NCBI GenBank assembly: GCA_947383145.1
Contig: CANDCH010000012.1
Span: 1-57,837 of the forward strand
DNA from: an uncultured bacterium
GTDB taxonomy: Bacteria > Bacillota > Clostridia > Oscillospirales > Oscillospiraceae
DNA length: 57,837 bases
Direction: 5' to 3'
The stretch's first letter is position 1; each line of letters opens with the position of its first letter. Of this stretch, positions 1 to 57,837 are shown in pieces. The translations under genes were made by a program, and so were the position numbers. Under the pieces are notes generated by a model, which was not told where the DNA came from, did not search any database, and saw nothing but the letters and a program-made list of their open reading frames with translations.

Positions 1-1286
1 CCCGTGACATGGAGCTGGTGGAGAAGTACATCCACGGCCTGTTCCCCATCTGGGGAATTCGATTCATCGCCGTGGCGGACAATGCCGACACCGAGGTGAA
101 GGGCAACAAAAAAGCCCGCCAGATTAACGGCCTGGTGAACGAGTGGTATCTGGAAGACTTGTCCGAAAACGTCCGCATGGTGTTCGACTTGAAGCGGCGG
201 GAGGGCAAGTACATCGGCGGTTTCCCCATCTACGGCTACAAAAAAGATCCGGCGGACAAGAACCACATCATCCCAGACCCGGAGGCGGCGGAGGTGGTGC
301 GGCAAATCTTCCAGCTATCCATAGAGGGTCACGGTCGCCAGAACATCGCCTACCTGCTCAACCAGCAGGGCATCCCCAACCCCACCCGCTACAAGGCCGA
401 GCGGGGCTGGACCTGCAACCACCCCATGAAGAACAACTTCGGCCTGTGGAACAAAGTGACGGTGGGCCGCATCCTCACCAATGAGATGTACGCCGGGGTG
501 ATGATCCAGGGCCGCCGGAAAAAAGTGAGCTACAAATCCAAGGTCATCATCGACACCCCGGAAAGCGAGTGGTACCGGGTGGAGGACACCCACGAGGCCA
601 TTGTCGACCGGGCCACCTTTGACGCTGTCCAGCGTTCCCTCAAACTGCGCACCAAAACCGATGGCTCTGGCGAGGCCCACCTGCTGTCCGGGCTGGTAAA
701 GTGCGCCGACTGCGGCTCCACCATGAGCAAGTGCTCCAACGGCAAGCAAAGCTATCTCCGCTGCAAGCTGTACGCCGACAGCGGGAAGCGGCGGCTCTGC
801 ACCCGCCACTCCGTCCGGCTTGACCTGCTCATCGACCTGGTGTCCGAGCGCATCCGCTACTATGTCCAGACCTACTATGAGCTTGACCCCAGCGACCTCC
901 AGCCCCAGAAGGACACCCGCCGGGAGGCATTGGAACAGGAGCAAAAATCCTTGACCGCCCAATTGGGCAAGCGGAGCCAAGCCCTCAAAACGCTGTACTT
1001 AGACAAAGTGTCGGGCATCCTCAGTGAGAGCCAATTTGTGGAGTTGAACCAGTCCTTTCTGGACGAAAAAAGCCGCTTGGAGCGGCGGCTGGCACATATT
1101 GGCGAGGAACTGGCCCAGCGGGAGGACGCCGAACAGCAGACCGACCTGTTGGAGCGGGCCCGAGAGCTTCTCAAACTGGAGACCGTCCCCCGGGAGTTGA
1201 TGGCGGGCCTGATTGAAAAAATCGAAATCGGTGAGAAGCATTCGGACACTGGCCAGCAGGAAGTCAAAATAAGCTGGAAATTCTAA
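1..1286 (+). CDS. Large serine recombinase, C-terminal part (5' end outside window)
   Basis: Site-specific DNA recombinase that moves an integrative element. The reading frame is open to the left edge, with the codons before the first ATG at 9 reading R-D, as expected inside the resolvase domain; the catalytic serine therefore lies outside the window. Visible parts in order: end of the resolvase domain, the Recombinase domain with the typical YGYKKDP segment, a zinc ribbon (CADCGSTMSKCS, later a C-x-L-Y-A-D motif and a second Cys), and a long C-terminal coiled coil around residues 300-390. It sits at the right end of its element, right beside the split ATPase gene at 1350-1631, which is normal for serine-integrase elements. 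Family assignment is secure; the element cannot be named from this fragment. Confidence 0.93.
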   Translation, partial: RDMELVEKYIHGLFPIWGIRFIAVADNADTEVKGNKKARQINGLVNEWYLEDLSENVRMVFDLKRREGKYIGGFPIYGYKKDPADKNHIIPDPEAAEVVRQIFQLSIEGHGRQNIAYLLNQQGIPNPTRYKAERGWTCNHPMKNNFGLWNKVTVGRILTNEMYAGVMIQGRRKKVSYKSKVIIDTPESEWYRVEDTHEAIVDRATFDAVQRSLKLRTKTDGSGEAHLLSGLVKCADCGSTMSKCSNGKQSYLRCKLYADSGKRRLCTRHSVRLDLLIDLVSERIRYYVQTYYELDPSDLQPQKDTRREALEQEQKSLTAQLGKRSQALKTLYLDKVSGILSESQFVELNQSFLDEKSRLERRLAHIGEELAQREDAEQQTDLLERARELLKLETVPRELMAGLIEKIEIGEKHSDTGQQEVKISWKF

Positions 1287-1293
1287 AAATTAG

Positions 1294-1318
1294 GGCACCA
1301 CGACCACGTCGTGGTGCC
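1294..1318. repeat. Perfect 11-bp inverted repeat behind the recombinase
   Basis: GGCACCACGAC, loop CAC, then GTCGTGGTGCC. It starts 7 bases after the recombinase stop codon and has no T-run on either side. It may be a Rho-independent-like stop for the recombinase or a part of the element end near the attachment site. The sequence alone does not decide. Confidence 0.6.
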
Positions 1319-1349
1319 ACCCACACAGCCCAAAATGTACTAACGGAAC

Positions 1350-1631
1350 AATTCCCTGGGGCGCTGTGCCGTCCACCAGCGCCGCCCCCAGCCGTGGAAT
1401 CACCAGCGCGTCCAGGGAGTCCGGGTCGCCGGAACACAGAACCTGTTCCGTCTCCAGGCCGATGGCCTGGGCATGGCGTTCCACCCGGCGCATCAGTGTG
1501 GATTTTCCGCTGCCCGGCCCGCCCTTGATGATGTACAGAGCCCGAATGCGGTCGGGGTCGGACAACTGGTGGTAGAGGGAATAAAAACCCGCGGGCGTGT
1601 TGCCGCCCAGGAAATACTGTATGTTGGCCAT
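1350..1631 (-). pseudogene. P-loop ATPase gene, N-terminal fragment split by element insertion
   Basis: The first ~90 codons of a P-loop NTPase of the PRK06851 type: start MANIQYFLGG at 1631 behind an AGGAGG site, Walker A GGPGSGKST, then CSGDPDSLDALVIP and VDGTAP. After about 1357 the reading frame continues into element DNA and gives an unrelated tail that stops at 1290. The rest of the gene should lie beyond the far end of the inserted element, left of the window. The homologous family is a two-P-loop ATPase of unknown role in spore-forming Firmicutes. The insertion point is inferred from loss of family-like sequence, so it is accurate only to about 15 bases. Confidence 0.75.
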
Positions 1632-1794
1632 CCAAAAGCCTCCTCCAAATTCCGGCGGCTCCGCATCCGGCGGCTCCGCCGTGAGTTTCACTTCAATCTA
1701 TGTGAAGCGGCCGAAAATGGTGCGGCATCCGGCTGTTTCAACCCTATTTTCTCCGGCACGTCCCCTATGCGGGCGGGACCAGCCAAAAATTATG

Positions 1795-1820
1795 GCGGCG
1801 CATGGTTTCCCATGCGCCGC
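1795..1820 (-). terminator. Intrinsic terminator after the broken response regulator
   Basis: Perfect 11-bp stem (GCGGCGCATGG / CCATGCGCCGC) with a 4-base loop. On the minus strand it is followed by CATAATTTTTGG, a T-rich tail. It lies 28 bases after the pseudogene stop at 1848. Confidence 0.7.
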
Positions 1821-1847
1821 TCAGCCTGTCGCAACATCCCGATTCGG

Positions 1848-2241
1848 TCAAATATCTTGCGCACGGCCAGAATGCACGCTGTCCCTGGCGAACATGGCGT
1901 GAATTTTCCGTTGCAAGGCCCCGATGGAGAAGGGCTTGGTGATATAGTCCACCGCCCCCGCCTCATAGCCCCGTATTTGGTCGCTCTCCTGGTCGTTGGC
2001 GGTGAGGAAGATCACCACCGTGTCCGGGTGCCCCGGCTTAATCAGCCCGCACAGGTCATGGCCGTTTCTGTCCGGGAAATTGATGTCCAGCAGCACCAGG
2101 CCGTATAACCTCCCGGCCAGGCAGATTTTCGGCGGTTCTGGCATTCAGGGCGGGGGTGACCTCCCAGCCGTCGGAGATCAAGTTGTAGGCCAGGGTCTTA
2201 TTCAAAAGGGCGTCGTTCTCCACAAGCAGTATCCGTTTCAT
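1848..2241 (-). pseudogene. OmpR/VanR-type response regulator, frameshifted and truncated
   Basis: The start MKRILLVENDALLNKTLAYN at 2241 follows an AAAGGAGG site and begins a receiver domain. The frame breaks near 2105-2120 and the domain resumes in another frame as YGLVLLDINFPDRNGHD (phospho-acceptor Asp), IFLTAND and YITKPFS (conserved Lys). The protein then stops after about 125 residues in total, with no DNA-binding domain. One frameshift plus loss of the effector domain makes it a pseudogene. The intact parent was probably a winged-helix regulator; no partner kinase is next to it. Confidence 0.8.
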
Positions 2242-2267
2242 GGCCCGTCCTCCTTTTGGGCCTGTTC

Positions 2268-2388
2268 TCACGCCTCGCCTGTTCGCGACATTCGCCTTCC
2301 CCCGCCTCGGGGCACAAACAGACCCGCTTTGCGGTTCTTGGTTTGTACCTCTCGCTTCGGTCCAGGCTCACTGCTCACAACTGCTCAT
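2268..2388. repeat. Dispersed intergenic repeat, copy 1
   Basis: About 120 bp beginning TCACGCCTCGCCTGTTCGCG and ending GCTCACAACTGCTC. The same start, end and spacing recur at 32253-32370, while the middle is more diverged but keeps a small hairpin (here ACCCGC-TTT-GCGGTT). It contains no ORF of note. Confidence 0.6.
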
Positions 2389-2465
2389 CGTTTACACAGT
2401 ATAACAGATAAATGTCTGTGGAATGTTACAGCGGCCTGCCTTTTTTAAAATTCTGTGCAAAAATG

Positions 2466-2494
2466 AACGGACAAGGAACTAAGCCTTGTCCGTT
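2466..2494 (-). terminator. Intrinsic terminator of the two-component operon
   Basis: Perfect 11-bp stem AACGGACAAGG / CCTTGTCCGTT with a 7-base loop, followed on the minus strand by CATTTTTG. It ends the transcript whose last gene stops at 2528. Confidence 0.85.
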
Positions 2495-2527
2495 TCACCT
2501 TGGGGGAGTTTAGTCCACGACATGCAA

Positions 2528-3532
2528 TCACAAAGCCGCTCCGCCGCCCCAAACCTGGGACTGCGTGATCGCCAAAACGGTTTCGGTGGGAATACCGGCA
2601 ATCTCGCTGCCAAAAATCTCCCGCAGGTTCCCGCCCGTCAGCATGGCGGCAAGCTGGGACTTTGCCGCAGCGGACGCAGCCAGCTCGGAAGCCTGGATGT
2701 GCCGCTGAATCTGCTTTTCCACCGCCAGCTTCATAAACTCGGCGTGGCGGGCCATACGCAAATCCCACCAGCTTTCTTCATCGTCAGAACCGCTCTTGGA
2801 GTAGGTGATCCTGCCGGGACTGCTGGAACAGGCATTACAGATATTGCCGTCCTCTCCGATGGCAACGGCCTGGGACATACCGGCTGTGCATCCGGGCATG
2901 ATGGCCTCGTTCCGCGCCACATCAAAAGCAAACCACGTGTCGATCTTCGCAAAAATCTCCTGGGCGTAGGCCGGGTCTTGTTCCATGCGCTCCTGCACCT
3001 TGGGATGGATGACCACGGCCTTGCTCCCAGGCGGGACGTTGCCCAGGGCGTGAATCTCCTTGGGAGCGGTAAACCTGCCGTCTATGGAGCCGTAGAAGGG
3101 ATTGGCCCCGGTGGGCTGCCAATTCTCCAGCGTTTCCTTTGCCTTGTCCCCGTCCTGGTACAGAAGGTAGTGGGGGTAGTCGTTCCGGGTGCGCCAATAG
3201 CCGCTGCTGGCGTCAAAAACGTGGTAGTGGATGTTGGGATATTTCGCTTTCAGCATGGTTTCCAGAGAGGGGGCCTCTACCGCCTCCGTTCCTGCGGCCT
3301 GCACCTGTCCGCCGGAGCGAACCGCCAAATCCATCATCAGGCTGGCGGGCATCGCCGCCATACCTGCCAGACCGCCCAGGCCGGTGGTGAACGTGTCGGA
3401 CCTGCTTCTGCTGGCCTGCGCCGCCATATCCATGAAGCTGCTGCCCTGCGTCCCCGCCTGCTTTGTCTCACGGGCCTTTGCGGGGGCGCTGTATGTTCGC
3501 GCCCCGTAACTCGGTTGAATCGTGTTGTTCAC
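2528..3532 (-). CDS. Protein of unknown function, DUF6033-like, longer paralogue
   Basis: A 334-residue soluble protein with no signal peptide or membrane segment. The N-terminal ~60 residues are rich in Ser, Gln, Ala and contain TQGSSFMDMAAQ; the shorter neighbour at 3546-4181 has the matching SQGGDFLSMATQ. The middle is a folded region with a PGCTAG motif and a CNACSSS motif; the C-terminus is helical and ends GGGAAL. Both proteins contain P-G-C-x-x-x and an HAEFMKL/HKKYMEL-type helix, so they are paralogues. I recall similar Clostridial proteins as DUF6033; that name is from memory. It is the fourth gene of an operon with a LytTR response regulator and a GHKL kinase, so a secreted or regulated output of that system is possible. 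No function is known to me. Confidence 0.75.
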   Translation of the reverse strand: MNNTIQPSYGARTYSAPAKARETKQAGTQGSSFMDMAAQASRSRSDTFTTGLGGLAGMAAMPASLMMDLAVRSGGQVQAAGTEAVEAPSLETMLKAKYPNIHYHVFDASSGYWRTRNDYPHYLLYQDGDKAKETLENWQPTGANPFYGSIDGRFTAPKEIHALGNVPPGSKAVVIHPKVQERMEQDPAYAQEIFAKIDTWFAFDVARNEAIMPGCTAGMSQAVAIGEDGNICNACSSSPGRITYSKSGSDDEESWWDLRMARHAEFMKLAVEKQIQRHIQASELAASAAAKSQLAAMLTGGNLREIFGSEIAGIPTETVLAITQSQVWGGGAAL

Positions 3533-3545
3533 AACATTTCCTCCC

Positions 3546-4181
3546 TTAAAGCAGCCCCATCAAAAGTTCTGCGGCGCTGACGGAACCGCCGTTCATGCGG
3601 AGCTTCATCAGCATCCGCCGTCGAGCCGCCGCCTCCTGCTGAAGCTCCATATATTTTTTGTGGCTTTCCATACGCTGTTCCCAAAAGCTGCCCTTGGCCT
3701 TATCCTCAAACATGGCCGCCCCTTGATTGCCCATGCAGCCCGGATACCAGCCCTCGGCATGACATTGCCCCTTTGTCTCACCAATGTAGAAAACGCTATA
3801 ACCGCCGCCAGTGGCCGCTGCCCACGGATTTGACTGAGAAAACGCCTCCCTCAAATCGTTCAGTACCCACGCTTCATAGTCGGGATCGTTTTTCATCCGC
3901 TCAAAGGCCGCATCGGAAATCTGGACAGAGATAGATTCCATTTGCCGGGTAGTCGAGAGGGACATCTGTGAAATCTTCTCCCGGATCGTCTGCTGGTACG
4001 CATCCATGCTCATATTCGTCTTTTCGGATGGGGTGGGCGCGGGGTTGCTTTCACTGGCCCGAAGCTGCGTGGCCATGCTCAGAAAGTCACCGCCCTGGGA
4101 CGCTGACTGCCGGACCGCGCCGGTTCCAGATAGGTTTCCGGCCAATCTGGGCAAATAGTTCATGTCGATTGTGTAACTCAA
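3546..4181 (-). CDS. Protein of unknown function, DUF6033-like, shorter paralogue
   Basis: A 211-residue protein starting MSYTIDMNYLPRLAGN. The ATG overlaps the stop of the histidine kinase gene by four bases, so translation is coupled. It shares with the 334-residue neighbour an N-terminal (S/T)QG-x-x-F-x-x-MA-x-Q motif, a Pro-Gly-Cys motif (GWYPGCMGN here) and a helical C-terminus. There is no leader peptide of the Sec type; the Gly/Ser/Gln-rich start resembles an unfolded N-terminus. It is probably co-expressed with the kinase and regulator. Function unknown. Confidence 0.75.
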   Translation of the reverse strand: MSYTIDMNYLPRLAGNLSGTGAVRQSASQGGDFLSMATQLRASESNPAPTPSEKTNMSMDAYQQTIREKISQMSLSTTRQMESISVQISDAAFERMKNDPDYEAWVLNDLREAFSQSNPWAAATGGGYSVFYIGETKGQCHAEGWYPGCMGNQGAAMFEDKAKGSFWEQRMESHKKYMELQQEAAARRRMLMKLRMNGGSVSAAELLMGLL

Positions 4182-5560
4182 AATGAATCGCTCCTTTCCT
4201 GCAATAGAACCGTTGCGGAAAATTTCCGCTGAACCGCTTTCAGCTCCAATTCTCCCATGTACTTCTCCGCCTCCCGGCGCACGTTGGCAAGGCCGATCCC
4301 GTGCATGGGGGCATCCTCCTGTTTCGTTGTGACAGGCAAGCCGTCCTGTCCAAATACCACCTCACCCGAAAAAGAGTTTTTGACCTCTATCAGAAAGAAA
4401 CGTCCTTTTCTCTTTCCAGTCAGCACAATAAACCGCTCACCATCGCCCACCTTCTCGCAAGCCTCCACCGCGTTTTGCAGAAGATTTTGAAGGATGATAC
4501 CCACATCAAAGGCGTCATAGGCCCCCGGATCGGGGTAATGGAACTCCACCTGGAAACGGATGCCCAGGTCAAGGCTCCGCCGCCGTATCTCGTTGACAAT
4601 CACATCCGTGACCGGGTTGCCCGTCTGGAGCGTCAGCTCAAAGCCGCTCATGCTCTCGTCCATTTTGGCGATATAGTCCTCCAGGCTGGCATACTCGCCG
4701 CTCTGCGCCAGACCCTTGATGTTGGTCAGGTGGCCCCGCATTTCGTGTTTCAGCCCACGGATGCGGGTGTAGAACTGTTCCGCCTCATGGATACGCGCCC
4801 GGATCGCCTGTGTCTGTTGGTACTCCATATAGTGTGTGGCCTGTTTCTCCCGGAGCGCGGCCATACCTTGCTGAAAGGCGATGGTCAGATAGGCCCCGGC
4901 ATAGAACAGCAGGGCCAGCACCGGGATTACTGCCAAAAACGCCGGGTGGCGCTCATAGAGCTGGAGCAAAACGCCGTCCTTGAACTCCACCAGCAGCCGG
5001 GAGATCACCTGTCCGAACAGAATCCCCGCTGTTGGCACCAGGGAGAGATAGCACAGCTCCCGCCGATGGAGCGTCATTTTCTGCTTTCGCATTTGACGTT
5101 GGAGGGCATAGAGCATGACGGCCAGCATGGAGGTGTGGGAAAGCAGGAACAGCATGACCAGCAGGGCGGCGCGGAGAAAGACCGCCTCCGGCGGTTCCAG
5201 GCGGTAGGGGACTGACCGCTCCACGATAAAATACAGACTTTGCACCATCAGGCCGCTGGAAATTCTGGCGTTGAAATAGAGCAGCGTCAGAAGGAACACA
5301 GACGGCTTTTCCAGGCCGATCCACCTGGATACCGCCAGCAGCATCACCATCAGGATCAGCCCAAAGGAGCCTTGGGGCAGCGCCGCCCGGTTGCAGACGA
5401 TCTCAAACAGAATGTAGACGAAAAAAACAAGGGGCAGGCCGCGCCGCCGTTTGTCCTGGGGAACGAAAGGCCGGAAAAAGGCGGTGAGCAGGGCGGCGTA
5501 TGTCAATTCCGCCCCAGCGGAAAATGCCTGATTGAATATCCGAAACCCTGTCTCGCTCAT
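4178..5560 (-). CDS. Sensor histidine kinase, GHKL family (AgrC/ComD-like)
   Basis: A 460-residue membrane kinase. The first ~240 residues hold about six hydrophobic segments, as in peptide-sensing kinases of the HPK10 class. The cytoplasmic part has an H-box (LKHEMRGHLTNIKGL, with the phospho-accepting His), an N-box (NLLQNAVEAC) and a G-box (GIGLANVRREAEKY). It phosphorylates the LytTR regulator encoded just upstream; the two genes overlap by four bases (ATGA). No AgrB/AgrD-like peptide gene was found nearby, so the signal is unknown. Confidence 0.92.
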   Translation of the reverse strand: MSETGFRIFNQAFSAGAELTYAALLTAFFRPFVPQDKRRRGLPLVFFVYILFEIVCNRAALPQGSFGLILMVMLLAVSRWIGLEKPSVFLLTLLYFNARISSGLMVQSLYFIVERSVPYRLEPPEAVFLRAALLVMLFLLSHTSMLAVMLYALQRQMRKQKMTLHRRELCYLSLVPTAGILFGQVISRLLVEFKDGVLLQLYERHPAFLAVIPVLALLFYAGAYLTIAFQQGMAALREKQATHYMEYQQTQAIRARIHEAEQFYTRIRGLKHEMRGHLTNIKGLAQSGEYASLEDYIAKMDESMSGFELTLQTGNPVTDVIVNEIRRRSLDLGIRFQVEFHYPDPGAYDAFDVGIILQNLLQNAVEACEKVGDGERFIVLTGKRKGRFFLIEVKNSFSGEVVFGQDGLPVTTKQEDAPMHGIGLANVRREAEKYMGELELKAVQRKFSATVLLQERSDSF

Positions 5561-6282
5561 AGGCCGGCCCCCCTTTTCACAAAGCGGAGGTAGGCTTTCA
5601 CGAAGTCCGGGTACTTGTATTTGGAGATCAACAGCTTTTCTCCGCTGGTCAGCGTCAGCTCCGTCTTGCTGTACCCCTCCACATAGGCGAGATTGACGAG
5701 ATAACCCTTGTGGACACGGAAGAACTGATCGCCCAGCTCCGCCTCCAAGTCCCGGATTTTCGCGTAGCAGGAAAATTCCCCGTCTTTCAGACGCAGCACC
5801 ACCTTGTGATTGCTGCTTTCAATGTAATAAATGCTGTCCAGCGGTACGGTTCGGCTGGTGCCAGCAGATTGAAGCGTGAGCGCATGGGAAAGCTGCGGCT
5901 GAACACGGCCCGCCTTGATCTGTTCCACGGCGCGGGCAAAGACCTGGGCAAACTTTTCCTCGTCCACCGGCTTCAGCAGATATTGGAACGCACCCACGTC
6001 AAAGGCGTCGAACACATACCGCTCATAGCCGGTCACAAAGATAATGACCGGCTGGGCGGCAGAACTGCCCTCCCTGATCTGACGGGCCAGCGCCATACCA
6101 TCCGGGCCGGTGGCGTTCAGCTCAATGTCCAGAAAGAGCAGGTCAATTCCCCGGTGGTCTGCGAGACAGTCACCGGCAGAAGCGTACTCCACAACCTCAT
6201 AGGGACAGTCCTGCGCCCGGATCAGGGACGTGAGGTAGGCGCGGGTCGGGGCTTCATCATCACAAATTGCTATTCTCATCAT
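5557..6282 (-). CDS. LytTR-family response regulator
   Basis: A 241-residue regulator. N-terminal receiver: acidic pair CDDE, phospho-acceptor in LLFLDIELN, conserved Thr/Lys in VTGYERY and LLKPVDEEKF. C-terminal LytTR DNA-binding domain from about residue 135: IYYIESSNHKVVLRLKDG and FFRVHKGYLVN are the typical beta-strand motifs. It is the first gene of the operon and overlaps the GHKL kinase start. The direct repeats at 6341-6374 are a likely binding site. The start could be either of two adjacent Met codons. Confidence 0.93.
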   Translation of the reverse strand: MMRIAICDDEAPTRAYLTSLIRAQDCPYEVVEYASAGDCLADHRGIDLLFLDIELNATGPDGMALARQIREGSSAAQPVIIFVTGYERYVFDAFDVGAFQYLLKPVDEEKFAQVFARAVEQIKAGRVQPQLSHALTLQSAGTSRTVPLDSIYYIESSNHKVVLRLKDGEFSCYAKIRDLEAELGDQFFRVHKGYLVNLAYVEGYSKTELTLTSGEKLLISKYKYPDFVKAYLRFVKRGAGL

Positions 6283-6340
6283 GGCGATATTCCTCTACCT
6301 GTTTATTCGTTCAAATGGCTGTCAGGATAAACCCGGTTGA

Positions 6341-6374
6341 CGTGACTGGACAGTTTGATAGCGTAACTGGACGG
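6341..6374. promoter_or_regulatory. Candidate LytTR operator: direct repeats in the leader
   Basis: CGTGACTGGACAG and CGTAACTGGACGG start 21 bases apart, two helical turns, which is the usual spacing for LytTR sites. They lie between the operon promoter and the regulator start codon. Autoregulation is inferred. Confidence 0.5.
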
Positions 6375-6391
6375 CACAACTTGTCTCTGAC

Positions 6392-6397
6392 ATTATA
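6392..6397 (-). promoter_or_regulatory. Extended -10 promoter of the two-component operon
   Basis: On the minus strand TGATATAAT, a perfect -10 with the TG extension, 110 bases before the regulator start. No good -35 is visible. Confidence 0.5.
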
Positions 6398-6415
6398 TCA
6401 TAAGAGGAAAAGACA

Positions 6416-6441
6416 GGGAGCCGCCTTTTCAAGCAGCTCCC
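6416..6441 (-). terminator. Intrinsic terminator after the C_GCAxxG_C_C gene
   Basis: On the minus strand GGGAGCTGC pairs with GCGGCTCCC (one G-T wobble), followed by TGTCTTTTCC. It lies 22 bases after the stop at 6463. Confidence 0.65.
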
Positions 6442-6462
6442 CAATAAATATATAAGTTCCAT

Positions 6463-6882
6463 TTACTGTTTCGTAATCCCTAAAATATACTGATAAGCAA
6501 ACTCAATTCCATTACAAGTCAGGTTTTCGCATAGATGTGGCGGATCACTTTCTGAAAAACCCGAAGGACGCAGTTCAAGGCATCTTAATGACCCAAATGT
6601 TTTTTCAAAGGCAGACGCAAAATTATAACAGGCAGATACGATTTCATCTTCTGATTTTCCCAACCCATGAAGATAAATCCCTATGAACATAAGCGAACCT
6701 TCCACCAAACCACATTGCGCTCTATATCCGCCTGCGCCATGCAGTCCAACCGCAGACCAAATTGTTTGCGGCTCAATGGTAATCTCAAATAATTCGCTCA
6801 AACAGACGAGTGCTGTCCTTGCACAATTTATATCTTCCTTCCAGTACAAATCATGTACCCGATTTGTTATGTATTCGTTCAT
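6463..6882 (-). CDS. C_GCAxxG_C_C family protein
   Basis: About 139 residues from MNEYITNRVHDLYWKED; this start is chosen over the upstream one at 6945 because AAAGGTG precedes it at good spacing. The motif HGAGGYRAQCGLVEGSL matches the Gly-rich/Cys signature of this small redox-linked family, with further Cys residues near Asn-Cys-Ala at the start and in HLCENLTCNG near the end. The family is thought to act in electron transfer or metal chemistry, but no reaction is established. It stands alone between two convergently oriented regulatory regions and has lower GC than its neighbours. Confidence 0.75.
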   Translation of the reverse strand: MNEYITNRVHDLYWKEDINCARTALVCLSELFEITIEPQTIWSAVGLHGAGGYRAQCGLVEGSLMFIGIYLHGLGKSEDEIVSACYNFASAFEKTFGSLRCLELRPSGFSESDPPHLCENLTCNGIEFAYQYILGITKQ

Positions 6883-6973
6883 CAAAGCACCTTTTCTCAA
6901 AAAATTTACCGTTTGAATTATAGCATAGGCCCAGCCGCAATTCAATTCCCGGAGAGAAACTTTTCCTTCGGAC

Positions 6974-7002
6974 TTCCATTTATCTGCTTGATATGCTATA
7001 AT
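6974..7002 (+). promoter_or_regulatory. Sigma-A promoter of the XRE-cupin operon
   Basis: TTCCAT, 17 bases, TATAAT with a TG extension (TGCTATAAT), 40 bases before the ATG at 7042. Confidence 0.65.
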
Positions 7003-7041
7003 AGATTTCTAAATTGTTAAAACATACGGAGCGGATATAAA

Positions 7042-7602
7042 ATGGAACCGATGAATTTGAGAATTGGCGAGAAGCTGAAAAGCATCCGCATGGCCCGCAC
7101 GCTTTCTCTGGACGATGCTGCGGAACTGACGGGCGTGAGCAAGCCCATGTTGGGACAGATTGAGCGCGGCCAGTCTGTCCCAACGGTAACGACCCTCTGG
7201 AAGATCGCCACGGGACTGAAAACACCGCTGTCCACGTTCCTGGAGGAACCGCAGACGGAATATACCGTCACCGGCCCGGACGAGGCAAACGTGGTCTTGG
7301 GGGACAGCGGCAAAATGAGGGCCTATCCGCTGTTCACCTATGACCCGGCGGGTCGCAACGTGGAGACATTCTACATTGAGTTTGACCCGGAGTGCCGCCA
7401 TTCTTCTGACAAGCATGATGATGGTGTAGAGGAACACATCTTTGTCCTGCGGGGGACGCTGCGGCTCGTCCTGGGGGATAGGCCGGTGGAGGTCACCGAG
7501 AGACAGGCTATCCGTTTCCGAGCCGACATTCCCCACGCCTATCAGAATGTGACCGGGGACAGGTGTGAGGTCTACAACACCATATTCTACTCAAACCATT
7601 AG
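7042..7602 (+). CDS. XRE-family regulator with C-terminal cupin
   Basis: 186 residues: an HTH_3 domain at residues ~8-62 (LKSIRMARTLSLDDAAELTG, then SKPMLGQIERGQ) joined to a cupin_2 domain at ~105-180 (EEHIFVLRGTLRLVLGDRP, then IRFRADIPHAYQN). Such regulators bind a small ligand in the cupin and control adjacent metabolic genes. The two following plus-strand genes are close (9 bases to the PEBP gene), so this may be an autoregulated operon of three. Confidence 0.92.
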   Translation: MEPMNLRIGEKLKSIRMARTLSLDDAAELTGVSKPMLGQIERGQSVPTVTTLWKIATGLKTPLSTFLEEPQTEYTVTGPDEANVVLGDSGKMRAYPLFTYDPAGRNVETFYIEFDPECRHSSDKHDDGVEEHIFVLRGTLRLVLGDRPVEVTERQAIRFRADIPHAYQNVTGDRCEVYNTIFYSNH

Positions 7603-7611
7603 GAGGGACTT

Positions 7612-8079
7612 ATGAATTATACTATTTTGGAGTTTACTTGCATTGGCATAGATAACGATGGGAAATTTCCGCTGGAAAATACCGGGCGTGGGCAGGACAT
7701 ATCGCCGGAATTTCTGATAAAAAATCTGTCGCCCGAGGCAAAGACCCTTGCCATTACATTAGAAGATTTGTCCCACCCCATCAAGGAGTTCACCCACTGG
7801 CTCATTTGGAATATCCCTGCCGCCGATCAGGTGAAAAGCGGAATTTCCGCCGGAAGTCATGTGCCCGAATTAGATGGCGCTTGCCAAGGCATAGGGTATG
7901 GTTTTCATCGGTACGCGGGGCCAAAACCGCCAAAAGGGAAAACACATACCTATCGCCTCACTGTCTATGCGCTGGACTGTGAAATTCAGTTAAGCGTTCA
8001 TTCCATGAAAAGAGCCTTTTTGAAGAAGTCGGAGGGCCATATTCTTCAAAAAGGAAGCATGACTGCAAAATTTGAATGA
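7612..8079 (+). CDS. YbhB/YbcL-family Raf kinase inhibitor-like protein (PEBP)
   Basis: 155 residues with the bacterial PEBP pattern: an N-terminal strand with GRGQDISPEF, the ligand-site motif LEDLSHP followed by THWLIWNIPA, and GIGYGFHRYAGPKPPKGKTHTYRLTVYAL (the GPxPPxGxHxY signature, quoted in parts: YAGPKPPKGKTHTY). It begins after AGGAGG at 9 bases from the XRE-cupin stop. The bacterial role is unclear; small-molecule binding is likely. Confidence 0.92.
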   Translation: MNYTILEFTCIGIDNDGKFPLENTGRGQDISPEFLIKNLSPEAKTLAITLEDLSHPIKEFTHWLIWNIPAADQVKSGISAGSHVPELDGACQGIGYGFHRYAGPKPPKGKTHTYRLTVYALDCEIQLSVHSMKRAFLKKSEGHILQKGSMTAKFE

Positions 8080-8102
8080 CAAGCCATAGGAGGATGTCAA
8101 CT

Positions 8103-8981
8103 ATGTACGAACTGATCCAGGTTTCGGAGCGAAGCTATTACATCCAGAGTCCGGCGAAGATTGGGCTGGTGCGGTTGGACGGGCAGGACGTTTGCCTGAT
8201 CGACAGCGGCAACGACAAGGACGCTGGCCGTAAAATCCGTCAGCTTTTGGACGCCAACGGCTGGCGGCTCACCGCCATCTATAACACCCACTCCAACGCT
8301 GACCACATCGGCGGCAACAAGTATTTGCAGGGCCAGACCGGGTGCAAAATCTACGCGCCGGGGATCGACTGCGCCTTTACCCGCCGCCCTGTCCTGGAAC
8401 CGTCCTTTTTGTACGGCGGCTGGCCGTGTAAGGAGCTGCGGCACAAATTCCTCATGGCCCAGGAGAGCGACGCCCAGGAATTGACGAAGGAATGTCTGCC
8501 GGAGGGCTTTGAGATCATCCCCCTGCCGGGACATTTCTTTGATATGGTGGGCTTTCGGACGCCTGATGATGTGGTCTATCTGGCGGATTGCCTGTCCAGC
8601 CGGGAAACGCTGGACAAGTATCAGATTGGCTTTATCTATGATGCCGCCGCCTATCTGAACACGCTGGAAATGGTGAAATCCCTGCAAGCGAAGGCGTTCG
8701 TCCCGGCCCACGCCGCCGCCTCCGAAGATATAGCCGGCCTCGCACAGTACAACATCGACAAGGTGCTGGAGATTGCGGACAAGATCACCGGCATCTGCGA
8801 GGAACCGCTCTGTTTTGAGGTCATTCTGCAAAAACTGTTTACAGACTACGGGCTGACAATGAACTTTGAGCAATACGTTTTGGTGGGCAGCACCGTCCGC
8901 TCCTATCTGGCGTGGCTGAAGGATACCGGCAGGCTGAACGCTCTGTTTGAAAACAATATGCTGCTCTGGCAAAGAGCATAG
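8103..8981 (+). CDS. MBL-fold metallo-hydrolase
   Basis: 292 residues. The start at 8103 is preferred over 8076 because AGGAGG at 8088-8093 is nine bases before it. The metal site is recognisable but not canonical: HSNADHIGG in place of HxHxDH, LPGHFFDMVGF for the next His, LADCLSS for the bridging Asp and VPAHAA for the last His. The C-terminal third is a helical extension with no clear family. It overlaps the end of the PEBP gene only if the upstream start is used. Substrate unknown. Confidence 0.88.
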   Translation: MYELIQVSERSYYIQSPAKIGLVRLDGQDVCLIDSGNDKDAGRKIRQLLDANGWRLTAIYNTHSNADHIGGNKYLQGQTGCKIYAPGIDCAFTRRPVLEPSFLYGGWPCKELRHKFLMAQESDAQELTKECLPEGFEIIPLPGHFFDMVGFRTPDDVVYLADCLSSRETLDKYQIGFIYDAAAYLNTLEMVKSLQAKAFVPAHAAASEDIAGLAQYNIDKVLEIADKITGICEEPLCFEVILQKLFTDYGLTMNFEQYVLVGSTVRSYLAWLKDTGRLNALFENNMLLWQRA

Positions 8982-8991
8982 CGATATACAG

Positions 8992-9033
8992 CGGCGCAGG
9001 GAGGGATTGGTTGATCCGTCCCTGCGTCGTTTT
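8992..9033 (+). terminator. Intrinsic terminator after the MBL gene
   Basis: Imperfect hairpin GCGCAGGGAGGGAT / ATCCGTCCCTGCGT followed by CGTTTTC, 11 bases after the stop codon. Confidence 0.7.
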
Positions 9034-9077
9034 CTTCGCGGCTCAAAAAACAGCAGGAATAATGAAAGGTATCCCTG

Positions 9078-9251
9078 GAGCCTGTTTTAAAACTTTGGGA
9101 CTGTACACAAAGTGCTGAAATGATAACATAAACCGCATGAGAAGACACGAAATAAGCGGGAAACAATGGAATAGGATCAAGGACGAGTTCCCGCCCGCGG
9201 GGAAGCCGCAAGGAGGACGGCCAGGGGAAATGCTAAATGCGCTCCTATTTG
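9078..9251 (+). mobile_element. IS5-like insertion sequence remnant (left end)
   Basis: The left end GAGCCTGTTTTAAAAC resembles IS5-group termini. From ATG 9137 the frame reads MRRHEISGKQWNRIKDEFPP, then GRPGEMLNALLF, which is the N-terminus of the DUF4096 domain of IS5-type transposases. The frame then runs into the 3' end of the nucleoside kinase gene at about 9250, so only about 38 codons remain. The fragment lies right at the kinase stop codon. Confidence 0.65.
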
Positions 9252-10922
9252 TCAGGCGTGATAGCAGCCGCCGCCGATGAACTCCCGCATGAGGGAGGTC
9301 TTGGGGATGTTGTCCGCCGGGATGGGCAGGAAATAGTTCAGGAATTTCAGCAGCCGCTTGGCCTCGATATACTCCTCGCTGTCCCGGGGCACGCCGAACA
9401 GCAGAGGCTGGACGTAGGGCTTCAGCAGGGAGGTCTCGTAGATCAGCGCCGAGTTGAAAATCATATCCGCGCTGTCCTGGAAGGGGAAGATGTTGGTCTC
9501 CTCTCCCCGCCGGACGGAGGGCCACATACGGATGGTGGCCTGGGCGGTGTAGCCCCGGGTCCGGGCGTCCCGCTCAATCCGCCGCAGGAGGCGGGCGTCT
9601 GTGGTGGGAATGCGGTTGTGCCCGTCGATGTTCAGGGTGGTGAGACAGCTGATGTAGATGCGGTACTTGCTCTCTTTCGGCAGCGCGTAGGTGAACTGGT
9701 CGTTGAGGCAGTGGATGCCCTCGATCACCAGCACGTCCCCCGCCCCCAGGGTGAGAAAATTGCCGCTGTACTCACGCAGGCCCCGCTTGAAGTTGTAGAC
9801 GGGCATATCCACCGTCTCCCCGTTCAGCAGCCGGTTCATGTCCGTGTTGAACTGCTCCACGTCCATGGCCCCCAGGCCCTCAAAGTCGGGGCGGCCGTTT
9901 TCGTCCAGGGGCGTCTTGTCGCGGTTGACGAAATAGTTGTCGGTGGCGATGGCGTGGGGGCGCAGGCCGCAGGCCCGCAGCTGGGTGGACAGCCGGTGGG
10001 AGAAGGTGGTCTTGCCGGAGGAGGAGGGCCCCGCGATCATCACGAAGCGGACGTCCCTGCGTCCGGCGATCTCCGCGGCGATGTCGCCGATTTTTTTCTC
10101 CATCATGGCCTCATGGGCCAGAATCAGCGGCGTGGCCCCGCCCTGGGATACGATGGTGTTCAGCTCCGCCACATTGGTGGCGCTCAGCGCCTTGGAGCGC
10201 AGCGTGGACTGGTAGAGCTCCCGGAATACCTTCATGGAGGGCTTGAACTCCCCCAGTCGGTGGGGGTCCTTCTGGGTGGGCAGGCGGAGCACAAAGCCGT
10301 TTTCAAACAGCTCCAGGCCGAAGCACTTGATATAGCCGGTGTCCGGCACCATGTAGCCGTAGAAATAGTTGACAAAGCCATCCAGGGAGTAGACGTTGAC
10401 GTGGGAATTGATGCGGAAGCTGAGAAGCTGGGCCTTGTGGATCAGCCGCGCCCGGGTGAACAGCTCGGCGGCGTCGTCGGTGCTGACGGACCGCTTCTCG
10501 ATGGGCAGCGCCAGGGCGGACAGCTCCCGCATCCGGGCCTCCACCCGGTCCAGCAGGCTCTGATCCAGGGCGATGCCGCCCCGGGCCAGGATGAAAAGGG
10601 CGCTGCTCAGGGAATACTCCACCGAAATGTGCTCCACGCTTTCCCGGCCGGCCACGTCATGGAAGGCCTTCAGCATGAGGAAGACCGCGCTGCGCTCATA
10701 GGTCTGGATGCCGGGCCTGTCCTGGGCGGTGACCATGCGCAGCGAACAGTCCCGGTCCACGGTTTTGTGAAGCTCGCAGAGCTTCCCGTCCTTGTTGACC
10801 AGCAGAATGTCGCAGGGGAACCGGTCCTGGAAATCCGCCGCGATGGTGCGGTAGGGCGTTCCGAGGGGGTATTGATACGCAGCGCCGTCCACAGTGACCT
10901 GTACCATTCTCTTCTCTTCCAT
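9252..10922 (-). CDS. Nucleoside kinase with TGS domain (uridine kinase-like)
   Basis: 556 residues. Order of parts: TGS-like ubiquitin-fold domain (residues ~1-70), a ThrRS second-additional-domain-like region (~75-210, with HISVEYSLSSALFILARGG), and a PRK/uridine kinase domain from ~285 with Walker A GPSSSGKTTF, ATDNYFVNRD, VEQFNTDMNRLLNG and the lid region RRIERDARTRGY. This ThrRS-like/uridine kinase architecture is common in Firmicutes. It phosphorylates a nucleoside with NTP in the cytosol; the exact substrate cannot be read. The start lies behind GAGGAGG. An IS remnant abuts its 3' end. Confidence 0.92.
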   Translation of the reverse strand: MEEKRMVQVTVDGAAYQYPLGTPYRTIAADFQDRFPCDILLVNKDGKLCELHKTVDRDCSLRMVTAQDRPGIQTYERSAVFLMLKAFHDVAGRESVEHISVEYSLSSALFILARGGIALDQSLLDRVEARMRELSALALPIEKRSVSTDDAAELFTRARLIHKAQLLSFRINSHVNVYSLDGFVNYFYGYMVPDTGYIKCFGLELFENGFVLRLPTQKDPHRLGEFKPSMKVFRELYQSTLRSKALSATNVAELNTIVSQGGATPLILAHEAMMEKKIGDIAAEIAGRRDVRFVMIAGPSSSGKTTFSHRLSTQLRACGLRPHAIATDNYFVNRDKTPLDENGRPDFEGLGAMDVEQFNTDMNRLLNGETVDMPVYNFKRGLREYSGNFLTLGAGDVLVIEGIHCLNDQFTYALPKESKYRIYISCLTTLNIDGHNRIPTTDARLLRRIERDARTRGYTAQATIRMWPSVRRGEETNIFPFQDSADMIFNSALIYETSLLKPYVQPLLFGVPRDSEEYIEAKRLLKFLNYFLPIPADNIPKTSLMREFIGGGCYHA

Positions 10923-11003
10923 GGGATGACCTCCTCTGTCTGATGATTGCGCCCGTCAGGAGGGCGCGCGGGCGGAAGGGGCGGGGCCTTCGCCCTCCGC
11001 TCC

Positions 11004-11032
11004 AGTGTAACACACCGGCCGCGTTTTTTCAA
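11004..11032 (-). promoter_or_regulatory. Sigma-A promoter of the nucleoside kinase gene
   Basis: On the minus strand TTGAAA, 17 bases, TACACT, about 80 bases before the start codon at 10922. Confidence 0.55.
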
Positions 11033-11066
11033 CCGCCGTCCGCTCCGGCGGAACGGTTCCGTGTGG

Positions 11067-13853
11067 TCAGCGGCCCGCCAATCGGAGCCGGAAGGCGAGG
11101 CGCTGGTCCCGTTCCCCGCTGACATGGTACGCCTCCTCCACGTCGGCGCCCCAGCTGTCGATGCCGCCCACCCCCCGCATGGCGCCGCACACCGTCACCA
11201 CCGTGCGGACGGGGCGGGGCAGCTCGTAAGCGTGGGCGGCCTGGGCCAGCTGATGGGGCGTATAGGGGATGGCGGAGAAAGCGAAGGGCGCGCCGTCCAT
11301 CTCCAGCGCCAGCGTGGAGCCGTCTGTGCCGCGCAGGAGAACGGCGCGGGTGTCCATGTGGCAGCCGCACTCCTGGGGTACCAGGTAGGCGGGGATGTGG
11401 GGGGCCTCCCGGTGCCAGCCGAACACGCCGCCCCTTTTGCGGTCCGGGTAGGTTTCCCCGGACAGGCCCAGCCACTCCACCCGCTCCAGCGGCTCCGGGG
11501 TCTCGAACCGCAGGCCGAACAGGGGCAGTCCGGGCCGTTCCGCCGCGCCGTGGTATCGGGCGTGTACCGTCATCACCCCCGCGCCGTTTACGCTATAGGT
11601 GACCTCCGTCTCCAGCCCCGGCAGGGCGGGGGCGGTATAGGCGTAACGGATGGAGACGGCACTCTCGTCCTCGCTGAGCATCTCCCAGCCCCGGCACACC
11701 TGCCAGCCCTCCGCCGCTGACCAGATAGAGCTTCGGGCGGCAGACCCGTTCCCCAAATCGTTCTCCGTGGGGGCCCGCCAATAGGCCGGGCGGGGCGCCC
11801 GCCACAGCCACTCCCGGCCCCCGGACGCCAGGGACACCGGCCCGCCCTCCGGGTAGGAGAACAAAATCTCAAAGCCCTCTCCCCGCACGCCCAGGGCCCC
11901 GTCCCCGCGGGTGATTCGGAGGGGGGATTTTTTGATTTTGAGGGCGGGCAGGGCCAGAGCCCCTTTCGCCCGCTCGTTGGCCGCGTCATGGGCAGCCCGC
12001 TCCCCGGGGGTGGAATACCAGTACCGCGCCTCCTGCATGGCGGGCTTTTCGGTTCCGTCCGCGAACACGATGCCGTTGCCGCTGAAGGCGTAGTCCGTCT
12101 GCCGCTCTCCAAAGTCGCCGCCGTAGCCCAGCACCCGCTCTCCGTTGCAGTTCACGTGCCACAGGGCCTGGTCCATGTAGTCCCAGATAAACCCTCCCTG
12201 GTACATGGGGAACTCCTCCCCCAGGCGGATATAACTCTCCATGCCCCCCAGGGAGTTTCCCATGTCATGCATGTATTCGCACAAAATAAAGGGCTTTTTC
12301 GGGCTGTTCTCCAAATATTTTCGGATATCCTCCGGGGAGGCGTACATCCGGCTCTCCACATCGGAGATACCGTCGTAGCCGGGGCAGTTGAAGGCGCCCT
12401 CGTAGTGCACCGCCCGGCTGGGGTCGCTTTGCCGGAAGAAATCCGCCATGGCCTGGATGCACGTTCCGGCGTAGGACTCGTTGCCGCAGGACCAGAACAG
12501 GACGGACACGTGGTTCTTGTCCCGCTGGAACATGGAGCGGGCCCGGTCCACCACGCACGCCTCCCATTCGGGGCGGCTCCCCGGCACGTTCCAGGAGGGC
12601 TCGATGGCCCCCAGTTTCTGCCAGGAGCCGTGGCTCTCCAGGTTGGCCTCGTCCATGACATACACGCCGCTTTGATCGCACAGATGATACCAGGGAGTCT
12701 GGTTGGGGTAGTGGGAGGTGCGCACGGCGTTGATGTTGTTTCGTTTAAAGGTGGCCATGGCGGCGGCCATGTCCGCCATGCCGACGGCCCGGCCGGTATC
12801 CGGGTTCCACTCGTGGCGGTTTACGCCGTTGAGCATCAGCCGCTCCCCGTTGAGCAGGAGCAGGCCGTCTTTCAGCTCAAACCGCCGGAAGCCAATGTCG
12901 TAGGGAACCACCTCCGCCGCCGTCCCGTCCGGGGCGGCGAGGGTGAGGGTGACATGGTACAGCTCGGGGTGTTCGTGGTCCCAGGGCCGGATGTTCTCAA
13001 AGCGGAAGGGCTGGCTGAATCGATATTCCCCATCCTGGCGCAGGTCCAGCCCGCCGTCAAAAAGTACGCCTTGCGCGGGATGCTCCACGCGGCAATGAAC
13101 TGCCGCGCCCCCTGCTTCCCCGCTGAGCAGCAGCCGGACGGACAGGGTCCCGGTGGAGTTGTCCCGCTCCAGCCCCGCCTGGAGCCACAGGTCCTCCAGA
13201 TGAACCCCGGGCTTGGCATAGAGGTACACGGGCCGGAACAGCCCGGAGAAGCGGAAGAAATCCTGGTCCTCGATCCACGCCGCGCTGGAGCGCTTGTACA
13301 CCTCCGCGCACAGGCGGTTGCCGGTGTCCCGGACGTAGGGAGTGAGGTCAAACTCCGACGGGGTGAAGCTGTCCTCGGCGTAGCCCACGAAATGCCCGTT
13401 GAGCCACACATAAATGGATTGCTCCGCTCCCTGGAAGCTGACGCACACCCGCTTTCCCCGCAGGCCGGGGTCCAGGTCAAACTCCCGGACGTAGCTGCCA
13501 ACGGGATCGTCCTCCAAATCCACCTGGGGCGGGCGCAGCTCGGCGCGGCCGTCCCAGGGATAGAGGGTGTTGATGTACTGAATCTGACCGTAGCCCTGGG
13601 TCTCCATGTGGCCGGGGACCTGGATGGAGCCGAATGTCGAATCGTCAAAGCCCTCCCGCCAGAAGTCCGCGGGGCGGGCGGCGGGTTTGGGACTCCAGGC
13701 AAACCGCCACAGCCCGTCCAGGGACTGGCGCAGGGAGGACTCCCCCCGGTCCGCCTCCTCCGCCGAGGCATAGCACACGTGGTCGGAATGGGCGTCCAGC
13801 CGGTTCACCCGGAACACGGTGGGGTCGGCGAGCCACTTCAAATCTGTGTTCAT
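11067..13853 (-). CDS. lacZ: Beta-galactosidase, GH2
   Basis: 928 residues; hydrolyses lactose and other beta-galactosides. Domains: sugar-binding (PGHMETQGYG, QGAEQSIYVWLNGHFVGYAEDS in parts: WLNGHFVGYAEDS), immunoglobulin-like, TIM barrel with acid/base Glu at about 459 (CGNESYAG) and nucleophile Glu at about 526 (LCEYMHDMGN), then the C-terminal Bgal_small_N domain. It is shorter than the E. coli enzyme (about 1023 residues). There is no signal peptide, so it is cytosolic. It is the third gene of galK-galT-lacZ, so lactose hydrolysis feeds the Leloir genes before it. Confidence 0.95.
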   Translation of the reverse strand: MNTDLKWLADPTVFRVNRLDAHSDHVCYASAEEADRGESSLRQSLDGLWRFAWSPKPAARPADFWREGFDDSTFGSIQVPGHMETQGYGQIQYINTLYPWDGRAELRPPQVDLEDDPVGSYVREFDLDPGLRGKRVCVSFQGAEQSIYVWLNGHFVGYAEDSFTPSEFDLTPYVRDTGNRLCAEVYKRSSAAWIEDQDFFRFSGLFRPVYLYAKPGVHLEDLWLQAGLERDNSTGTLSVRLLLSGEAGGAAVHCRVEHPAQGVLFDGGLDLRQDGEYRFSQPFRFENIRPWDHEHPELYHVTLTLAAPDGTAAEVVPYDIGFRRFELKDGLLLLNGERLMLNGVNRHEWNPDTGRAVGMADMAAAMATFKRNNINAVRTSHYPNQTPWYHLCDQSGVYVMDEANLESHGSWQKLGAIEPSWNVPGSRPEWEACVVDRARSMFQRDKNHVSVLFWSCGNESYAGTCIQAMADFFRQSDPSRAVHYEGAFNCPGYDGISDVESRMYASPEDIRKYLENSPKKPFILCEYMHDMGNSLGGMESYIRLGEEFPMYQGGFIWDYMDQALWHVNCNGERVLGYGGDFGERQTDYAFSGNGIVFADGTEKPAMQEARYWYSTPGERAAHDAANERAKGALALPALKIKKSPLRITRGDGALGVRGEGFEILFSYPEGGPVSLASGGREWLWRAPRPAYWRAPTENDLGNGSAARSSIWSAAEGWQVCRGWEMLSEDESAVSIRYAYTAPALPGLETEVTYSVNGAGVMTVHARYHGAAERPGLPLFGLRFETPEPLERVEWLGLSGETYPDRKRGGVFGWHREAPHIPAYLVPQECGCHMDTRAVLLRGTDGSTLALEMDGAPFAFSAIPYTPHQLAQAAHAYELPRPVRTVVTVCGAMRGVGGIDSWGADVEEAYHVSGERDQRLAFRLRLAGR

Positions 13854-13952
13854 AGCGATGTCTCCTCATTCTGTTTTCAGCGCGCCCGTGTGCCGGAGGG
13901 GGGCGGCGCGGCAACCGGGCTGAGGCGCCGCCCCAGCCCGGTCACGGTGTTT

Positions 13953-15452
13953 TCAGGCGATGCCGCCCAGGAATTTCAGGAACTGCTCTTTTCCCCGCGG
14001 GGTGCGGGCGTAAACGCCGCAGTGCTCCAGCACCTGGGCGAACACCTTGCCCGTCTCCGCCTTCACAATGTCCAGGGCGTTGTCCGGGGTGATGGCGCAG
14101 TCCTTGGCAAACGCCTCCGCCCAGTCCGCGTGCTTTTCCGTCAGCTCATTGTCCCGCAGGTCCTTGCCGGAGGCCAGACCCTCCGCCACTGCGGCCAGCT
14201 CCTCCTTGAGCCGGGCCGGGAGCACCGCCAGGCCCATCACCTCGATGAGGCCGATGTTCTCCTTTTTGATGTGGTGGAGCTCCGCGTGGGGGTGGTAGAC
14301 GCCCAAGGGGTGCTCCTGGGTGGTGATGTTGTTGCGCAGCACCAGATCCAGCTGGAATTTGTCCCCCCGCTTCCGGGCGATGGGGGTGATGGTGTTGTGG
14401 GGCTCGCCCTCCGTTTCGGCGAAGAGGAAGGCCTCCTCGTCGGTATACCCCCGCCACGCGGTCAAAATCCTGTCCGCCAGATCAATAAGCCGCTCCGGGC
14501 TTTGGGACGCGAGGCGCACCACAGACATGGGCCACTTCACAATGCCGGCCTCCACGTCCTCAAAGCCGGGAAATACAAAGGGCGTCTCCACCGGAGCCTT
14601 GGCCATGGCGAACTCGTACCGCCCGCCCTGGAAGTGGTCGTGCGCCAGAATCGAGCCGCCCACGATGGGCAGGTCGGCGTTGGAGCCCACGAAGTAGTGG
14701 GGGAACTGGCGGACGAAGTCCAGCAGCTTGGCGAAGCAGGCCCGGTCGATCTTCATGGGGGTATGGACGCTGTTCAGGCAGATGCAGTGCTCGTTGTAGT
14801 AGACGTAGGGGGAGTACTGCAAAAACCAGGGGGAGCCGTTGATGGTGATGGGGATGATGCGGTGGTTCTGCCGCGCCGGGTGATTCACCCGGCCCGCGTA
14901 GCCCTCGTTTTCCGCGCACAGCTGGCACCTGGGATAGGCGGAGGCGGGCAGGTTCTTGGCCGCCGCGATGGCCTTGGGGTCCTTCTCCGGCTTGGACAGG
15001 TTGATGGTCACGTCCAGTTCGCCGTAGGGCGTGGGGGCCTTCCACTGGATGTCGCGGGCGATTCGGTCCCGGCGGATGTAGTTGGTGTCCTGGCTGAATT
15101 TGTAGTACCAGTCGGTGGCCTTCTGCGGGTGCTCCCGATAGAGCGCCTGGAAGGTCTCGATCACCTGGGCGGGCCGGGGGGTGAGGCGGCCCATGAGCTC
15201 GGTATCGAACAGGTCCCGGTAGACCACGGAGTTCTCAGTGAGCGCGCCGCGCTGGCAGGCGTCGTCCAGCAGCGCCTCCAGCACCGGGGCCAGCTCCACC
15301 TCGCTCCAGCGCCCGCCGGGGTTCGCGTAGCTGTCCAGCTTGAGGGCGTCCAGGATGGCGTTCACTGCCCAGTCCCTCTCACAGCGCTGGATCAGCCCCG
15401 TTTGCAGGGCGTAGGCCGTCAGCCTGGAAATGGCTTCGTTTCGGTCCATCAT
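13953..15452 (-). CDS. galT: UDP-glucose--hexose-1-phosphate uridylyltransferase, Firmicutes class II
   Basis: 499 residues, the length of the Gram-positive GalT-2 family. Exchanges galactose-1-phosphate with UDP-glucose in the Leloir pathway. Family marks: CQLCAENEGYAGR, HCICLNSVHTPMKI, GGSILAHDHFQGGRYEF (catalytic HDHFQGG type motif rather than the HPH of class I) and YHPHAELHHIKKENIGLIEV in parts (HAELHHIKKENIG). It begins 12 bases after the galK stop behind AGGGAGG. galE and galM were not found in the window. Confidence 0.95.
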   Translation of the reverse strand: MMDRNEAISRLTAYALQTGLIQRCERDWAVNAILDALKLDSYANPGGRWSEVELAPVLEALLDDACQRGALTENSVVYRDLFDTELMGRLTPRPAQVIETFQALYREHPQKATDWYYKFSQDTNYIRRDRIARDIQWKAPTPYGELDVTINLSKPEKDPKAIAAAKNLPASAYPRCQLCAENEGYAGRVNHPARQNHRIIPITINGSPWFLQYSPYVYYNEHCICLNSVHTPMKIDRACFAKLLDFVRQFPHYFVGSNADLPIVGGSILAHDHFQGGRYEFAMAKAPVETPFVFPGFEDVEAGIVKWPMSVVRLASQSPERLIDLADRILTAWRGYTDEEAFLFAETEGEPHNTITPIARKRGDKFQLDLVLRNNITTQEHPLGVYHPHAELHHIKKENIGLIEVMGLAVLPARLKEELAAVAEGLASGKDLRDNELTEKHADWAEAFAKDCAITPDNALDIVKAETGKVFAQVLEHCGVYARTPRGKEQFLKFLGGIA

Positions 15453-15464
15453 GTCCGCCTCCCT

Positions 15465-16763
15465 TTATTCCGCCGCCACGCAGCCGCCCTGGGGACGGAT
15501 GTGGAGCACGTGGCACTTGTCCCGGCCAAGCAGGGCCTCCATGCCTGATTTGAAGCCGTCCAGCTTCTCGTTCGGCACCCACGCCTGGATGGTGCCCGCG
15601 AAGCCGCCGCCGTGGACCCGGACGGCCCCGGTTCCCTCCAGCAGCTCCGACGCCACCGCCAGACACATGGGAACGGCCTGTTGTTCCGGGGCGGAGGTGG
15701 ACCAGGTGTTTTGCAGGTGCAGGGAGGAGGAGAGCCCGGAGGCGTTCACCAGGGCCAGGAAGCGGCCGAAGTCCCCGGCCTTCAGGGCCTGGGCCTCCTG
15801 AACGGCCCGCCGGTCGTCGGCATAGAAGTGCATGGCGCGCAGCACCGCCCGGTCGCCGCAGGCTTTCCGCAGGGCGGGGAGGGAGGCCCGGAAGTCCGCC
15901 TCCGGCACGTCCCGGAGGAACCGCTTGCCGAAGCGGGCGGACACCGCCCCCATCTCCCGGGTGATATCGGCGTAGTCGTCCGTCAGGTCGCCGTGGCTGG
16001 AGCAGGTGTCCACAATGCACAGGGCGTGGCCGGATTGGGTGAAGTCGTAGTCCACCCGCTCCACCACCGGGTCCGCCGGGTCGTTGAAGTCGATGGCCAC
16101 GCAGGCGCCCACCGAGGAGCCCATCTGGTCCATCAGGCCGCAGGGCTTGCCGAAATAGACGTTTTCGGCGTGCTGGCCGATTTTGGCGATGGTCACGGGG
16201 TCCAGCCTGTCCCCGCAGCAGAAGCGGTTGAAGATATTGCCCAGCAGGGTCTCATAGGCGGCGGAGGAGGACAGCCCGGAGCCGGACAGCACGGTGGAGT
16301 TGGCGCAGGCGTCGAAGCCGGACAGGGGATAGCCCAGCTCCTTGATTTTTGCCGCCACGCCCCGCACCAGGGCGGCGGAGGTGTTTTCCTCTTTCTTCTT
16401 TGGCGCCAGGTCGCTGAGGTCGATCTCCAGGGCGGGGTAGCCCTCGGACCGGATGCGGACCACGTTCAGGCCGTTGGGGGCGGCGCAGGCCAGCATGTCC
16501 AGGTCCACGCTGCCGCACAGAACGCGGCCGTGCTGGTGGTCGGTGTGATTGCCGCCGATCTCGGTGCGGCCGGGGCCGCTGAACAGCGCCGCGCCCTGAG
16601 CGCCCGCGCCATAGCAGGCGGAAAAGGTCTCCACCGTATGGATGCACCGCTCACGGGCCTGGTCCAGCCGCTGGGCGCTGCCGTCCAGGGCGTAGAGGGC
16701 GGCCAGGGCCTGATCATGGGCCCCCTGTTTCAAGGCGGCCGCAAGCTGGGTACAGTCAGACAT
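15465..16763 (-). CDS. galK: Galactokinase
   Basis: 432 residues. Phosphorylates galactose at C1 with ATP. GHMP-kinase marks: GRTEIGGNHTDHQHG near the N-terminus (galactokinase signature), STVLSGSGLSSSAAYETL (motif 2, nucleotide binding) and RVHGGGFAGTIQ near the C-terminus (motif 3). The start at 16763 is chosen over the upstream in-frame 16796 because GAGGTGAG precedes it. It is the promoter-proximal gene of galK-galT-lacZ. Confidence 0.95.
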   Translation of the reverse strand: MSDCTQLAAALKQGAHDQALAALYALDGSAQRLDQARERCIHTVETFSACYGAGAQGAALFSGPGRTEIGGNHTDHQHGRVLCGSVDLDMLACAAPNGLNVVRIRSEGYPALEIDLSDLAPKKKEENTSAALVRGVAAKIKELGYPLSGFDACANSTVLSGSGLSSSAAYETLLGNIFNRFCCGDRLDPVTIAKIGQHAENVYFGKPCGLMDQMGSSVGACVAIDFNDPADPVVERVDYDFTQSGHALCIVDTCSSHGDLTDDYADITREMGAVSARFGKRFLRDVPEADFRASLPALRKACGDRAVLRAMHFYADDRRAVQEAQALKAGDFGRFLALVNASGLSSSLHLQNTWSTSAPEQQAVPMCLAVASELLEGTGAVRVHGGGFAGTIQAWVPNEKLDGFKSGMEALLGRDKCHVLHIRPQGGCVAAE

Positions 16764-16820
16764 CGCTCTCACCTCGTTTTTGGGTTTGGGACGCACCGTC
16801 CCTGTAATGAATACGCTATC

Positions 16821-16849
16821 ACTTTACCACAGCGGGCAGTTTTTGGCAA
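16821..16849 (-). promoter_or_regulatory. Sigma-A promoter of galK-galT-lacZ
   Basis: On the minus strand TTGCCA, 17 bases, TAAAGT, 57 bases before the galK start. Confidence 0.6.
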
Positions 16850-16881
16850 GAACGGCGTGGAGAAAAACGGCGCAAATACAA

Positions 16882-16913
16882 AAGCGGCGGGGCCCGGCTG
16901 GGCCCCGCCGCTT
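16882..16913. terminator. Strong bidirectional intrinsic terminator
   Basis: Perfect 14-bp stem AAGCGGCGGGGCCC / GGGCCCCGCCGCTT with a 4-base loop; T-rich tails on both strands (ATTTTTC on plus, TTTGTATTT on minus). It ends the recombinase transcript and insulates the gal promoter. Confidence 0.85.
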
Positions 16914-16944
16914 ATTTTTCGTGAAACGGGGAATGCTGTGCTTG

Positions 16945-18615
16945 TTACTTCAGGCCGTTCTCGTAGGCCTCGATCATCTTCTTGAACGTGTGACCCGTAC
17001 GGCGCTTGAGTTTCTCCAGGGAACGGGCGGTGCTCTCGCCGGTGAAAATCTTCACATCCAGGCGCAGGGTGCCGTCCTCCTGGGGAGTGACGTAGATTTT
17101 GTCGATATACCGCTCCACGAACTCCTTGCCGATGAGGCCCTGGGCGGCGCTCTCCTGGGCGGCCTTCAGGGTACGGCGGATATCTTCGATGTGCTTTTTG
17201 TAGTCCGCACTGGATTCCAGCTGCTCCTCCAGCTCCCGGACAGCCTCCTCCGCCCCCTCAATCTCGGCGTTGCAGGCGGCGGTCATGGAGAGAAAATCTG
17301 CGTCTGAAATCTGGCCCGTCACATTGTATTCCAGCAGCTTGGACTTTTTCTTCTGGGCCAGTTCCGCCGCTTTTTTGTGCGCCTCGATCTGCTTGGGAAC
17401 CTCGCCGTTCCCGTCCAGCTCCTTGTACATTCGGATGTATTCCTCCACCATGGCGTCGGCGTCGGCGCGGGTCTCCTGGAACACATCGAACAGCAGGGGC
17501 TTGAGTTCCTCCTCGTAGATGGCGAAAGAGGGGCAGGAATCCGCCCCGGCCTTGATCTTGCCGGAGCACACCCATTTGCTGTTTTTATTTCCTTGGCGGT
17601 CCTTGGACTCCCGGCGGTAATAGGGGGCCCCGCAGTGGGTGCAAAACAGCTTGCCAGTCAGCAGGTTGTCGTGGTTACAGATGCCCTGGCGGGCTTTCAC
17701 GTCCTCGCTGCGCTTTTTCAGTACGGCGTTGGCCCGGTCCCACAGCTCTTCGGAGACAATGGCGGGGACGATCTCTCCGGTTTCGTCCTTAAACATCACC
17801 CACTCCTCCGGGGGAAGGAACTTCTGCTTCTTGGTGAACATATCCACCACCCGTACTTTATTTCCCACATAATACCCTTTGTATTTGGGGTTGGAAATCA
17901 TGTTGGACATGGTGGAGTGGGCGATCTTGTTCCCGTTCAGGTTGCGGTAGCCCTTGTCCCAGAAAATGGTTTCGATCTGCTTCATGGAGTATTGATTGGT
18001 GGCGTACAGTTCGAACAGCTCCCGCACCATGGCGGACTGCCCCTCATCGATGACCAGCCGCTTGTTCTCCTTGCGGTAGCCGAAAATGCGGTCGTTACCC
18101 AGCACCACGTTCTGCTTGATGGCCTGCTGGTGGCCGAACTTCACCCGGCTGGACAGCTTGCGCAGCTCGTCCTGGGCGATGGAGGACATGATGGACAGGC
18201 GAAGCTCGCTGTCCTCGTCGAAGGTGTTGATGTTGTCGTTCTGGAAGAACACCCCCACGCCGCTGGCCAAAAGCTGGCGGGTGAACTGGATGGAGTCCAG
18301 GGTGTTGCGGGCGAAGCGGGAGATCTCCTTGGTGATGACCAGGTCGAACTTGTCCGCCCCGGCGTCGTCGATCATGCGGTTGAAGTTCTCCCGCTTTTTG
18401 GTGGAGATGCCGGACAGGCCCTCATCGATGTAGCCGGGGACAAAGGTCCAGGCTTTATTTTTGCGGATCAGTTCCTCGTAGTAGCTGATTTGGTTGCCCA
18501 GGGAGTTGAGCTGCTCATCGCTCTCGGAGGACACCCGGGCGTAGTAGGTCACCCGCAGGGGAATGTCGTAAACAGCGTGGGTGCGCAGCTCCTGGCGGAT
18601 GGTATGTAGGTCCAT
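16945..18615 (-). CDS. Large serine recombinase (site-specific integrase)
   Basis: 556 residues and apparently intact. N-terminal resolvase domain with YYARVSSESDEQ (catalytic Ser) and ITKEISRFARNTLDSI (catalytic Arg region); Recombinase domain (GNDRIFGYRKENK, NGNKIAHSTMSNMISNPKYK in parts); zinc ribbon CTHCGAPYYRRES with later Cys pair; coiled coil at ~410-490; basic C-terminus. It integrates and excises the mobilizable element by recombination between att sites. The start follows TTAAGGAGG. It lies at the element end, as expected. Confidence 0.93.
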   Translation of the reverse strand: MDLHTIRQELRTHAVYDIPLRVTYYARVSSESDEQLNSLGNQISYYEELIRKNKAWTFVPGYIDEGLSGISTKKRENFNRMIDDAGADKFDLVITKEISRFARNTLDSIQFTRQLLASGVGVFFQNDNINTFDEDSELRLSIMSSIAQDELRKLSSRVKFGHQQAIKQNVVLGNDRIFGYRKENKRLVIDEGQSAMVRELFELYATNQYSMKQIETIFWDKGYRNLNGNKIAHSTMSNMISNPKYKGYYVGNKVRVVDMFTKKQKFLPPEEWVMFKDETGEIVPAIVSEELWDRANAVLKKRSEDVKARQGICNHDNLLTGKLFCTHCGAPYYRRESKDRQGNKNSKWVCSGKIKAGADSCPSFAIYEEELKPLLFDVFQETRADADAMVEEYIRMYKELDGNGEVPKQIEAHKKAAELAQKKKSKLLEYNVTGQISDADFLSMTAACNAEIEGAEEAVRELEEQLESSADYKKHIEDIRRTLKAAQESAAQGLIGKEFVERYIDKIYVTPQEDGTLRLDVKIFTGESTARSLEKLKRRTGHTFKKMIEAYENGLK

Positions 18616-18711
18616 GGCGCGGCCTCCTTAAATTTCGCTGTATCATGTTCTATGTCGCAGTATATCACAGAATACGAAAAAGTCAAGGGCGACAGGGCTG
18701 GAAGGTGTGCG

Positions 18712-18843
18712 GAATTTTGTTATAGACAGTCGTTTAAAATCGAAGAATTTTGTTACAAACTCTTTGACGAAACCCAGGAATTATGTTACAATCATTGGGA
18801 CGGCACATCAAGGCCGCGGAAGGTGGGACGCGATTATGTTACA
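18712..18843 (+). repeat. Regularly spaced GAATTWTGTTACA repeats over an ATPase start
   Basis: Thirteen-base motifs at 18712, 18745 and 18778 (GAATTTTGTTATA, GAATTTTGTTACA, GAATTATGTTACA) are exactly 33 bases apart; a fourth, GATTATGTTACA at 18832, overlaps the ATPase start codon. The sequence between motifs is not conserved. Three-turn spacing suggests a protein-binding array. The upstream extended frame would read (R/K)N(F/Y)V(I/T) every 11 residues, so a coding origin is also possible. Confidence 0.7.
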
Positions 18844-20194
18844 GCGCAAAGCGTACGACTATTTTTTGGAGTGGAAAAACCAGAAGGAAAAGAAGGCCCT
18901 GTGCGTCACCGGGGCCCGGCAAATTGGCAAGACCACGCTGATCCGGGCGTTCGGGCGGCGGAACTACGAACACTTCGTGGAGCTCAACTTTGTCACGGAG
19001 AAGGACGCCGGGGCCATCTTCTCCGGCAGCCTGGACGCGGACACCATCATCACCAACCTGAGCGCCTACACCCGGAAGCCCATGGAGCCGGGCCGGACGC
19101 TGGTGCTGCTGGACGAGGTACAGGAGTGCCCCGAGGCCCGCACCGCCATCAAGTTCCTGGTGGAGGACGGGCGGTTTGACTATATCGAGTCCGGCTCCCT
19201 CATGGGGGTGCGGCACAAGGAGGTGGCCTCCTATCCGGTGGGATTTGAGGAACTTTACCGAATGTACCCTATGGACTTTGAGGAGTTTTTGTGGGCCAAC
19301 GGTGTGCAGCAGTCTACCATCGACTACCTGCGGGGGTGCTTTGACAGCCTTACCCCGGTGTCCCAGGCCGTCCACGACACCATGAAGAAGCTGTTCCTCA
19401 GCTACATCGTGGTGGGCGGTATGCCGGAGGCCGTCCAGCTCTACGTGGACACCCACGATATCGCCAAGGTGGCGGCCCTCCAGACCGACATCCTGGAGCT
19501 GTACCGGCTGGACATCTCCAAGTACGCCCAGGGGAACGACAAGCTGAAAATCCGGGCTATCTTCGACAGCATCCCCTCCCAGCTCAACGCCAAAAACCGC
19601 CGGTTCGTCCTCACTGATGTGGACGCCAACGGCCGGCAGCTCCGATACGCCAACAGCTTCGAGTGGCTGGCCCAGGCGGGGGTGGCCCTGCCCTGCTACA
19701 ACGTGTCCGAGCCAAAGGCCCCGCTGGCCCTGAACGAGAAGCACAGCTTGTTCAAGCTGTTCATGGGGGACGTGGGGCTGCTGTGCGCCGCGTGTATGGA
19801 GAACGTCCAGTTCTCCATTTTGCAGGGGGATCTGGAGATCAATATGGGCAGCATTCTGGAAAACGTCATGGCCCAGCAGATCAAAAGCGCCGGGCTGTCC
19901 CTCCACTTTTTCGATGCAAAAAAATACGGGGAACTGGACTTCGTCATCCAAAACGGCTTGCGCATCCAGCTGGTGGAGGTCAAGTCCGGGAAAGACTACA
20001 AAAAACACGCGGCGTTGGACAAGATGCGGCAGATCAAAGAGTGGCCAGCAGACAAAGCCTACGTGTTCTGTCAGGGGAACATTGAGGAGGAGGACGGGGT
20101 GATCTACCTGCCTTGGTACGAGATTCTGTTCCTCCAGCCGGATCATCTGCCGGAGACCATGAAGTTTGAGGTGGATATCAGCGCCCTGCCTTGA
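18836..20194 (+). CDS. AAA ATPase with DUF4143 domain (cargo gene)
   Basis: 452 residues from MLQRKAYDYFLEWKNQ; the start is chosen for the GGAAGGTGGG upstream and because the family begins here. AAA_14 domain: Walker A TGARQIGKTTL, Walker B LVLLDEVQECPEA, sensor region YIESGSLMGV; then a DUF4143 PD-(D/E)XK-like C-terminal domain with ELDFVIQNGLRIQLVEVKSGKDYKKH in parts (ELDFVIQN, VEVKSGKDYKKH). Members are often plasmid- or island-borne and suspected in defence or toxin-antitoxin-like roles, but no activity is established. It is the only plus-strand gene of the element. Confidence 0.9.
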   Translation: MLQRKAYDYFLEWKNQKEKKALCVTGARQIGKTTLIRAFGRRNYEHFVELNFVTEKDAGAIFSGSLDADTIITNLSAYTRKPMEPGRTLVLLDEVQECPEARTAIKFLVEDGRFDYIESGSLMGVRHKEVASYPVGFEELYRMYPMDFEEFLWANGVQQSTIDYLRGCFDSLTPVSQAVHDTMKKLFLSYIVVGGMPEAVQLYVDTHDIAKVAALQTDILELYRLDISKYAQGNDKLKIRAIFDSIPSQLNAKNRRFVLTDVDANGRQLRYANSFEWLAQAGVALPCYNVSEPKAPLALNEKHSLFKLFMGDVGLLCAACMENVQFSILQGDLEINMGSILENVMAQQIKSAGLSLHFFDAKKYGELDFVIQNGLRIQLVEVKSGKDYKKHAALDKMRQIKEWPADKAYVFCQGNIEEEDGVIYLPWYEILFLQPDHLPETMKFEVDISALP

Positions 20195-20233
20195 AGGCGG
20201 AGGGGGCCGCGAGCATTTCGCGGCCCCCGGCGT

Positions 20234-20401
20234 TTACCTGGATGGCGCTTTCCAGCCGTCAATTTTCAGCGCCATTTGGTTGCGCTCCCGCTCGGTGATC
20301 AGCCCCTTCTCATACAAGGCCCGGTTGTAGTAAGCCAGCCAGAGGCGGCTGCCCAGCTCCCTCTTTTCCCGGGTCTCAGCGGTGACGTTCTGCTTCGTCA
20401 T
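20234..20401 (-). CDS. Small SHOCT-like protein of the element
   Basis: 55 residues from MTKQNVTAETREKRELG behind GGGAGGCGG; the upstream in-frame start at 20446 has no ribosome site. The C-terminal LAYYNRALYEKGLITERERN resembles a SHOCT short helix pair. Such small genes follow relaxase genes in gut mobilizable elements. Function unknown. Confidence 0.65.
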   Translation of the reverse strand: MTKQNVTAETREKRELGSRLWLAYYNRALYEKGLITERERNQMALKIDGWKAPSR

Positions 20402-20514
20402 GGGTGTACCGCCTCCCTTCAGTGGGATGATTTCCAAATTTTTCATTTGCTATGCGTTTTGTAATGGCGCACTCCTTTCTCCCGGGATAGCCCGGGACAA
20501 GAATGGCGCGGACC

Positions 20515-21849
20515 TCACAGGGTCTGCGCCATGGTGTAGTCCTCGTGGTCGTCGGGCCTGTGCCCGGCGGCGATTTTCTTTTCCCGCTCACGCCGGAGCG
20601 CCTTTTTGTCGCTGTGGGGGCGGGTTACGTAAACAGGACGCTGAGTCCGCTCCAGAGCCGCACCCACATCAACAGCAGCCCCAGCAAGAGCGCCAAGCCC
20701 AGGGGCAGGAGCAGCCACCCCGACTCGAAGGGCGCCAGCGGGATGCCAGACCATGGAAGTGAAAAACGCCGCCCGTTCTTCCTCCCAGCCTGTTCCTGCT
20801 TCCGCGCCTCCTGCTCCAGCAGCGCCCGAATCGCAGTCAGCTCCCTTGCCATATCCCGCGTCTGCTCCGAGTACGGCAGGGTGGGCAGACGTTGGGCCAA
20901 CTCCTCCAGGAGCACAGCCTGCGTCCCCAGCAGCTCGCCCACACTCCACAGCATCCCCCGCAGCTCCTGCCATTCTTCCGCCGTGGGATGGGCCACGGGC
21001 ACCGTCTCCGTCTGCGTCTCCAGAGTATCGGGCGGCAGCCCGTTGCGCCGCTTCAACTCCTCCGGCGATAACCTGTTGTCTGATTGCGAACTCACGCTCC
21101 ATCCACTCCTTCCAGTATTTCTCCTCGTGCAGTTTTCTGTCCCGCACCTTTTTGCCATTGGGATGGGTGTAGGTGATATTCTTCCGCCCCGGTTCCCAGC
21201 GGACACTGTATCCCAGGCGCTCCATCTTGCTGACAAAATCCTCCCTGCTTGCCGAATGTCTCATACACTGATCGATGGCGTTCATGGTCTGGAATTTCCA
21301 GCTCTCACCCTTGGCAGCGGAGCGGTACTCCTTGTCGGACATAGGCTTCGCGTTCCGTTCCTGCTTTGACTGGAACACGGGCAGCCCCATCTCCATACAC
21401 ACCTCATCGTTGCACTGGCGCAGCTCCTCCAGCTCCTGTTTACCAACGTGGAGCTTTTTACCATCCTCCAAGCTGACGCTGTTGATGACCAGGTGGGAGT
21501 GGATATGATCCCGGTCCGTGTGGGTACACACCAGCACCTCCCGGCCCTGAAAATATTCCGCCAGCTTCAACGCGGCGGCGTGGGCGGTCGCAGGGTCTAC
21601 CCGCTCTCTCGCCGGGAAGGACTGCACCAAGTGGTAGAACAGGGTGCCTCCTTCCTTGTGGTGGAGCAGCTTGGTGGACAGGAAGTCATCGTACACGCTC
21701 TCCGGGCGGCAGTTGAACCCGCTGACCAGCTGGCGTCCCTGCCACTCTGTCTTGTCCTCCCGTGCGGTGTAGCGCATCACCCCTGCCATGCACGGGCGAT
21801 CCTGCCCCTTGGGGTAGTTCACAAAGTGTACGATGGCTATGGCCGCCAC
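20515..21849 (-). CDS. Relaxase / mobilization nuclease (MobA/VirD2 family)
   Basis: 444 residues, GTG start. Nicks oriT and leads the strand into the recipient. N-terminal relaxase domain: GVMRYTAREDKTEW, LVQSFPARERV and the metal-binding three-His motif HTDRDHIHSHLVINSV in the form HIHSHLVIN. After about residue 255 the protein becomes Ala/Gly-rich and low in complexity, but the last ~35 residues (PHSDKKALRREREKKIAAGH) are again family-like. The low-complexity part overlaps a nested gene in another frame (20625-21095). Its start overlaps the mobC end. Confidence 0.92.
   Translation of the reverse strand: MAAIAIVHFVNYPKGQDRPCMAGVMRYTAREDKTEWQGRQLVSGFNCRPESVYDDFLSTKLLHHKEGGTLFYHLVQSFPARERVDPATAHAAALKLAEYFQGREVLVCTHTDRDHIHSHLVINSVSLEDGKKLHVGKQELEELRQCNDEVCMEMGLPVFQSKQERNAKPMSDKEYRSAAKGESWKFQTMNAIDQCMRHSASREDFVSKMERLGYSVRWEPGRKNITYTHPNGKKVRDRKLHEEKYWKEWMEREFAIRQQVIAGGVEAAQRAAARYSGDADGDGARGPSHGGRMAGAAGDAVECGRAAGDAGCAPGGVGPTSAHPAVLGADAGYGKGADCDSGAAGAGGAEAGTGWEEERAAFFTSMVWHPAGALRVGVAAPAPGLGALAGAAVDVGAALERTQRPVYVTRPHSDKKALRREREKKIAAGHRPDDHEDYTMAQTL
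20625..21095 (-). CDS. Nested coiled-coil membrane protein inside the relaxase gene
   Basis: 156 residues in a different frame from the relaxase, GTG start at 21095 preceded by GGAAGGAG at good spacing. It has a soluble part with LSPEELKRRNGLPPD, a predicted coiled coil (GMLWSVGELLGTQAVLLEEL region to ALLEQEARKQEQ) and one strong C-terminal membrane segment (LLLPLGLALLLGLLLMWV). This composition looks like a real protein, while the relaxase frame over the same DNA is low-complexity. It may couple the relaxosome to the membrane. Both genes are probably expressed. Confidence 0.6.
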   Translation of the reverse strand: MSSQSDNRLSPEELKRRNGLPPDTLETQTETVPVAHPTAEEWQELRGMLWSVGELLGTQAVLLEELAQRLPTLPYSEQTRDMARELTAIRALLEQEARKQEQAGRKNGRRFSLPWSGIPLAPFESGWLLLPLGLALLLGLLLMWVRLWSGLSVLFT

Positions 21850-22154
21850 CTCCTGCGCTCCTGGAGCTCCCGCAGAGCAGCGCTGACATTTGCCAGCTCA
21901 TCCGCCGTGCGATCCAAGCCCACCGCGCTGATCCTCCCCATGTTGGCCAGCACGGTAAGACGGTTCAGGTTATTGCCAATGGCCCGGAGCTGTATCAGCG
22001 CCTCCTTCAGATCCTCAATGACTACCACCTGCCGTCCCAGACAGCAGTGGGTCACGTAGCCGCCCTGGGACATCCGAGCTTGTTTTGCCCTGCGCTTGAT
22101 ATTCTCCAAATCCTCCGTGGAGATGCGGATACTGAGTTTTGCGTCTTTGCTCAT
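21837..22154 (-). CDS. mobC: Plasmid mobilization relaxosome protein MobC
   Basis: 105 residues from MSKDAKLSIRISTEDLENIK behind AGGAGG. N-terminal ribbon-helix-helix region, then the MobC core with LKEALIQLRAIGNNLNRL and a helical end. It binds oriT with the relaxase and widens the nicked region. Its stop overlaps the relaxase start by 13 bases. Confidence 0.88.
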   Translation of the reverse strand: MSKDAKLSIRISTEDLENIKRRAKQARMSQGGYVTHCCLGRQVVVIEDLKEALIQLRAIGNNLNRLTVLANMGRISAVGLDRTADELANVSAALRELQERRRWRP

Positions 22155-22426
22155 TCTTCCTCCTGTATTCACGGGGTATGGGGCAGCGCCCCAATTTTGC
22201 GTTTGGCGGGCATGGGCAGGGCCCATGTCCAGACAAATGCGATGCTGGCTCCCTCCTAAAGGAGGGACTCTCCGCCCCCTCGGGGCGTTTCTGCGGTGCC
22301 CTCAACTGGGTGCTCCCCACAAACGGCCCACAAAGGCCGCACACCGCGCCCGAACCGTTTTGCGGGTCATTCCCCGCCTCGCCCCGCAAAAGCGGACACG
22401 GAGCCGCACACGGGCCAACACGGCGG
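22155..22426. other. Intergenic stretch between mobC and the RepA-like gene, likely oriT region
   Basis: 272 bases with no convincing gene. It holds short inverted repeats (for example CGCCCC-CTC-GGGGCG near 22270). Because oriT usually lies just upstream of mobC in such elements, it is the best place to look for the nick site; no nick sequence was recognised. Confidence 0.35.
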
Positions 22427-23467
22427 TCATATGGCCACAGGGTCAACAGGGACGATGTTTCCGGCCCCGGCGTTACCGTCACTATCGGCACGATGGAGCT
22501 CAATCAGCCGCTTTCCGTTGCTCCGGCGCACTGCCGCCGTGATACCGATTGCGCTTAGGGCCGCAACACTTTGCAGAATTTTGCGGGACACGTTTTTCGG
22601 TGTGACGCCCTCCTTGCCGTCAGGGTCGATGCGTTGCGCCAGCTCGGTGGGAGTGCCGATAAATTTAGGACAGCCACACAGCAATTCAGAGAGAAGAAAA
22701 ATGATGCGATCACCTAACAGCTCCGGGTGCTGATAGCTGTCCGCTGTCACCTCCCACACGTTGTCGGCGTTGCGGCGCAGCTCCAGCTCCCGGTACTCGA
22801 TGTCCCGACCGATGCAGGACAGCCGCGCCCTACCGCTCCCCCGCTGCTCCTCCACCAGCGTGAAGCTGGCATCCACCGCGCCGCTGATGGCGGTGGTGCC
22901 GGAGATGCGGTTGAATACATCGTCTGCCTTTTCTTTGCGCAGATGGTGAATCAGCAGGACGGCGATGCCGTGAGCGTCGGCCAGTTTCTTCAGCGCAGAG
23001 AGGTCTCGGTAATCGTTGGCGTAGGTGTTGTCGTAACCGGCGTTGCGGATCATTTGAAGCGTGTCGATGATAATCAGCACTGTGTCCGGGTGTTCCGTCA
23101 GGAATTGGCGGAGCTGCTCCTCCAATCCATCTCCCAGGATACGGCTCTCGGTGCAGAAGTGGACGCTGGGCGGCGCGTCCTCCGTCACGTCGAACAGCCG
23201 GTTCTGGATACGCAGCTGGGAATCCTCCAGGCAGAGGTAGAGCGTGGTGCCCTGCTTCACTGGCAGTCCCCAGACGGGTTCTCCCTTCGCCACGGTAACA
23301 GCCAGCCATAACGCCAGCCAGGACTTGCCTACCTTGGGCGATCCGGCCAGGATGTGCAGACCCTGGGAGATCAGCGTGTCCACCACGAAGTTCAGCGGCT
23401 GGAGCGGTTTGCTCATCAGGGTTTCGCCGTCGATGGTAGGCAAGCGGCTTAGATTTAGGTTGTTCAT
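22427..23467 (-). CDS. RepA-like AAA ATPase (RSF1010 RepA/helicase family)
   Basis: 346 residues. RecA-fold ATPase: Walker A AGSPKVGKSWLAL, Walker B VLIIIDTLQMI, then GIAVLLIHHLRKEKADD and ISGTTAISGAVDASF. The C-terminal ~90 residues form a probable DNA-binding extension. The family includes plasmid replication helicases and ATPases of mobilizable elements. The start lies behind AAAAGGAGGG. It probably supports replication or processing of the excised element. Confidence 0.88.
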   Translation of the reverse strand: MNNLNLSRLPTIDGETLMSKPLQPLNFVVDTLISQGLHILAGSPKVGKSWLALWLAVTVAKGEPVWGLPVKQGTTLYLCLEDSQLRIQNRLFDVTEDAPPSVHFCTESRILGDGLEEQLRQFLTEHPDTVLIIIDTLQMIRNAGYDNTYANDYRDLSALKKLADAHGIAVLLIHHLRKEKADDVFNRISGTTAISGAVDASFTLVEEQRGSGRARLSCIGRDIEYRELELRRNADNVWEVTADSYQHPELLGDRIIFLLSELLCGCPKFIGTPTELAQRIDPDGKEGVTPKNVSRKILQSVAALSAIGITAAVRRSNGKRLIELHRADSDGNAGAGNIVPVDPVAI

Positions 23468-23572
23468 GATTTTTCCCTCCTTTTGTGTTTTGAGAGGATT
23501 GTCCCCTCATTGACTTAGGACACTGGAAAGCGGTTTGTAAACCATCCGGCACAAAAAAATTGAACCGCACTG

Positions 23573-23959
23573 TCAGGCGACAGCGCGGTTCAATTTTCGG
23601 TTCAGCGTTTTCAGCCGCTTTGAGATGGCAGTTCTGGATACGCCCAGCCGCCTGCCGATCTCCTCCATGGATAATTCCTCATCGTATCGGAGGGAGATCA
23701 ACCTGCGATCCCGCTCGCCCAGTCCGGTCACCGCTTCCCGCAGTTTTTCAAGCTGGAGGTTCTTCAAAGCGATGTTCTCCGTCACGCGCTCAACATCCCC
23801 ATAGCTGGACAGCACCGTTTCAAAATCCCTTCTACTCAGGTGCCTTTGATCCCGCTTGTACTGCGCCTGCGCACGGCGGCGATCCTGCTCTAAAAAGTCT
23901 GCGACCTCCTTTGGCACTGATACTTGCTGGCCTTGATAAGTAACGACTGTGTCGTTCAT
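23573..23959 (-). CDS. Sigma-70 region 4-like protein
   Basis: 128 residues. The C-terminal half is a sigma region 4 HTH: GLGERDRRLISLRYDEELSM then EEIGRRLGVSRTAISKRLKT. The N-terminal half is charged and lacks region 2, so it is not a complete sigma factor. Such proteins are the first gene of many gut mobilizable elements and may switch on the element genes. Start behind AAAGGACG. Confidence 0.85.
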   Translation of the reverse strand: MNDTVVTYQGQQVSVPKEVADFLEQDRRRAQAQYKRDQRHLSRRDFETVLSSYGDVERVTENIALKNLQLEKLREAVTGLGERDRRLISLRYDEELSMEEIGRRLGVSRTAISKRLKTLNRKLNRAVA

Positions 23960-24195
23960 AGACGTCCTTTCCGCTTACACGGAAAGGCGCACACCCGCGC
24001 TGCCGGCACAGCGCCAAATACTGTGGAACACTCATGGATGGATTCAACGTATAGCAGGGTACAAATGCCCTATACGGCCCATGAATGTCAGAGGTCACAC
24101 ATCGGTGTGAACCTCGCCGGAAAGCTGCGGAGATTGGCTTCCGCCTGGGGATATTATAACACGGCCAGCAGAATTTGTCACGAACAAATTTTCGG

Positions 24196-25032
24196 TTACT
24201 CTTTATGATCCTTTGAACCGCTGTGGAGCCAGCCTAACTCCAATTCCAGCGCGGCCAGCTCCACGTCCGGCTTCACCTTTTCCCCGTGGAAATCGCTGCC
24301 GCCGGTTTGATGGAGCTGGTATTTCTCCGCCAGATGGAGGTAAAACGCCTGCTGTTCGGGGCTGTGCTTGGGATAGTAGCCCTCGATGGCATCCAGCCCC
24401 CAGCCTTTGAGGCGCTTGACCAGCTCCTCCAACTCCCCGTCCGATAGTCCCATCTGGTACGGGTGGGCCAGGGATACCTTCCCGCCCGCCGCCTTGATGG
24501 CCTCCACACAGGTGCGGGCGTCGGCCTTGAACCGCTTCACCCTCTGCCGGAACTCCTCCGTGTCCAGGTAGCGGTCGAAGGCCTCCCGGTTGGTGCTCAC
24601 GTACCCGCGCCGCACCATCACCCGGGCGAAGTGGGGCCGGGCGATGACCTCGCCTCCTGCCAGCTCCTCCACCTCGGATAAGTCGATGTCCACGCCCTTT
24701 TCCCGGAGGAAGTCCACGATTTTGTGCTTCCGCTCATCCCGGCCCGCCCGGAATTGTTCGCACAGCCGGGCCAGCTCGGTCTCCCCGTCCCGGAAGCCGT
24801 AGCCCAGGATGTGGCAGTTTGGGTATTCCCTGGCGCTCAGCTCCACGCCGCGGATCACGGTCAGCCCCAGCGCGCTTCCCGCCCGCTGGGCCTCGGCTAC
24901 TCCCGCGATGGTGTCGTGGTCGGTGACGGCCAGCACAGAAATCCCCCGCTTCTTCGCCAGCCCCACCAGCTCTGCGGGGGTATACTGCCCGTCGGAGGCG
25001 GTGGTGTGGGTGTGGAGGTCGCATAAAGCCAT
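24196..25032 (-). CDS. PHP-domain phosphoesterase
   Basis: 278 residues from MALCDLHTHTTASDG; the start at 25032 follows GGAGGAG, which lies in the end of the previous gene two bases away. Metal ligands typical of YciV/RNase AM-type PHP proteins: DLHTHTTASDG, AVTDHDTIAG, GVELSA, then ARPHFARVM, SLAHPY and TGGSDFHG. The YciV group hydrolyses 3',5'-nucleotide bisphosphates (pAp) or short RNA ends. Removal of pAp would fit a sulfotransferase operon, since pAp is the by-product of PAPS use; this link is an inference. It is the last gene of the phosphonate operon. Confidence 0.9.
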   Translation of the reverse strand: MALCDLHTHTTASDGQYTPAELVGLAKKRGISVLAVTDHDTIAGVAEAQRAGSALGLTVIRGVELSAREYPNCHILGYGFRDGETELARLCEQFRAGRDERKHKIVDFLREKGVDIDLSEVEELAGGEVIARPHFARVMVRRGYVSTNREAFDRYLDTEEFRQRVKRFKADARTCVEAIKAAGGKVSLAHPYQMGLSDGELEELVKRLKGWGLDAIEGYYPKHSPEQQAFYLHLAEKYQLHQTGGSDFHGEKVKPDVELAALELELGWLHSGSKDHKE

Positions 25033-25034
25033 GT

Positions 25035-26270
25035 CTACTCCTCCAGATTGGCCATGAAAGCCGCTTTGTTCTCCTGGGGCGTGGTGGTGGGCCGGCCCAG
25101 GTCCGCCCGGGCCCCCAGGGCGCACTTCACCTCAATAAACGCCAGCTGATTGGCGGCTTTCGCCGCTTCCAGCGCCTCGTCCAGCTCCGACCGGCTGTCC
25201 GCCGACGCAACGGAAGGATAGCCGCAGGCCCGGGCGATGGCGCACAAATCCACCCTGCCCGCCACCGTGGGCATTCCCCCCACCGACTCGTGGGCCTCGT
25301 TGTTGAGCACAATGTGGATCAGATTGGCGGGCCGGTTCGCCCCGATAATCGCCATGGCCCCCAGATGCATCAGCGCCGCGCCGTCCCCGTCCAGGCACCA
25401 CACCCGCCTGTCCGGCTTCTGCGCCGCGATGCCCAGGGCGATGGACGAGCTGTGTCCCATGGAGCCCACGGTGAGAAAATCGTAGCCGTGGCCCTGGTTC
25501 CGGGCCTCCCGCAGCTCGAATACCTCCCGGCTGGCCTTGCCGGTGGTGGACACCACCGGGTCGTCCCCGGAGGCCGCCAGAATGTAACCGATGGCCTCCT
25601 CCCGCCCCAGGGAGTACCCGGTTGGGTGACAGTTGTCATCCACGGTGCGCCCGCCGGGCGGGGCTGGTTGACATTTGTCGTCCATACTGCGCCCGCCGAG
25701 CGGCGTCGGTTGACAGTTGTCACCCACAGTGTGCCCGCCGGACGGGGTTGGGTGACAGTTGTAGTCCAACGCCCCTTTGCGCACTACCAGGGCCGCCTGC
25801 CTCCCCTGGGCAAACAGGGCGCGGTATTCCCCCAGCTTGGCATTTACCTCTTCCGCCGTGGTGGTTTTGTCCAGGACGAAGTATGGAATGTCCAGCACAT
25901 CCAGCAGGGGCAGGGTGATCTCCCCCTGGAAGATGTGCTGGGGCTCGTCGTGGACGCCCGGCTCCCCCCGCCAGCCCACGATGAACAGGCAGGGGATGCC
26001 GTACACCTTGCCGTTGAGCAGGGACGCCGCCGGGTTCACAATGTTCCCCAAGCCGCTGTTTTGCAGGTACACCACCGGGGTTTTCCCCGTGGCCAAGTGG
26101 TAGCCCGCCGCCAGGCCCACAGCGTTCCCCTCATTGGCGGCAATCACATGGTGAGCCAGGTCCAGGCCGTACCGGTCCAGCAGATAGGCGCACAGCGCCT
26201 TGAGCTGGCTGTCCGGCACCCCGGCATAAAACTCCGCGCCCAGAAGCGCCGCGAAATCCTCAATTTTCAA
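25035..26270 (-). CDS. aepY: Phosphonopyruvate decarboxylase with repeat-expanded linker
   Basis: 411 residues if the TTG at 26270 is used; it sits six bases after GGAGGG and follows the aepX stop. An upstream TTG at 26300 would overlap aepX and has no ribosome site. A ThDP enzyme that turns phosphonopyruvate into phosphonoacetaldehyde. PYR domain: FYAGVPDSQLK, AANEGNAVGLAAGYHLATGK in parts (NEGNAVGLAAGYHL), YLQNSGLGN. PP domain: GKASREVFELRE and the ThDP motif CLDGDGAALMHLG with LNNEAHESVGG. Between the domains lies an unusual 42-bp tandem repeat (25622-25771). It acts right after AepX. Confidence 0.93.
   Translation of the reverse strand: MKIEDFAALLGAEFYAGVPDSQLKALCAYLLDRYGLDLAHHVIAANEGNAVGLAAGYHLATGKTPVVYLQNSGLGNIVNPAASLLNGKVYGIPCLFIVGWRGEPGVHDEPQHIFQGEITLPLLDVLDIPYFVLDKTTTAEEVNAKLGEYRALFAQGRQAALVVRKGALDYNCHPTPSGGHTVGDNCQPTPLGGRSMDDKCQPAPPGGRTVDDNCHPTGYSLGREEAIGYILAASGDDPVVSTTGKASREVFELREARNQGHGYDFLTVGSMGHSSSIALGIAAQKPDRRVWCLDGDGAALMHLGAMAIIGANRPANLIHIVLNNEAHESVGGMPTVAGRVDLCAIARACGYPSVASADSRSELDEALEAAKAANQLAFIEVKCALGARADLGRPTTTPQENKAAFMANLEE
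25622..25771 (-). repeat. In-frame 42-bp tandem repeat in aepY
   Basis: The TGAC core recurs at 25627, 25669, 25711 and 25753, exactly 42 bases apart: three full units plus part of a fourth. Each encodes a 14-residue unit of the type C(H/Q)P(T/A)PxGG(H/R)(T/S)(V/M)xD(N/K). The units are diverged at 10-20 percent, so the array is not recent. It lies in the linker between the two ThDP domains. Confidence 0.88.
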
Positions 26271-26286
26271 AGGCAGGCCCTCCGTT

Positions 26287-27582
26287 CTATAGCTCGTCAA
26301 TCAAAGTGATGATCTCCTTGATGGGCATCAGCCGTTCATCCACTTCCTTCGCCCGGTGGCAGCGCAGAATGTTCTCCGCCGTGCGCTGCATGGCGGGGAA
26401 GGCGCTGCGGGTGAGCTGGTTGGCGTAGATGACGATGTTCACCCCGTGGGCGGCCAACTCCTCCTCCGTGATGGCGTTGAAGGAGGTGGGCACCACCACG
26501 ATAGGGGTGGCGCTGTCCGCCGAACGGAAGCGGCCGCAGAACTCCAAAATCTCGGCGGGGTCCTTCTTCCGGCTGTGGATCATGATACCGTCCGCCCCCG
26601 CCTTTGTAAAGGCCGCTGCCCGCGCCAGCGCGTCCTCCATCCCCCGCTCCAGAATCAGGCTCTCGATGCGGGCGATAATCATGAAGTCGTCGGTGAGCTG
26701 GGCCCGTTTGCCCGCCCGGATTTTTTCGGAAAAACCCTCGATGCTGTCCTGGGTCTGCTCCACCTCTGTGCCGAACAGGCTGTTCTTTTTCAGCCCCTTC
26801 TTGTCCTCAATGATGACCGCAGACACCCCCATGCGCTCCAGGGTGCGCACGTTGTAGACGAAGTGCTCGGGCAGCCCGCCCGTGTCCCCGTCCAGAATGA
26901 TGGGCTTGGTGGTGACCTCCATGATGTCGTCGATGGTGCGCAGCCGGGAGGACATATCCACCAGCTCGATGTCCGGCTTGCCCTTGGCGGTGGAGTCGCA
27001 CAGGGAGCTCACCCACATGGCGTCGAACTGGTCCAGCCGCCCGTCCTGGGCCACCACCGTCTTTTCCGCGATCAGCCCCGTCAGGCCGCTGTGGGTCTCG
27101 ATGGCCTTCACCACCGGGCACAGGCCCAGGAGCTGGCGCAGCCGGCGGCGGCGGTACTCGGGCATGGCCAGCTTCTCCCGCAGCTGCCGGTCGATCTTCC
27201 GCACGCTCTCATTGTTCGTATAGGGCACCTCGATGAGCGCGCCGCCCATGGCTTCCAGCTTTTTCACCACCTGGTCCCGGATGGTCCGCTCCGGCCCGGT
27301 CCTCCAGTTGTCCCCGTGGACCACGTAGTCCGGGCGGATGAGGGACAGCACATCCTCGTAAAGCATATCGTCCTGGAGGACCACGCTGTCCACCCCCTCC
27401 AGGGAGCGGTACAGCCTGAGGCGCTCCTCCTGGGAGGCGGTGGGAAAGCGGTTGTAGCGGATGAGCGCCCGGTCGGACAGGGCGCCCACGATGACCTTGC
27501 CGCAGCGCCGCGCCTCCCGGAGTATGTTCAGATGCCCTTCGTGGATCACCCCGGTGCAGAAGCAGGTGTATGCCGTTTTCAT
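26287..27582 (-). CDS. aepX: PEP mutase fused to an N-terminal nucleotidyltransferase
   Basis: 431 residues; start at 27582 behind TAAGGAGG rather than the upstream 27762. The C-terminal ~290 residues are PEP mutase, which forms the C-P bond of phosphonopyruvate: DGDTGG near 230 and the signature EDKKGLKKNS at about 259-268 (family pattern EDKxxxxxNS), then MIHSRKKDP. The N-terminal ~140 residues are a TagD/cytidylyltransferase-like domain with TGVIHEGHLNIL (HxGH type) and HGDNW. Such fusions are known in phosphonate clusters. The next gene, AepY, pulls the unfavourable equilibrium forward. Confidence 0.94.
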   Translation of the reverse strand: MKTAYTCFCTGVIHEGHLNILREARRCGKVIVGALSDRALIRYNRFPTASQEERLRLYRSLEGVDSVVLQDDMLYEDVLSLIRPDYVVHGDNWRTGPERTIRDQVVKKLEAMGGALIEVPYTNNESVRKIDRQLREKLAMPEYRRRRLRQLLGLCPVVKAIETHSGLTGLIAEKTVVAQDGRLDQFDAMWVSSLCDSTAKGKPDIELVDMSSRLRTIDDIMEVTTKPIILDGDTGGLPEHFVYNVRTLERMGVSAVIIEDKKGLKKNSLFGTEVEQTQDSIEGFSEKIRAGKRAQLTDDFMIIARIESLILERGMEDALARAAAFTKAGADGIMIHSRKKDPAEILEFCGRFRSADSATPIVVVPTSFNAITEEELAAHGVNIVIYANQLTRSAFPAMQRTAENILRCHRAKEVDERLMPIKEIITLIDEL

Positions 27583-27595
27583 CCCCGCCGCCTCC

Positions 27596-28726
27596 TTACC
27601 TGTCGTACCGCACGGGCAGGGCCACGCCGCATGCGTCCAGCGCCTGGCGGAACACGGCAAAAAAGTCCTCGATATCCCCCGCGCCGATGGCCCCCAGGGC
27701 GCACAGCCGGAAGGTGCCCGCCGTACCCGCCTTGCCGGGGTAGATGGTGAAGCCGCGGGCATAGCAGTAGTCGTGCACCCGCTCGAAGCTCCAATTGGGG
27801 TCGTCGGGGCAGCGCACCGCCGCCACCAGCCCCGCCTGCCACTCGCCCCGGATGGCCTCCCGGAAGCCCAGCGCCTCCAGACCGGCGTGGATGGCCTCCA
27901 TCACCTGGGAATGCCGGGCCCATTTGGCCTGTTCCCCCTCCGCCCAGTATTCCTTCATGGCCTGGATGGCGGCGTATACGGTCTGCACCGGAGGGGTGAA
28001 CTCAATCTCCCCGGTGCGCTCGAAGCAGTCGTACTGCCGGAACAGGTTGGCGTAGTAGGAGCGGCGGGGGTAGTCCTTGGACGCCTCAATGAGGTCCCGC
28101 CGCCCGATGACGAAGGACAGCCCGGTCATGGCCATCAGCCCCTTCTGGGCGGAGGCCATGCAGAAGTCGATATTATCTTCCTCAATGTGGATGGGCCGCA
28201 TGGCGTAGGTGCTGGTGGTGTCGGTGACGAAAACCGCGCCGCAGGCATGGGCCAGCGCCCCCAGCTCCCGGACGGGGTTGAGCAGGCCGGTGCCCGTCTC
28301 GTTGTGGGTGGCGTACACCAGGGCCACGTCCGAGTTGGCCCGCAGGGCCTCCTCCACCGCCGCCAAGTCCGCGGGGCGGTCGTAGGGAAGGGCCAGGTCG
28401 ATATGGGGCAGGCCGTAGGACCGGCAGATCTCCACAGCCCGGGCGCTGTACGCCCCGTTGTGGACGATGAGGGCCTTTTTGCCCTCGGGCAGAAGGGAAT
28501 TCAGGCACACGTCCATGCACAGCGTGCCCGAGCCGCAGAACAGCACCGCGGTGTATTGGGCCGGGTTGCCGTGGACCACCCGCACCAGATCCTCCCGCAG
28601 CCCCGCCATCAATCCGGCAAACTCCCTTTCCCGGGGGCAGATGTCGGGCACAAGCTGGGCCAGCTTCACCGTGTCCGTGGTGGTGGCGGGGCCGGGGTTG
28701 AGCAGGATATTCCGTTTGATTTCCAT
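27596..28726 (-). CDS. phnW: 2-aminoethylphosphonate--pyruvate transaminase
   Basis: 376 residues from MEIKRNILLNPGPATTTDTV, behind AAGGAGG. A PLP fold-type I enzyme: NPGPATTTDTVK is the family start, VFVTDTTSTYAM carries the PLP-binding Asp, and ASAQKGLMA the Schiff-base Lys near 195. In this context it runs toward synthesis, aminating phosphonoacetaldehyde to 2-aminoethylphosphonate. It is 13 bases from aepX and 22 from the cytidylyltransferase gene. In other organisms it is often fused to the PntC-type cytidylyltransferase, which here is its upstream neighbour. Confidence 0.94.
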   Translation of the reverse strand: MEIKRNILLNPGPATTTDTVKLAQLVPDICPREREFAGLMAGLREDLVRVVHGNPAQYTAVLFCGSGTLCMDVCLNSLLPEGKKALIVHNGAYSARAVEICRSYGLPHIDLALPYDRPADLAAVEEALRANSDVALVYATHNETGTGLLNPVRELGALAHACGAVFVTDTTSTYAMRPIHIEEDNIDFCMASAQKGLMAMTGLSFVIGRRDLIEASKDYPRRSYYANLFRQYDCFERTGEIEFTPPVQTVYAAIQAMKEYWAEGEQAKWARHSQVMEAIHAGLEALGFREAIRGEWQAGLVAAVRCPDDPNWSFERVHDYCYARGFTIYPGKAGTAGTFRLCALGAIGAGDIEDFFAVFRQALDACGVALPVRYDR

Positions 28727-28748
28727 GCAGATTCCTCCTTGGCCGGGT

Positions 28749-29606
28749 TCAGCCAATGTCATAGCTTTTGTCAAAGGCCTTCAGCTCACGATAGGTGTCA
28801 ATTTCTGTCACATCCCCATCCCGGCAGGGACGCACGGCCACCCGGTAGTTCTCCCGGCGAAACACCAGCGGCACCTGCTCCCAGTACCGTTCCCGGCCCC
28901 CCGGCTGTTCATAGACCTCCTGCAAATCCCGGGACAGCTTCTCTCCGTCCGCCCCGTCCCAGTAGGAGATGCCCACCATCTGCCAGCAGTGCTCGCCGCC
29001 GATTTTCTCCTCGGTGATGATGCCGTCCTCCGCCTCGAAGCACCAGTCGTCGGTGCGCTCCTTGGGGATGGCCAGGAAGTTGGACGCGTACTGATAAGGA
29101 CGGATGAGCCGCGGGTTTGACAGCACCAGGTCGGCCTCCAGCACGTAGGCGTTGGAGAGCAGGTGCCGTGCGCACAGGGCGGAGGAGATGTTGTTCGTCT
29201 CGTTATAAACGGGGTTTTCCAGGAATCGTATCATGGGGTACTGGTAGAGAAGCTGGTCGAACTGCTCGGCCAGATAGCCCCGGACGATGTAAATCTCCTC
29301 GATTCCGGCGGCCAGACAGGCGTCCAGCAGGGTGTCGATGATGCGCCTGCCGTGGACGCGCACCAGGGGCTTGGGCGTGTTGAGGGTGATGGGGACCAGA
29401 CGGCTGCCGAAGCCCGCCGCCAGGAACACCGCCCGCTTCACCCGGTAGGGCTCCAAGGCCGCCGCACCCGCTGGGGTGGGCTGGCCGTGATCGAGAAGGC
29501 CAAGTTCCTCCAATTCCCGGATCACAGCCGCGTCCGGGGCGATGCAGCTTGCCCCAGATGGGGCTGAAAGCTCCGCAAGCAGATCAAATTGGGGTTTGGT
29601 GAGCAT
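28749..29606 (-). CDS. LicC/PntC-like cytidylyltransferase with N-terminal winged-helix-like region
   Basis: 285 residues; start at 29606 behind AGAAGGAGG. Residues ~1-55 look like a small helix-turn-helix (LTKPQFDLLAELS, IRELEELGLLDHGQPTPAG), then RVKRAVFLAAGFGSRLVPIT and TPKPLVRVHG, the nucleotidyltransferase signature, and later VLEADLVLSN (metal Asp region) and VTEIDTYREL. LicC activates phosphocholine and PntC activates 2-aminoethylphosphonate with CTP; the neighbours make CMP-AEP the likely product. A LicD-like transferase is not present in the window. Confidence 0.88.
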   Translation of the reverse strand: MLTKPQFDLLAELSAPSGASCIAPDAAVIRELEELGLLDHGQPTPAGAAALEPYRVKRAVFLAAGFGSRLVPITLNTPKPLVRVHGRRIIDTLLDACLAAGIEEIYIVRGYLAEQFDQLLYQYPMIRFLENPVYNETNNISSALCARHLLSNAYVLEADLVLSNPRLIRPYQYASNFLAIPKERTDDWCFEAEDGIITEEKIGGEHCWQMVGISYWDGADGEKLSRDLQEVYEQPGGRERYWEQVPLVFRRENYRVAVRPCRDGDVTEIDTYRELKAFDKSYDIG

Positions 29607-29619
29607 AAGCGCCTCCTTC

Positions 29620-30123
29620 TCAGGCAAGCCCGAACTGCTTCTCCAGCCGGGCCACGATGGCCTCGGGGGTGTCCTGGCCGTCGTTCTCCACTACCGCGTC
29701 TGGCATTTTCGGCTCGTCCCAGGGCAGGTCCACCCCCACCACCTCCTTCGCGTCGGAGGAGTAGAGCTTTTTCTGATCCCGGCGGTAGAGGGTGTCCCGG
29801 GTCACCTTGATGTAGATTTCCTTGTAGTTTTCGATGTTGGCCCGGTTCCAGCTGCGGATCTCGTCGTACATGGAGATGGAGCACATCACCACGTCAATCC
29901 CCTGCTCCGACAGGGCGCGGCACAGGCGGAACTGCGCCTTCGCGTCCTTCAGCCGCGCCGCAGTGGAGTAGCCCGTGCGCTCAAACACGCCGTCCATGGC
30001 GTCGCCATCCATGCAGAATACGTCGTTCTTCCGCGCCTTGAGGCGGCGGTAAAAGAGCCCCCCAATGGTGGTCTTGCCCGCCCCGGCAAGGCCGGTGAAA
30101 AAGTAAACTGTGCCTTTTTCCAT
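29620..30123 (-). CDS. cysC: Adenylylsulfate kinase-like protein
   Basis: 167 residues. Walker A GLAGAGKTTIGG, CMDGDAMDGVF (the DGD motif of APS kinases) and NIENYKEIYIKVTRD. It is a little shorter than usual CysC and its lid (RRDQKKLYSSDAKEVVGVDL) differs, as in the CysC-like kinases of surface polysaccharide clusters. If it is a true APS kinase it makes PAPS for the sulfotransferase-like neighbour, but no ATP sulfurylase gene is in the window. Its stop is 13 bases before the cytidylyltransferase start. Confidence 0.85.
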   Translation of the reverse strand: MEKGTVYFFTGLAGAGKTTIGGLFYRRLKARKNDVFCMDGDAMDGVFERTGYSTAARLKDAKAQFRLCRALSEQGIDVVMCSISMYDEIRSWNRANIENYKEIYIKVTRDTLYRRDQKKLYSSDAKEVVGVDLPWDEPKMPDAVVENDGQDTPEAIVARLEKQFGLA

Positions 30124-30132
30124 ACGTCCTCC

Positions 30133-32148
30133 TCAGTGGTACAGCGGCTCGCGCAGCAGCGCCGGGTCAAGCTCCAGCTTGGGCATCATCCGCAGGGGCT
30201 GGCCGTTTTTGTTGATGAAATAGAGGCCGCCCATGAGGCGCTGGGCCAGCTTTAGGCGCAACGCGTCCATTTCCCCCTTTTTTTTCTCTAAAAATGTCTG
30301 CTTCGATTCTTCCAAGATGTCTTTTTCGGTAATTGCCTTTCCATTTATTGAGATTGCCGCTTCTGGCATAACATTTTTGCGCCAAGATACATCAATCTTT
30401 TCATTCACGTTTGTAAAGCCCTTCAACCACTCCCTCACCCGTTCCTCGTCCACGGGCCCGCCATCATAGTAGTGAAAACCATAGCCGTAGAACTGATAGG
30501 CGTCCCGCAGACAGAACTCAATGTAGGCCCGTTCCTCGTCAGTGGCGTACTCGTCGTAGGTGCGGTACACCGTGGCGGTGTCGAAGCCCACCACGTTGCC
30601 CTCCGCTGTCTCCACGTCGTGGACGCCCTTCTCTGAGCAGTAGGTCATGCTCTCGGTATACGGAATGTCCAGAAACGCCGCCAGCGCCCGGAAGGTGGCC
30701 TCCGGGTTGGTCTTGCCGTCCTCAAAGCGCACCAGTACGCTGTCCTTATACAGCCGGTCCTCCGGGTCGATCATGAAGCTTCGGTTCAGCACACGGTCTG
30801 CCACCAGGTCAGGGATAATTGAGTTTTTTCGCTCCTCAAGCCCCTCCAGCATCCCTCGTTTTTCTACCATCCATCGGATAGTGGCGGCGTAGCTGGTGGT
30901 GACCCGGCGCAAAGGGGTAAAAGTTTTGATATACTTAAATGCTTTAAAGATGGAAGAACTACGGATTTTATCGTATTCTGCGCTCAAAAGGATGGTACGC
31001 CCTTTTTCATCATGCTTCATGTCATACATAATGCGGCTGAAATGGGGCTGGAAAAAGAGGGCGGGGGCAATACGGGAGGCGTGATCCAAGCCCTTCATGT
31101 AGGAGGTCTGGCTCAGAAAAATCGCGGCAAGATAATCCTTATCTGTGCGGTTTGGAATCAAGAACAGCTCCCGCGCGGCCTGCGGGGTGAGAGAGGTGAA
31201 ATGCGCCCCCGCCTCCTGCACAGTTTGAAACCGGGCATAATTCTCCTTGTATTCCGCGATATACTGCTCCATTTTTTCAAGCATAATGGACGGCATACAC
31301 AGAACATTTGGGTGACTGTCAAATACCTCGTTAAAAAAGTCGCCGCCGTTGTCGGAGGACAGCTGGGTGTGCCAGATCAGCCGGTGGATGTCCTTGACTC
31401 CGATGGGTTTCACCGGGTACTGGCTGTAGTCGATGCCGTAGGTTTCCTTGAAGTCAATAGGGTAGCGGCTGAGCTCCGCCCCAAACAGGAAGACAATCTT
31501 CCGCTCCTTCAGAAGCTGCCGCAGATTCAACACCTGCAAATGGGCGCAGAAGGTCTCCCAGCTCTCGTAATGGAGGTACAGGTGGTTTTCCCGCCCGATG
31601 TCCTCGCTGGGGCGCACGTTGTCATTCAAATATTCCAGTTCATACTGGGAATAAACATCCTGGGCCAGGATGGGGTTGTCCAAATCTTTAAAAAAGTTCC
31701 GGCTCACCACCGGATGATTATAGTTCACGTACCCGCCGAACGCCTGATTTTCAGCGTCAAAGGGCAGATAGCCGTTGTCGTCAAAGGGATAGAAGCGCAG
31801 GGCCAATTTCTCAAACTTGGGAAAGTCCATGCGGAACAGGTAGGGATATTTTGCCAGCGCCACGCAGTTTTTCTCATAGCGGCTCTTCATCAGTTTCACG
31901 TTGGGCTGGTAAAACGCCTGGGTCATGATATCCAGGCACTCGTCCCGGAATTGCCCCTCATTGTAGAGGGCGGCGAACTGGGTGTAGGCCACTTTGTAGT
32001 CCCCGCCCATGCGCAGCAGATAGACGGCGGCCTCCATCCGCTCCTCCTGGGTCAACCCGCCCTGGTGGAGGGCAAGGATATAGGCGTTGTTGGCGTCGGA
32101 GACGGCGTTGAGCTGCGCACACCGGCGGGCGATGTCGATGGTCTGCAT
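30133..32148 (-). CDS. Large sulfotransferase-like protein
   Basis: 671 residues from MQTIDIARRCAQLNAVSDAN at 32148, with GGAAAGGATG upstream; the longer frame to 32361 has no family-like sequence. N-terminal ~130 residues are helical (TPR-like feel, not certain). From ~260 there is a pattern reminiscent of sulfotransferases: KIVFLFGAELSRYPIDF, then HTQLSSDNGGDFFNEVFDSHPNVLCMPS in parts (NEVFDSHPNVLCMPS resembles LLDSHPxVLCxxE), and near 520 LVRFEDGKTNPEATFRALAA then FLDIPYTE, which matches the conserved C-terminal region YEDLxxxPxxxxxxLxxFLxxP. The usual PAPS loop (RSGTT) is not present in standard form. The neighbours (APS kinase-like gene, flagellin) support a PAPS-linked role. Other transferase types are possible. 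Confidence 0.6.
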   Translation of the reverse strand: MQTIDIARRCAQLNAVSDANNAYILALHQGGLTQEERMEAAVYLLRMGGDYKVAYTQFAALYNEGQFRDECLDIMTQAFYQPNVKLMKSRYEKNCVALAKYPYLFRMDFPKFEKLALRFYPFDDNGYLPFDAENQAFGGYVNYNHPVVSRNFFKDLDNPILAQDVYSQYELEYLNDNVRPSEDIGRENHLYLHYESWETFCAHLQVLNLRQLLKERKIVFLFGAELSRYPIDFKETYGIDYSQYPVKPIGVKDIHRLIWHTQLSSDNGGDFFNEVFDSHPNVLCMPSIMLEKMEQYIAEYKENYARFQTVQEAGAHFTSLTPQAARELFLIPNRTDKDYLAAIFLSQTSYMKGLDHASRIAPALFFQPHFSRIMYDMKHDEKGRTILLSAEYDKIRSSSIFKAFKYIKTFTPLRRVTTSYAATIRWMVEKRGMLEGLEERKNSIIPDLVADRVLNRSFMIDPEDRLYKDSVLVRFEDGKTNPEATFRALAAFLDIPYTESMTYCSEKGVHDVETAEGNVVGFDTATVYRTYDEYATDEERAYIEFCLRDAYQFYGYGFHYYDGGPVDEERVREWLKGFTNVNEKIDVSWRKNVMPEAAISINGKAITEKDILEESKQTFLEKKKGEMDALRLKLAQRLMGGLYFINKNGQPLRMMPKLELDPALLREPLYH

Positions 32149-32182
32149 AGAGCGGCATCCTTTCCGTGTGAATTCATGAAAG

Positions 32183-32206
32183 AGGGGCGGGCCGAAGCCC
32201 GCCCCT
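32183..32206 (-). terminator. Hairpin between flagellin and the downstream operon
   Basis: Ten-bp perfect stem AGGGGCGGGC / GCCCGCCCCT with a TTCG loop on the minus strand and a weak CTTTC tail. It probably acts as a partial terminator or a processing/stability hairpin that gives more flagellin mRNA than mRNA for the modification genes. Confidence 0.55.
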
Positions 32207-32252
32207 AAAGCTGGGTCTATAAGATTTTGCCAAGAACAATTCGGCGGCGTTA

Positions 32253-32370
32253 TCACGCCTCGCCTGTTTGCGACGCGCGGCTTCCCTCCGACTCGGGCTG
32301 GTCTGCGGGCCGCTGTGCGGCCCTGCGCTCGCCCTCGCTCCGATCCATTCGCGCTGCTCACAACGGCTCG
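32253..32370. repeat. Dispersed intergenic repeat, copy 2
   Basis: Matches the 2268-2388 copy at both ends (TCACGCCTCGCCTGTTTGCG and GCTCACAACGGCTC) with a diverged centre holding the hairpin GGGCCGC-TGT-GCGGCCC. It starts six bases after the flagellin stop codon in the minus-strand sense. Confidence 0.6.
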
Positions 32371-32375
32371 GGCGC

Positions 32376-34073
32376 TTACTGCAGCAGCTGGAGAACCCCC
32401 TGGGGAACCTGATTGGCCTGGGCCAGCATGGCCTGGGCGGACTGAATCAGGATGTTGTTCTTGGTGTAGGCCATCATCTCCTCGGCCACGTCCACATCGC
32501 GGATGGTGGACTCGGCGTCCTGGATGTTCTCGGTCATGACGGACAGGTTGTTGATGGTGTGGTCCAGACGGTTCTGGGTGGCGCCCAGAGTACCGCGGAC
32601 GTCGGACACCTTGTTGATGGCGGCCTTGATCATGTCAACGGCCTTGGCGGCGCTGTCTTGATCAGCGATGCTCATCTTGCTGGCATCAATGCCCAGGGAG
32701 GTGCAGTGCATATCGCCGATGTCCACCTTCAACTGGTTATAGCTGTCGGCGGTGTCGCCAATCTGGAGCTGCAGGCTCTTGCCGGTAGCGGCGCCTACGG
32801 CGGCCCAGCGGACGGCGCTCTCACTGGTGTCCGCGTTCTTCCAAGTGGCGTCGGAGGTCTGGCCGGCGGTGTTATCCTTGCCCTTCAGATCCCAGTCCTT
32901 GGCGTAGTCCACGGCACCTTTCTTCTCGGTCAGGTACACGGTGCCAGTCTGGCCGTCAGCAGTGATATCAAACTTGTCATTGGCCTTGCCCAGCTTACTC
33001 AGGGCGTTGGCGGCCTCCTTCAGCAGGTCGCCGTCGGTGAAAGCGGTCAGGTCGATGACGTTGGGGCCGGTGGCGGTATTACCCTTGCCCACCTGGAAGG
33101 TATAGGTGGTGTTGCCAATGGTGATCTGGTTGCCGTTCTTCACCATGCCCGCAGTCAGGGTGAAGTTGCCCTGAGCCAGGAGGGTATCCTCGCCCTTCTG
33201 CCGCTCCTCAGCGACGTGGACGGCCAGATCCTCGCCCTGGTTGCCCGTACCGCTGGTAAAACCAAGAGCCGCAGTCATTGAGATGGTGAAGTCAGAGGTG
33301 GGATCCTCTTCGCCCTTCAGGGTGACCACGCCGTCCGCATAGGAAACTGTAAACACATGACCAGTGTCTGCAGTAATGGAGCTCACGAAGTCGCCCGCCG
33401 TCAGAACGGAGGCAAGACTGAACTCCGCGCCAGTTGCGGTGCAGGTGATGGAAACGCCTGCCGCAGCCAATACGGACTGACCACCAATGGTCAGGGTTAC
33501 GTCAATATTGGCAGCGTCGGTGCCCTTGACAGTCACTTGGCCCAGATCCAGTGTATACTCGCCCTTCTGGGTTGCCTTGGTGGCCTGAGAACCGTCATTA
33601 GTAGCAGAAACGTTCACAGCCTGAAGATCGCCCAGGGTGCCGGTACCGCTCATGGAACCGTCCAGCAGGTTGATGCCGTTGAAGTTAGAGCTGTCGGCGA
33701 TACGGTCGATCTCGTCCCGCAGCTGGTTGATCTCCTTCTGCATCTGGGCGCGGTCGGTGGTGTTGTCGTAGGTGCCGTTGGCGGACTGGGTGGCCAGCTC
33801 CACCATACGGTTGAGCATATCGTGGACCTCGGTCAGGGCGCCCTCGGCGGTCTGCACCAGGGAGATGCCGTCCTTCGCGTTCTTCTGGGCGGTCTCCAGG
33901 CCGGTGATCTGGGCGCGCATCTTCTCGCTGATGGCCAGACCGGCGGCGTCGTCGCCGGCGCGGTTGATCTTGTAGCCGGAGGAGAGCTTCTCCAGGTTCT
34001 TCTTCATGGCGGAGACGTTGTTGGTGTAGTTGCGGTAGGCCGACATGGCCATGATGTTATGCTGAATCCTCAT
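32376..34073 (-). CDS. hag: Flagellin
   Basis: 565 residues. N-terminal D0/D1 domain MRIQHNIMAMSAYRNYTNN and KKNLEKLSSGYKINRAGDDA; C-terminal D1/D0 with VRGTLGATQNRLDHTINNL, ILIQSAQAMLAQANQ and LQLLQ at the end. The central ~300 residues are variable, rich in Thr, Asp, Gly and Ala, exposed on the filament and the likely site of glycan or other decoration. It is longer than the 304-residue Bacillus Hag. It is exported by the flagellar type III system. Its leader carries two CsrA-type hairpins, and the following genes encode phosphonate and sulfate-type chemistry. Confidence 0.97.
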   Translation of the reverse strand: MRIQHNIMAMSAYRNYTNNVSAMKKNLEKLSSGYKINRAGDDAAGLAISEKMRAQITGLETAQKNAKDGISLVQTAEGALTEVHDMLNRMVELATQSANGTYDNTTDRAQMQKEINQLRDEIDRIADSSNFNGINLLDGSMSGTGTLGDLQAVNVSATNDGSQATKATQKGEYTLDLGQVTVKGTDAANIDVTLTIGGQSVLAAAGVSITCTATGAEFSLASVLTAGDFVSSITADTGHVFTVSYADGVVTLKGEEDPTSDFTISMTAALGFTSGTGNQGEDLAVHVAEERQKGEDTLLAQGNFTLTAGMVKNGNQITIGNTTYTFQVGKGNTATGPNVIDLTAFTDGDLLKEAANALSKLGKANDKFDITADGQTGTVYLTEKKGAVDYAKDWDLKGKDNTAGQTSDATWKNADTSESAVRWAAVGAATGKSLQLQIGDTADSYNQLKVDIGDMHCTSLGIDASKMSIADQDSAAKAVDMIKAAINKVSDVRGTLGATQNRLDHTINNLSVMTENIQDAESTIRDVDVAEEMMAYTKNNILIQSAQAMLAQANQVPQGVLQLLQ

Positions 34074-34075
34074 TT

Positions 34076-34090
34076 TATAGTCCTCCTATA
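34076..34090 (-). promoter_or_regulatory. Flagellin Shine-Dalgarno hairpin (CsrA site 2 candidate)
   Basis: Minus strand TATAGGAGGACTATA: perfect five-bp stem TATAG/CTATA with the Shine-Dalgarno GAGGA in the loop, directly before the flagellin start. Binding of CsrA to this GGA would block the ribosome. Confidence 0.65.
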
Positions 34091-34123
34091 AATAAAATGA
34101 TTGCTGGGGTGATTCGGCGCGCC

Positions 34124-34139
34124 GGGACGTCCGTGTCCC
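34124..34139 (-). promoter_or_regulatory. CsrA-type hexaloop hairpin in the flagellin leader (site 1)
   Basis: Minus strand GGGACACGGACGTCCC: five-bp stem GGGAC/GTCCC and six-base loop ACGGAC, which is the ANGGAN hexaloop preferred by CsrA. The stretch ACACGGACGT matches 8 of 10 positions of the ACARGGAUGU core of the SELEX consensus. It lies about 50 bases before the start codon. Confidence 0.7.
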
Positions 34140-34221
34140 AACGCTGGGTGGTGTACCATCCAAGCCGCCGCCGCGCGCAGCGGCGGTTTTTCTGATACGG
34201 GACTCTATTTCAACCGACTCG

Positions 34222-34569
34222 TCAGCCGTTTGAAACCGAACTGGGAAACATATGCTCCAACTGGCGGCGCAGGGTCTGCACATCGCTGTCCCTGCCGTCC
34301 ATCCGGGCCAGCAGCGTCCGCATGGCGGTGAGCGCTTGGGCCTTGCTACGATCCCAGGGGATCTCCCTTCGGTGCCAGCGGGGCGTGTCAAACACGCAGT
34401 CCGGGCGCTGCCCGCCGGTGCGCTCCAGCACCTCGCCCCGCAGGATGGTGAGTTCCTTTGGCGCGTCGATCAACAGCTTGCAGCGGTCGCCGCTGATGCG
34501 GTCGAGCTGAACCACCACATTGTCACCGACTGTCATATACTCCCCTGGCTTCAGATTCAAGCTGAGCAT
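34222..34569 (-). CDS. csrA: CsrA-like RNA-binding regulator with C-terminal extension
   Basis: 115 residues; start MLSLNLKPGEYMTVGDNVVV at 34569 behind AAAGGAG. The first ~50 residues are CsrA: GD-x-x in the third position of the strand, IDAPKELTILRGEV with Arg44 conserved. Arg6 of the usual N-terminal RNA-contact strand is Leu here. The C-terminal ~65 residues (from RTGGQRPDCVFDTPRW) are an extension not found in ordinary 60-75-residue CsrA. CsrA represses flagellin translation in Firmicutes and is titrated by FliW; no fliW is in the window. The gene lies 148 bases before flagellin and downstream of the TnpB-like gene. Confidence 0.85.
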   Translation of the reverse strand: MLSLNLKPGEYMTVGDNVVVQLDRISGDRCKLLIDAPKELTILRGEVLERTGGQRPDCVFDTPRWHRREIPWDRSKAQALTAMRTLLARMDGRDSDVQTLRRQLEHMFPSSVSNG

Positions 34570-34699
34570 GGCTGCAACTCCTTTGCGGTTTGGCGGTTCG
34601 GTGTTCCATCCTTCCGCCCCGCGCGGCAAGCCCGCGCGTTTTCATCGTCATAATATTTTGGACAGCCCCGAGGGCTTTCAGATGTGCGTACACACCCTC

Positions 34700-34850
34700 T
34701 CGTTTCCCACTCTGCAGCCTGGAAAACGCTGAGTGAAGCAGAACCACGATATTCTGTTTCACTCAATGTTCCCAGCCGGAATCATGGGCTTTCACTGGTG
34801 TCCCAACCAGCATAGCGTGGAATCAATATCTGCTAAGCGGCTTCCCGCTC
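34700..34850 (-). ncRNA. Candidate omega/guide RNA of the TnpB-like protein
   Basis: The 263 bases between the TnpB-like stop (34833) and csrA (34569) have no ORF but strong secondary structure. The main hairpin is 34730-34765: minus strand TGAGTGAAACAGAA, 8-base loop, TTCTGCTTCACTCA (one mismatch). TnpB guide RNAs overlap the 3' end of the gene and end in a short guide beyond the scaffold. If this hairpin closes the scaffold, the guide would start at 34729 and run leftward (GCGTTTTCCAGGCTGC...). Borders are approximate; no small-RNA data are available. Confidence 0.45.
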
Positions 34851-36014
34851 CTGCATACTGAAATATTGGGCAAGCCCCTGTGCCTTGACGTTTTTCGCGG
34901 CGTTGACCTCCCGGTCATGTACCGCGCCGCATTTGGGGCAAACCCAGGTTCCCTTGCGGTGGGGTTTGTCGTTTCGGACGAACCCGCAGGCGGAACAAGT
35001 CCTTGTGGTAAGGGCGGCACGGTCTACTACGATCAGCGCCTTGCCCTGCCGAGCCAGCTTATAGCGCAGGCACTCCCGGAACATTCCAAACCCGCTCTCC
35101 AATGCGTTCCCCGGGAGTATCTTCTTTTTTGATACGTCCCGCAGGTCATCGCCCCTCACGCACACGGCATCCCAGCCGTTGGCTATCCGGCTGGATTCCT
35201 TGTGGATGAAGTCGCGGCGCTGGTTGGCGATGTGCTCGTGGAGCAAACGGTACTTCTGAACGGCTTCTGCGTAGTTTTTGGAACCTGGTTCCATCCGGCT
35301 GAGCCGCTTCTGGAGCTTCGCCAGCCTTTCCTGGGAGGCTTTCAGCCAGTGGGGCGGGTCAGCCAGTTCACCGCTGTCCGCCACGTAGAAGTGGCCCATG
35401 GAATATTTCAGTCCAACGGTGGTATCCGGGGTAGGGGTAACTGCCTCCGGCTCCTTCACGATGTACTCATACAGGATGTAGGCGAAGTATTTGCCTGTTT
35501 TGGTTTTCTCCACTGTGACCCGTTTCAACTTCCAGCCGTTTCGAGGGCGGCGGGAGAACTTGGCCTTGACGGTCCCTGCCTTGGTCATACGAATGCCGTC
35601 CCTGATGATGTAAATGGTGGGGCCGGACTCAAAGACATGGTTACAGGCGGTGAAGGAGTCCTTATCGGTCTTTTTCTTTTTGAACTTTGGCGCGCCGAAG
35701 GTTTTGGGGTCTTTGAAGAACACCCGAAACGCCTGAGAAAGCTTGTTGTGTTCCTGGATCAGCGCCTGGTTATCCACTTCCTTTAAAAAGGGGGCCTCGC
35801 TTTTATACTTGGCCGGGGTGGGGATGAAGTGCTGGTCGGTCTCCAGGTAAAACCGCTGCTGGTCGGCCAGCATATGGTTCCAGATCCAGCGGCAACAGCC
35901 GAAGGTGTTCTCAAACAGCTCCGCCTGAGCCTCGTCAGGGTAGAGCCGAACCTTGAGGGTGGTGTATTGAACCGTTTTGCCGTCCTCAATCTGTTTTCTT
36001 GGCGCTCTCGGCAT
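34833..36014 (-). CDS. TnpB-like protein with dead RuvC site (TldR candidate)
   Basis: 393 residues, full length for an IS605-type TnpB. N-terminal WED/REC-type part with RLYPDEAQAELFENTFGCCR and LSQAFRVFFKDPK, RuvC domain from ~195 and a zinc ribbon (Cys340, 343, 359, 362). The RuvC triad is lost: motif I reads VGLKYSMG where active relatives have GLDYS (Asp to Lys203); motif II reads AVCVRGDDL where AVCVEDL is expected (Glu to Arg287, or Asp289 with a shifted alignment); motif III reads HDREVNAAKN where DRDVNAA is expected (Asp to Glu369). No frameshift or stop. No transposase TnpA is adjacent. An intact frame with an ablated site suggests exaptation as an RNA-guided DNA-binding repressor. 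Confidence 0.88.
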   Translation of the reverse strand: MPRAPRKQIEDGKTVQYTTLKVRLYPDEAQAELFENTFGCCRWIWNHMLADQQRFYLETDQHFIPTPAKYKSEAPFLKEVDNQALIQEHNKLSQAFRVFFKDPKTFGAPKFKKKKTDKDSFTACNHVFESGPTIYIIRDGIRMTKAGTVKAKFSRRPRNGWKLKRVTVEKTKTGKYFAYILYEYIVKEPEAVTPTPDTTVGLKYSMGHFYVADSGELADPPHWLKASQERLAKLQKRLSRMEPGSKNYAEAVQKYRLLHEHIANQRRDFIHKESSRIANGWDAVCVRGDDLRDVSKKKILPGNALESGFGMFRECLRYKLARQGKALIVVDRAALTTRTCSACGFVRNDKPHRKGTWVCPKCGAVHDREVNAAKNVKAQGLAQYFSMQEREAA

Positions 36015-36042
36015 CCCGACCCACCTCCCATTTCCAGTCCGA

Positions 36043-36420
36043 TCATCTTGCGCTCTCTACCCGCACCACCGCATCTCGGAAGGTCGCGTGAGACATCCCA
36101 CAGGCTCCTGCCGCCTGCCGGAGGGTCATCTGTCCGTCCCGCCATGCCTCGCGGCACTCCTCAAAATTGTCCGGCAAAGGCTTGCGCCGTGCGCCGAACC
36201 GAACACCCCGTGCCTTTGCCGCCGCGATCCCCTCCGCCTGTTTCTGGCGGCGGTATTCCCGGCGTTCTTCCTCCGCGACAGAGAGGAACAGCTCCGAAAC
36301 AAAAGCGCCCAGCAATTCTTTGCTGTGGGATGGATCCAGTTTTGAAATCTCGGACAGGACGTCCTGCGCCAACTGGCGAAGATAATCCTGAGGCCCTTCC
36401 GCATTGGGATTTGCTGACAT
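36043..36420 (-). CDS. Resolvase-derived HTH protein without catalytic domain
   Basis: 125 residues from MSANPNAEGPQDYLRQ; the longer frame to 36549 crosses a palindrome and has no support. The last ~80 residues (RQKQAEGIAAAKARGVRFGA, then LPDNFEECREAWRDGQMTLR and AAGACGMSHATFRDAV) match the linker and HTH of the serine resolvase encoded next door at 36603-37226. The catalytic domain is replaced by an unrelated helical ~45 residues. It ends 28 bases before the TnpB-like start, so the two are probably co-transcribed. It likely binds a resolvase-type site; role unknown. Confidence 0.8.
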   Translation of the reverse strand: MSANPNAEGPQDYLRQLAQDVLSEISKLDPSHSKELLGAFVSELFLSVAEEERREYRRQKQAEGIAAAKARGVRFGARRKPLPDNFEECREAWRDGQMTLRQAAGACGMSHATFRDAVVRVESAR

Positions 36421-36454
36421 AAAGTCCCCCTTTTTGTCCGAGAGGACAACAAAT

Positions 36455-36484
36455 AAGTCCGGGGTTGTATACAACCCCGGACTT
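36455..36484. repeat. Perfect 30-bp palindrome upstream of the HTH gene
   Basis: AAGTCCGGGGTTGTA and its exact complement TACAACCCCGGACTT, 34 bases upstream of the HTH gene start. On plus it is followed by AAAAAATTTTTC; on minus by ATTTGTTG. It may be the terminator of the resolvase gene or an operator for the HTH protein or resolvase. CCCCGGAC recurs at 36588. Confidence 0.75.
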
Positions 36485-36602
36485 AAAAAATTTTTCTGGA
36501 AAGTCTTATTTTCAAAGCGGCTATGCCGATATGTAGTACAGAACGCCATGTAATTACTAAAAATTTTCCTGGCCGGAGAAGTATGAAACCCCGGACAGGA
36601 TT

Positions 36603-37226
36603 TTATTTTGCCTCTATGCGCCCTTCCGCCATCTCCGCGCGGAGGACGGCGTCATAAAATGTGGATCTTGGGACGCCGCAGGTTTTCGCTGCCGCCCGCA
36701 ATGACATCTGCTTGTTCCGCCATGCCTGCCGCAGTTCCTCAAAGTTGTCCGGCAATGTCTTGGGAGGCGGGCCGAAATGCACCCCTTTCGCTTTTGCTGC
36801 CGCGATGCCCTCCGCCTGCCGCTGGCGGATATTTTCCCGCTCCGTCTGCGCCACATAGCTGAGCAGCTGGAGGACAATATCGGCGATCAGCGTCCCGGTC
36901 AGGTCGCGCCCCTGCCGGGTGTCCAACAGAGGCATGTCCAGCACCACGATGGCCGCCTTGCGTTCCTTTGTGATGAGGGCCCACTGCTCCAATATCTCAT
37001 CATAATTGCGTCCCAGCCGGTCAATGCTTTTGACCACCAGGATATCCTCCGGCCGCAGCCGTTTTACCATGCGTTGGTAGCGGGGACGGTTGAAATCTTT
37101 CCCGGACAGCTTCTCCATGATGATATTTTCCTCCGCCACCCCAAATTTCCGCATGGCGGCAAGCTGGCGGGCCTCGTTTTGCTCCTGTGTGGACACCCGC
37201 ACGTAACCATAAGTCGTTCCTTCCAT
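36603..37226 (-). CDS. Serine resolvase/invertase (Tn3 resolvase family)
   Basis: 207 residues. Catalytic domain: YGYVRVSTQEQN (nucleophile Ser12), EKLSGKDFNRPRYQRM and VVKSIDRLGRNYDEI with the conserved Arg residues, then the E-helix GTLIADIVLQLLSYVAQTER in parts, and a C-terminal HTH (SLRAAAKTCGVPRSTFYDAV). All catalytic residues expected for the family are present, so it is probably active. Target site unknown; no inverted-repeat-flanked promoter was found nearby. The N-terminus follows GGAGG. Confidence 0.93.
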   Translation of the reverse strand: MEGTTYGYVRVSTQEQNEARQLAAMRKFGVAEENIIMEKLSGKDFNRPRYQRMVKRLRPEDILVVKSIDRLGRNYDEILEQWALITKERKAAIVVLDMPLLDTRQGRDLTGTLIADIVLQLLSYVAQTERENIRQRQAEGIAAAKAKGVHFGPPPKTLPDNFEELRQAWRNKQMSLRAAAKTCGVPRSTFYDAVLRAEMAEGRIEAK

Positions 37227-37334
37227 AGGGCGGCCTCCTTATCTTTAGTTAGCCACTCCATTTTACATGAAATTCCTGCTTTTCCTAAATATCCAAAGCA
37301 GCAGTATGCCGCCGCCCAGCCAGAATAAGCAAAA

Positions 37335-37364
37335 AAGGGGCACCCGTAGCGACGGGAGCCCCTT
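37335..37364 (-). terminator. Intrinsic terminator of the spore protein gene
   Basis: Stem AAGGGGC-x-CCCGT / ACGGG-x-GCCCCTT around a 4-base loop; on the minus strand followed by TTTTTTGC. Confidence 0.85.
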
Positions 37365-37376
37365 GATTTATGAAAA

Positions 37377-37643
37377 TTACAGACAAAGCGACACCTGATA
37401 TCCGGCCAGGAGTTCATGTCCCAGGGCCGTCCGGCTGGCTCGGGCAAAGTTCGTGCTTCTCACGGGACACATGTTCTTGACCATCTGGCCGCCCACGGAG
37501 CCCGCCTGACGGCTGGTCAGGTCGCCGTTGTAGCCCTGCTTCAGGTTGACGCCAACCTCGTTGGCCGCCTCCATCTTGAACTTATCCATGGCCTCACGGG
37601 CGCCGGGGACCACCAGACGGTTGGAATTATTGCTGTTAGACAT
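37377..37643 (-). CDS. Alpha/beta-type small acid-soluble spore protein
   Basis: 88 residues from MSNSNNSNRLVVPGAREAMD behind GAACAAGGATAT (AAGGA). Matches the family core: KFKMEAANEVGVNLKQGYNG, DLTSRQAGSVGGQMVKNM. These proteins coat spore DNA and are cleaved by the GPR protease at germination. After VKNM the usual MIEAYE-type end is replaced by about 30 unrelated residues (CPVRSTNFARASRTALGHEL), so the C-terminus has been rewritten, perhaps by an indel. Its presence shows a sporulating lineage. Confidence 0.92.
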   Translation of the reverse strand: MSNSNNSNRLVVPGAREAMDKFKMEAANEVGVNLKQGYNGDLTSRQAGSVGGQMVKNMCPVRSTNFARASRTALGHELLAGYQVSLCL

Positions 37644-37828
37644 ATCCTTGTTCTCCTTTTTGAATCTGAATCGTTTTGGTTGGATCGGGAATCCGAGCAT
37701 AGTTTGAGCCGCCTCCGTTTTTATATGCGGCGGCGGCGCTGGTAAATTTCGTTTTCACTGGAAAACAGGACGGCTGGCCTGTGCGCGTCTATTTATATGA
37801 TGACCGAACCGGCCGGACCGCGGAAAAA

Positions 37829-37856
37829 GCCCCGGCCTCCCATGGGAAGCCGGGGC
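37829..37856 (-). terminator. Intrinsic terminator of the symporter gene
   Basis: GCCCCGGC / GCCGGGGC with an inner TCCC/GGGA pairing, followed on the minus strand by TTTTT. Confidence 0.8.
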
Positions 37857-37861
37857 CGGAG

Positions 37862-39277
37862 TTACTTCTCCTTCCGCTGCCTCATGCGCGCCTCATAGTC
37901 CTGCAGGGAGGCCAGGGCTTGCCCCGACATGGGAAGGATCACGATGATGTTGAACACCGTCATCAGACCCACGCCCACGTCCCCCAGGTCCCATACGAAG
38001 GTGTACGCCGCCAATCCGCCCACAAACAGCATGACCAGGGCCAGCGCCTTATACAGGGTCTGGGACAGCCAGTTGTCCCCGAAGAGGTAGGCCACGTTGG
38101 ACCGGGCGTAGAACAGGATGCCCACAAAGGTGGAGAAGCTGAACAGCCACAAAATCAGCGCGATGAACACCACCCCGAACTGCCCCAGGTGGTGGGCCAT
38201 GGAGGCCTGGAGCAGGTCCATGAGCTCCAGGCCGGCCACCTTTTCCTCCGGGGTCACCAGGATGATGAAGGCGGTGCAGCTGCAAATCACAATGGTGTCG
38301 ATGAACACGCCCAGGGCCTGGAGCAGGCCGGTTTTGGCGGGGTGGGAGGTGTCGCCCGCGGCGGCGGCGCAGGGGGCGGAGCCGGACCCCGCCTCGTTGG
38401 AGAACAGCCCCCGCTTCACCCCGTTCATGATGACCGCGCCGAAGCCCCCCGCCACCGCCTGACGCAGGCCGAAGGCCTCCTCAAAAATGCGGCGGAAAAC
38501 GTCCGGCAGCACGGCGATGTTCATGCCGGTGAGGATGAGGGTGATGACGAAGTAGCACGCCGCCATGATGGGCACCAGGATGTCCAGCACCCGCACAGTG
38601 GCGTTTTTCCGCAGCACGATGACGGCGGACAGGGCCACCAGGACGATGGTGGTATAGATGGGCTTGATGTGGAAGGCGTTCTGGAAGGCGGAGGACACGG
38701 AATTGCTGATGACCTGGCTGATGCCGCACCAGCAGATCAGGCCGGACAGGGCGAACAGCACCGCCAGCACGGAGTGCCGGCCCAGCTTCCCGCCCCGCTT
38801 CTCCTTGACGAAATTGTGGATGTAGTAGGCGGGGCCGCCCCGCCAGCCGCCGTACAGCGGGTCCCTCTCCTTATGGAGCTGGGCCAGGGTGGCCTCGATA
38901 AAGGCGGTGGACGAGCCGATGAGCGCTGTGATCCACATCCAGAACACCGCGCCCGCGCCCCCGGCCGAGATGGCGGCCACCACGCCGATCAGGTTGCCCA
39001 TGCCCACCCGGGTGGCGGTGGACACGATGAGGGCCTGGACGCCGGAGATGGCGCTGCCCTCCCGGCTGGTCCGCTTCTCCGCCGTCACCCGGAGCATCTC
39101 CGGGAAGAGCCGGATGGGGAGGAACCGGGTCCGGACGGTGAAAAAGACGCCGGTGGGGATGAGCAGCAGCACCAGCAGGGATACGCCCAACGACCCGCCG
39201 CCGGGGAGGGGGATGGCGAACAGGTCCCCCCAGAGGGCGTTGTAGACGGCGGTGATGGCGTTGGCGATGAGCTCCAT
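37862..39277 (-). CDS. Alanine/glycine:cation symporter (AGCS family)
   Basis: 471 residues with about 10-11 hydrophobic segments. AGCS marks: TRVGMGNLIGVVAAISAGGAGA in parts (GMGNLIGVVAAIS, GGAGAVFWMW), SSTAFIEATLAQLHK, the GGPAYYI motif and SNEAGSGSAPCAAAA. It couples uptake of alanine or glycine to Na+ or H+ at the cytoplasmic membrane. The start follows AAGGAGG. It is the only gene of its transcript between two terminator-like structures. Confidence 0.95.
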   Translation of the reverse strand: MELIANAITAVYNALWGDLFAIPLPGGGSLGVSLLVLLLIPTGVFFTVRTRFLPIRLFPEMLRVTAEKRTSREGSAISGVQALIVSTATRVGMGNLIGVVAAISAGGAGAVFWMWITALIGSSTAFIEATLAQLHKERDPLYGGWRGGPAYYIHNFVKEKRGGKLGRHSVLAVLFALSGLICWCGISQVISNSVSSAFQNAFHIKPIYTTIVLVALSAVIVLRKNATVRVLDILVPIMAACYFVITLILTGMNIAVLPDVFRRIFEEAFGLRQAVAGGFGAVIMNGVKRGLFSNEAGSGSAPCAAAAGDTSHPAKTGLLQALGVFIDTIVICSCTAFIILVTPEEKVAGLELMDLLQASMAHHLGQFGVVFIALILWLFSFSTFVGILFYARSNVAYLFGDNWLSQTLYKALALVMLFVGGLAAYTFVWDLGDVGVGLMTVFNIIVILPMSGQALASLQDYEARMRQRKEK

Positions 39278-39340
39278 GGCAGTGCCTCCTTGTTCCGCGG
39301 GGAGGCGCGGGGCTCTGCCGGTCCCGCGCCGCGGTTTTTG

Positions 39341-41776
39341 TCACAATTCAGTATACCGGGCCGGACCGGGTTTGTAAAGGGCGGCGTGCTCCGCCAGACG
39401 CAGCAGCAGCTCCACGCCCCCCGCGCGGTAACCTCCGGCGCTGTACACCGCCCGGCCGTTGCCGTCGCACAGCACCGCCAGGGGCGGGCTGTCCGGGTCC
39501 CGTCCCAGATGTCTGGCCACGGCCTCCAGATCGTAGGCCCAGTCGTCCAGCAGGGGCCGGACGCCCTCCAGCGCCCCCAGCGCCGCCGCCAGGGTGGGCT
39601 GGGTCAGGCTCTCCCGCCCCCGCAGCAGGAACACCGTGGGGACGGGCAGTGGGCTCCGGCGGTCCATCAGCTCGTTGAGGACGTGCTCGGTGGGCTCGCC
39701 GCCCTCCTCCAGCCAGAGGGCCAGCACCGGCCCGCCGCCCATGCGGAACAGGTCGGGGATGTCCTGCCCGTCCGGGGCGCGGGCGGACAGGACGGGCAGC
39801 TCCTGGCTGGTGAGCAGGTCGTCCAGCGCCCAGGGGCGCAGCCGCAGGGGAACGGCGCGGGTCTGTCCAGGGGCCAGCGTCAGGTCCCGGCGGGCGGCCA
39901 GCTGGTCCCCGCTGGGCAGCCGCACCGAGGTGATGAGGCGGTATTGTCCGGCGGGCAGGACCAGCTCCAGCGCGCCGTCCCGCCAGTCGTCCGCCTCCGG
40001 GTGAAGCGGGAGCCAGCCGCCGCCGGTCCGGCGGGAGACGGTCCAATCCTGGCCGTACCGCGCCGCCTGTCCGGCGGGCAGGGCGAGGCGGAGAACGCCT
40101 GCCTCCTCAGGCAGGACCGGGCGGAAGCCGCCCTGTGCCCAGTACTCCGGCGCGCCGTCCAGGGGCCGCAGGCGGGCGGGGACCCCCACCGCCCGCAGGG
40201 CGGCGGCGAACAGCAGGCGGCGGCTCCGCCCGTCCCAGGCTCCGGCCCGCAGGACGGTGTCCGGGGTGCGGCACAGGCTTCCAAAGGCGGGAGGACGGAG
40301 GACTGTTTCCGCCTGGATGCGGTTCCACAGGGCGGCGGGACCGTCCCGCCGACTGCCCAGCCACTCCAGCACCGGCCCCCGCCAGGGGGTGAGGGGCTCC
40401 AGCTCCAGCCGGGGACAGGCGGCGTACCGCCAGTAGATATCCTCCGGCACGCCGGGAAGGCGGGGGGGCAGTCGGGCGAGGTGGTCCTCCAGCAGGCTCG
40501 CCGTCACGTCCCGCAGGTCCTTGGCGGACAGGGTTCGGACCAGCCGCTCCCGGCGGTCCGGGCCCTCCCCCTCCAGAAAGGCGCGGACCTGGTCCCAGTT
40601 GCCCCGGGCGTTTTGCCGCAGGTCCTCCCACTCGCCCCGGCTCGGCCGGGAGTATCCGGCCGCGCGGGCCAGCCTCAGCGCGTTTCCCCGGCGCAGCGCC
40701 TCCGCCCGGGCCGCCTTCAGCGGCGGGCTGAGCAAGGCGGGGGCGGGGCGGAGGTCCGCCGGGGCGTGGAAATCGAACCCGGTCCAGGGGGAATCGCCGG
40801 GGGCGGCTGGGGAGAGGGACAGGTCCAGTTCCTCCGGGCCGCAGTCCCCCTCGGCGGTCAGACCGTCCAGGCTGGCCAGCACGTGGACGTCCCCCCGGCC
40901 CAGGCTGGGCCGGACGGACCCATCGGCCCCGGCGGTGAGGGCGGCGATGGGGCGGAACGCCGCCTCGTTGAGAATCTGAAGCTCCACCCGCGCGCCGGCG
41001 GCGGGCCTTCCGTTCAGAAAAACCCGGATTGCGCGGGGGGCGGCGTCCGCGTAGCGGGCGGTCTGATTGAACCAGGTCACGTCCCCGTCCCGGCCCAGGA
41101 GCTCCCCGTGGAGGGGGGAGGGCTCCGCCCCGCCGAAGACCCGGCTGTGCGCCAGCACCGCCCTGGAGGCGGCGGTGGCAAACCAGCCCCGGTCCAATAC
41201 CGGCTCGGGCTCGCAGGCCCCCAGATACCGCCAGCGGCCCGCGCAAAGGGCCTCCACCCAGGCGTGGTTGTCGTCGCAGTGGGACCAGCGGGGGGCGTAC
41301 ACCTGCCGGGCGGCGATGCCCACGCTGCGCAGGGCGGACACCAGAAAGGCGGACTCCTCGCCGCACCGGCCGCTGCCGCAGCGGTACACGGTGAGGGGGG
41401 AGGCGGTGCGGCTGTCCTGGGCCTGGTAGGAGGCGTGCTCGTGGCACCAGCGGTTGACCTCCAGCACCCGTTCCTCCTGGGTGGGCAGGTCCTTCACCCG
41501 GGGCCAGAGGGAGCGGTGAAACAGCGCCCGGTGAAAGGACAGGTCCTCGTCGTTCACCCGGGGGAAGAGCACGTAATGGGCGAAGGGCTCCCAGTCCAGC
41601 GCCCCGCACCAGGGGGCCTCCTCCCGCAGGGCAAGGGCGTGGTCCGCGAAGCGCAGGAACAGCGCCGGAGGATAGCAATCCAGGTCGCTGCCCGGAAGGT
41701 GGTCCAGCAGAAATTCCATGGCCCGCCGCCGCGCGCCGGTCAGGCCGTCCAGCGGGTCCTTTTGCTCAATCGCCAC
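39341..41776 (-). CDS. Transglutaminase-like protein with a second degenerate half
   Basis: 811 residues, GTG start behind GAGGAGG. No signal peptide, so cytosolic. Transglutaminase core at ~110-200: CGSGRCGEESAFLVSALR (Cys138), DDNHAWVEA (His171) and YLGACEPEP where the third residue is Glu instead of Asp. Around 520-570 a second copy-like stretch, TPDTVLRAGAWDGRSRRLLF then AAALRAVGVPARL, matches the GDCRxxxxLLxALLRAxGIPAR pattern but has Gly in place of Cys. The C-terminus (~650-811) resembles a thioredoxin-like region (VLALWLEEGGEPTEHVLNEL, PTVFLL). Substrate unknown; peptide hydrolysis or protein modification. Confidence 0.85.
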   Translation of the reverse strand: MAIEQKDPLDGLTGARRRAMEFLLDHLPGSDLDCYPPALFLRFADHALALREEAPWCGALDWEPFAHYVLFPRVNDEDLSFHRALFHRSLWPRVKDLPTQEERVLEVNRWCHEHASYQAQDSRTASPLTVYRCGSGRCGEESAFLVSALRSVGIAARQVYAPRWSHCDDNHAWVEALCAGRWRYLGACEPEPVLDRGWFATAASRAVLAHSRVFGGAEPSPLHGELLGRDGDVTWFNQTARYADAAPRAIRVFLNGRPAAGARVELQILNEAAFRPIAALTAGADGSVRPSLGRGDVHVLASLDGLTAEGDCGPEELDLSLSPAAPGDSPWTGFDFHAPADLRPAPALLSPPLKAARAEALRRGNALRLARAAGYSRPSRGEWEDLRQNARGNWDQVRAFLEGEGPDRRERLVRTLSAKDLRDVTASLLEDHLARLPPRLPGVPEDIYWRYAACPRLELEPLTPWRGPVLEWLGSRRDGPAALWNRIQAETVLRPPAFGSLCRTPDTVLRAGAWDGRSRRLLFAAALRAVGVPARLRPLDGAPEYWAQGGFRPVLPEEAGVLRLALPAGQAARYGQDWTVSRRTGGGWLPLHPEADDWRDGALELVLPAGQYRLITSVRLPSGDQLAARRDLTLAPGQTRAVPLRLRPWALDDLLTSQELPVLSARAPDGQDIPDLFRMGGGPVLALWLEEGGEPTEHVLNELMDRRSPLPVPTVFLLRGRESLTQPTLAAALGALEGVRPLLDDWAYDLEAVARHLGRDPDSPPLAVLCDGNGRAVYSAGGYRAGGVELLLRLAEHAALYKPGPARYTEL

Positions 41777-41825
41777 GGGGTATGCCTCCTCTTTGTATGT
41801 TTTGTGATGGCCGGGCGGCCCCGCC

Positions 41826-41854
41826 TTGACAGGGTCTCGGGAAAACTTTATAAT
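41826..41854 (+). promoter_or_regulatory. Sigma-A promoter of cutC
   Basis: Perfect TTGACA, 17 bases, TATAAT, 53 bases before the cutC start. Confidence 0.8.
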
Positions 41855-41907
41855 AAAAAGCAGAACTGAGCTTGTGGAAAGCTCGACGGATTTGGAGGGA
41901 TGGAGCG

Positions 41908-42660
41908 ATGGGCAGAGTGCTGCTCGAGGTGTGCTGCGGCAGCGCGGACGATGTGATTCAGGCCCACCGGGCGGGCGCGGACCGGGCGGAGCTGAACAGC
42001 GACCTGTTCCACGGCGGGCTGACCCCCACCCTGGGGGCGCTGGCCGTGGCCAAGCGGGAGACGGATATGAAAATCATAGCCATGGTCCGGCCCAGGGAGG
42101 GGGGCTTCTGCTACACCCCGGCGGAGTTTGACACGGCGGTGGAGGACGCGAAGCTGTTGCTTGCCCACGGCGCGGACGGGCTGGCGTTCGGGTTTCTCCG
42201 GGAGGACGGCGCGCTGGACCGGGCCCGCACCCGGGTGCTGGCGGAGCTGTGCCGGGAGGCGGGAAAGGAGGCCGTGTTCCACCGGGCCATCGACGTGGTC
42301 CCCGACTGGCGGGCGGCGCTGGACGTCCTCCTGGAGCTGGGGGTGGACCGGGTGCTCACCAGCGGCCAGCAGCCCGCCGTGCCCCAGGGGGCGGACACCA
42401 TCCGCCGGATGGCGGACTACGCCGCCGGACGTATTGAGATTCTCCCCGGCGGGGGGATCAACGCCGGAAATCTGGAGTGGGTGGTCGCCCGCACCGGGTG
42501 CGGGCAGGTGCATATGTCCGGCCACCGGCAGGCGTCGGACCCCTCCGCCGTCAACAACCGGGCCATCCACTTCGGGAGCTGCCTCTACCCGCCGGAGGAC
42601 CTGTACCGGGTGGTGGACGGCAGCTATATTGAGGACGTGGCGGCGCGCCTGGGCAGATGA
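41908..42660 (+). CDS. cutC: CutC family protein
   Basis: 250 residues from MGRVLLEVCCGSADDVIQA behind GGAGGGATGGAG; the frame extends upstream to 41872 without support. A TIM-barrel family: GADRAELNSDLFHGGLTPTLG, DMKIIAMVRPREGGFCYT, GADGLAFGFLREDG, VFHRAIDV, GVDRVLTSGQ, ILPGGGINAGN and QVHMSGHRQ are the conserved blocks. Once linked to copper tolerance in E. coli, the real activity is not settled. It forms an operon with the next gene. Confidence 0.94.
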   Translation: MGRVLLEVCCGSADDVIQAHRAGADRAELNSDLFHGGLTPTLGALAVAKRETDMKIIAMVRPREGGFCYTPAEFDTAVEDAKLLLAHGADGLAFGFLREDGALDRARTRVLAELCREAGKEAVFHRAIDVVPDWRAALDVLLELGVDRVLTSGQQPAVPQGADTIRRMADYAAGRIEILPGGGINAGNLEWVVARTGCGQVHMSGHRQASDPSAVNNRAIHFGSCLYPPEDLYRVVDGSYIEDVAARLGR

Positions 42661-42672
42661 GGGGGGAACCGC

Positions 42673-43485
42673 GTGAATGTGACCAATTTCCAAGTCTGCC
42701 GCGGCGTCCGGCCGCGGCGGGAAGCGCCCATGGAAGGGCTTGCCTCCATGGTGAACCGGCAGGCGGCGGACGGCTCCCCGCTGGAGTCCGCGCGGCGGGC
42801 GCTGGAGGCGGCGAAATCCAGGCTGGAGGCCCATCGGAACCAGCGGATTGAGGAGGCGCTGGACGGCTATCTGGCCCTGCGGGCCCGGCAGAACTCCTAC
42901 CGGGAGGGCCTTGACGTACAGCGCGGGCAGCTGGAGGAGTATCGGGCGCTGTGCGGCCGCCGGGACCGGCTTTCGGAGGCGCTCTCCGCCGCCAGGGCCT
43001 GCGCCGGAGAGGAGACCGGCAGGGCGGGCGCGCTGGAGGAGGAGCTCGCGTCCGTGTCCGGCGGCATCTCCGCCCTGGTGGAGCAGGCGAACCGCTATGC
43101 CGACGGGCAGAGGCGGTACGCGGCCTATCTGGAGAAAACCGGGCAGGGCGGATACGCCGCGTTTGCGTATCGGGAGGCGGGCAGATACAGCGAGGAGGGC
43201 TTCGCGGCCGAGACGGCGGAGCTGGCTGGGCGCATGGAGGCGGGGAACGCCCGGTGGGGGGAGCGGGTATACTCCTACTGTGCGGGGTACGGCTTGAGGC
43301 CCGGTGATTTTGAGGGCTATCTTGAGGCGCGGCGCAGGCTGGGCGGCGCCTATGCCGCCGCGCGGCAGCGGTACGCTGAGCTTCTGAACGCCAGGGAGGG
43401 GGCGCGGGGCGCCGCGCCGTCCTTTGACACGGTGGAGCTGGGCGGGGCGGAGGAGGAGAAGCCCCTCCCGCCCCGCCGGAGGTAA
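42673..43485 (+). CDS. Coiled-coil protein of unknown function
   Basis: 270 residues, GTG start 12 bases after cutC behind GGGGGG. No signal peptide or membrane segment. Mostly helical with a heptad-like region at ~35-155 (LESARRALEAAKSRLEAHRN, ALEEELASVSGGISALVEQA) and a Tyr/Ala-rich helical second half (RYADGQRRYAAYLEKTG, AAFAYREAGRYSEEGF). The C-terminus is charged (EEEKPLPPRRR). I recognise no family. It may be structural or spore-associated. Confidence 0.6.
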   Translation: MNVTNFQVCRGVRPRREAPMEGLASMVNRQAADGSPLESARRALEAAKSRLEAHRNQRIEEALDGYLALRARQNSYREGLDVQRGQLEEYRALCGRRDRLSEALSAARACAGEETGRAGALEEELASVSGGISALVEQANRYADGQRRYAAYLEKTGQGGYAAFAYREAGRYSEEGFAAETAELAGRMEAGNARWGERVYSYCAGYGLRPGDFEGYLEARRRLGGAYAAARQRYAELLNAREGARGAAPSFDTVELGGAEEEKPLPPRRR

Positions 43486-43504
43486 GCGCCGCCGGGTTGG
43501 ACGC

Positions 43505-43538
43505 AAAAAGGCCGCGATTGCACAATCGCGGCCTTTTT
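43505..43538. terminator. Bidirectional intrinsic terminator between convergent genes
   Basis: Perfect 16-bp stem AAAAAGGCCGCGATTG / CAATCGCGGCCTTTTT with a 2-base apparent loop; T-tracts on both strands. It serves the coiled-coil gene and the nucleotidyltransferase gene. Confidence 0.92.
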
Positions 43539-43570
43539 GCCGGCTGCGCCGCCTGGGGACGCGGCCCGCG

Positions 43571-44482
43571 TCAGGCCCAGAGCGCTTCCGGATAGAGCCC
43601 CTCCGCCGTCATCCGGGCGATGGCGGCGGCCACGGCGGGCTTGTCCTCCTTGTAGGTGACGCCGTACCACCTGTCCCCGGAGGACAGGGCCTGGACGGAG
43701 GCCGCCCCGCTGTCGATGAGGCTGCCCACCAGGGTGGGGAGCAGGTACTCCCCCTTCATGGGGTTTTCCGACAGAATTTTGTCCAAAAAGGCGGGAAACC
43801 GCCCTTCGGCCTGGTCCAGCAGGGAGGGGGTGAAGCCCCAGAAATTCATGGACACCATGGCGTCCCCGGGAAGCTCGGTCCAGGTGGCCCCGCCGTCCTC
43901 GGTGAAGCGGGGGGGCGGGCCCTTTTCAATCCGGGTGCGCTCCACGATGCCGGTGAGCAGGCCGTCCGCCCCCACCTGGCACACTCCCCGGGCCACATGG
44001 CCGTGGTCGGTGACGGTGTTCTCCAGGCGGTAGGCCACCATGGCGTACCGGGTCCCCTGGGGATGGGCGCGCAGATAGTCGTAAATGGTTTGGAAGGCGG
44101 ACCGCCCGTAGTAGTCGTCGGCGTTGATAATGGCGAAGGGGCCGTCCACAAAGGGCCGGGCCGCCAGCGCCGCCTGGGCGGTGCCCCAGGGCTTGACACG
44201 CCCGGCCGGGACCGCGTAGCCCTCCGGCAGGCTGTCCATGCGCTGAAAGACGTAGCGCACGTCCATGCGGCGCTCCATGCGGCGGCCGACGCGCTCCCTG
44301 AAGTCCGCCTCAATCTCGTCCTTGATGACGAACACCACCGTCTCAAAGCCCGCCCGGCGTGCGTCATAGACGGAATAATCCAGAAGAACCTGGCCGAAGC
44401 CGCCCACGGGGTCCATCTGCTTGAGCCCGCCGTAGCGGCTGCCCATGCCCGCGGCCATGATGACCAATACCGGCTTTTTCAT
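43571..44482 (-). CDS. Sugar-phosphate nucleotidyltransferase-like protein
   Basis: 303 residues. N-terminal nucleotide-binding signature VIMAAGMGSRYGGLKQMDPV, then FVIKDEIEADF, PWGTAQAALAARPF and the metal Asp in IINADDYYG. The C-terminal half (SMNFWGFTPSLLD, RWYGVTYKEDKP) matches a family of stand-alone NTP_transferases common in Clostridia with no assigned substrate. It lies 33 bases after the antiporter gene in the same direction. Confidence 0.88.
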   Translation of the reverse strand: MKKPVLVIMAAGMGSRYGGLKQMDPVGGFGQVLLDYSVYDARRAGFETVVFVIKDEIEADFRERVGRRMERRMDVRYVFQRMDSLPEGYAVPAGRVKPWGTAQAALAARPFVDGPFAIINADDYYGRSAFQTIYDYLRAHPQGTRYAMVAYRLENTVTDHGHVARGVCQVGADGLLTGIVERTRIEKGPPPRFTEDGGATWTELPGDAMVSMNFWGFTPSLLDQAEGRFPAFLDKILSENPMKGEYLLPTLVGSLIDSGAASVQALSSGDRWYGVTYKEDKPAVAAAIARMTAEGLYPEALWA

Positions 44483-44515
44483 GGTGGTTGCCTCCTTTGG
44501 GGCGGATGGCCCCGG

Positions 44516-45487
44516 TCAGATGGTGAATTGGACGGCGCAGAACGCCCCGTAAACCAGCAGCAGGGCCACGCCCTGAAACCGGCTGAGCTTTCCCCGCCTG
44601 AGGGCGGGGAGGGTGAGGAAGGCCATGACGAAAAGCATCACCGGGATGTCCAGCACCAGCGAGGCGTTGTGCCCCGCGATGGAGGAGCTCTGGGGGATGG
44701 AGAAGGGCGCCAGCGACACCGACACCCCGGACACCAGCACCAGGTTGAACAGGTTGGCGCCGATGACGTTGCCCAGGGACAGGGCCCCGTGGCCCTTGAG
44801 CAGGGAGGTAACGGCGGTGACCAGCTCGGGCAGGGAGGTGCCCAGGGCCACGAAGGTGAGGGCGATCACCGACTCGGGCACGCCCAGGGCCTGGGCGATG
44901 AGGGTTCCGTTTTCCACCAGCAGATCCGCCCCCACGGCGATGAGCGCCGCCCCCGCGACGAGCAGGACCATGTCCTTGAGCATGGAGTTTTGCTCCGCCT
45001 CCGGCTGGGGCGCGGCGGGGCGGGCGGCGGAGGACTGGGATTTCATCTGCCACACGGTGGCGGCCATATAGGCCGCGAACATCGCCAGCAGGATGAGACC
45101 GGCGGCCCGGCTGAAATAGCCGGTGGTATAGGCAATCCCGGCGTAAATGGCGGCGGCGGTGAAAAAGAAGGCCACCGGCAGGCGCAGGGATTTGGGGTCC
45201 ACCCTTCCCGGCTTGACCGCCACGGTGATGGCGGCGATGAGGGCGGTGTTGCAGATGATGGAGCCGATGGCGTTGCCGTAGGCGATCTCGCCGTGGCCGC
45301 TGAGGGCGGAGGTGGTGGACACCATCACCTCGGGCAGGGTGGTGCCGATGGACACCACCGTGGCGCCGATGAGCAGCTCGGGCAGGCGGAACCGGCGGGC
45401 GATGCCGGTGGCGCCGTCCACAAACCAGTCGCCCCCCTTGATGAGAAAGACCAGGCCCACAGCGAACAGAAGGACCGGGACCAGCAT
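44516..45487 (-). CDS. Calcium/sodium antiporter (CaCA, YrbG-like)
   Basis: 323 residues. The start at 45487 is chosen because GGAGG is seven bases before it; the longer frame to 45532 would place that site inside the gene. About ten hydrophobic segments in two inverted halves, each with an alpha-repeat: GATVVSIGTTLPEVMVSTTS with GNAIGSIICN, and FVALGTSLPELVTAVTSLLK with GNVIGANLFN. The Glu in each repeat binds the cation. It exchanges Ca2+ for Na+ (or K+/H+) at the cytoplasmic membrane. Confidence 0.94.
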   Translation of the reverse strand: MLVPVLLFAVGLVFLIKGGDWFVDGATGIARRFRLPELLIGATVVSIGTTLPEVMVSTTSALSGHGEIAYGNAIGSIICNTALIAAITVAVKPGRVDPKSLRLPVAFFFTAAAIYAGIAYTTGYFSRAAGLILLAMFAAYMAATVWQMKSQSSAARPAAPQPEAEQNSMLKDMVLLVAGAALIAVGADLLVENGTLIAQALGVPESVIALTFVALGTSLPELVTAVTSLLKGHGALSLGNVIGANLFNLVLVSGVSVSLAPFSIPQSSSIAGHNASLVLDIPVMLFVMAFLTLPALRRGKLSRFQGVALLLVYGAFCAVQFTI

Positions 45488-45534
45488 GGGCATACCTCCA
45501 GGGACCGCGGCCGCGTTCGCCGGGTCAGGCATTG

Positions 45535-45702
45535 TTAAGGAAGGACTGATTAAATCGGCGAGAGCGGTTTGCGAGAGATTTTCCGCCGCAGTAAGGCGTG
45601 ATTTCGCAGGAATAATTGTGTTTATTTCAAGAAATCACAACGAAGCCGCGGCGGAAAAGATCCGCAAAGCGCCGCAGGCGCATTGATTCCGTGCTTCCTT
45701 AA
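45535..45702. mobile_element. MITE-like imperfect palindrome, 168 bp
   Basis: Fills most of the 364-base gap before the GH78 gene. Perfect outer inverted repeats TTAAGGAAG (45535-45543) and CTTCCTTAA (45694-45702). The arms stay alignable inward for about 75 bases, with shared GCGxTTTGCG, TTTTCCGCCGC and TGATTTC blocks. No ORF inside. The structure fits a non-autonomous foldback element; copies elsewhere would prove it. Confidence 0.75.
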
Positions 45703-45793
45703 GACTGACTATCATTTAAACACGCTTGTCCCGATTTGTCAATGGCTGGATGGAGGCAGATTGAGGGCGCGTGAAATTCTTCCCATTTTTATA

Positions 45794-45822
45794 TTGCCTT
45801 TGGGGAGGCGGAAGTATATAAT
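45794..45822 (+). promoter_or_regulatory. Sigma-A promoter of the GH78-GUS operon
   Basis: TTGCCT, 17 bases, TATAAT, 30 bases before the GH78 start. Confidence 0.65.
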
Positions 45823-45851
45823 CAATTGAATTTGAAAGGAGGCGGGGCGGT

Positions 45852-47999
45852 ATGGCGGAAAAGGGCTGGATGACGGTCCGGCTGTGGCGGACGGTCCGGC
45901 AGGGGGACGTGTTTCACCGGGAGCGGGAGGAGGCCCCGGCGCCGGAGACGGGCGCGCCCCAGAACCTCCACGTGCTGGCGCGGGGGCGGGTGAGGCTGCC
46001 CCCGGGGCGCTGGACGCTGCGGCTCAGCGCCGACGACTATTACCACGCGTGGCTGAACGGCCGGTGGCTGGGCCAGGGGCCGGCGCCCGCCTATCACAGC
46101 AATTATTATTACCAGGAATACCCCGTGGAGGGGGGGCGGACGGTGACGGTGGCCCTCCACCTCTATTATCAGGGGCTGGTGAACCGGGTGTGGAACAGCG
46201 GGGACGGCCGGTGCGCCCTGTGGGCTGAGTTTGTCCGGGAGGACGGAAGGGCCCGGTGCGCGGGAGAGTGGCGGTATCAGATCTGCCGCGCGTACTCCGG
46301 AGATATTGTGGGGTACGACACCCAGTTTCTGGAGAACTTTGACAGCCGCCGCTGGCCCGAGGGCTGGGAGCAGCCCTGGTTCCGGGCAAAGGGCTGGGGA
46401 CGCATGGTCCCGGCCCCCTGGGCGGATTACAGGCTGGCTCCCCAGCCCACCGCCGGTCTCCAGCGCAGCCGGGTGGACCCGGCGGAACGCCGCCCGGTCC
46501 CCGGCGGCGTGCTGCTGGACTTCGGCCGGGAGCGGACGGGAACCCTCCACGCCGCCGCCCGGGGCAGGGCGGGGGACCGGCTCATCCTGCGCTTCGGCGA
46601 GGAGCTGGACGAGACGGGCCGGGTGCGGTTTGATATGCGCTGCGGCTGCCGCTATGAGGAGGCGTGGACCCTCCGGGAGGGGGAGAGCGTCCTCCACCAG
46701 TATGACTACAAGGCGTTCCGCTATGTGGAGGTGCTGGGCCTGGAGGACGGCGCGGAGCTGGCCCAATGCTGGGTGTGGGAGCGGCACTACCCCATGGACG
46801 GGGGGCTGTGTACCCTGTCCTGCGGGGCGGATGAGCTGGAGGACATCTTCCGAATCTGCAAAAACGCCGTGCGGTGCGGCAGTCAGGAGGGCTACCTGGA
46901 CTGTCCCAGCCGGGAGAAGGGGCAGTACCTGGGGGATGCGGTGGTGACCGCCCGGGCCCAGGTGTGGCTGACGGGGAAGACGGACCTGCTGCGCAAGTGC
47001 GTCCGGGACTTCATGGCCTCCGCCCGGGTGTCGCCCGCCCTGCTGGCGGTGGCCCCCGGGTCGCTGATGCAGGAGATCGCCGACTTCTCCCTGCTGTTTC
47101 CCGCCCTGCCGCTGACGGACTATGACTTCACCGGGGACCGGGAATTCCTGAGGGAGTGCTGGCCCGCCGTGGAGGGAATTGCCGGATATTTCGCCCAATA
47201 CCGGCGGCCCGACGGACTGCTGGAGCACGTGGCCCACGGCTGGAATCTGGTGGACTGGCCGGAGAGCGCCCGGGACGGCTATGACTTCCCCCTCACCCGG
47301 CCGGAGGTGGGGGAGGGGTGCCACAATGTGATCAACGCCTTGTGGTTCGGCTTCCTGCTGATGAAGGAAAAGCTGGAGCGGCTGCTTGGCCTGCCCCTGA
47401 CCCATGAGTCCCAGCGGGTGGGGACGGCCTTCCTGAAGGCCTTCTGGCGGTGGGACCAGAAGCTGTTCGCCGACAGCGAGGCCAGCGCCCACTGTTCCCT
47501 CCACGCCAACCTGTATCCCGCCTGCTTCGGGCTGACCCCGGCGGTGGGGGAGGACGCCTATGAGCGGCTTCTGTCCGTCCCAGGCCGGTTCTGCGGGCCG
47601 CTGCCCATGTACTTCGCCCTGCGGGGGCTGGGCCGGATGGGGCGGCACAAGGCGCTGTACCGCCTGCTCACGCGGGAGGACGCCTACGGCTGGCGCAATA
47701 TGCTCCGGGAGGGGGCCACGGCCTGCTTTGAGGCGTGGGGCAGGGACCAGAAGTGGAACACCAGCCTGTGCCACCCCTGGGCCGCCGGGGCCATCCCCCT
47801 TATCATTGAGGAGCTGGCCGGGGTGAAGCCCGACCCGGACTGGCCCAGCGGCTTCCGCTTTCAGCCCCGCCTTCCCGCCAAGCTGGACGACTTCTCCCTC
47901 CAGGTCCCCCTCCGGGGGCAGCTGGTGCGGGTGGAACAGCAGGAGTGGAGGGCGGCGCTGACGGTGGCGCCGCTGAAAACGAACAGGAGAGGAGATTAG
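45852..47999 (+). CDS. GH78 alpha-L-rhamnosidase-like protein
   Basis: 715 residues, no signal peptide, so cytosolic. N-terminal jelly-roll domains with LSADDYYHAWLNGRWLGQGP, AYHSNYYYQEYPV and VLLDFGRERTGTLHA; (alpha/alpha)6 barrel from ~330 with the acid-site motif GYLDCPSREKGQYLGDA (the family has DCPxRDE/ER), LEHVAHGWNLVDWPE and the later WNTSLCHPWAAG. Shorter than many GH78 enzymes. It removes rhamnose from glycosides or pectin fragments. Its stop is three bases before the beta-glucuronidase start, so both act on the same kind of substrate, for example flavonoid glycosides or rhamnose/glucuronate oligosaccharides. Confidence 0.85.
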   Translation: MAEKGWMTVRLWRTVRQGDVFHREREEAPAPETGAPQNLHVLARGRVRLPPGRWTLRLSADDYYHAWLNGRWLGQGPAPAYHSNYYYQEYPVEGGRTVTVALHLYYQGLVNRVWNSGDGRCALWAEFVREDGRARCAGEWRYQICRAYSGDIVGYDTQFLENFDSRRWPEGWEQPWFRAKGWGRMVPAPWADYRLAPQPTAGLQRSRVDPAERRPVPGGVLLDFGRERTGTLHAAARGRAGDRLILRFGEELDETGRVRFDMRCGCRYEEAWTLREGESVLHQYDYKAFRYVEVLGLEDGAELAQCWVWERHYPMDGGLCTLSCGADELEDIFRICKNAVRCGSQEGYLDCPSREKGQYLGDAVVTARAQVWLTGKTDLLRKCVRDFMASARVSPALLAVAPGSLMQEIADFSLLFPALPLTDYDFTGDREFLRECWPAVEGIAGYFAQYRRPDGLLEHVAHGWNLVDWPESARDGYDFPLTRPEVGEGCHNVINALWFGFLLMKEKLERLLGLPLTHESQRVGTAFLKAFWRWDQKLFADSEASAHCSLHANLYPACFGLTPAVGEDAYERLLSVPGRFCGPLPMYFALRGLGRMGRHKALYRLLTREDAYGWRNMLREGATACFEAWGRDQKWNTSLCHPWAAGAIPLIIEELAGVKPDPDWPSGFRFQPRLPAKLDDFSLQVPLRGQLVRVEQQEWRAALTVAPLKTNRRGD

Positions 48000-48002
48000 A
48001 TC

Positions 48003-49796
48003 ATGCTGTATCCAAAGCTGAACAGCGCCCGGATGGTCTTTGACCTGGGGGGCGTGTGGGACTTCCAGACCGCCGGGGCGGACAATTGGCCCCATGAGTG
48101 GGCGCAGGGCCCCCTGCCGGAGCCCCTGACCATGGCGGTGCCCGCCTCCTACAACGACCAGAAGGACGACGTGAACCTCCGCGCCCACTACGGCTGGGCG
48201 GTGTACCAGCGCGTCTTCACCCTGCCCCGGTCCATGGCGGGGGAGCGGGCGGTGCTCCGGTTCGGCGCGGTGACCCACGCCGCCCAGGTGTGGCTCAACG
48301 GCCGCAAGCTGGGGGAGCACAGGGGGGGCTTTCTGCCCTTTGAGTTTGAGGCGGACGAGTATCTGGCCGCCGGGGAGAACCGGCTCACCGTGGCGGTGGA
48401 CAACCGGGTGGACTTCTCCACGCTGCCGGTGGGCAACGAGGGGGGCGTGGCCTTTTTCGGCTCGGACAACCCCGGCATCCCCTCCATCGAGCTGGCCAAA
48501 ACCCGGTGCAGGCCCCAGAACCGCCCCAACTTCGACTTTTTCAACTACGCGGGCATCACCCGCCCGGTGACGCTGTACACCACCCCAAGGGCGTACATCA
48601 AGGACATCTCCATCGTTACGGAGGTGGACGGCGAAGACGGCGTGGTGGACTACTCCGTGGAAACGGTGGGCCGGGGGGAGGTCAGGGTGTCCGTCCTGGA
48701 CCAGGAGGGGGTGGAGGCGGCCTCCGCCCGGCAGTCCGAGGGGAGGATTGTCCTCCCCAGCGTGAAGCTGTGGAATCCCGGGGCCCCCTATCTCTACCGG
48801 CTGCGGGTCTCCTTCTGGGACGACGAGTACGAGCAGACCTTCGGCGTGCGCACGGTGAAGGTGGAGGGGGACAAGTTCCTCATCAACGGCAGGCCCTTCT
48901 ACTTCAAGGGCTTCGGCAAGCACGAGGACAGCTATTTCCACGGCCGGGGGCTGGACCAGTGCCTCAACGTGAAGGACCTCTCCCTCATGCGCTGGCTGGG
49001 GGCCAACTCCTTCCGCACCAGCCATTATCCCTACGCCGAGGAGATGTACGACCTGTGCGACCGGGAGGGCATCGTGGTTATCGGCGAGGCGCCCGCCGTG
49101 GGCATCAACGCCGGCGGGGCCCAGAATCCCTATGAGGTCATGCGGGTCAAGCTCCACCACCAGGATGTGATCCGGGACATGATCGCCCGGGATAAGAACC
49201 ACCCCTGCGTGGTGATGTGGTCCATCGCCAACGAGCCGGACACCGAGCACTTCCCCCAGGCCGCCTACGACTACTTCTATCCGCTGTATGAGCTGGCCCA
49301 CAGGTGCGACCCCCAGAACCGCCCCGTCACCCTGGTGTGCTGTCAGAACGACTACACGAAGGACCTGGTCACCAGGGCCATGGACGTGTGCTGCGTCAAC
49401 CGCTACTACGGCTGGTATAACCTCAGCGGGGACCTGGACGCCGCCTGCGGCGCGCTGAACACCGAGCTGGACTTTTGGGCGGAGCTTGGCAAGCCGCTGA
49501 TGCTCACCGAATACGGCGCGGACACCTATCCCGGCGTCCACAACACCAACGGGGAGATGTTCAGCGAGGAGTTCCAGGCGGACTACTATGCCCGGCTCAA
49601 CGCCGAGCTGGACAAGCGGCCCTTTTTCATCGGCGAGCACGTGTGGAACTTCGCCGACTTTGCCACCATCCAGGGCCCCATGCGGGTGGACGGCAACAAA
49701 AAGGGCCTGCTCACCCGGGACCGGCGCCCCAAGCTGGCCGCCCACTACTTCCGCCGGCGCTGGCACAAAATTCCTGATTTTGGGTACAAGGGATAA
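48003..49796 (+). CDS. uidA: Beta-glucuronidase, GH2
   Basis: 597 residues, no signal peptide. Domains: sugar-binding, immunoglobulin-like and TIM barrel. Acid/base Glu411 in IANEPDTE, nucleophile Glu503 in LTEYGADT, and the glucuronate-selecting N-x-K motif (Asn565, Lys567 in DGNKKG). The loop after AVGIN is about 15 residues, roughly half the E. coli loop, so the pocket is more open than in classical loop-1 enzymes. It removes glucuronic acid from glycans or conjugates. Second gene of the GH78 operon. Confidence 0.94.
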   Translation: MLYPKLNSARMVFDLGGVWDFQTAGADNWPHEWAQGPLPEPLTMAVPASYNDQKDDVNLRAHYGWAVYQRVFTLPRSMAGERAVLRFGAVTHAAQVWLNGRKLGEHRGGFLPFEFEADEYLAAGENRLTVAVDNRVDFSTLPVGNEGGVAFFGSDNPGIPSIELAKTRCRPQNRPNFDFFNYAGITRPVTLYTTPRAYIKDISIVTEVDGEDGVVDYSVETVGRGEVRVSVLDQEGVEAASARQSEGRIVLPSVKLWNPGAPYLYRLRVSFWDDEYEQTFGVRTVKVEGDKFLINGRPFYFKGFGKHEDSYFHGRGLDQCLNVKDLSLMRWLGANSFRTSHYPYAEEMYDLCDREGIVVIGEAPAVGINAGGAQNPYEVMRVKLHHQDVIRDMIARDKNHPCVVMWSIANEPDTEHFPQAAYDYFYPLYELAHRCDPQNRPVTLVCCQNDYTKDLVTRAMDVCCVNRYYGWYNLSGDLDAACGALNTELDFWAELGKPLMLTEYGADTYPGVHNTNGEMFSEEFQADYYARLNAELDKRPFFIGEHVWNFADFATIQGPMRVDGNKKGLLTRDRRPKLAAHYFRRRWHKIPDFGYKG

Positions 49797-49801
49797 AACA
49801 A

Positions 49802-49840
49802 CGCGGGATTGTGGCATTTCCACAATCCCGCGGCTTTTTT
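49802..49840 (+). terminator. Intrinsic terminator of the GH78-GUS operon
   Basis: Perfect 13-bp stem CGCGGGATTGTGG / CCACAATCCCGCG, 5-base loop, then GCTTTTTT. Confidence 0.92.
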
Positions 49841-49865
49841 CGCCCGCTTTTCGGCGGAACGGAGG

Positions 49866-49894
49866 TTGACAAACGGGAGGACCCGGGCTATGAT
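49866..49894 (+). promoter_or_regulatory. Sigma-A promoter of degV-marR
   Basis: Perfect TTGACA, 17 bases, TATGAT. The last base of the -10 abuts the operator palindrome. Confidence 0.8.
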
Positions 49895-49928
49895 ACTTTG
49901 AAAGTCAAATGATTTGACTCTCAAAGTA
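49894..49928. promoter_or_regulatory. 35-bp palindromic operator, probable MarR site
   Basis: TACTTTGAAAGTCAAA, three bases, TTTGACTCTCAAAGTA: 16-base half-sites with one mismatch, starting at the -10 and covering the transcription start. MarR proteins bind such palindromes; the marR gene is the second gene of this operon. Autorepression is inferred. Confidence 0.75.
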
Positions 49929-49964
49929 TTTGGACTTCAAACAATCTTTTGAGGAGATGTTTTC

Positions 49965-50810
49965 ATGGTACGCATCATCACCGACGGCACCAGCGATATC
50001 ACCGCCCAGCGGGCGCGGGAGCTGGGCGTCCACGTCATGCCCATGCGGGTGTTTTTCGGTCAGGAGAGCTTTGTGGACGGGGTGGACATCACCAGGGAGG
50101 AATTTTTTGCCCGCCTTACCTCCAGCGACGAGCTGCCCACCACCTCCCAGCTCAACCCCGACGACTTCCTGGAGGTGTTCCAGGGCTATGTGGACCAGGG
50201 GGACGAGATCGTGGGGATTTTCCTGTCCGCCGAGCTCAGCGGCACCTGCCAGTCCGCCTGTATCGCCCGGGACATGGCGGAGGGCGGGGAGATTCACATC
50301 GTGGATTCCCGCACCGTCACCTTCGCCCTTGCCCTGCTGGTGGAGGAGGCCGCCCGGATGCGGGACGAGGGCCTGTCCGCCGCCCAGATCGCCGCTGGGG
50401 TGGAGGAGCTGGCCCAGCGGGTCAAGCTGCTGGCCATTGTGGATACCCTGACCTACTTGAAGAAGGGCGGGCGGATTTCCGCCGCCACCGCCGCCGTGGG
50501 GGGGCTGCTTGGCATCAAGCCCATTGTGGGGGTGGACAGCCGGGGCACGGTGGAGGCCGTGGGCAAGGCCCGGTCCATGGCCTCCGGCCTGGAGTGGATC
50601 GCCCGGCACATCGAGCAGGCCCCGGCGGACCCCGCCTATGCCGTGGCCTACGGCCACTCCAACTCCCCCGAGCGGGTGCCGGTGTGCATGGAGGCGCTGA
50701 AGGGCGTCCTGCCCCAGGGCCGCCCCCCGCTGATGGGGTCCATCGGCGCGGTGATCGGCACCCACGTGGGCCCCGGCGCGGTGGGCGTGGCCTACGTCGC
50801 GGCGGAGTGA
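49965..50810 (+). CDS. DegV family fatty acid-binding protein
   Basis: 281 residues behind GAGGAGATG. DegV marks: ITDGTSDITAQRARELGV, PTTSQLNPDDF (lipid head-group Ser/Thr), ISAELSGTCQSA type motif (here LSAELSGTCQSA), VDSRTVTFAL and GRISAATAAVGGLLGIKPI. These proteins bind fatty acids and in Firmicutes (FakB) present them to the FakA kinase for phospholipid synthesis. It shares a palindrome-controlled promoter with the MarR regulator, as in fatty-acid-responsive regulation (inference). Confidence 0.92.
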   Translation: MVRIITDGTSDITAQRARELGVHVMPMRVFFGQESFVDGVDITREEFFARLTSSDELPTTSQLNPDDFLEVFQGYVDQGDEIVGIFLSAELSGTCQSACIARDMAEGGEIHIVDSRTVTFALALLVEEAARMRDEGLSAAQIAAGVEELAQRVKLLAIVDTLTYLKKGGRISAATAAVGGLLGIKPIVGVDSRGTVEAVGKARSMASGLEWIARHIEQAPADPAYAVAYGHSNSPERVPVCMEALKGVLPQGRPPLMGSIGAVIGTHVGPGAVGVAYVAAE

Positions 50811-51280
50811 GCGGGCCGGTGGAAAACCAGGACTACGCCCGGGAGCTGAACCGCTTCCTGGTGGAGGTGTTCAACGACATCCTCAGGACGGAGGAGGCGT
50901 ATATCTCCCAGTGCTGCCCCGATCTGTCCGTGCGGGAGATGCACCTCATTGAAACGGTGTGCCGGGCGGTGGATCAGGGGCGGGACAACCGCTCCTCCGC
51001 CATCGCCGCCGCCCAGCGCGTGACGGCGGGCACCCTCACTGCGGCGGTGAACCAGCTGGAGGCCAAGGGCTATCTGGAGCGGGTGCGGGACAGCGGAGAC
51101 AAGCGGTCCGTCCGCCTGCGGCCCACCCAAAGGGGACGGGAGGCCGAACGGCGGCATACCGATTTTCACCGGGAGCTGGTGGAGGCCGCCGTGGCGCGGC
51201 TGTCCATTGGGGAGACCGAGGCGCTGGCCCGGGGGCTGGGCGGCATCGCCGCCCTGATCCGGGAGAGGTACCCGGCCTAG
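50807..51280 (+). CDS. MarR-family regulator
   Basis: 157 residues from a GTG that overlaps the degV stop (GTGA); a second GTG at 50819 is also possible. Winged helix at ~55-110: SSAIAAAQRVTAGTLTAAVN, LEAKGYLERVRDSGDKRSVR is the recognition helix and wing. C-terminal helix for dimerisation. With degV and a fatty-acid type operon it resembles FabT-like control, but it could respond to another ligand. Its stop overlaps the end of the convergent ABC permease gene by four bases. Confidence 0.9.
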   Translation: MSGPVENQDYARELNRFLVEVFNDILRTEEAYISQCCPDLSVREMHLIETVCRAVDQGRDNRSSAIAAAQRVTAGTLTAAVNQLEAKGYLERVRDSGDKRSVRLRPTQRGREAERRHTDFHRELVEAAVARLSIGETEALARGLGGIAALIRERYPA

Positions 51281-52062
51281 GCTGAGATATCCTTCCGGCA
51301 GTACCGCCGCAGGCCCAGCGCGGCCCCCGCCGCGCCCAGGCCGCAGCCCGCCAGGATAGGGGCGGCCAGGGCCTCCCCGGCAAAGATCCGGGCGGCGTCG
51401 GCGTAGTAGTAGGGCGTGACAAAGCGCAGCCAGTCCAGCCCCTGGTCCAGATTGACCAGCAGGCCCGCGAAATACAGCAGCATGGTCAGGCTCATGGACA
51501 GACCAAGCCCGCCCCGGCGCAGCAGGGAGGAGGCTCCAAAGCACATCCCCCCAATCTCCAGCTGCATCAGCAGCAGGGCGCCGTGGTAGGCCAGCAGCTT
51601 GGACCAGTCCGCCTCCTCGCCGATGGCCAGGATGCCCCCCGCCCCGCAGGCCAGGCAGACGGCGTTCAGCCCCAGCACCAGGGCAAACAGCGCCGCCAGC
51701 TTCTCCAGGCAGATCCGCAGGCGGCTGACGGGGTGGGTGAGGAGAAATTCCGCCGTATGTCCCCCTTCCTCTCCGGCCAGCAGGCCCATGGCGGTGAGGG
51801 AGGCGTAGAGCGCCCCGCCCAGCCCCAGGATGTTGCCGCACTCCGTGCCGTAAAAGCCCATAATGGTGCCGAATTGCAGCTTGTCCAGCCCAAAGGCGGC
51901 GGAGAAGTCCCCCATTCCGGCGAACAGGGCGGACATATCCCCCATGGAGCCGGACATGGAGGGGTACAGTCCCACGCATACCGCCATCAAAGCGCCGATG
52001 GCGGCGGACCACACCAGGAAGCTCAGCGCCCCGGCGCGCAGCTCCTTGCGGAAAACGGTCAT
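51277..52062 (-). CDS. ABC transporter permease (ABC-2 type)
   Basis: 261 residues with about six hydrophobic segments: near 15-35, 70-95, 110-140, 150-185, 195-215 and 230-250. MTVFRKELRAGALSFLVW is the usual start of ABC-2/NatB-like permeases, and GLLAGEEGGHTAEFLLTHPV is the conserved cytoplasmic loop. Pairs with the ATPase gene whose stop it overlaps (ATGA-type). Export of a drug, lipid or peptide is likely. Confidence 0.9.
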   Translation of the reverse strand: MTVFRKELRAGALSFLVWSAAIGALMAVCVGLYPSMSGSMGDMSALFAGMGDFSAAFGLDKLQFGTIMGFYGTECGNILGLGGALYASLTAMGLLAGEEGGHTAEFLLTHPVSRLRICLEKLAALFALVLGLNAVCLACGAGGILAIGEEADWSKLLAYHGALLLMQLEIGGMCFGASSLLRRGGLGLSMSLTMLLYFAGLLVNLDQGLDWLRFVTPYYYADAARIFAGEALAAPILAGCGLGAAGAALGLRRYCRKDISA

Positions 52063-52751
52063 TGCCTTACCCTCCCCTCGTAGTAGTCGAAGAATTTATT
52101 CTCCAGGTCCAGCTCCTCCGTGGTTCCCTCCGCGATCAGCCGCCCCTCCCGGAGAACGGCCGCCCGGCCGCAGTGCCTCTGCACCTCGTAGAGCACGTGG
52201 GAGGACAGGAACACTGTCGCACCCTCCCGCCGGCGCTCCTCCAGCTCGGCCCAGAAGGCCCGCTGGACCAGGGGGTCCAGGCCGCTGGTGGGCTCGTCCA
52301 GGATGTACAGCCGGGGCCGGTGCTGCATGGCGCACACGATGGACACCTTTTTGCGGTTGCCCAGGCTCAGCTCCCGGATGCGCTTCCGGGTGTCCAGCTC
52401 CAGCGCCCCGCACAGGGCGTCGGCCTGGGCGGCGCAGTCCCGCCGGCGCAGGCGGGCGGACAGCCGGATGATTTCGGACACGCGCATCTCGGGATAGAAC
52501 ATGGCCTCGGAGGGCATATAGCCCACCTGGGCCAGTATTTTTTCCCGCTCCCGGACGCAGTCCAGCCCCAGCACCCGGGCGGACCCGGCGGTGGGGGAGA
52601 GCAGGCCCAGCAGGGTGCGGATGGTGGTGGACTTGCCCGCGCCGTTGGGGCCGATGAAGCCGAAGCAGCACCCCTCGGGGACATGGAGGGTCAGTTCTGT
52701 GATCCCACGGGCTTTGCCGTAGGTCTTGGTGAGGCGGTCGGTCTGAATCAT
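52059..52751 (-). CDS. ABC transporter ATP-binding protein
   Basis: 230 residues. Walker A GPNGAGKSTTIR, Q-loop VGYMPSEAMFYPEMR, signature LSLGNRKKVS (family LSGGQ replaced by LSLGN), Walker B LYILDEPTSGLDP and H-loop LSSHVLYE. Energises the permease encoded next. It overlaps the tetR end by four bases, so tetR-ATPase-permease is one operon. Confidence 0.95.
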   Translation of the reverse strand: MIQTDRLTKTYGKARGITELTLHVPEGCCFGFIGPNGAGKSTTIRTLLGLLSPTAGSARVLGLDCVREREKILAQVGYMPSEAMFYPEMRVSEIIRLSARLRRRDCAAQADALCGALELDTRKRIRELSLGNRKKVSIVCAMQHRPRLYILDEPTSGLDPLVQRAFWAELEERRREGATVFLSSHVLYEVQRHCGRAAVLREGRLIAEGTTEELDLENKFFDYYEGRVRQ

Positions 52752-53377
52752 AGGTACTCCTCCTTGTAGAGAAACTGCCGCAGCATATCCGCGTTCTTTT
52801 TGTACTCCCGGAACAGCCGGTCAATCTCCTCCGCCGTGCAGGCGTTGGTCTCCGCCAGCATCCCCTCGGCGGACAGGGTGAGCAGGCGGACCACCTGCCG
52901 GGGGTCCACGCCGTCCTTGAATTTGCTCAGGTCCATCCGGGCCAGAAAAGAATCGGTGGACTGGGCCAGCACGTCGTCCAGTTTTTTGCGCAGCCTGGGG
53001 GAGAGCACGCTGTCCCGCTCATAGTAGGCCCGCATGACGAAGCGGAACAGTCCGGGCATACGGCGCACCATGTCCATTTTCACCTTGTGGCCCTGTTCCA
53101 GGGCGGCGAAGAAGTCGGTCTCGCCGAAATAGCTCATTCGCTCCACCTGACGGTTGAATACCTCCATGCACGCGTCGATGGCGTGCTGGAACAGGTACGA
53201 GTACAGCTCCCGCTTGTCCTTGAAGTAGTGAAACAGCAGGGCCTTGGACACCCCCGCCCGCTTGGCGATGGCGTCGGCGGAGGTTTTTTTGAAGGAGCCC
53301 TCGCCAAACTCAAGCATGGCGCTGTTGCGGATGAGGTCCTGGCGTTCTTGGGGGAGGTTGAAAAATTTGTGGTTCAT
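52748..53377 (-). CDS. TetR-family regulator
   Basis: 209 residues from MNHKFFNLPQERQDLIRNSA behind GAAAGGAGG; the longer frame to 53494 crosses its own promoter. N-terminal HTH: SFKKTSADAIAKRAGVSKAL then LFHYFKDKRELYSYLF. The rest is the ligand-binding helical domain. It probably represses its own operon with the ABC exporter. Confidence 0.93.
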   Translation of the reverse strand: MNHKFFNLPQERQDLIRNSAMLEFGEGSFKKTSADAIAKRAGVSKALLFHYFKDKRELYSYLFQHAIDACMEVFNRQVERMSYFGETDFFAALEQGHKVKMDMVRRMPGLFRFVMRAYYERDSVLSPRLRKKLDDVLAQSTDSFLARMDLSKFKDGVDPRQVVRLLTLSAEGMLAETNACTAEEIDRLFREYKKNADMLRQFLYKEEYL

Positions 53378-53399
53378 GGGCCGTCCTCCTTTCCCCTCC

Positions 53400-53428
53400 A
53401 CCATACCGCCGTTGACCAAATCGGTCAA
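53400..53428 (-). promoter_or_regulatory. tetR-ABC promoter with overlapping TTGACC palindrome
   Basis: Minus strand TTGACC, 17 bases, TATGGT. The -35 is one arm of the palindrome TTGACCGATTTGGTCAA (53412-53428), a TetR-type operator. Binding would block the -35, so autorepression is likely. Confidence 0.7.
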
Positions 53429-53551
53429 GACCCCAAATCCGGGGGCGGCGGGGGATTCAACAATATTAGAATGTGAAAAACTGAGCGTTTTCAACGGGTT
53501 TGGGAGATTGTTGTTACTAACCCGCTACTAACGGGATATAATTGTATATTA

Positions 53552-53880
53552 TTATAAAAGCTCAATTGCCTCCTTTAAGGTGCCGATTGTCTCGTGGGTA
53601 TAGTGCGCCGTGATGTCGGATTTGGTGGAGTGGCCAAGGAGCCATTTGACCGTGAGCGGATCGGCTTTTGCCGTGTAGAGCAGAGTGGCGAACGTATGGC
53701 GGCACCAATGGGGGGTGGCGTCGGGGACGCCAAGAAGTCCGGCCACATAGCGGAAATGCTCACGGTATCGCTCGCTGGAAAGGGGCTTGCCGTTCTCGTC
53801 GCAGATGATGGCCTCCCCGCCCTTGTCCAGCCACGACATGAGATACGGGCGGATTTTTGGATGGACGGGAAGTGCCACAC
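53552..53880 (-). pseudogene. Tyrosine recombinase, C-terminal remnant
   Basis: About 108 codons of a phage-type integrase catalytic domain: PHWCRHTFATLLYTAKADPL (H-x-x-R), VKWLLGHST (His) and AHYTHETI (nucleophile Tyr). The first half of the protein, including the first catalytic Arg, is missing; upstream of VALPVHPKIRPY the frame continues into antisense of a transposase. It marks a former integration event beside the tetR gene. Confidence 0.85.
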
Positions 53881-54270
53881 AGGCGTGGAAGCTGGGAGCG
53901 GCTTTGTTCACACGGTAGAGGCCATCGCCGCCAATGCCCATGATGTCACTGTGGCGGCAAAACTTCTGAGGGAAGATGACGAGGTGGTTTACGGGGACAG
54001 CGCCTATCTCGGGATAGAGAAACGGGACGAGATCAGAAACAGCCCTCAGCTTTCTGCCATCACATACCGTATCAACCGCCGGCCGGGCCGGCTGCCCAAG
54101 GTTTCCAACAATGCCATTGACTGGGAACGGTATATTGAAAATCAAAAATCATCTGTGCGCTGCAAAGTGGAACACCCCTACCGAATCATGAAGAACATCT
54201 TCTGTTTCCGAAAGGCCGTTTACAGGGGGCTGAGAAAGAACCTGAACCGCTTACCAATATCATTTAGTTA
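53870..54270 (+). pseudogene. IS5/IS1182-type transposase, C-terminal remnant
   Basis: From KCHTGVEAGSGFVHTVEAIA the frame follows the DDE transposase core: DDEVVYGDSAYLGIEKRDEI, ITYRINRRPGRLPKVSNNAI, WERYIENQKSSVRCKVEHPY (conserved C-terminal Glu region) and CFRKAVYRGLRKNLNRL. The N-terminal half is gone; the junction with the integrase remnant lies at about 53870. It is a different IS group from the remnant at 9078. Confidence 0.85.
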
Positions 54271-54378
54271 CCGCAAAAAAAGGACGTGTGCGAATTCAAA
54301 TTGGATTCGCGCACGTCCCCTTTCCCTATAAAAATCCGCAATCCGTGGGAAATCTGCCCTTAAATTGTTCCCGTTTCT

Positions 54379-54419
54379 CTTAACTTAACGAGCAAATCTC
54401 TATTCCCCATTAAGTTAAG
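54379..54419. repeat. Ten-base inverted repeat flanking a 21-base spacer
   Basis: CTTAACTTAA at 54379-54388 and TTAAGTTAAG at 54410-54419. It follows the IS remnant and may be an IS terminus or an operator. Confidence 0.5.
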
Positions 54420-54513
54420 GCCCCCTTTGCCCTTTTGACAGCCCTTCGCCCCTGTGCTATCCTCTATTCACAGCACAAAAGCACGAACAGGATAACAGAA
54501 AGAATTGGCCGCA

Positions 54514-54681
54514 ATGGGAATCTACCTGTGCAAGCAGTTTCTCAGCCACCCCGGCGCGGACGGCGCACAGCTCATGCGGGACATTGCCCGGTACACCGAG
54601 CCGGTCCGACCAGGACGGCAGGACCAGCGAAACCTGAAAATCAAGTCCTTCCCCGGCTTTGTCTACCGGGTTGCCGCGTAA
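54514..54681 (+). CDS. Small orphan protein of element type
   Basis: 55 residues: MGIYLCKQFLSHPGADGAQL, then MRDIARYTEPVRPGRQDQRN and KSFPGFVYRVAA. High-GC codon use and a natural-looking sequence inside an otherwise AT-rich region suggest a real or recently broken gene carried by the relic. No strong ribosome site. I do not recognise the family. Confidence 0.4.
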   Translation: MGIYLCKQFLSHPGADGAQLMRDIARYTEPVRPGRQDQRNLKIKSFPGFVYRVAA

Positions 54682-55417
54682 ATTTATTTATTAAATTTGA
54701 CGTTTTGAATTTACCTTATTTAAAAAGTATTTCGGTTTTATGCAGGCAATTTTCCCCCATATTATCAGGCCCACGGCCTTTCCGGGTTTCCTGTAGAATC
54801 CGTAAAAAGCGTTGAAAATCAAGGCTAAAAACGTATCATTAAAAAATTTATCAGTAAGTAACTTTATTTGCAGTTACTGATTTTAAAGGTTTTACTTTTT
54901 TTAAAAGGTAAAATGCCAACTGCCGATTTACTGTTATATTACATTATTTTACATTTCCGGTATAAGTCCCAATTTTTACATCATGCCGCCGACAAGTTGA
55001 AAAATACACTATTCCCCTATCCTTCCAAACGGCTTTGATTTTGAAACAGCCCGGAGACAGGTTGAAAAAATAGTGATACGTTGAAAAAATCTCTTGCGTG
55101 TTTTGCCGGGATGGTGTAAAATAGTCTTGCGAGACACAAGAGCAAAAAGGCAGGGCGTGAAGTGTTGGTACCACTCCACGCCCCTATGCAGGAGAAGCGG
55201 CCTCCCACACAGCAAGTAACTTGCGCCACGCCCATTGTAGCAAATTTACATAGGATTATCAAGCACAAAATGGGTCTGTGTGTTTCATGGTCGGCGGTGT
55301 AGGGACAGAAAAGCCCTGCGCCGCTTTTGCGTCTCAATGGGAAAGCTCAGCGGGGGCCGGGAGGGATCCGCCCCCGGGGCCGAACCATTGAGAGACAGAA
55401 CAAAGGAGGAGCACACC
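54682..55417. other. AT-rich intergenic stretch with candidate promoter and hairpin
   Basis: About 735 bases, markedly AT-rich up to about 55130, with no convincing gene. It holds three GTTGAAAAA motifs (near 55001, 55062 and 55080), a possible promoter TTGCGT-17-TAAAAT at 55095-55123 and the hairpin GGCGTGAAGTG / CACTCCACGCC at about 55155-55184. A 38-codon frame at 55186-55302 has no ribosome site. Composition suggests acquired DNA. Confidence 0.5.
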
Positions 55418-55912
55418 ATGAAAAAGGCGCTGATATACGGCCTGACGCTGACATTTGCGCTGACGCTGACGGCCTGCGGCCAGCCCAAAGCGGAGGAGCC
55501 CGGCGAGCCGGACCCCGCCGCCAGCGCGGCGGTCCAGACGGCCAGCCCGGAGGCCGCACAGCCCCCGAAGCCCCAGCAGAGGACGCTGAAAGAACTTGCC
55601 GAGTGTGCCGAGGCGGGCTTGCCCCTCACCCTGGAAGAAGCGGAACGGCTGGAAGCCCACCGCAATCGGAAAAAAGAGGCTTTGCAGGATTTGAAAGCCC
55701 GCGCCGAAACCGACCCGGCAGCGGCGGCGGAGTTGGCACAGCAGAGAGCGCAGCAGTCCGAAGCGGTGAAGAAGTCCCGCCAGAAGATGTATGCGGATGC
55801 CGCCGCCGGAGATCCCGAAGCCCAGGCCCGGTATGAACGTCATCTTGCCGCAAGGCGGGAGAACTATCGCAGGAAGAAACAGGCAGAGGCCGAAGCCGCC
55901 CAAGCCAGCTAA
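55418..55912 (+). CDS. Putative lipoprotein
   Basis: 164 residues from MKKALIYGLTLTFALTLTAC behind CAAAGGAGG; the frame extends upstream without support. The signal peptide ends in the lipobox LTAC, so Cys20 would be lipidated and the protein anchored on the outer face of the membrane. The rest is Ala/Glu/Arg-rich and highly helical (LEEAERLEAHRNRKKEAL, KKSRQKMYADAAAGDPEAQA), with no known domain. Function unknown. Confidence 0.75.
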   Translation: MKKALIYGLTLTFALTLTACGQPKAEEPGEPDPAASAAVQTASPEAAQPPKPQQRTLKELAECAEAGLPLTLEEAERLEAHRNRKKEALQDLKARAETDPAAAAELAQQRAQQSEAVKKSRQKMYADAAAGDPEAQARYERHLAARRENYRRKKQAEAEAAQAS

Positions 55913-55963
55913 TGCAGATACAGAAAACGCCAAGGACAATGATAGTCCGTGGCGTTTTCATTG

Positions 55964-56926
55964 TTACTGCCGCTCCAGCAAATCCATATATTTCTGCCGT
56001 TCACCCTCCGGGACTTTCAGCGCCGCCATAGCCTGTTCAATCGTCAGGCCCAATGTTTCCATGAGGTTTTTGATAGAGAACAAAATACCGTTCGTCATGC
56101 CTTCGGCAACGCCCTTTTCTCTAACACCCTTGCTCAGATTGCACATGACCGACACCTCCCTTTCCATTGTCTGCGTCATTTGAATGTCGTAATCGTCCTG
56201 CAAAATCTTCCGCTTCTCCGCCTCGCTGGTTTCGTTGGAGAGAAGCACATCCAGCATCCGCAGTACGCCGTCATAGTTTGCCCCATCCGGCCCGCCAAGG
56301 CACAGCATGACGATGGACAGCAAATCATAATTCCTGACAGGTTCTTTGCCCTCGCCTACCAAGTGTTCCTCCACCAGCCGATACCGGGTGATGGTATTCT
56401 CCCGATACTGCGGCGGTTTCATGCAAATCCAGATGGAGTAAACCTTCTTGATTTTCTCATAGTGGGGGCCGGTGAACTCCCGGCCATACTGGGAAGAAAT
56501 CATCCGGCAGCAATAGTATATGCCCCGCTTTATCAGCGGATAGCCGGGGTAAAAATCATTCTGCGCCTCCACGTTGATGATGAGGGCGATCCGCTCCTCG
56601 GAGCCAGGGACGATGGCCCGAAACCGAATGTCATAGGTGACTGTCCCCTCATGTACCGATTTGTCCTCGGTGTCCATGCCGCTGATGACTGTGCCGCCCT
56701 CGTCCGGCAGCACCGGGACGGCGGACACCTGGGGTTGGCCCTCTATGTACTTCTCGGCAATGTCATTGACATCGCACTCCTTGTATTCTTCCAGGCAGGA
56801 CTTCATAATCCGCGCCAGGATTGCCTTTTCAGACAGGACACGCTTGCAGGCCGCATCATAGCCCGCGCTGTCATCCGTGACGTGCAGTCCTTGGGCGATT
56901 GTTGTTTCCCCGTCCACCGTCCTCAC
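55964..56926 (-). CDS. Rpn/PD-(D/E)XK nuclease family transposase-like protein
   Basis: 320 residues, GTG start (a second GTG three codons later fits the AGGTGAGG site better). The nuclease core is at ~85-140: VTYDIRFRAIVPGSEERIAL and IINVEAQNDFYPGY give the D-x(n)-(D/E)-x-(K/Q) type motif (here Asp then E-x-Q). The C-terminal half is helical with MTQTMEREVSVMCNLSKGVR. The family (Rpn, YhgA-like) includes recombination-promoting nucleases and many Clostridial copies, often in variable regions. Confidence 0.85.
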   Translation of the reverse strand: MRTVDGETTIAQGLHVTDDSAGYDAACKRVLSEKAILARIMKSCLEEYKECDVNDIAEKYIEGQPQVSAVPVLPDEGGTVISGMDTEDKSVHEGTVTYDIRFRAIVPGSEERIALIINVEAQNDFYPGYPLIKRGIYYCCRMISSQYGREFTGPHYEKIKKVYSIWICMKPPQYRENTITRYRLVEEHLVGEGKEPVRNYDLLSIVMLCLGGPDGANYDGVLRMLDVLLSNETSEAEKRKILQDDYDIQMTQTMEREVSVMCNLSKGVREKGVAEGMTNGILFSIKNLMETLGLTIEQAMAALKVPEGERQKYMDLLERQ

Positions 56927-57038
56927 CTTCTTTCACTTCATTTTACCACAGCTTTGCCGGAGCGTCCACTACTTTTTCAGGGAACGCGTCCTGTGTGAAC
57001 TGGATGAGGAAGGCCAGAAAAGTTTCATCTTCGGCTGG

Positions 57039-57067
57039 TTGATTTGGTTGCGCTGTTGTGCTATACT
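57039..57067 (+). promoter_or_regulatory. Sigma-A promoter of the orphan gene
   Basis: TTGATT, 17 bases, TATACT, 55 bases before the start at 57123. Confidence 0.6.
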
Positions 57068-57122
57068 CATTATAGGCACAACTCGACAAGCTAGAATTTA
57101 TTTTATGGAGGTATCTATCTAA

Positions 57123-57719
57123 GTGAACCAACTTTATGAAAAATATAAAAACTTGAAGATAGATGGTGGCTGGATTGGTTTAGAGGCGGGAGTGCAAACA
57201 CCGTATTTTTGCACTCCCATTGGAGCAGAAATCATTGGCTGGGATAATGGCATACACTACTGCTTTATTAAGAGCTTTGGAGATATTGTGTTCTGCGTCA
57301 ACCCAGAAACTTGCTGCGATTACAATGTCTATCCGATTGCCCGTAATTTCTGCGATTTCTTGGGGCTGATACTCGCCACTGGTAACACAAATATTTTGCA
57401 ACAGATTATTTGGTGGGATAAAAAAAGGTTTGAGGATTTTGTTAATAGTCCAGAAGAACAGGAATATAGAGTTCGGCCCGAAGTGCAAGGTGTCTTGAGT
57501 ACAATTCGCAAAGGGATAGATATAGCACCGATAGATACCCCGTTTGAATATATCAAGGATTTGCAAAGCAATTTCCCCTATGAACAAATTCCATTTACAA
57601 ATGAGTATTATGATACTTTAGGAATTGAACGGCCAGACGGAACAGAGCCAGAAGAAAACGGCTTCGAGTTTAGAACTGTAGAATTTAAGGCTGTTTATCG
57701 GGGAGTTGAAAATCCCTGA
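57123..57719 (+). CDS. Orphan cytosolic protein
   Basis: 198 residues, GTG start preceded by GGAGG at 57107-57111. Lower GC than the window average. No signal peptide. Features: WIGLEAGVQTPYFCTPIGAE, FGDIVFCVNPETCCDY, NFCDFLGLILATGNTNILQQ and FTNEYYDTLGIERPDGTEP. The pattern of a small acidic mixed fold with a DFLGLIL helix recalls SMI1/KNR4-type immunity proteins, but I cannot assign it. It lies in an accessory region. Confidence 0.7.
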   Translation: MNQLYEKYKNLKIDGGWIGLEAGVQTPYFCTPIGAEIIGWDNGIHYCFIKSFGDIVFCVNPETCCDYNVYPIARNFCDFLGLILATGNTNILQQIIWWDKKRFEDFVNSPEEQEYRVRPEVQGVLSTIRKGIDIAPIDTPFEYIKDLQSNFPYEQIPFTNEYYDTLGIERPDGTEPEENGFEFRTVEFKAVYRGVENP

Positions 57720-57730
57720 CGAAAGGAAGG

Positions 57731-57811
57731 GCGCACTTCTATACATGGTCTGCGACCATGTATCGTGCGCTCTGCGAGGCTACGGCCCGGACTTCCGAAA
57801 GTCCGGGCCGT
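57731..57811 (+). terminator. Two tandem hairpins after the orphan gene
   Basis: First GCGCAC...ATACATGGTC-TGC-GACCATGTAT...GTGCGC (57731-57770); second ACGGCCCGGACTT-CCGA-AAGTCCGGGCCGT (57782-57811). Only a short T-run follows the second. They probably end the transcript; the second could also belong to a structure continuing past the window. Confidence 0.6.
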
Positions 57812-57837
57812 TTGCGTCGCTGCGCTCCGTACAAGGG

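Follow-up and report, generated by a model that had tools for sequence, protein, structure and literature searches.

A nuclease-dead TnpB homologue beside csrA and flagellin: a candidate RNA-guided repressor of an alternative flagellin in a presumably phase-variable module

What would a full-length TnpB homologue be doing beside csrA and a flagellin gene if its nuclease site has been replaced? Such a gene lies in the window, meaning the whole stretch of DNA that was analysed, 57,837 nucleotides from an uncultured member of the Oscillospiraceae. Nuclease-dead TnpB homologues were reportedly given the name TldR in a 2024 paper. A first, sequence-only reading of the window had proposed the gene as a TldR candidate that regulates a motility-related promoter, or csrA or hag itself. 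The locus carries the following features, in which L numbers are our handles for the loci compared.

32376..34073 (-): hag (flagellin), the linked copy; Pfam and a flagellin search of the assembly
34074..34092 (-): hag-leader hairpin with the Shine-Dalgarno sequence in its loop; RNA folding
34124..34139 (-): second hag-leader hairpin, GGGACACGGACGUCCC; RNA folding and a survey of leader motifs
34222..34569 (-): csrA paralogue; PF02599
34642..34658 (-): putative guide, AAATATTATGACGATGA, in the register of flagellin codons 5-11; comparison with active TnpBs
34659..34810 (-): guide-RNA scaffold downstream of tldR, 3' end GTCCA; alignment of 23 loci
34725..34770 (-): long scaffold stem-loop with 19-nt arms and an 8-nt gap; repeat search, fold and covariation
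34833..36014 (-): tldR, nuclease-dead TnpB homologue of 393 aa; ORF, Pfam, alignments and predicted model
36043..36420 (-): half-Hin, a Hin paralogue of about 125 aa that lacks the catalytic domain; similarity to the C-terminal half of Hin
36457..36482 (no strand): 26-bp palindromic recombination-site candidate, inverton end 1; repeat search and inversion boundary against L031 and L169
36525..36532 (+): putative SigD-type -10, GCCGATAT, inside the inverton and pointing away from tldR; sequence and promoter scan
36571..36596 (no strand): 26-bp recombination-site candidate, inverton end 2; repeat search and comparison with L031 and L169
36603..37226 (-): hin-like serine DNA invertase; PF00239

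The dead triad and its conservation

The tldR frame is intact, with an ATG start and no internal stops, and its protein matches the Pfam families HTH_OrfB_IS605, OrfB_IS605 and Cas12f1-like_TNB, each above the cut-off. Aligned by phmmer with ISDra2 TnpB (8bf8/8h1j), it has K203 (GLKYS) where motif I has its Asp (GVDVG), R287 (VCVRGDD) where motif II has its Glu, and E369 (HDREVNAA) where motif III has its Asp (HDRDENAA). E369 is the only acidic residue at the triad sites. Judged from this alignment, the RuvC triad is inactivated. The zinc ribbon is complete, with C340, C343, C359 and C362 invariant in a 29-row alignment that includes the window. An AlphaFold2 model (m5e183e8caef6), for which the input was 29 sequences from the window and the loci, has a mean pLDDT of 83.2 and a pTM of 0.67; its best PDB match by E-value is TnpB 8h1j, with TM 0.72/0.78. 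The sequence-only reading had described the protein correctly as full length, with all RuvC residues replaced, an intact frame and a complete zinc ribbon. It had also seen no TnpA, and a search for Y1_Tnp in the window's own genome, which is 85% complete, gave no match. The only TnpB match in that genome is tldR itself.

The triad was surveyed in 55 aligned rows, L001 and L038 having been omitted because they duplicate the window and L015. Twenty-seven rows, including the window, have an identity of at least about 65%. Every one of the 24 among them with a readable residue at each of the three sites (the window and 23 relatives) has K/R/E, which argues against chance as the source of the dead triad; of the other three, L049 reads K only, and L020 and L056 are unreadable. 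None of the seven sister rows, at 50-54% identity, has D/E/D: five read S, N or H, then R, then E, and two are partial (L052 Q/K and L053 S/T). The full D/E/D is present in eight distant rows at 26-34% identity. The dead site is not merely eroded; it is fixed as K/R/E across the group. Among the best 80 of 508 viral-contig relatives, 78 read D/E/D, one reads D/E/gap and one K/R/E. The last is L169, an IMG/VR contig with a TldR 72% identical to that of the window and the whole gene set present. A TnpB relative at E 1e-5 occurs in 374 of 50,697 phage records, every one at less than 60% identity.

In a tree of 36 rows, from which L015 and rows shorter than 320 aa were excluded, the 29-row dead group falls together on one side of a branch; the support is moderate (75/88), and there are long-branch warnings. 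The sequence-only reading had named close homologues with an intact triad in scattered positions as evidence that would speak against a TldR. These were looked for and none was seen, the nearest D/E/D relative among the matches listed being only 41% identical (L170). A TnpB homologue of ~30% identity outside the csrA group, at L011:1501-2250 (-), has the triad R/R/A. Broken or truncated relatives are found at L006, L163 and L055.

The guide RNA and its probable target

A scaffold downstream of tldR is common to 23 of 32 downstream flanks. Its structure was obtained with RNAalifold on a MAFFT alignment that omitted the seven sister-clade rows, L055 and L030. There are 36 consensus pairs, of which 28 have a compensatory change. 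Paired cells amount to 96.1%, as against a mean of 84.7% and a maximum of 86.7% in 500 shuffles, with the pairing scored on the alignment that yielded the structure. By covariation over the 23 loci, a structured guide RNA appears to be encoded beside tldR. Rfam at its gathering thresholds matched nothing in the window. The scaffolds of the nearest active TnpBs end in GTCACA, compared to GTCCA at the window, and since they do, we set the start of the guide just after GTCCA, which gives probable boundaries of 34642..34658. In a sister TldR group (L050, L051, L004, L019, L005), the guide start is CTCAACATAATATT or close to it, followed by variable sequence. This suggests a shorter guide of about 9 nt against the same flagellin codons. 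At L107, a guide-RNA 3' end without tldR lies upstream of a flagellin gene and behind a SigD-like promoter; it is either a remnant or an orphan guide RNA.

The conserved dead residues, the linkage to csrA and hag, the structured guide RNA and the published csrA-associated TldRs together support the identification of the gene as a TldR, a nuclease-dead TnpB repressor, as the sequence-only reading had suspected. A TnpB of an insertion element that is still mobile or active would likewise have the full-length fold and the zinc ribbon, but its three RuvC residues would not be replaced by residues that are fixed in the group. The single copy in the genome, the recurring chromosomal neighborhood and the failure to find TnpA in the 85%-complete assembly also count against this reading, to which we give next to no weight; an active IS200-IS605 TnpB element was rejected for the missing D/E/D and for the TnpA partner not found in that assembly. 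Slightly better placed, although still very improbable, is the reading of tldR as a decaying remnant without function. Broken or truncated copies occur among the relatives (L006, L163 and L055), and L107 retains the 3' part of the guide RNA only, without tldR. Against decay, the frame at the window is intact, the zinc ligands and the substituted RuvC residues are conserved over 65-90% identity, and the guide RNA has accumulated compensatory changes.

If the gene is a TldR, the question becomes where its guide would take it. The guide AAATATTATGACGATGA resembles flagellin codons 5-11, CAC AAT ATT ATG GCG ATG. We scanned 14-mers at offsets 0-12 of the guide-RNA 3' end against the flagellin regions of the same genome, from -400 to +2000 and with guide-RNA copies masked. 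At offset 3, which starts two bases before the putative guide, 20 of 21 loci have their best match in the register of codons 5-11, and 4 to 19 loci do so at the remaining offsets. A guide located farther downstream (offsets 12-28) was considered and rejected, the mean best matches being 11.05-11.38 versus 10.71-11.38 for shuffled sequences over 21 loci. One mismatch, which counts against the proposed target, is fixed: 22 of 22 guides have an A where every flagellin compared has the G that is the first base of an Ala codon (34648 (-) in the window). When guides were permuted among genomes, the score was as high in 2267 of 5000 permutations for any flagellin and in 747 of 5000 for unlinked flagellins, neither of which is significant; there is little variation among the guides, so that exchanging them between genomes leaves the match no poorer.

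Of 18 loci, 15 have a guide that fits an unlinked flagellin better than it fits the linked hag, two are ties and one is the reverse (L160). This count favors the unlinked side where the best of several unlinked flagellins is taken, and some of the "unlinked" flagellins adjoin a further tldR in the same genome (L112, L089). In the nine loci for which a single linked and a single unlinked flagellin were compared, the unlinked one is better in eight and tied in one. The comparison dropped matches without a start site or a fetched locus (e.g., L074, L076, L114, L115 and G156:C62), as well as the sister-clade guides of L050, L051 and L052, which have a different 3' end. Where the linked hags depart from the guide, it is mostly through synonymous codons (AAC, ATC or ATA) that face its 5' part. 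In the window's own 85%-complete genome, no target was found within 3/24 or 1/14 mismatches, apart from the guide RNA. The one flagellin start in that assembly is the linked hag; the one other Flagellin_N match scores 44 bits and lies in a frame of 1094 aa, where tblastn with Hag finds no flagellin start.

TldR could instead be autoregulatory, repressing the linked hag or the csrA-hag unit and not an unlinked flagellin. The linked hag is after all the only flagellin start at hand in this assembly, the guide matches it at 11 of 15 positions in the same register, and the guide of L160 fits its own linked hag best. We nevertheless regard autoregulation as unlikely, given the better fit of the unlinked flagellin in 15 of the 18 loci and the synonymous changes that most linked hags have under the 5' part of the guide. 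An alternative flagellin is probably the target, csrA or hag itself being less likely. Of the targets named in the sequence-only reading, the motility-related one is thus supported in part, and hag itself is the less likely one, since the guides of the relatives fit unlinked flagellin better.

The gene neighborhood and the promoter inverton

The gene order hin, tldR, guide RNA, csrA, hag is recurrent. Among the 23 loci with enough sequence, the window included, csrA lies within 1.5 kb downstream of tldR in 18; those without a nearby csrA are L042, L044, L047, L019 and the fragment L055. A hag is found within 3 kb of tldR in 22 of 23 loci, again with the window included, and L055 is the exception. 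In 19 of 27 loci, including the window, the 1.5 kb upstream of tldR hold a Hin that retains its catalytic part, irrespective of orientation. The adjacency of csrA and flagellin had been noticed from the window by itself, with the suggestion that a tree might reveal a clade in which both the dead residues and the csrA linkage are conserved. The uniform K/R/E triads (24/24), the csrA linkage (18/23) and the branch support (75/88) are in keeping with such a clade.

A second csrA of the window's genome adjoins fliW on another contig, so the linked csrA is a paralogue. The leader of the linked hag folds into hairpins, with ANGGA in one loop and a z of -3.4 (120 nt). We take the hairpins at 34074..34092 and 34124..34139 to be CsrA-site-like, and on that account CsrA may act on the linked hag too. 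CsrA-like motifs, surveyed across flagellin leaders, occur in linked and unlinked copies alike, with no clean rule. The modules are mosaic: in L031, TldR is 90% identical to that of the window, CsrA 48% and Hag 55%, and in L129, CsrA is 84% identical and TldR 71%. Upstream of hin is a gene for a small acid-soluble spore protein, at 37377-37700 (-), from which the host lineage is probably spore-forming.

The centers of the two inverton sites are about 114 bp apart. Between them lies GCCGATAT at 36525..36532, which by its consensus we presume to be a SigD-type -10; the -35 of this promoter (TTAT) is weak. When the core of the inverton is compared to L031, whose TldR is 90% identical, the score is 45 in the inverted and 13 in the same orientation, against a shuffled maximum of 14. 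The whole segment compared to L169 scores 55 inverted and 16 in the same orientation, against a shuffled maximum of 15. The hin flank keeps the same orientation in the window, L031 and L169, and the tldR-side flank of the window fails to align to L031 or L169 (scores 11-12). L032 shares the orientation of the window (core 26 vs. 12). SigD-type promoters were also seen in L047, where it is full and directed toward tldR, and in L040 and L043, where it is directed away. Since the segment is inverted relative to L031 and L169, we read the inverton of the window as being in the OFF orientation, pointing away from tldR. The top NCBIfam match of the hin-like recombinase is an Mpi-family invertase, below its cut-off. 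IS607 TnpA was rejected as an identity for 36603-37226 on a score of 27.7 bits against a cut-off of 110 and on the Hin-type architecture, with an N-terminal catalytic domain and a C-terminal HTH.

There is one more gene between the inverton and tldR. The ORF listed for half-Hin is 168 aa and extends back into the inverton. Eleven members were aligned. The gene immediately precedes tldR in the window, L031, L032, L039, L056 and L169 and lies between tldR and csrA in L053 and L103. In L116, L136 and L139 it adjoins csrA-hag, and the 3.3-3.4 kb examined contain no match to tldR or the guide RNA. It is tempting, although rather doubtful, to suppose that half-Hin, with its dimer helix and DNA-binding domain kept, is transcribed from the inverton, binds the recombination sites and locks or biases the flip. 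If so, the locus would select flagellin in a self-reinforcing way at three levels, by inversion of DNA, by RNA-guided repression inside the flagellin start and by CsrA, and its modules would be shuffled between loci. Half-Hin is an additional component that lends itself to testing.

Proposed mechanism and known systems

We favor, with a probability of roughly 0.8, a csrA-associated TldR that is guided to the start of an alternative flagellin gene and spares the linked hag, all inside a phase-variable module. A transposon nuclease would have become an RNA-guided DNA-binding repressor. A guide RNA derived from the flank 3' of tldR would bring it to the first codons of the alternative flagellin gene, in which we would expect AATATTATGGC at codons 6-10, and TldR sitting there would block transcription. 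Differences at synonymous positions would spare the linked hag, and the linked CsrA paralogue would add translational control of the flagellin mRNA. Since a Hin-type inverton with a SigD-type promoter lies upstream of the module, the module is presumably phase-variable, and it would be OFF in this assembly.

In Salmonella, the invertase Hin flips a promoter that controls flagellin choice, and a protein repressor, FljA, silences the other flagellin. The likeness extends to the Hin-type invertase, the flipped promoter and the choice of flagellin; where Salmonella uses the FljA protein, the window would use an RNA-guided TldR together with CsrA. The active TnpBs compared (ISDra2, 8bf8/8h1j, and L170, L171 and L172 at 37-41% identity) are alike in fold, HTH and zinc ribbon, and their scaffold end GTCACA resembles the GTCCA of the window. 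They differ in having D/E/D intact and, among the elements compared, in carrying DNA beyond the scaffold that changes between copies.

The linkage to csrA and flagellin and the hin with a SigD inverton fit membership of the window in the csrA-associated TldR clade, assigned by the features that passages of PMC13418256 (Nat Microbiol 2026) describe. Those passages report, for Oscillibacter and Flavonifractor, csrA-associated TldRs whose guides point into fliC ORFs, RIP-seq and ChIP-seq for the clade, binding of CsrA to the fliC 5' UTR, RNase III splitting the guide RNA of one Oscillibacter homologue in a stem, in the region where the window has its long stem-loop (34725..34770), and hin upstream, with ~120-bp inversions that carry a FliA/SigD promoter. 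As far as the passages go, the window shares the dead RuvC, the csrA and flagellin linkage, hin upstream, a SigD inverton on the ~120-bp scale, a downstream long-stem guide RNA and, to judge from its relatives, a guide that probably points into a flagellin ORF. It differs in that its own target was not found in the incomplete genome and in having the half-Hin gene between the inverton and tldR; half-Hin is not mentioned in the text passages on hin and recombinases, figures aside. Neither the fixed K/R/E triad nor the swapping of modules between loci was met in the passages.

According to the same paper (PMC13418256, passages), the fliC-associated TldR of Enterobacter prophages carries out RNA-guided repression of a competing flagellin, and its module carries a flagellin of its own. 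In this it resembles the arrangement proposed here; it differs in being phage-encoded, and the passages do not mention csrA or hin for it. With the window, the small set of domesticated TnpB regulators gains a lineage, and the occurrence of both inverton orientations in close relatives gives direct access to the phase-variable, RNA-guided choice of flagellin in gut commensals. In the genome of Oscillibacter sp. 1-3 (L041), tldR occurs at four places, of which one is broken; this resembles what the legend to Figure 6j of PMC13418256 describes.
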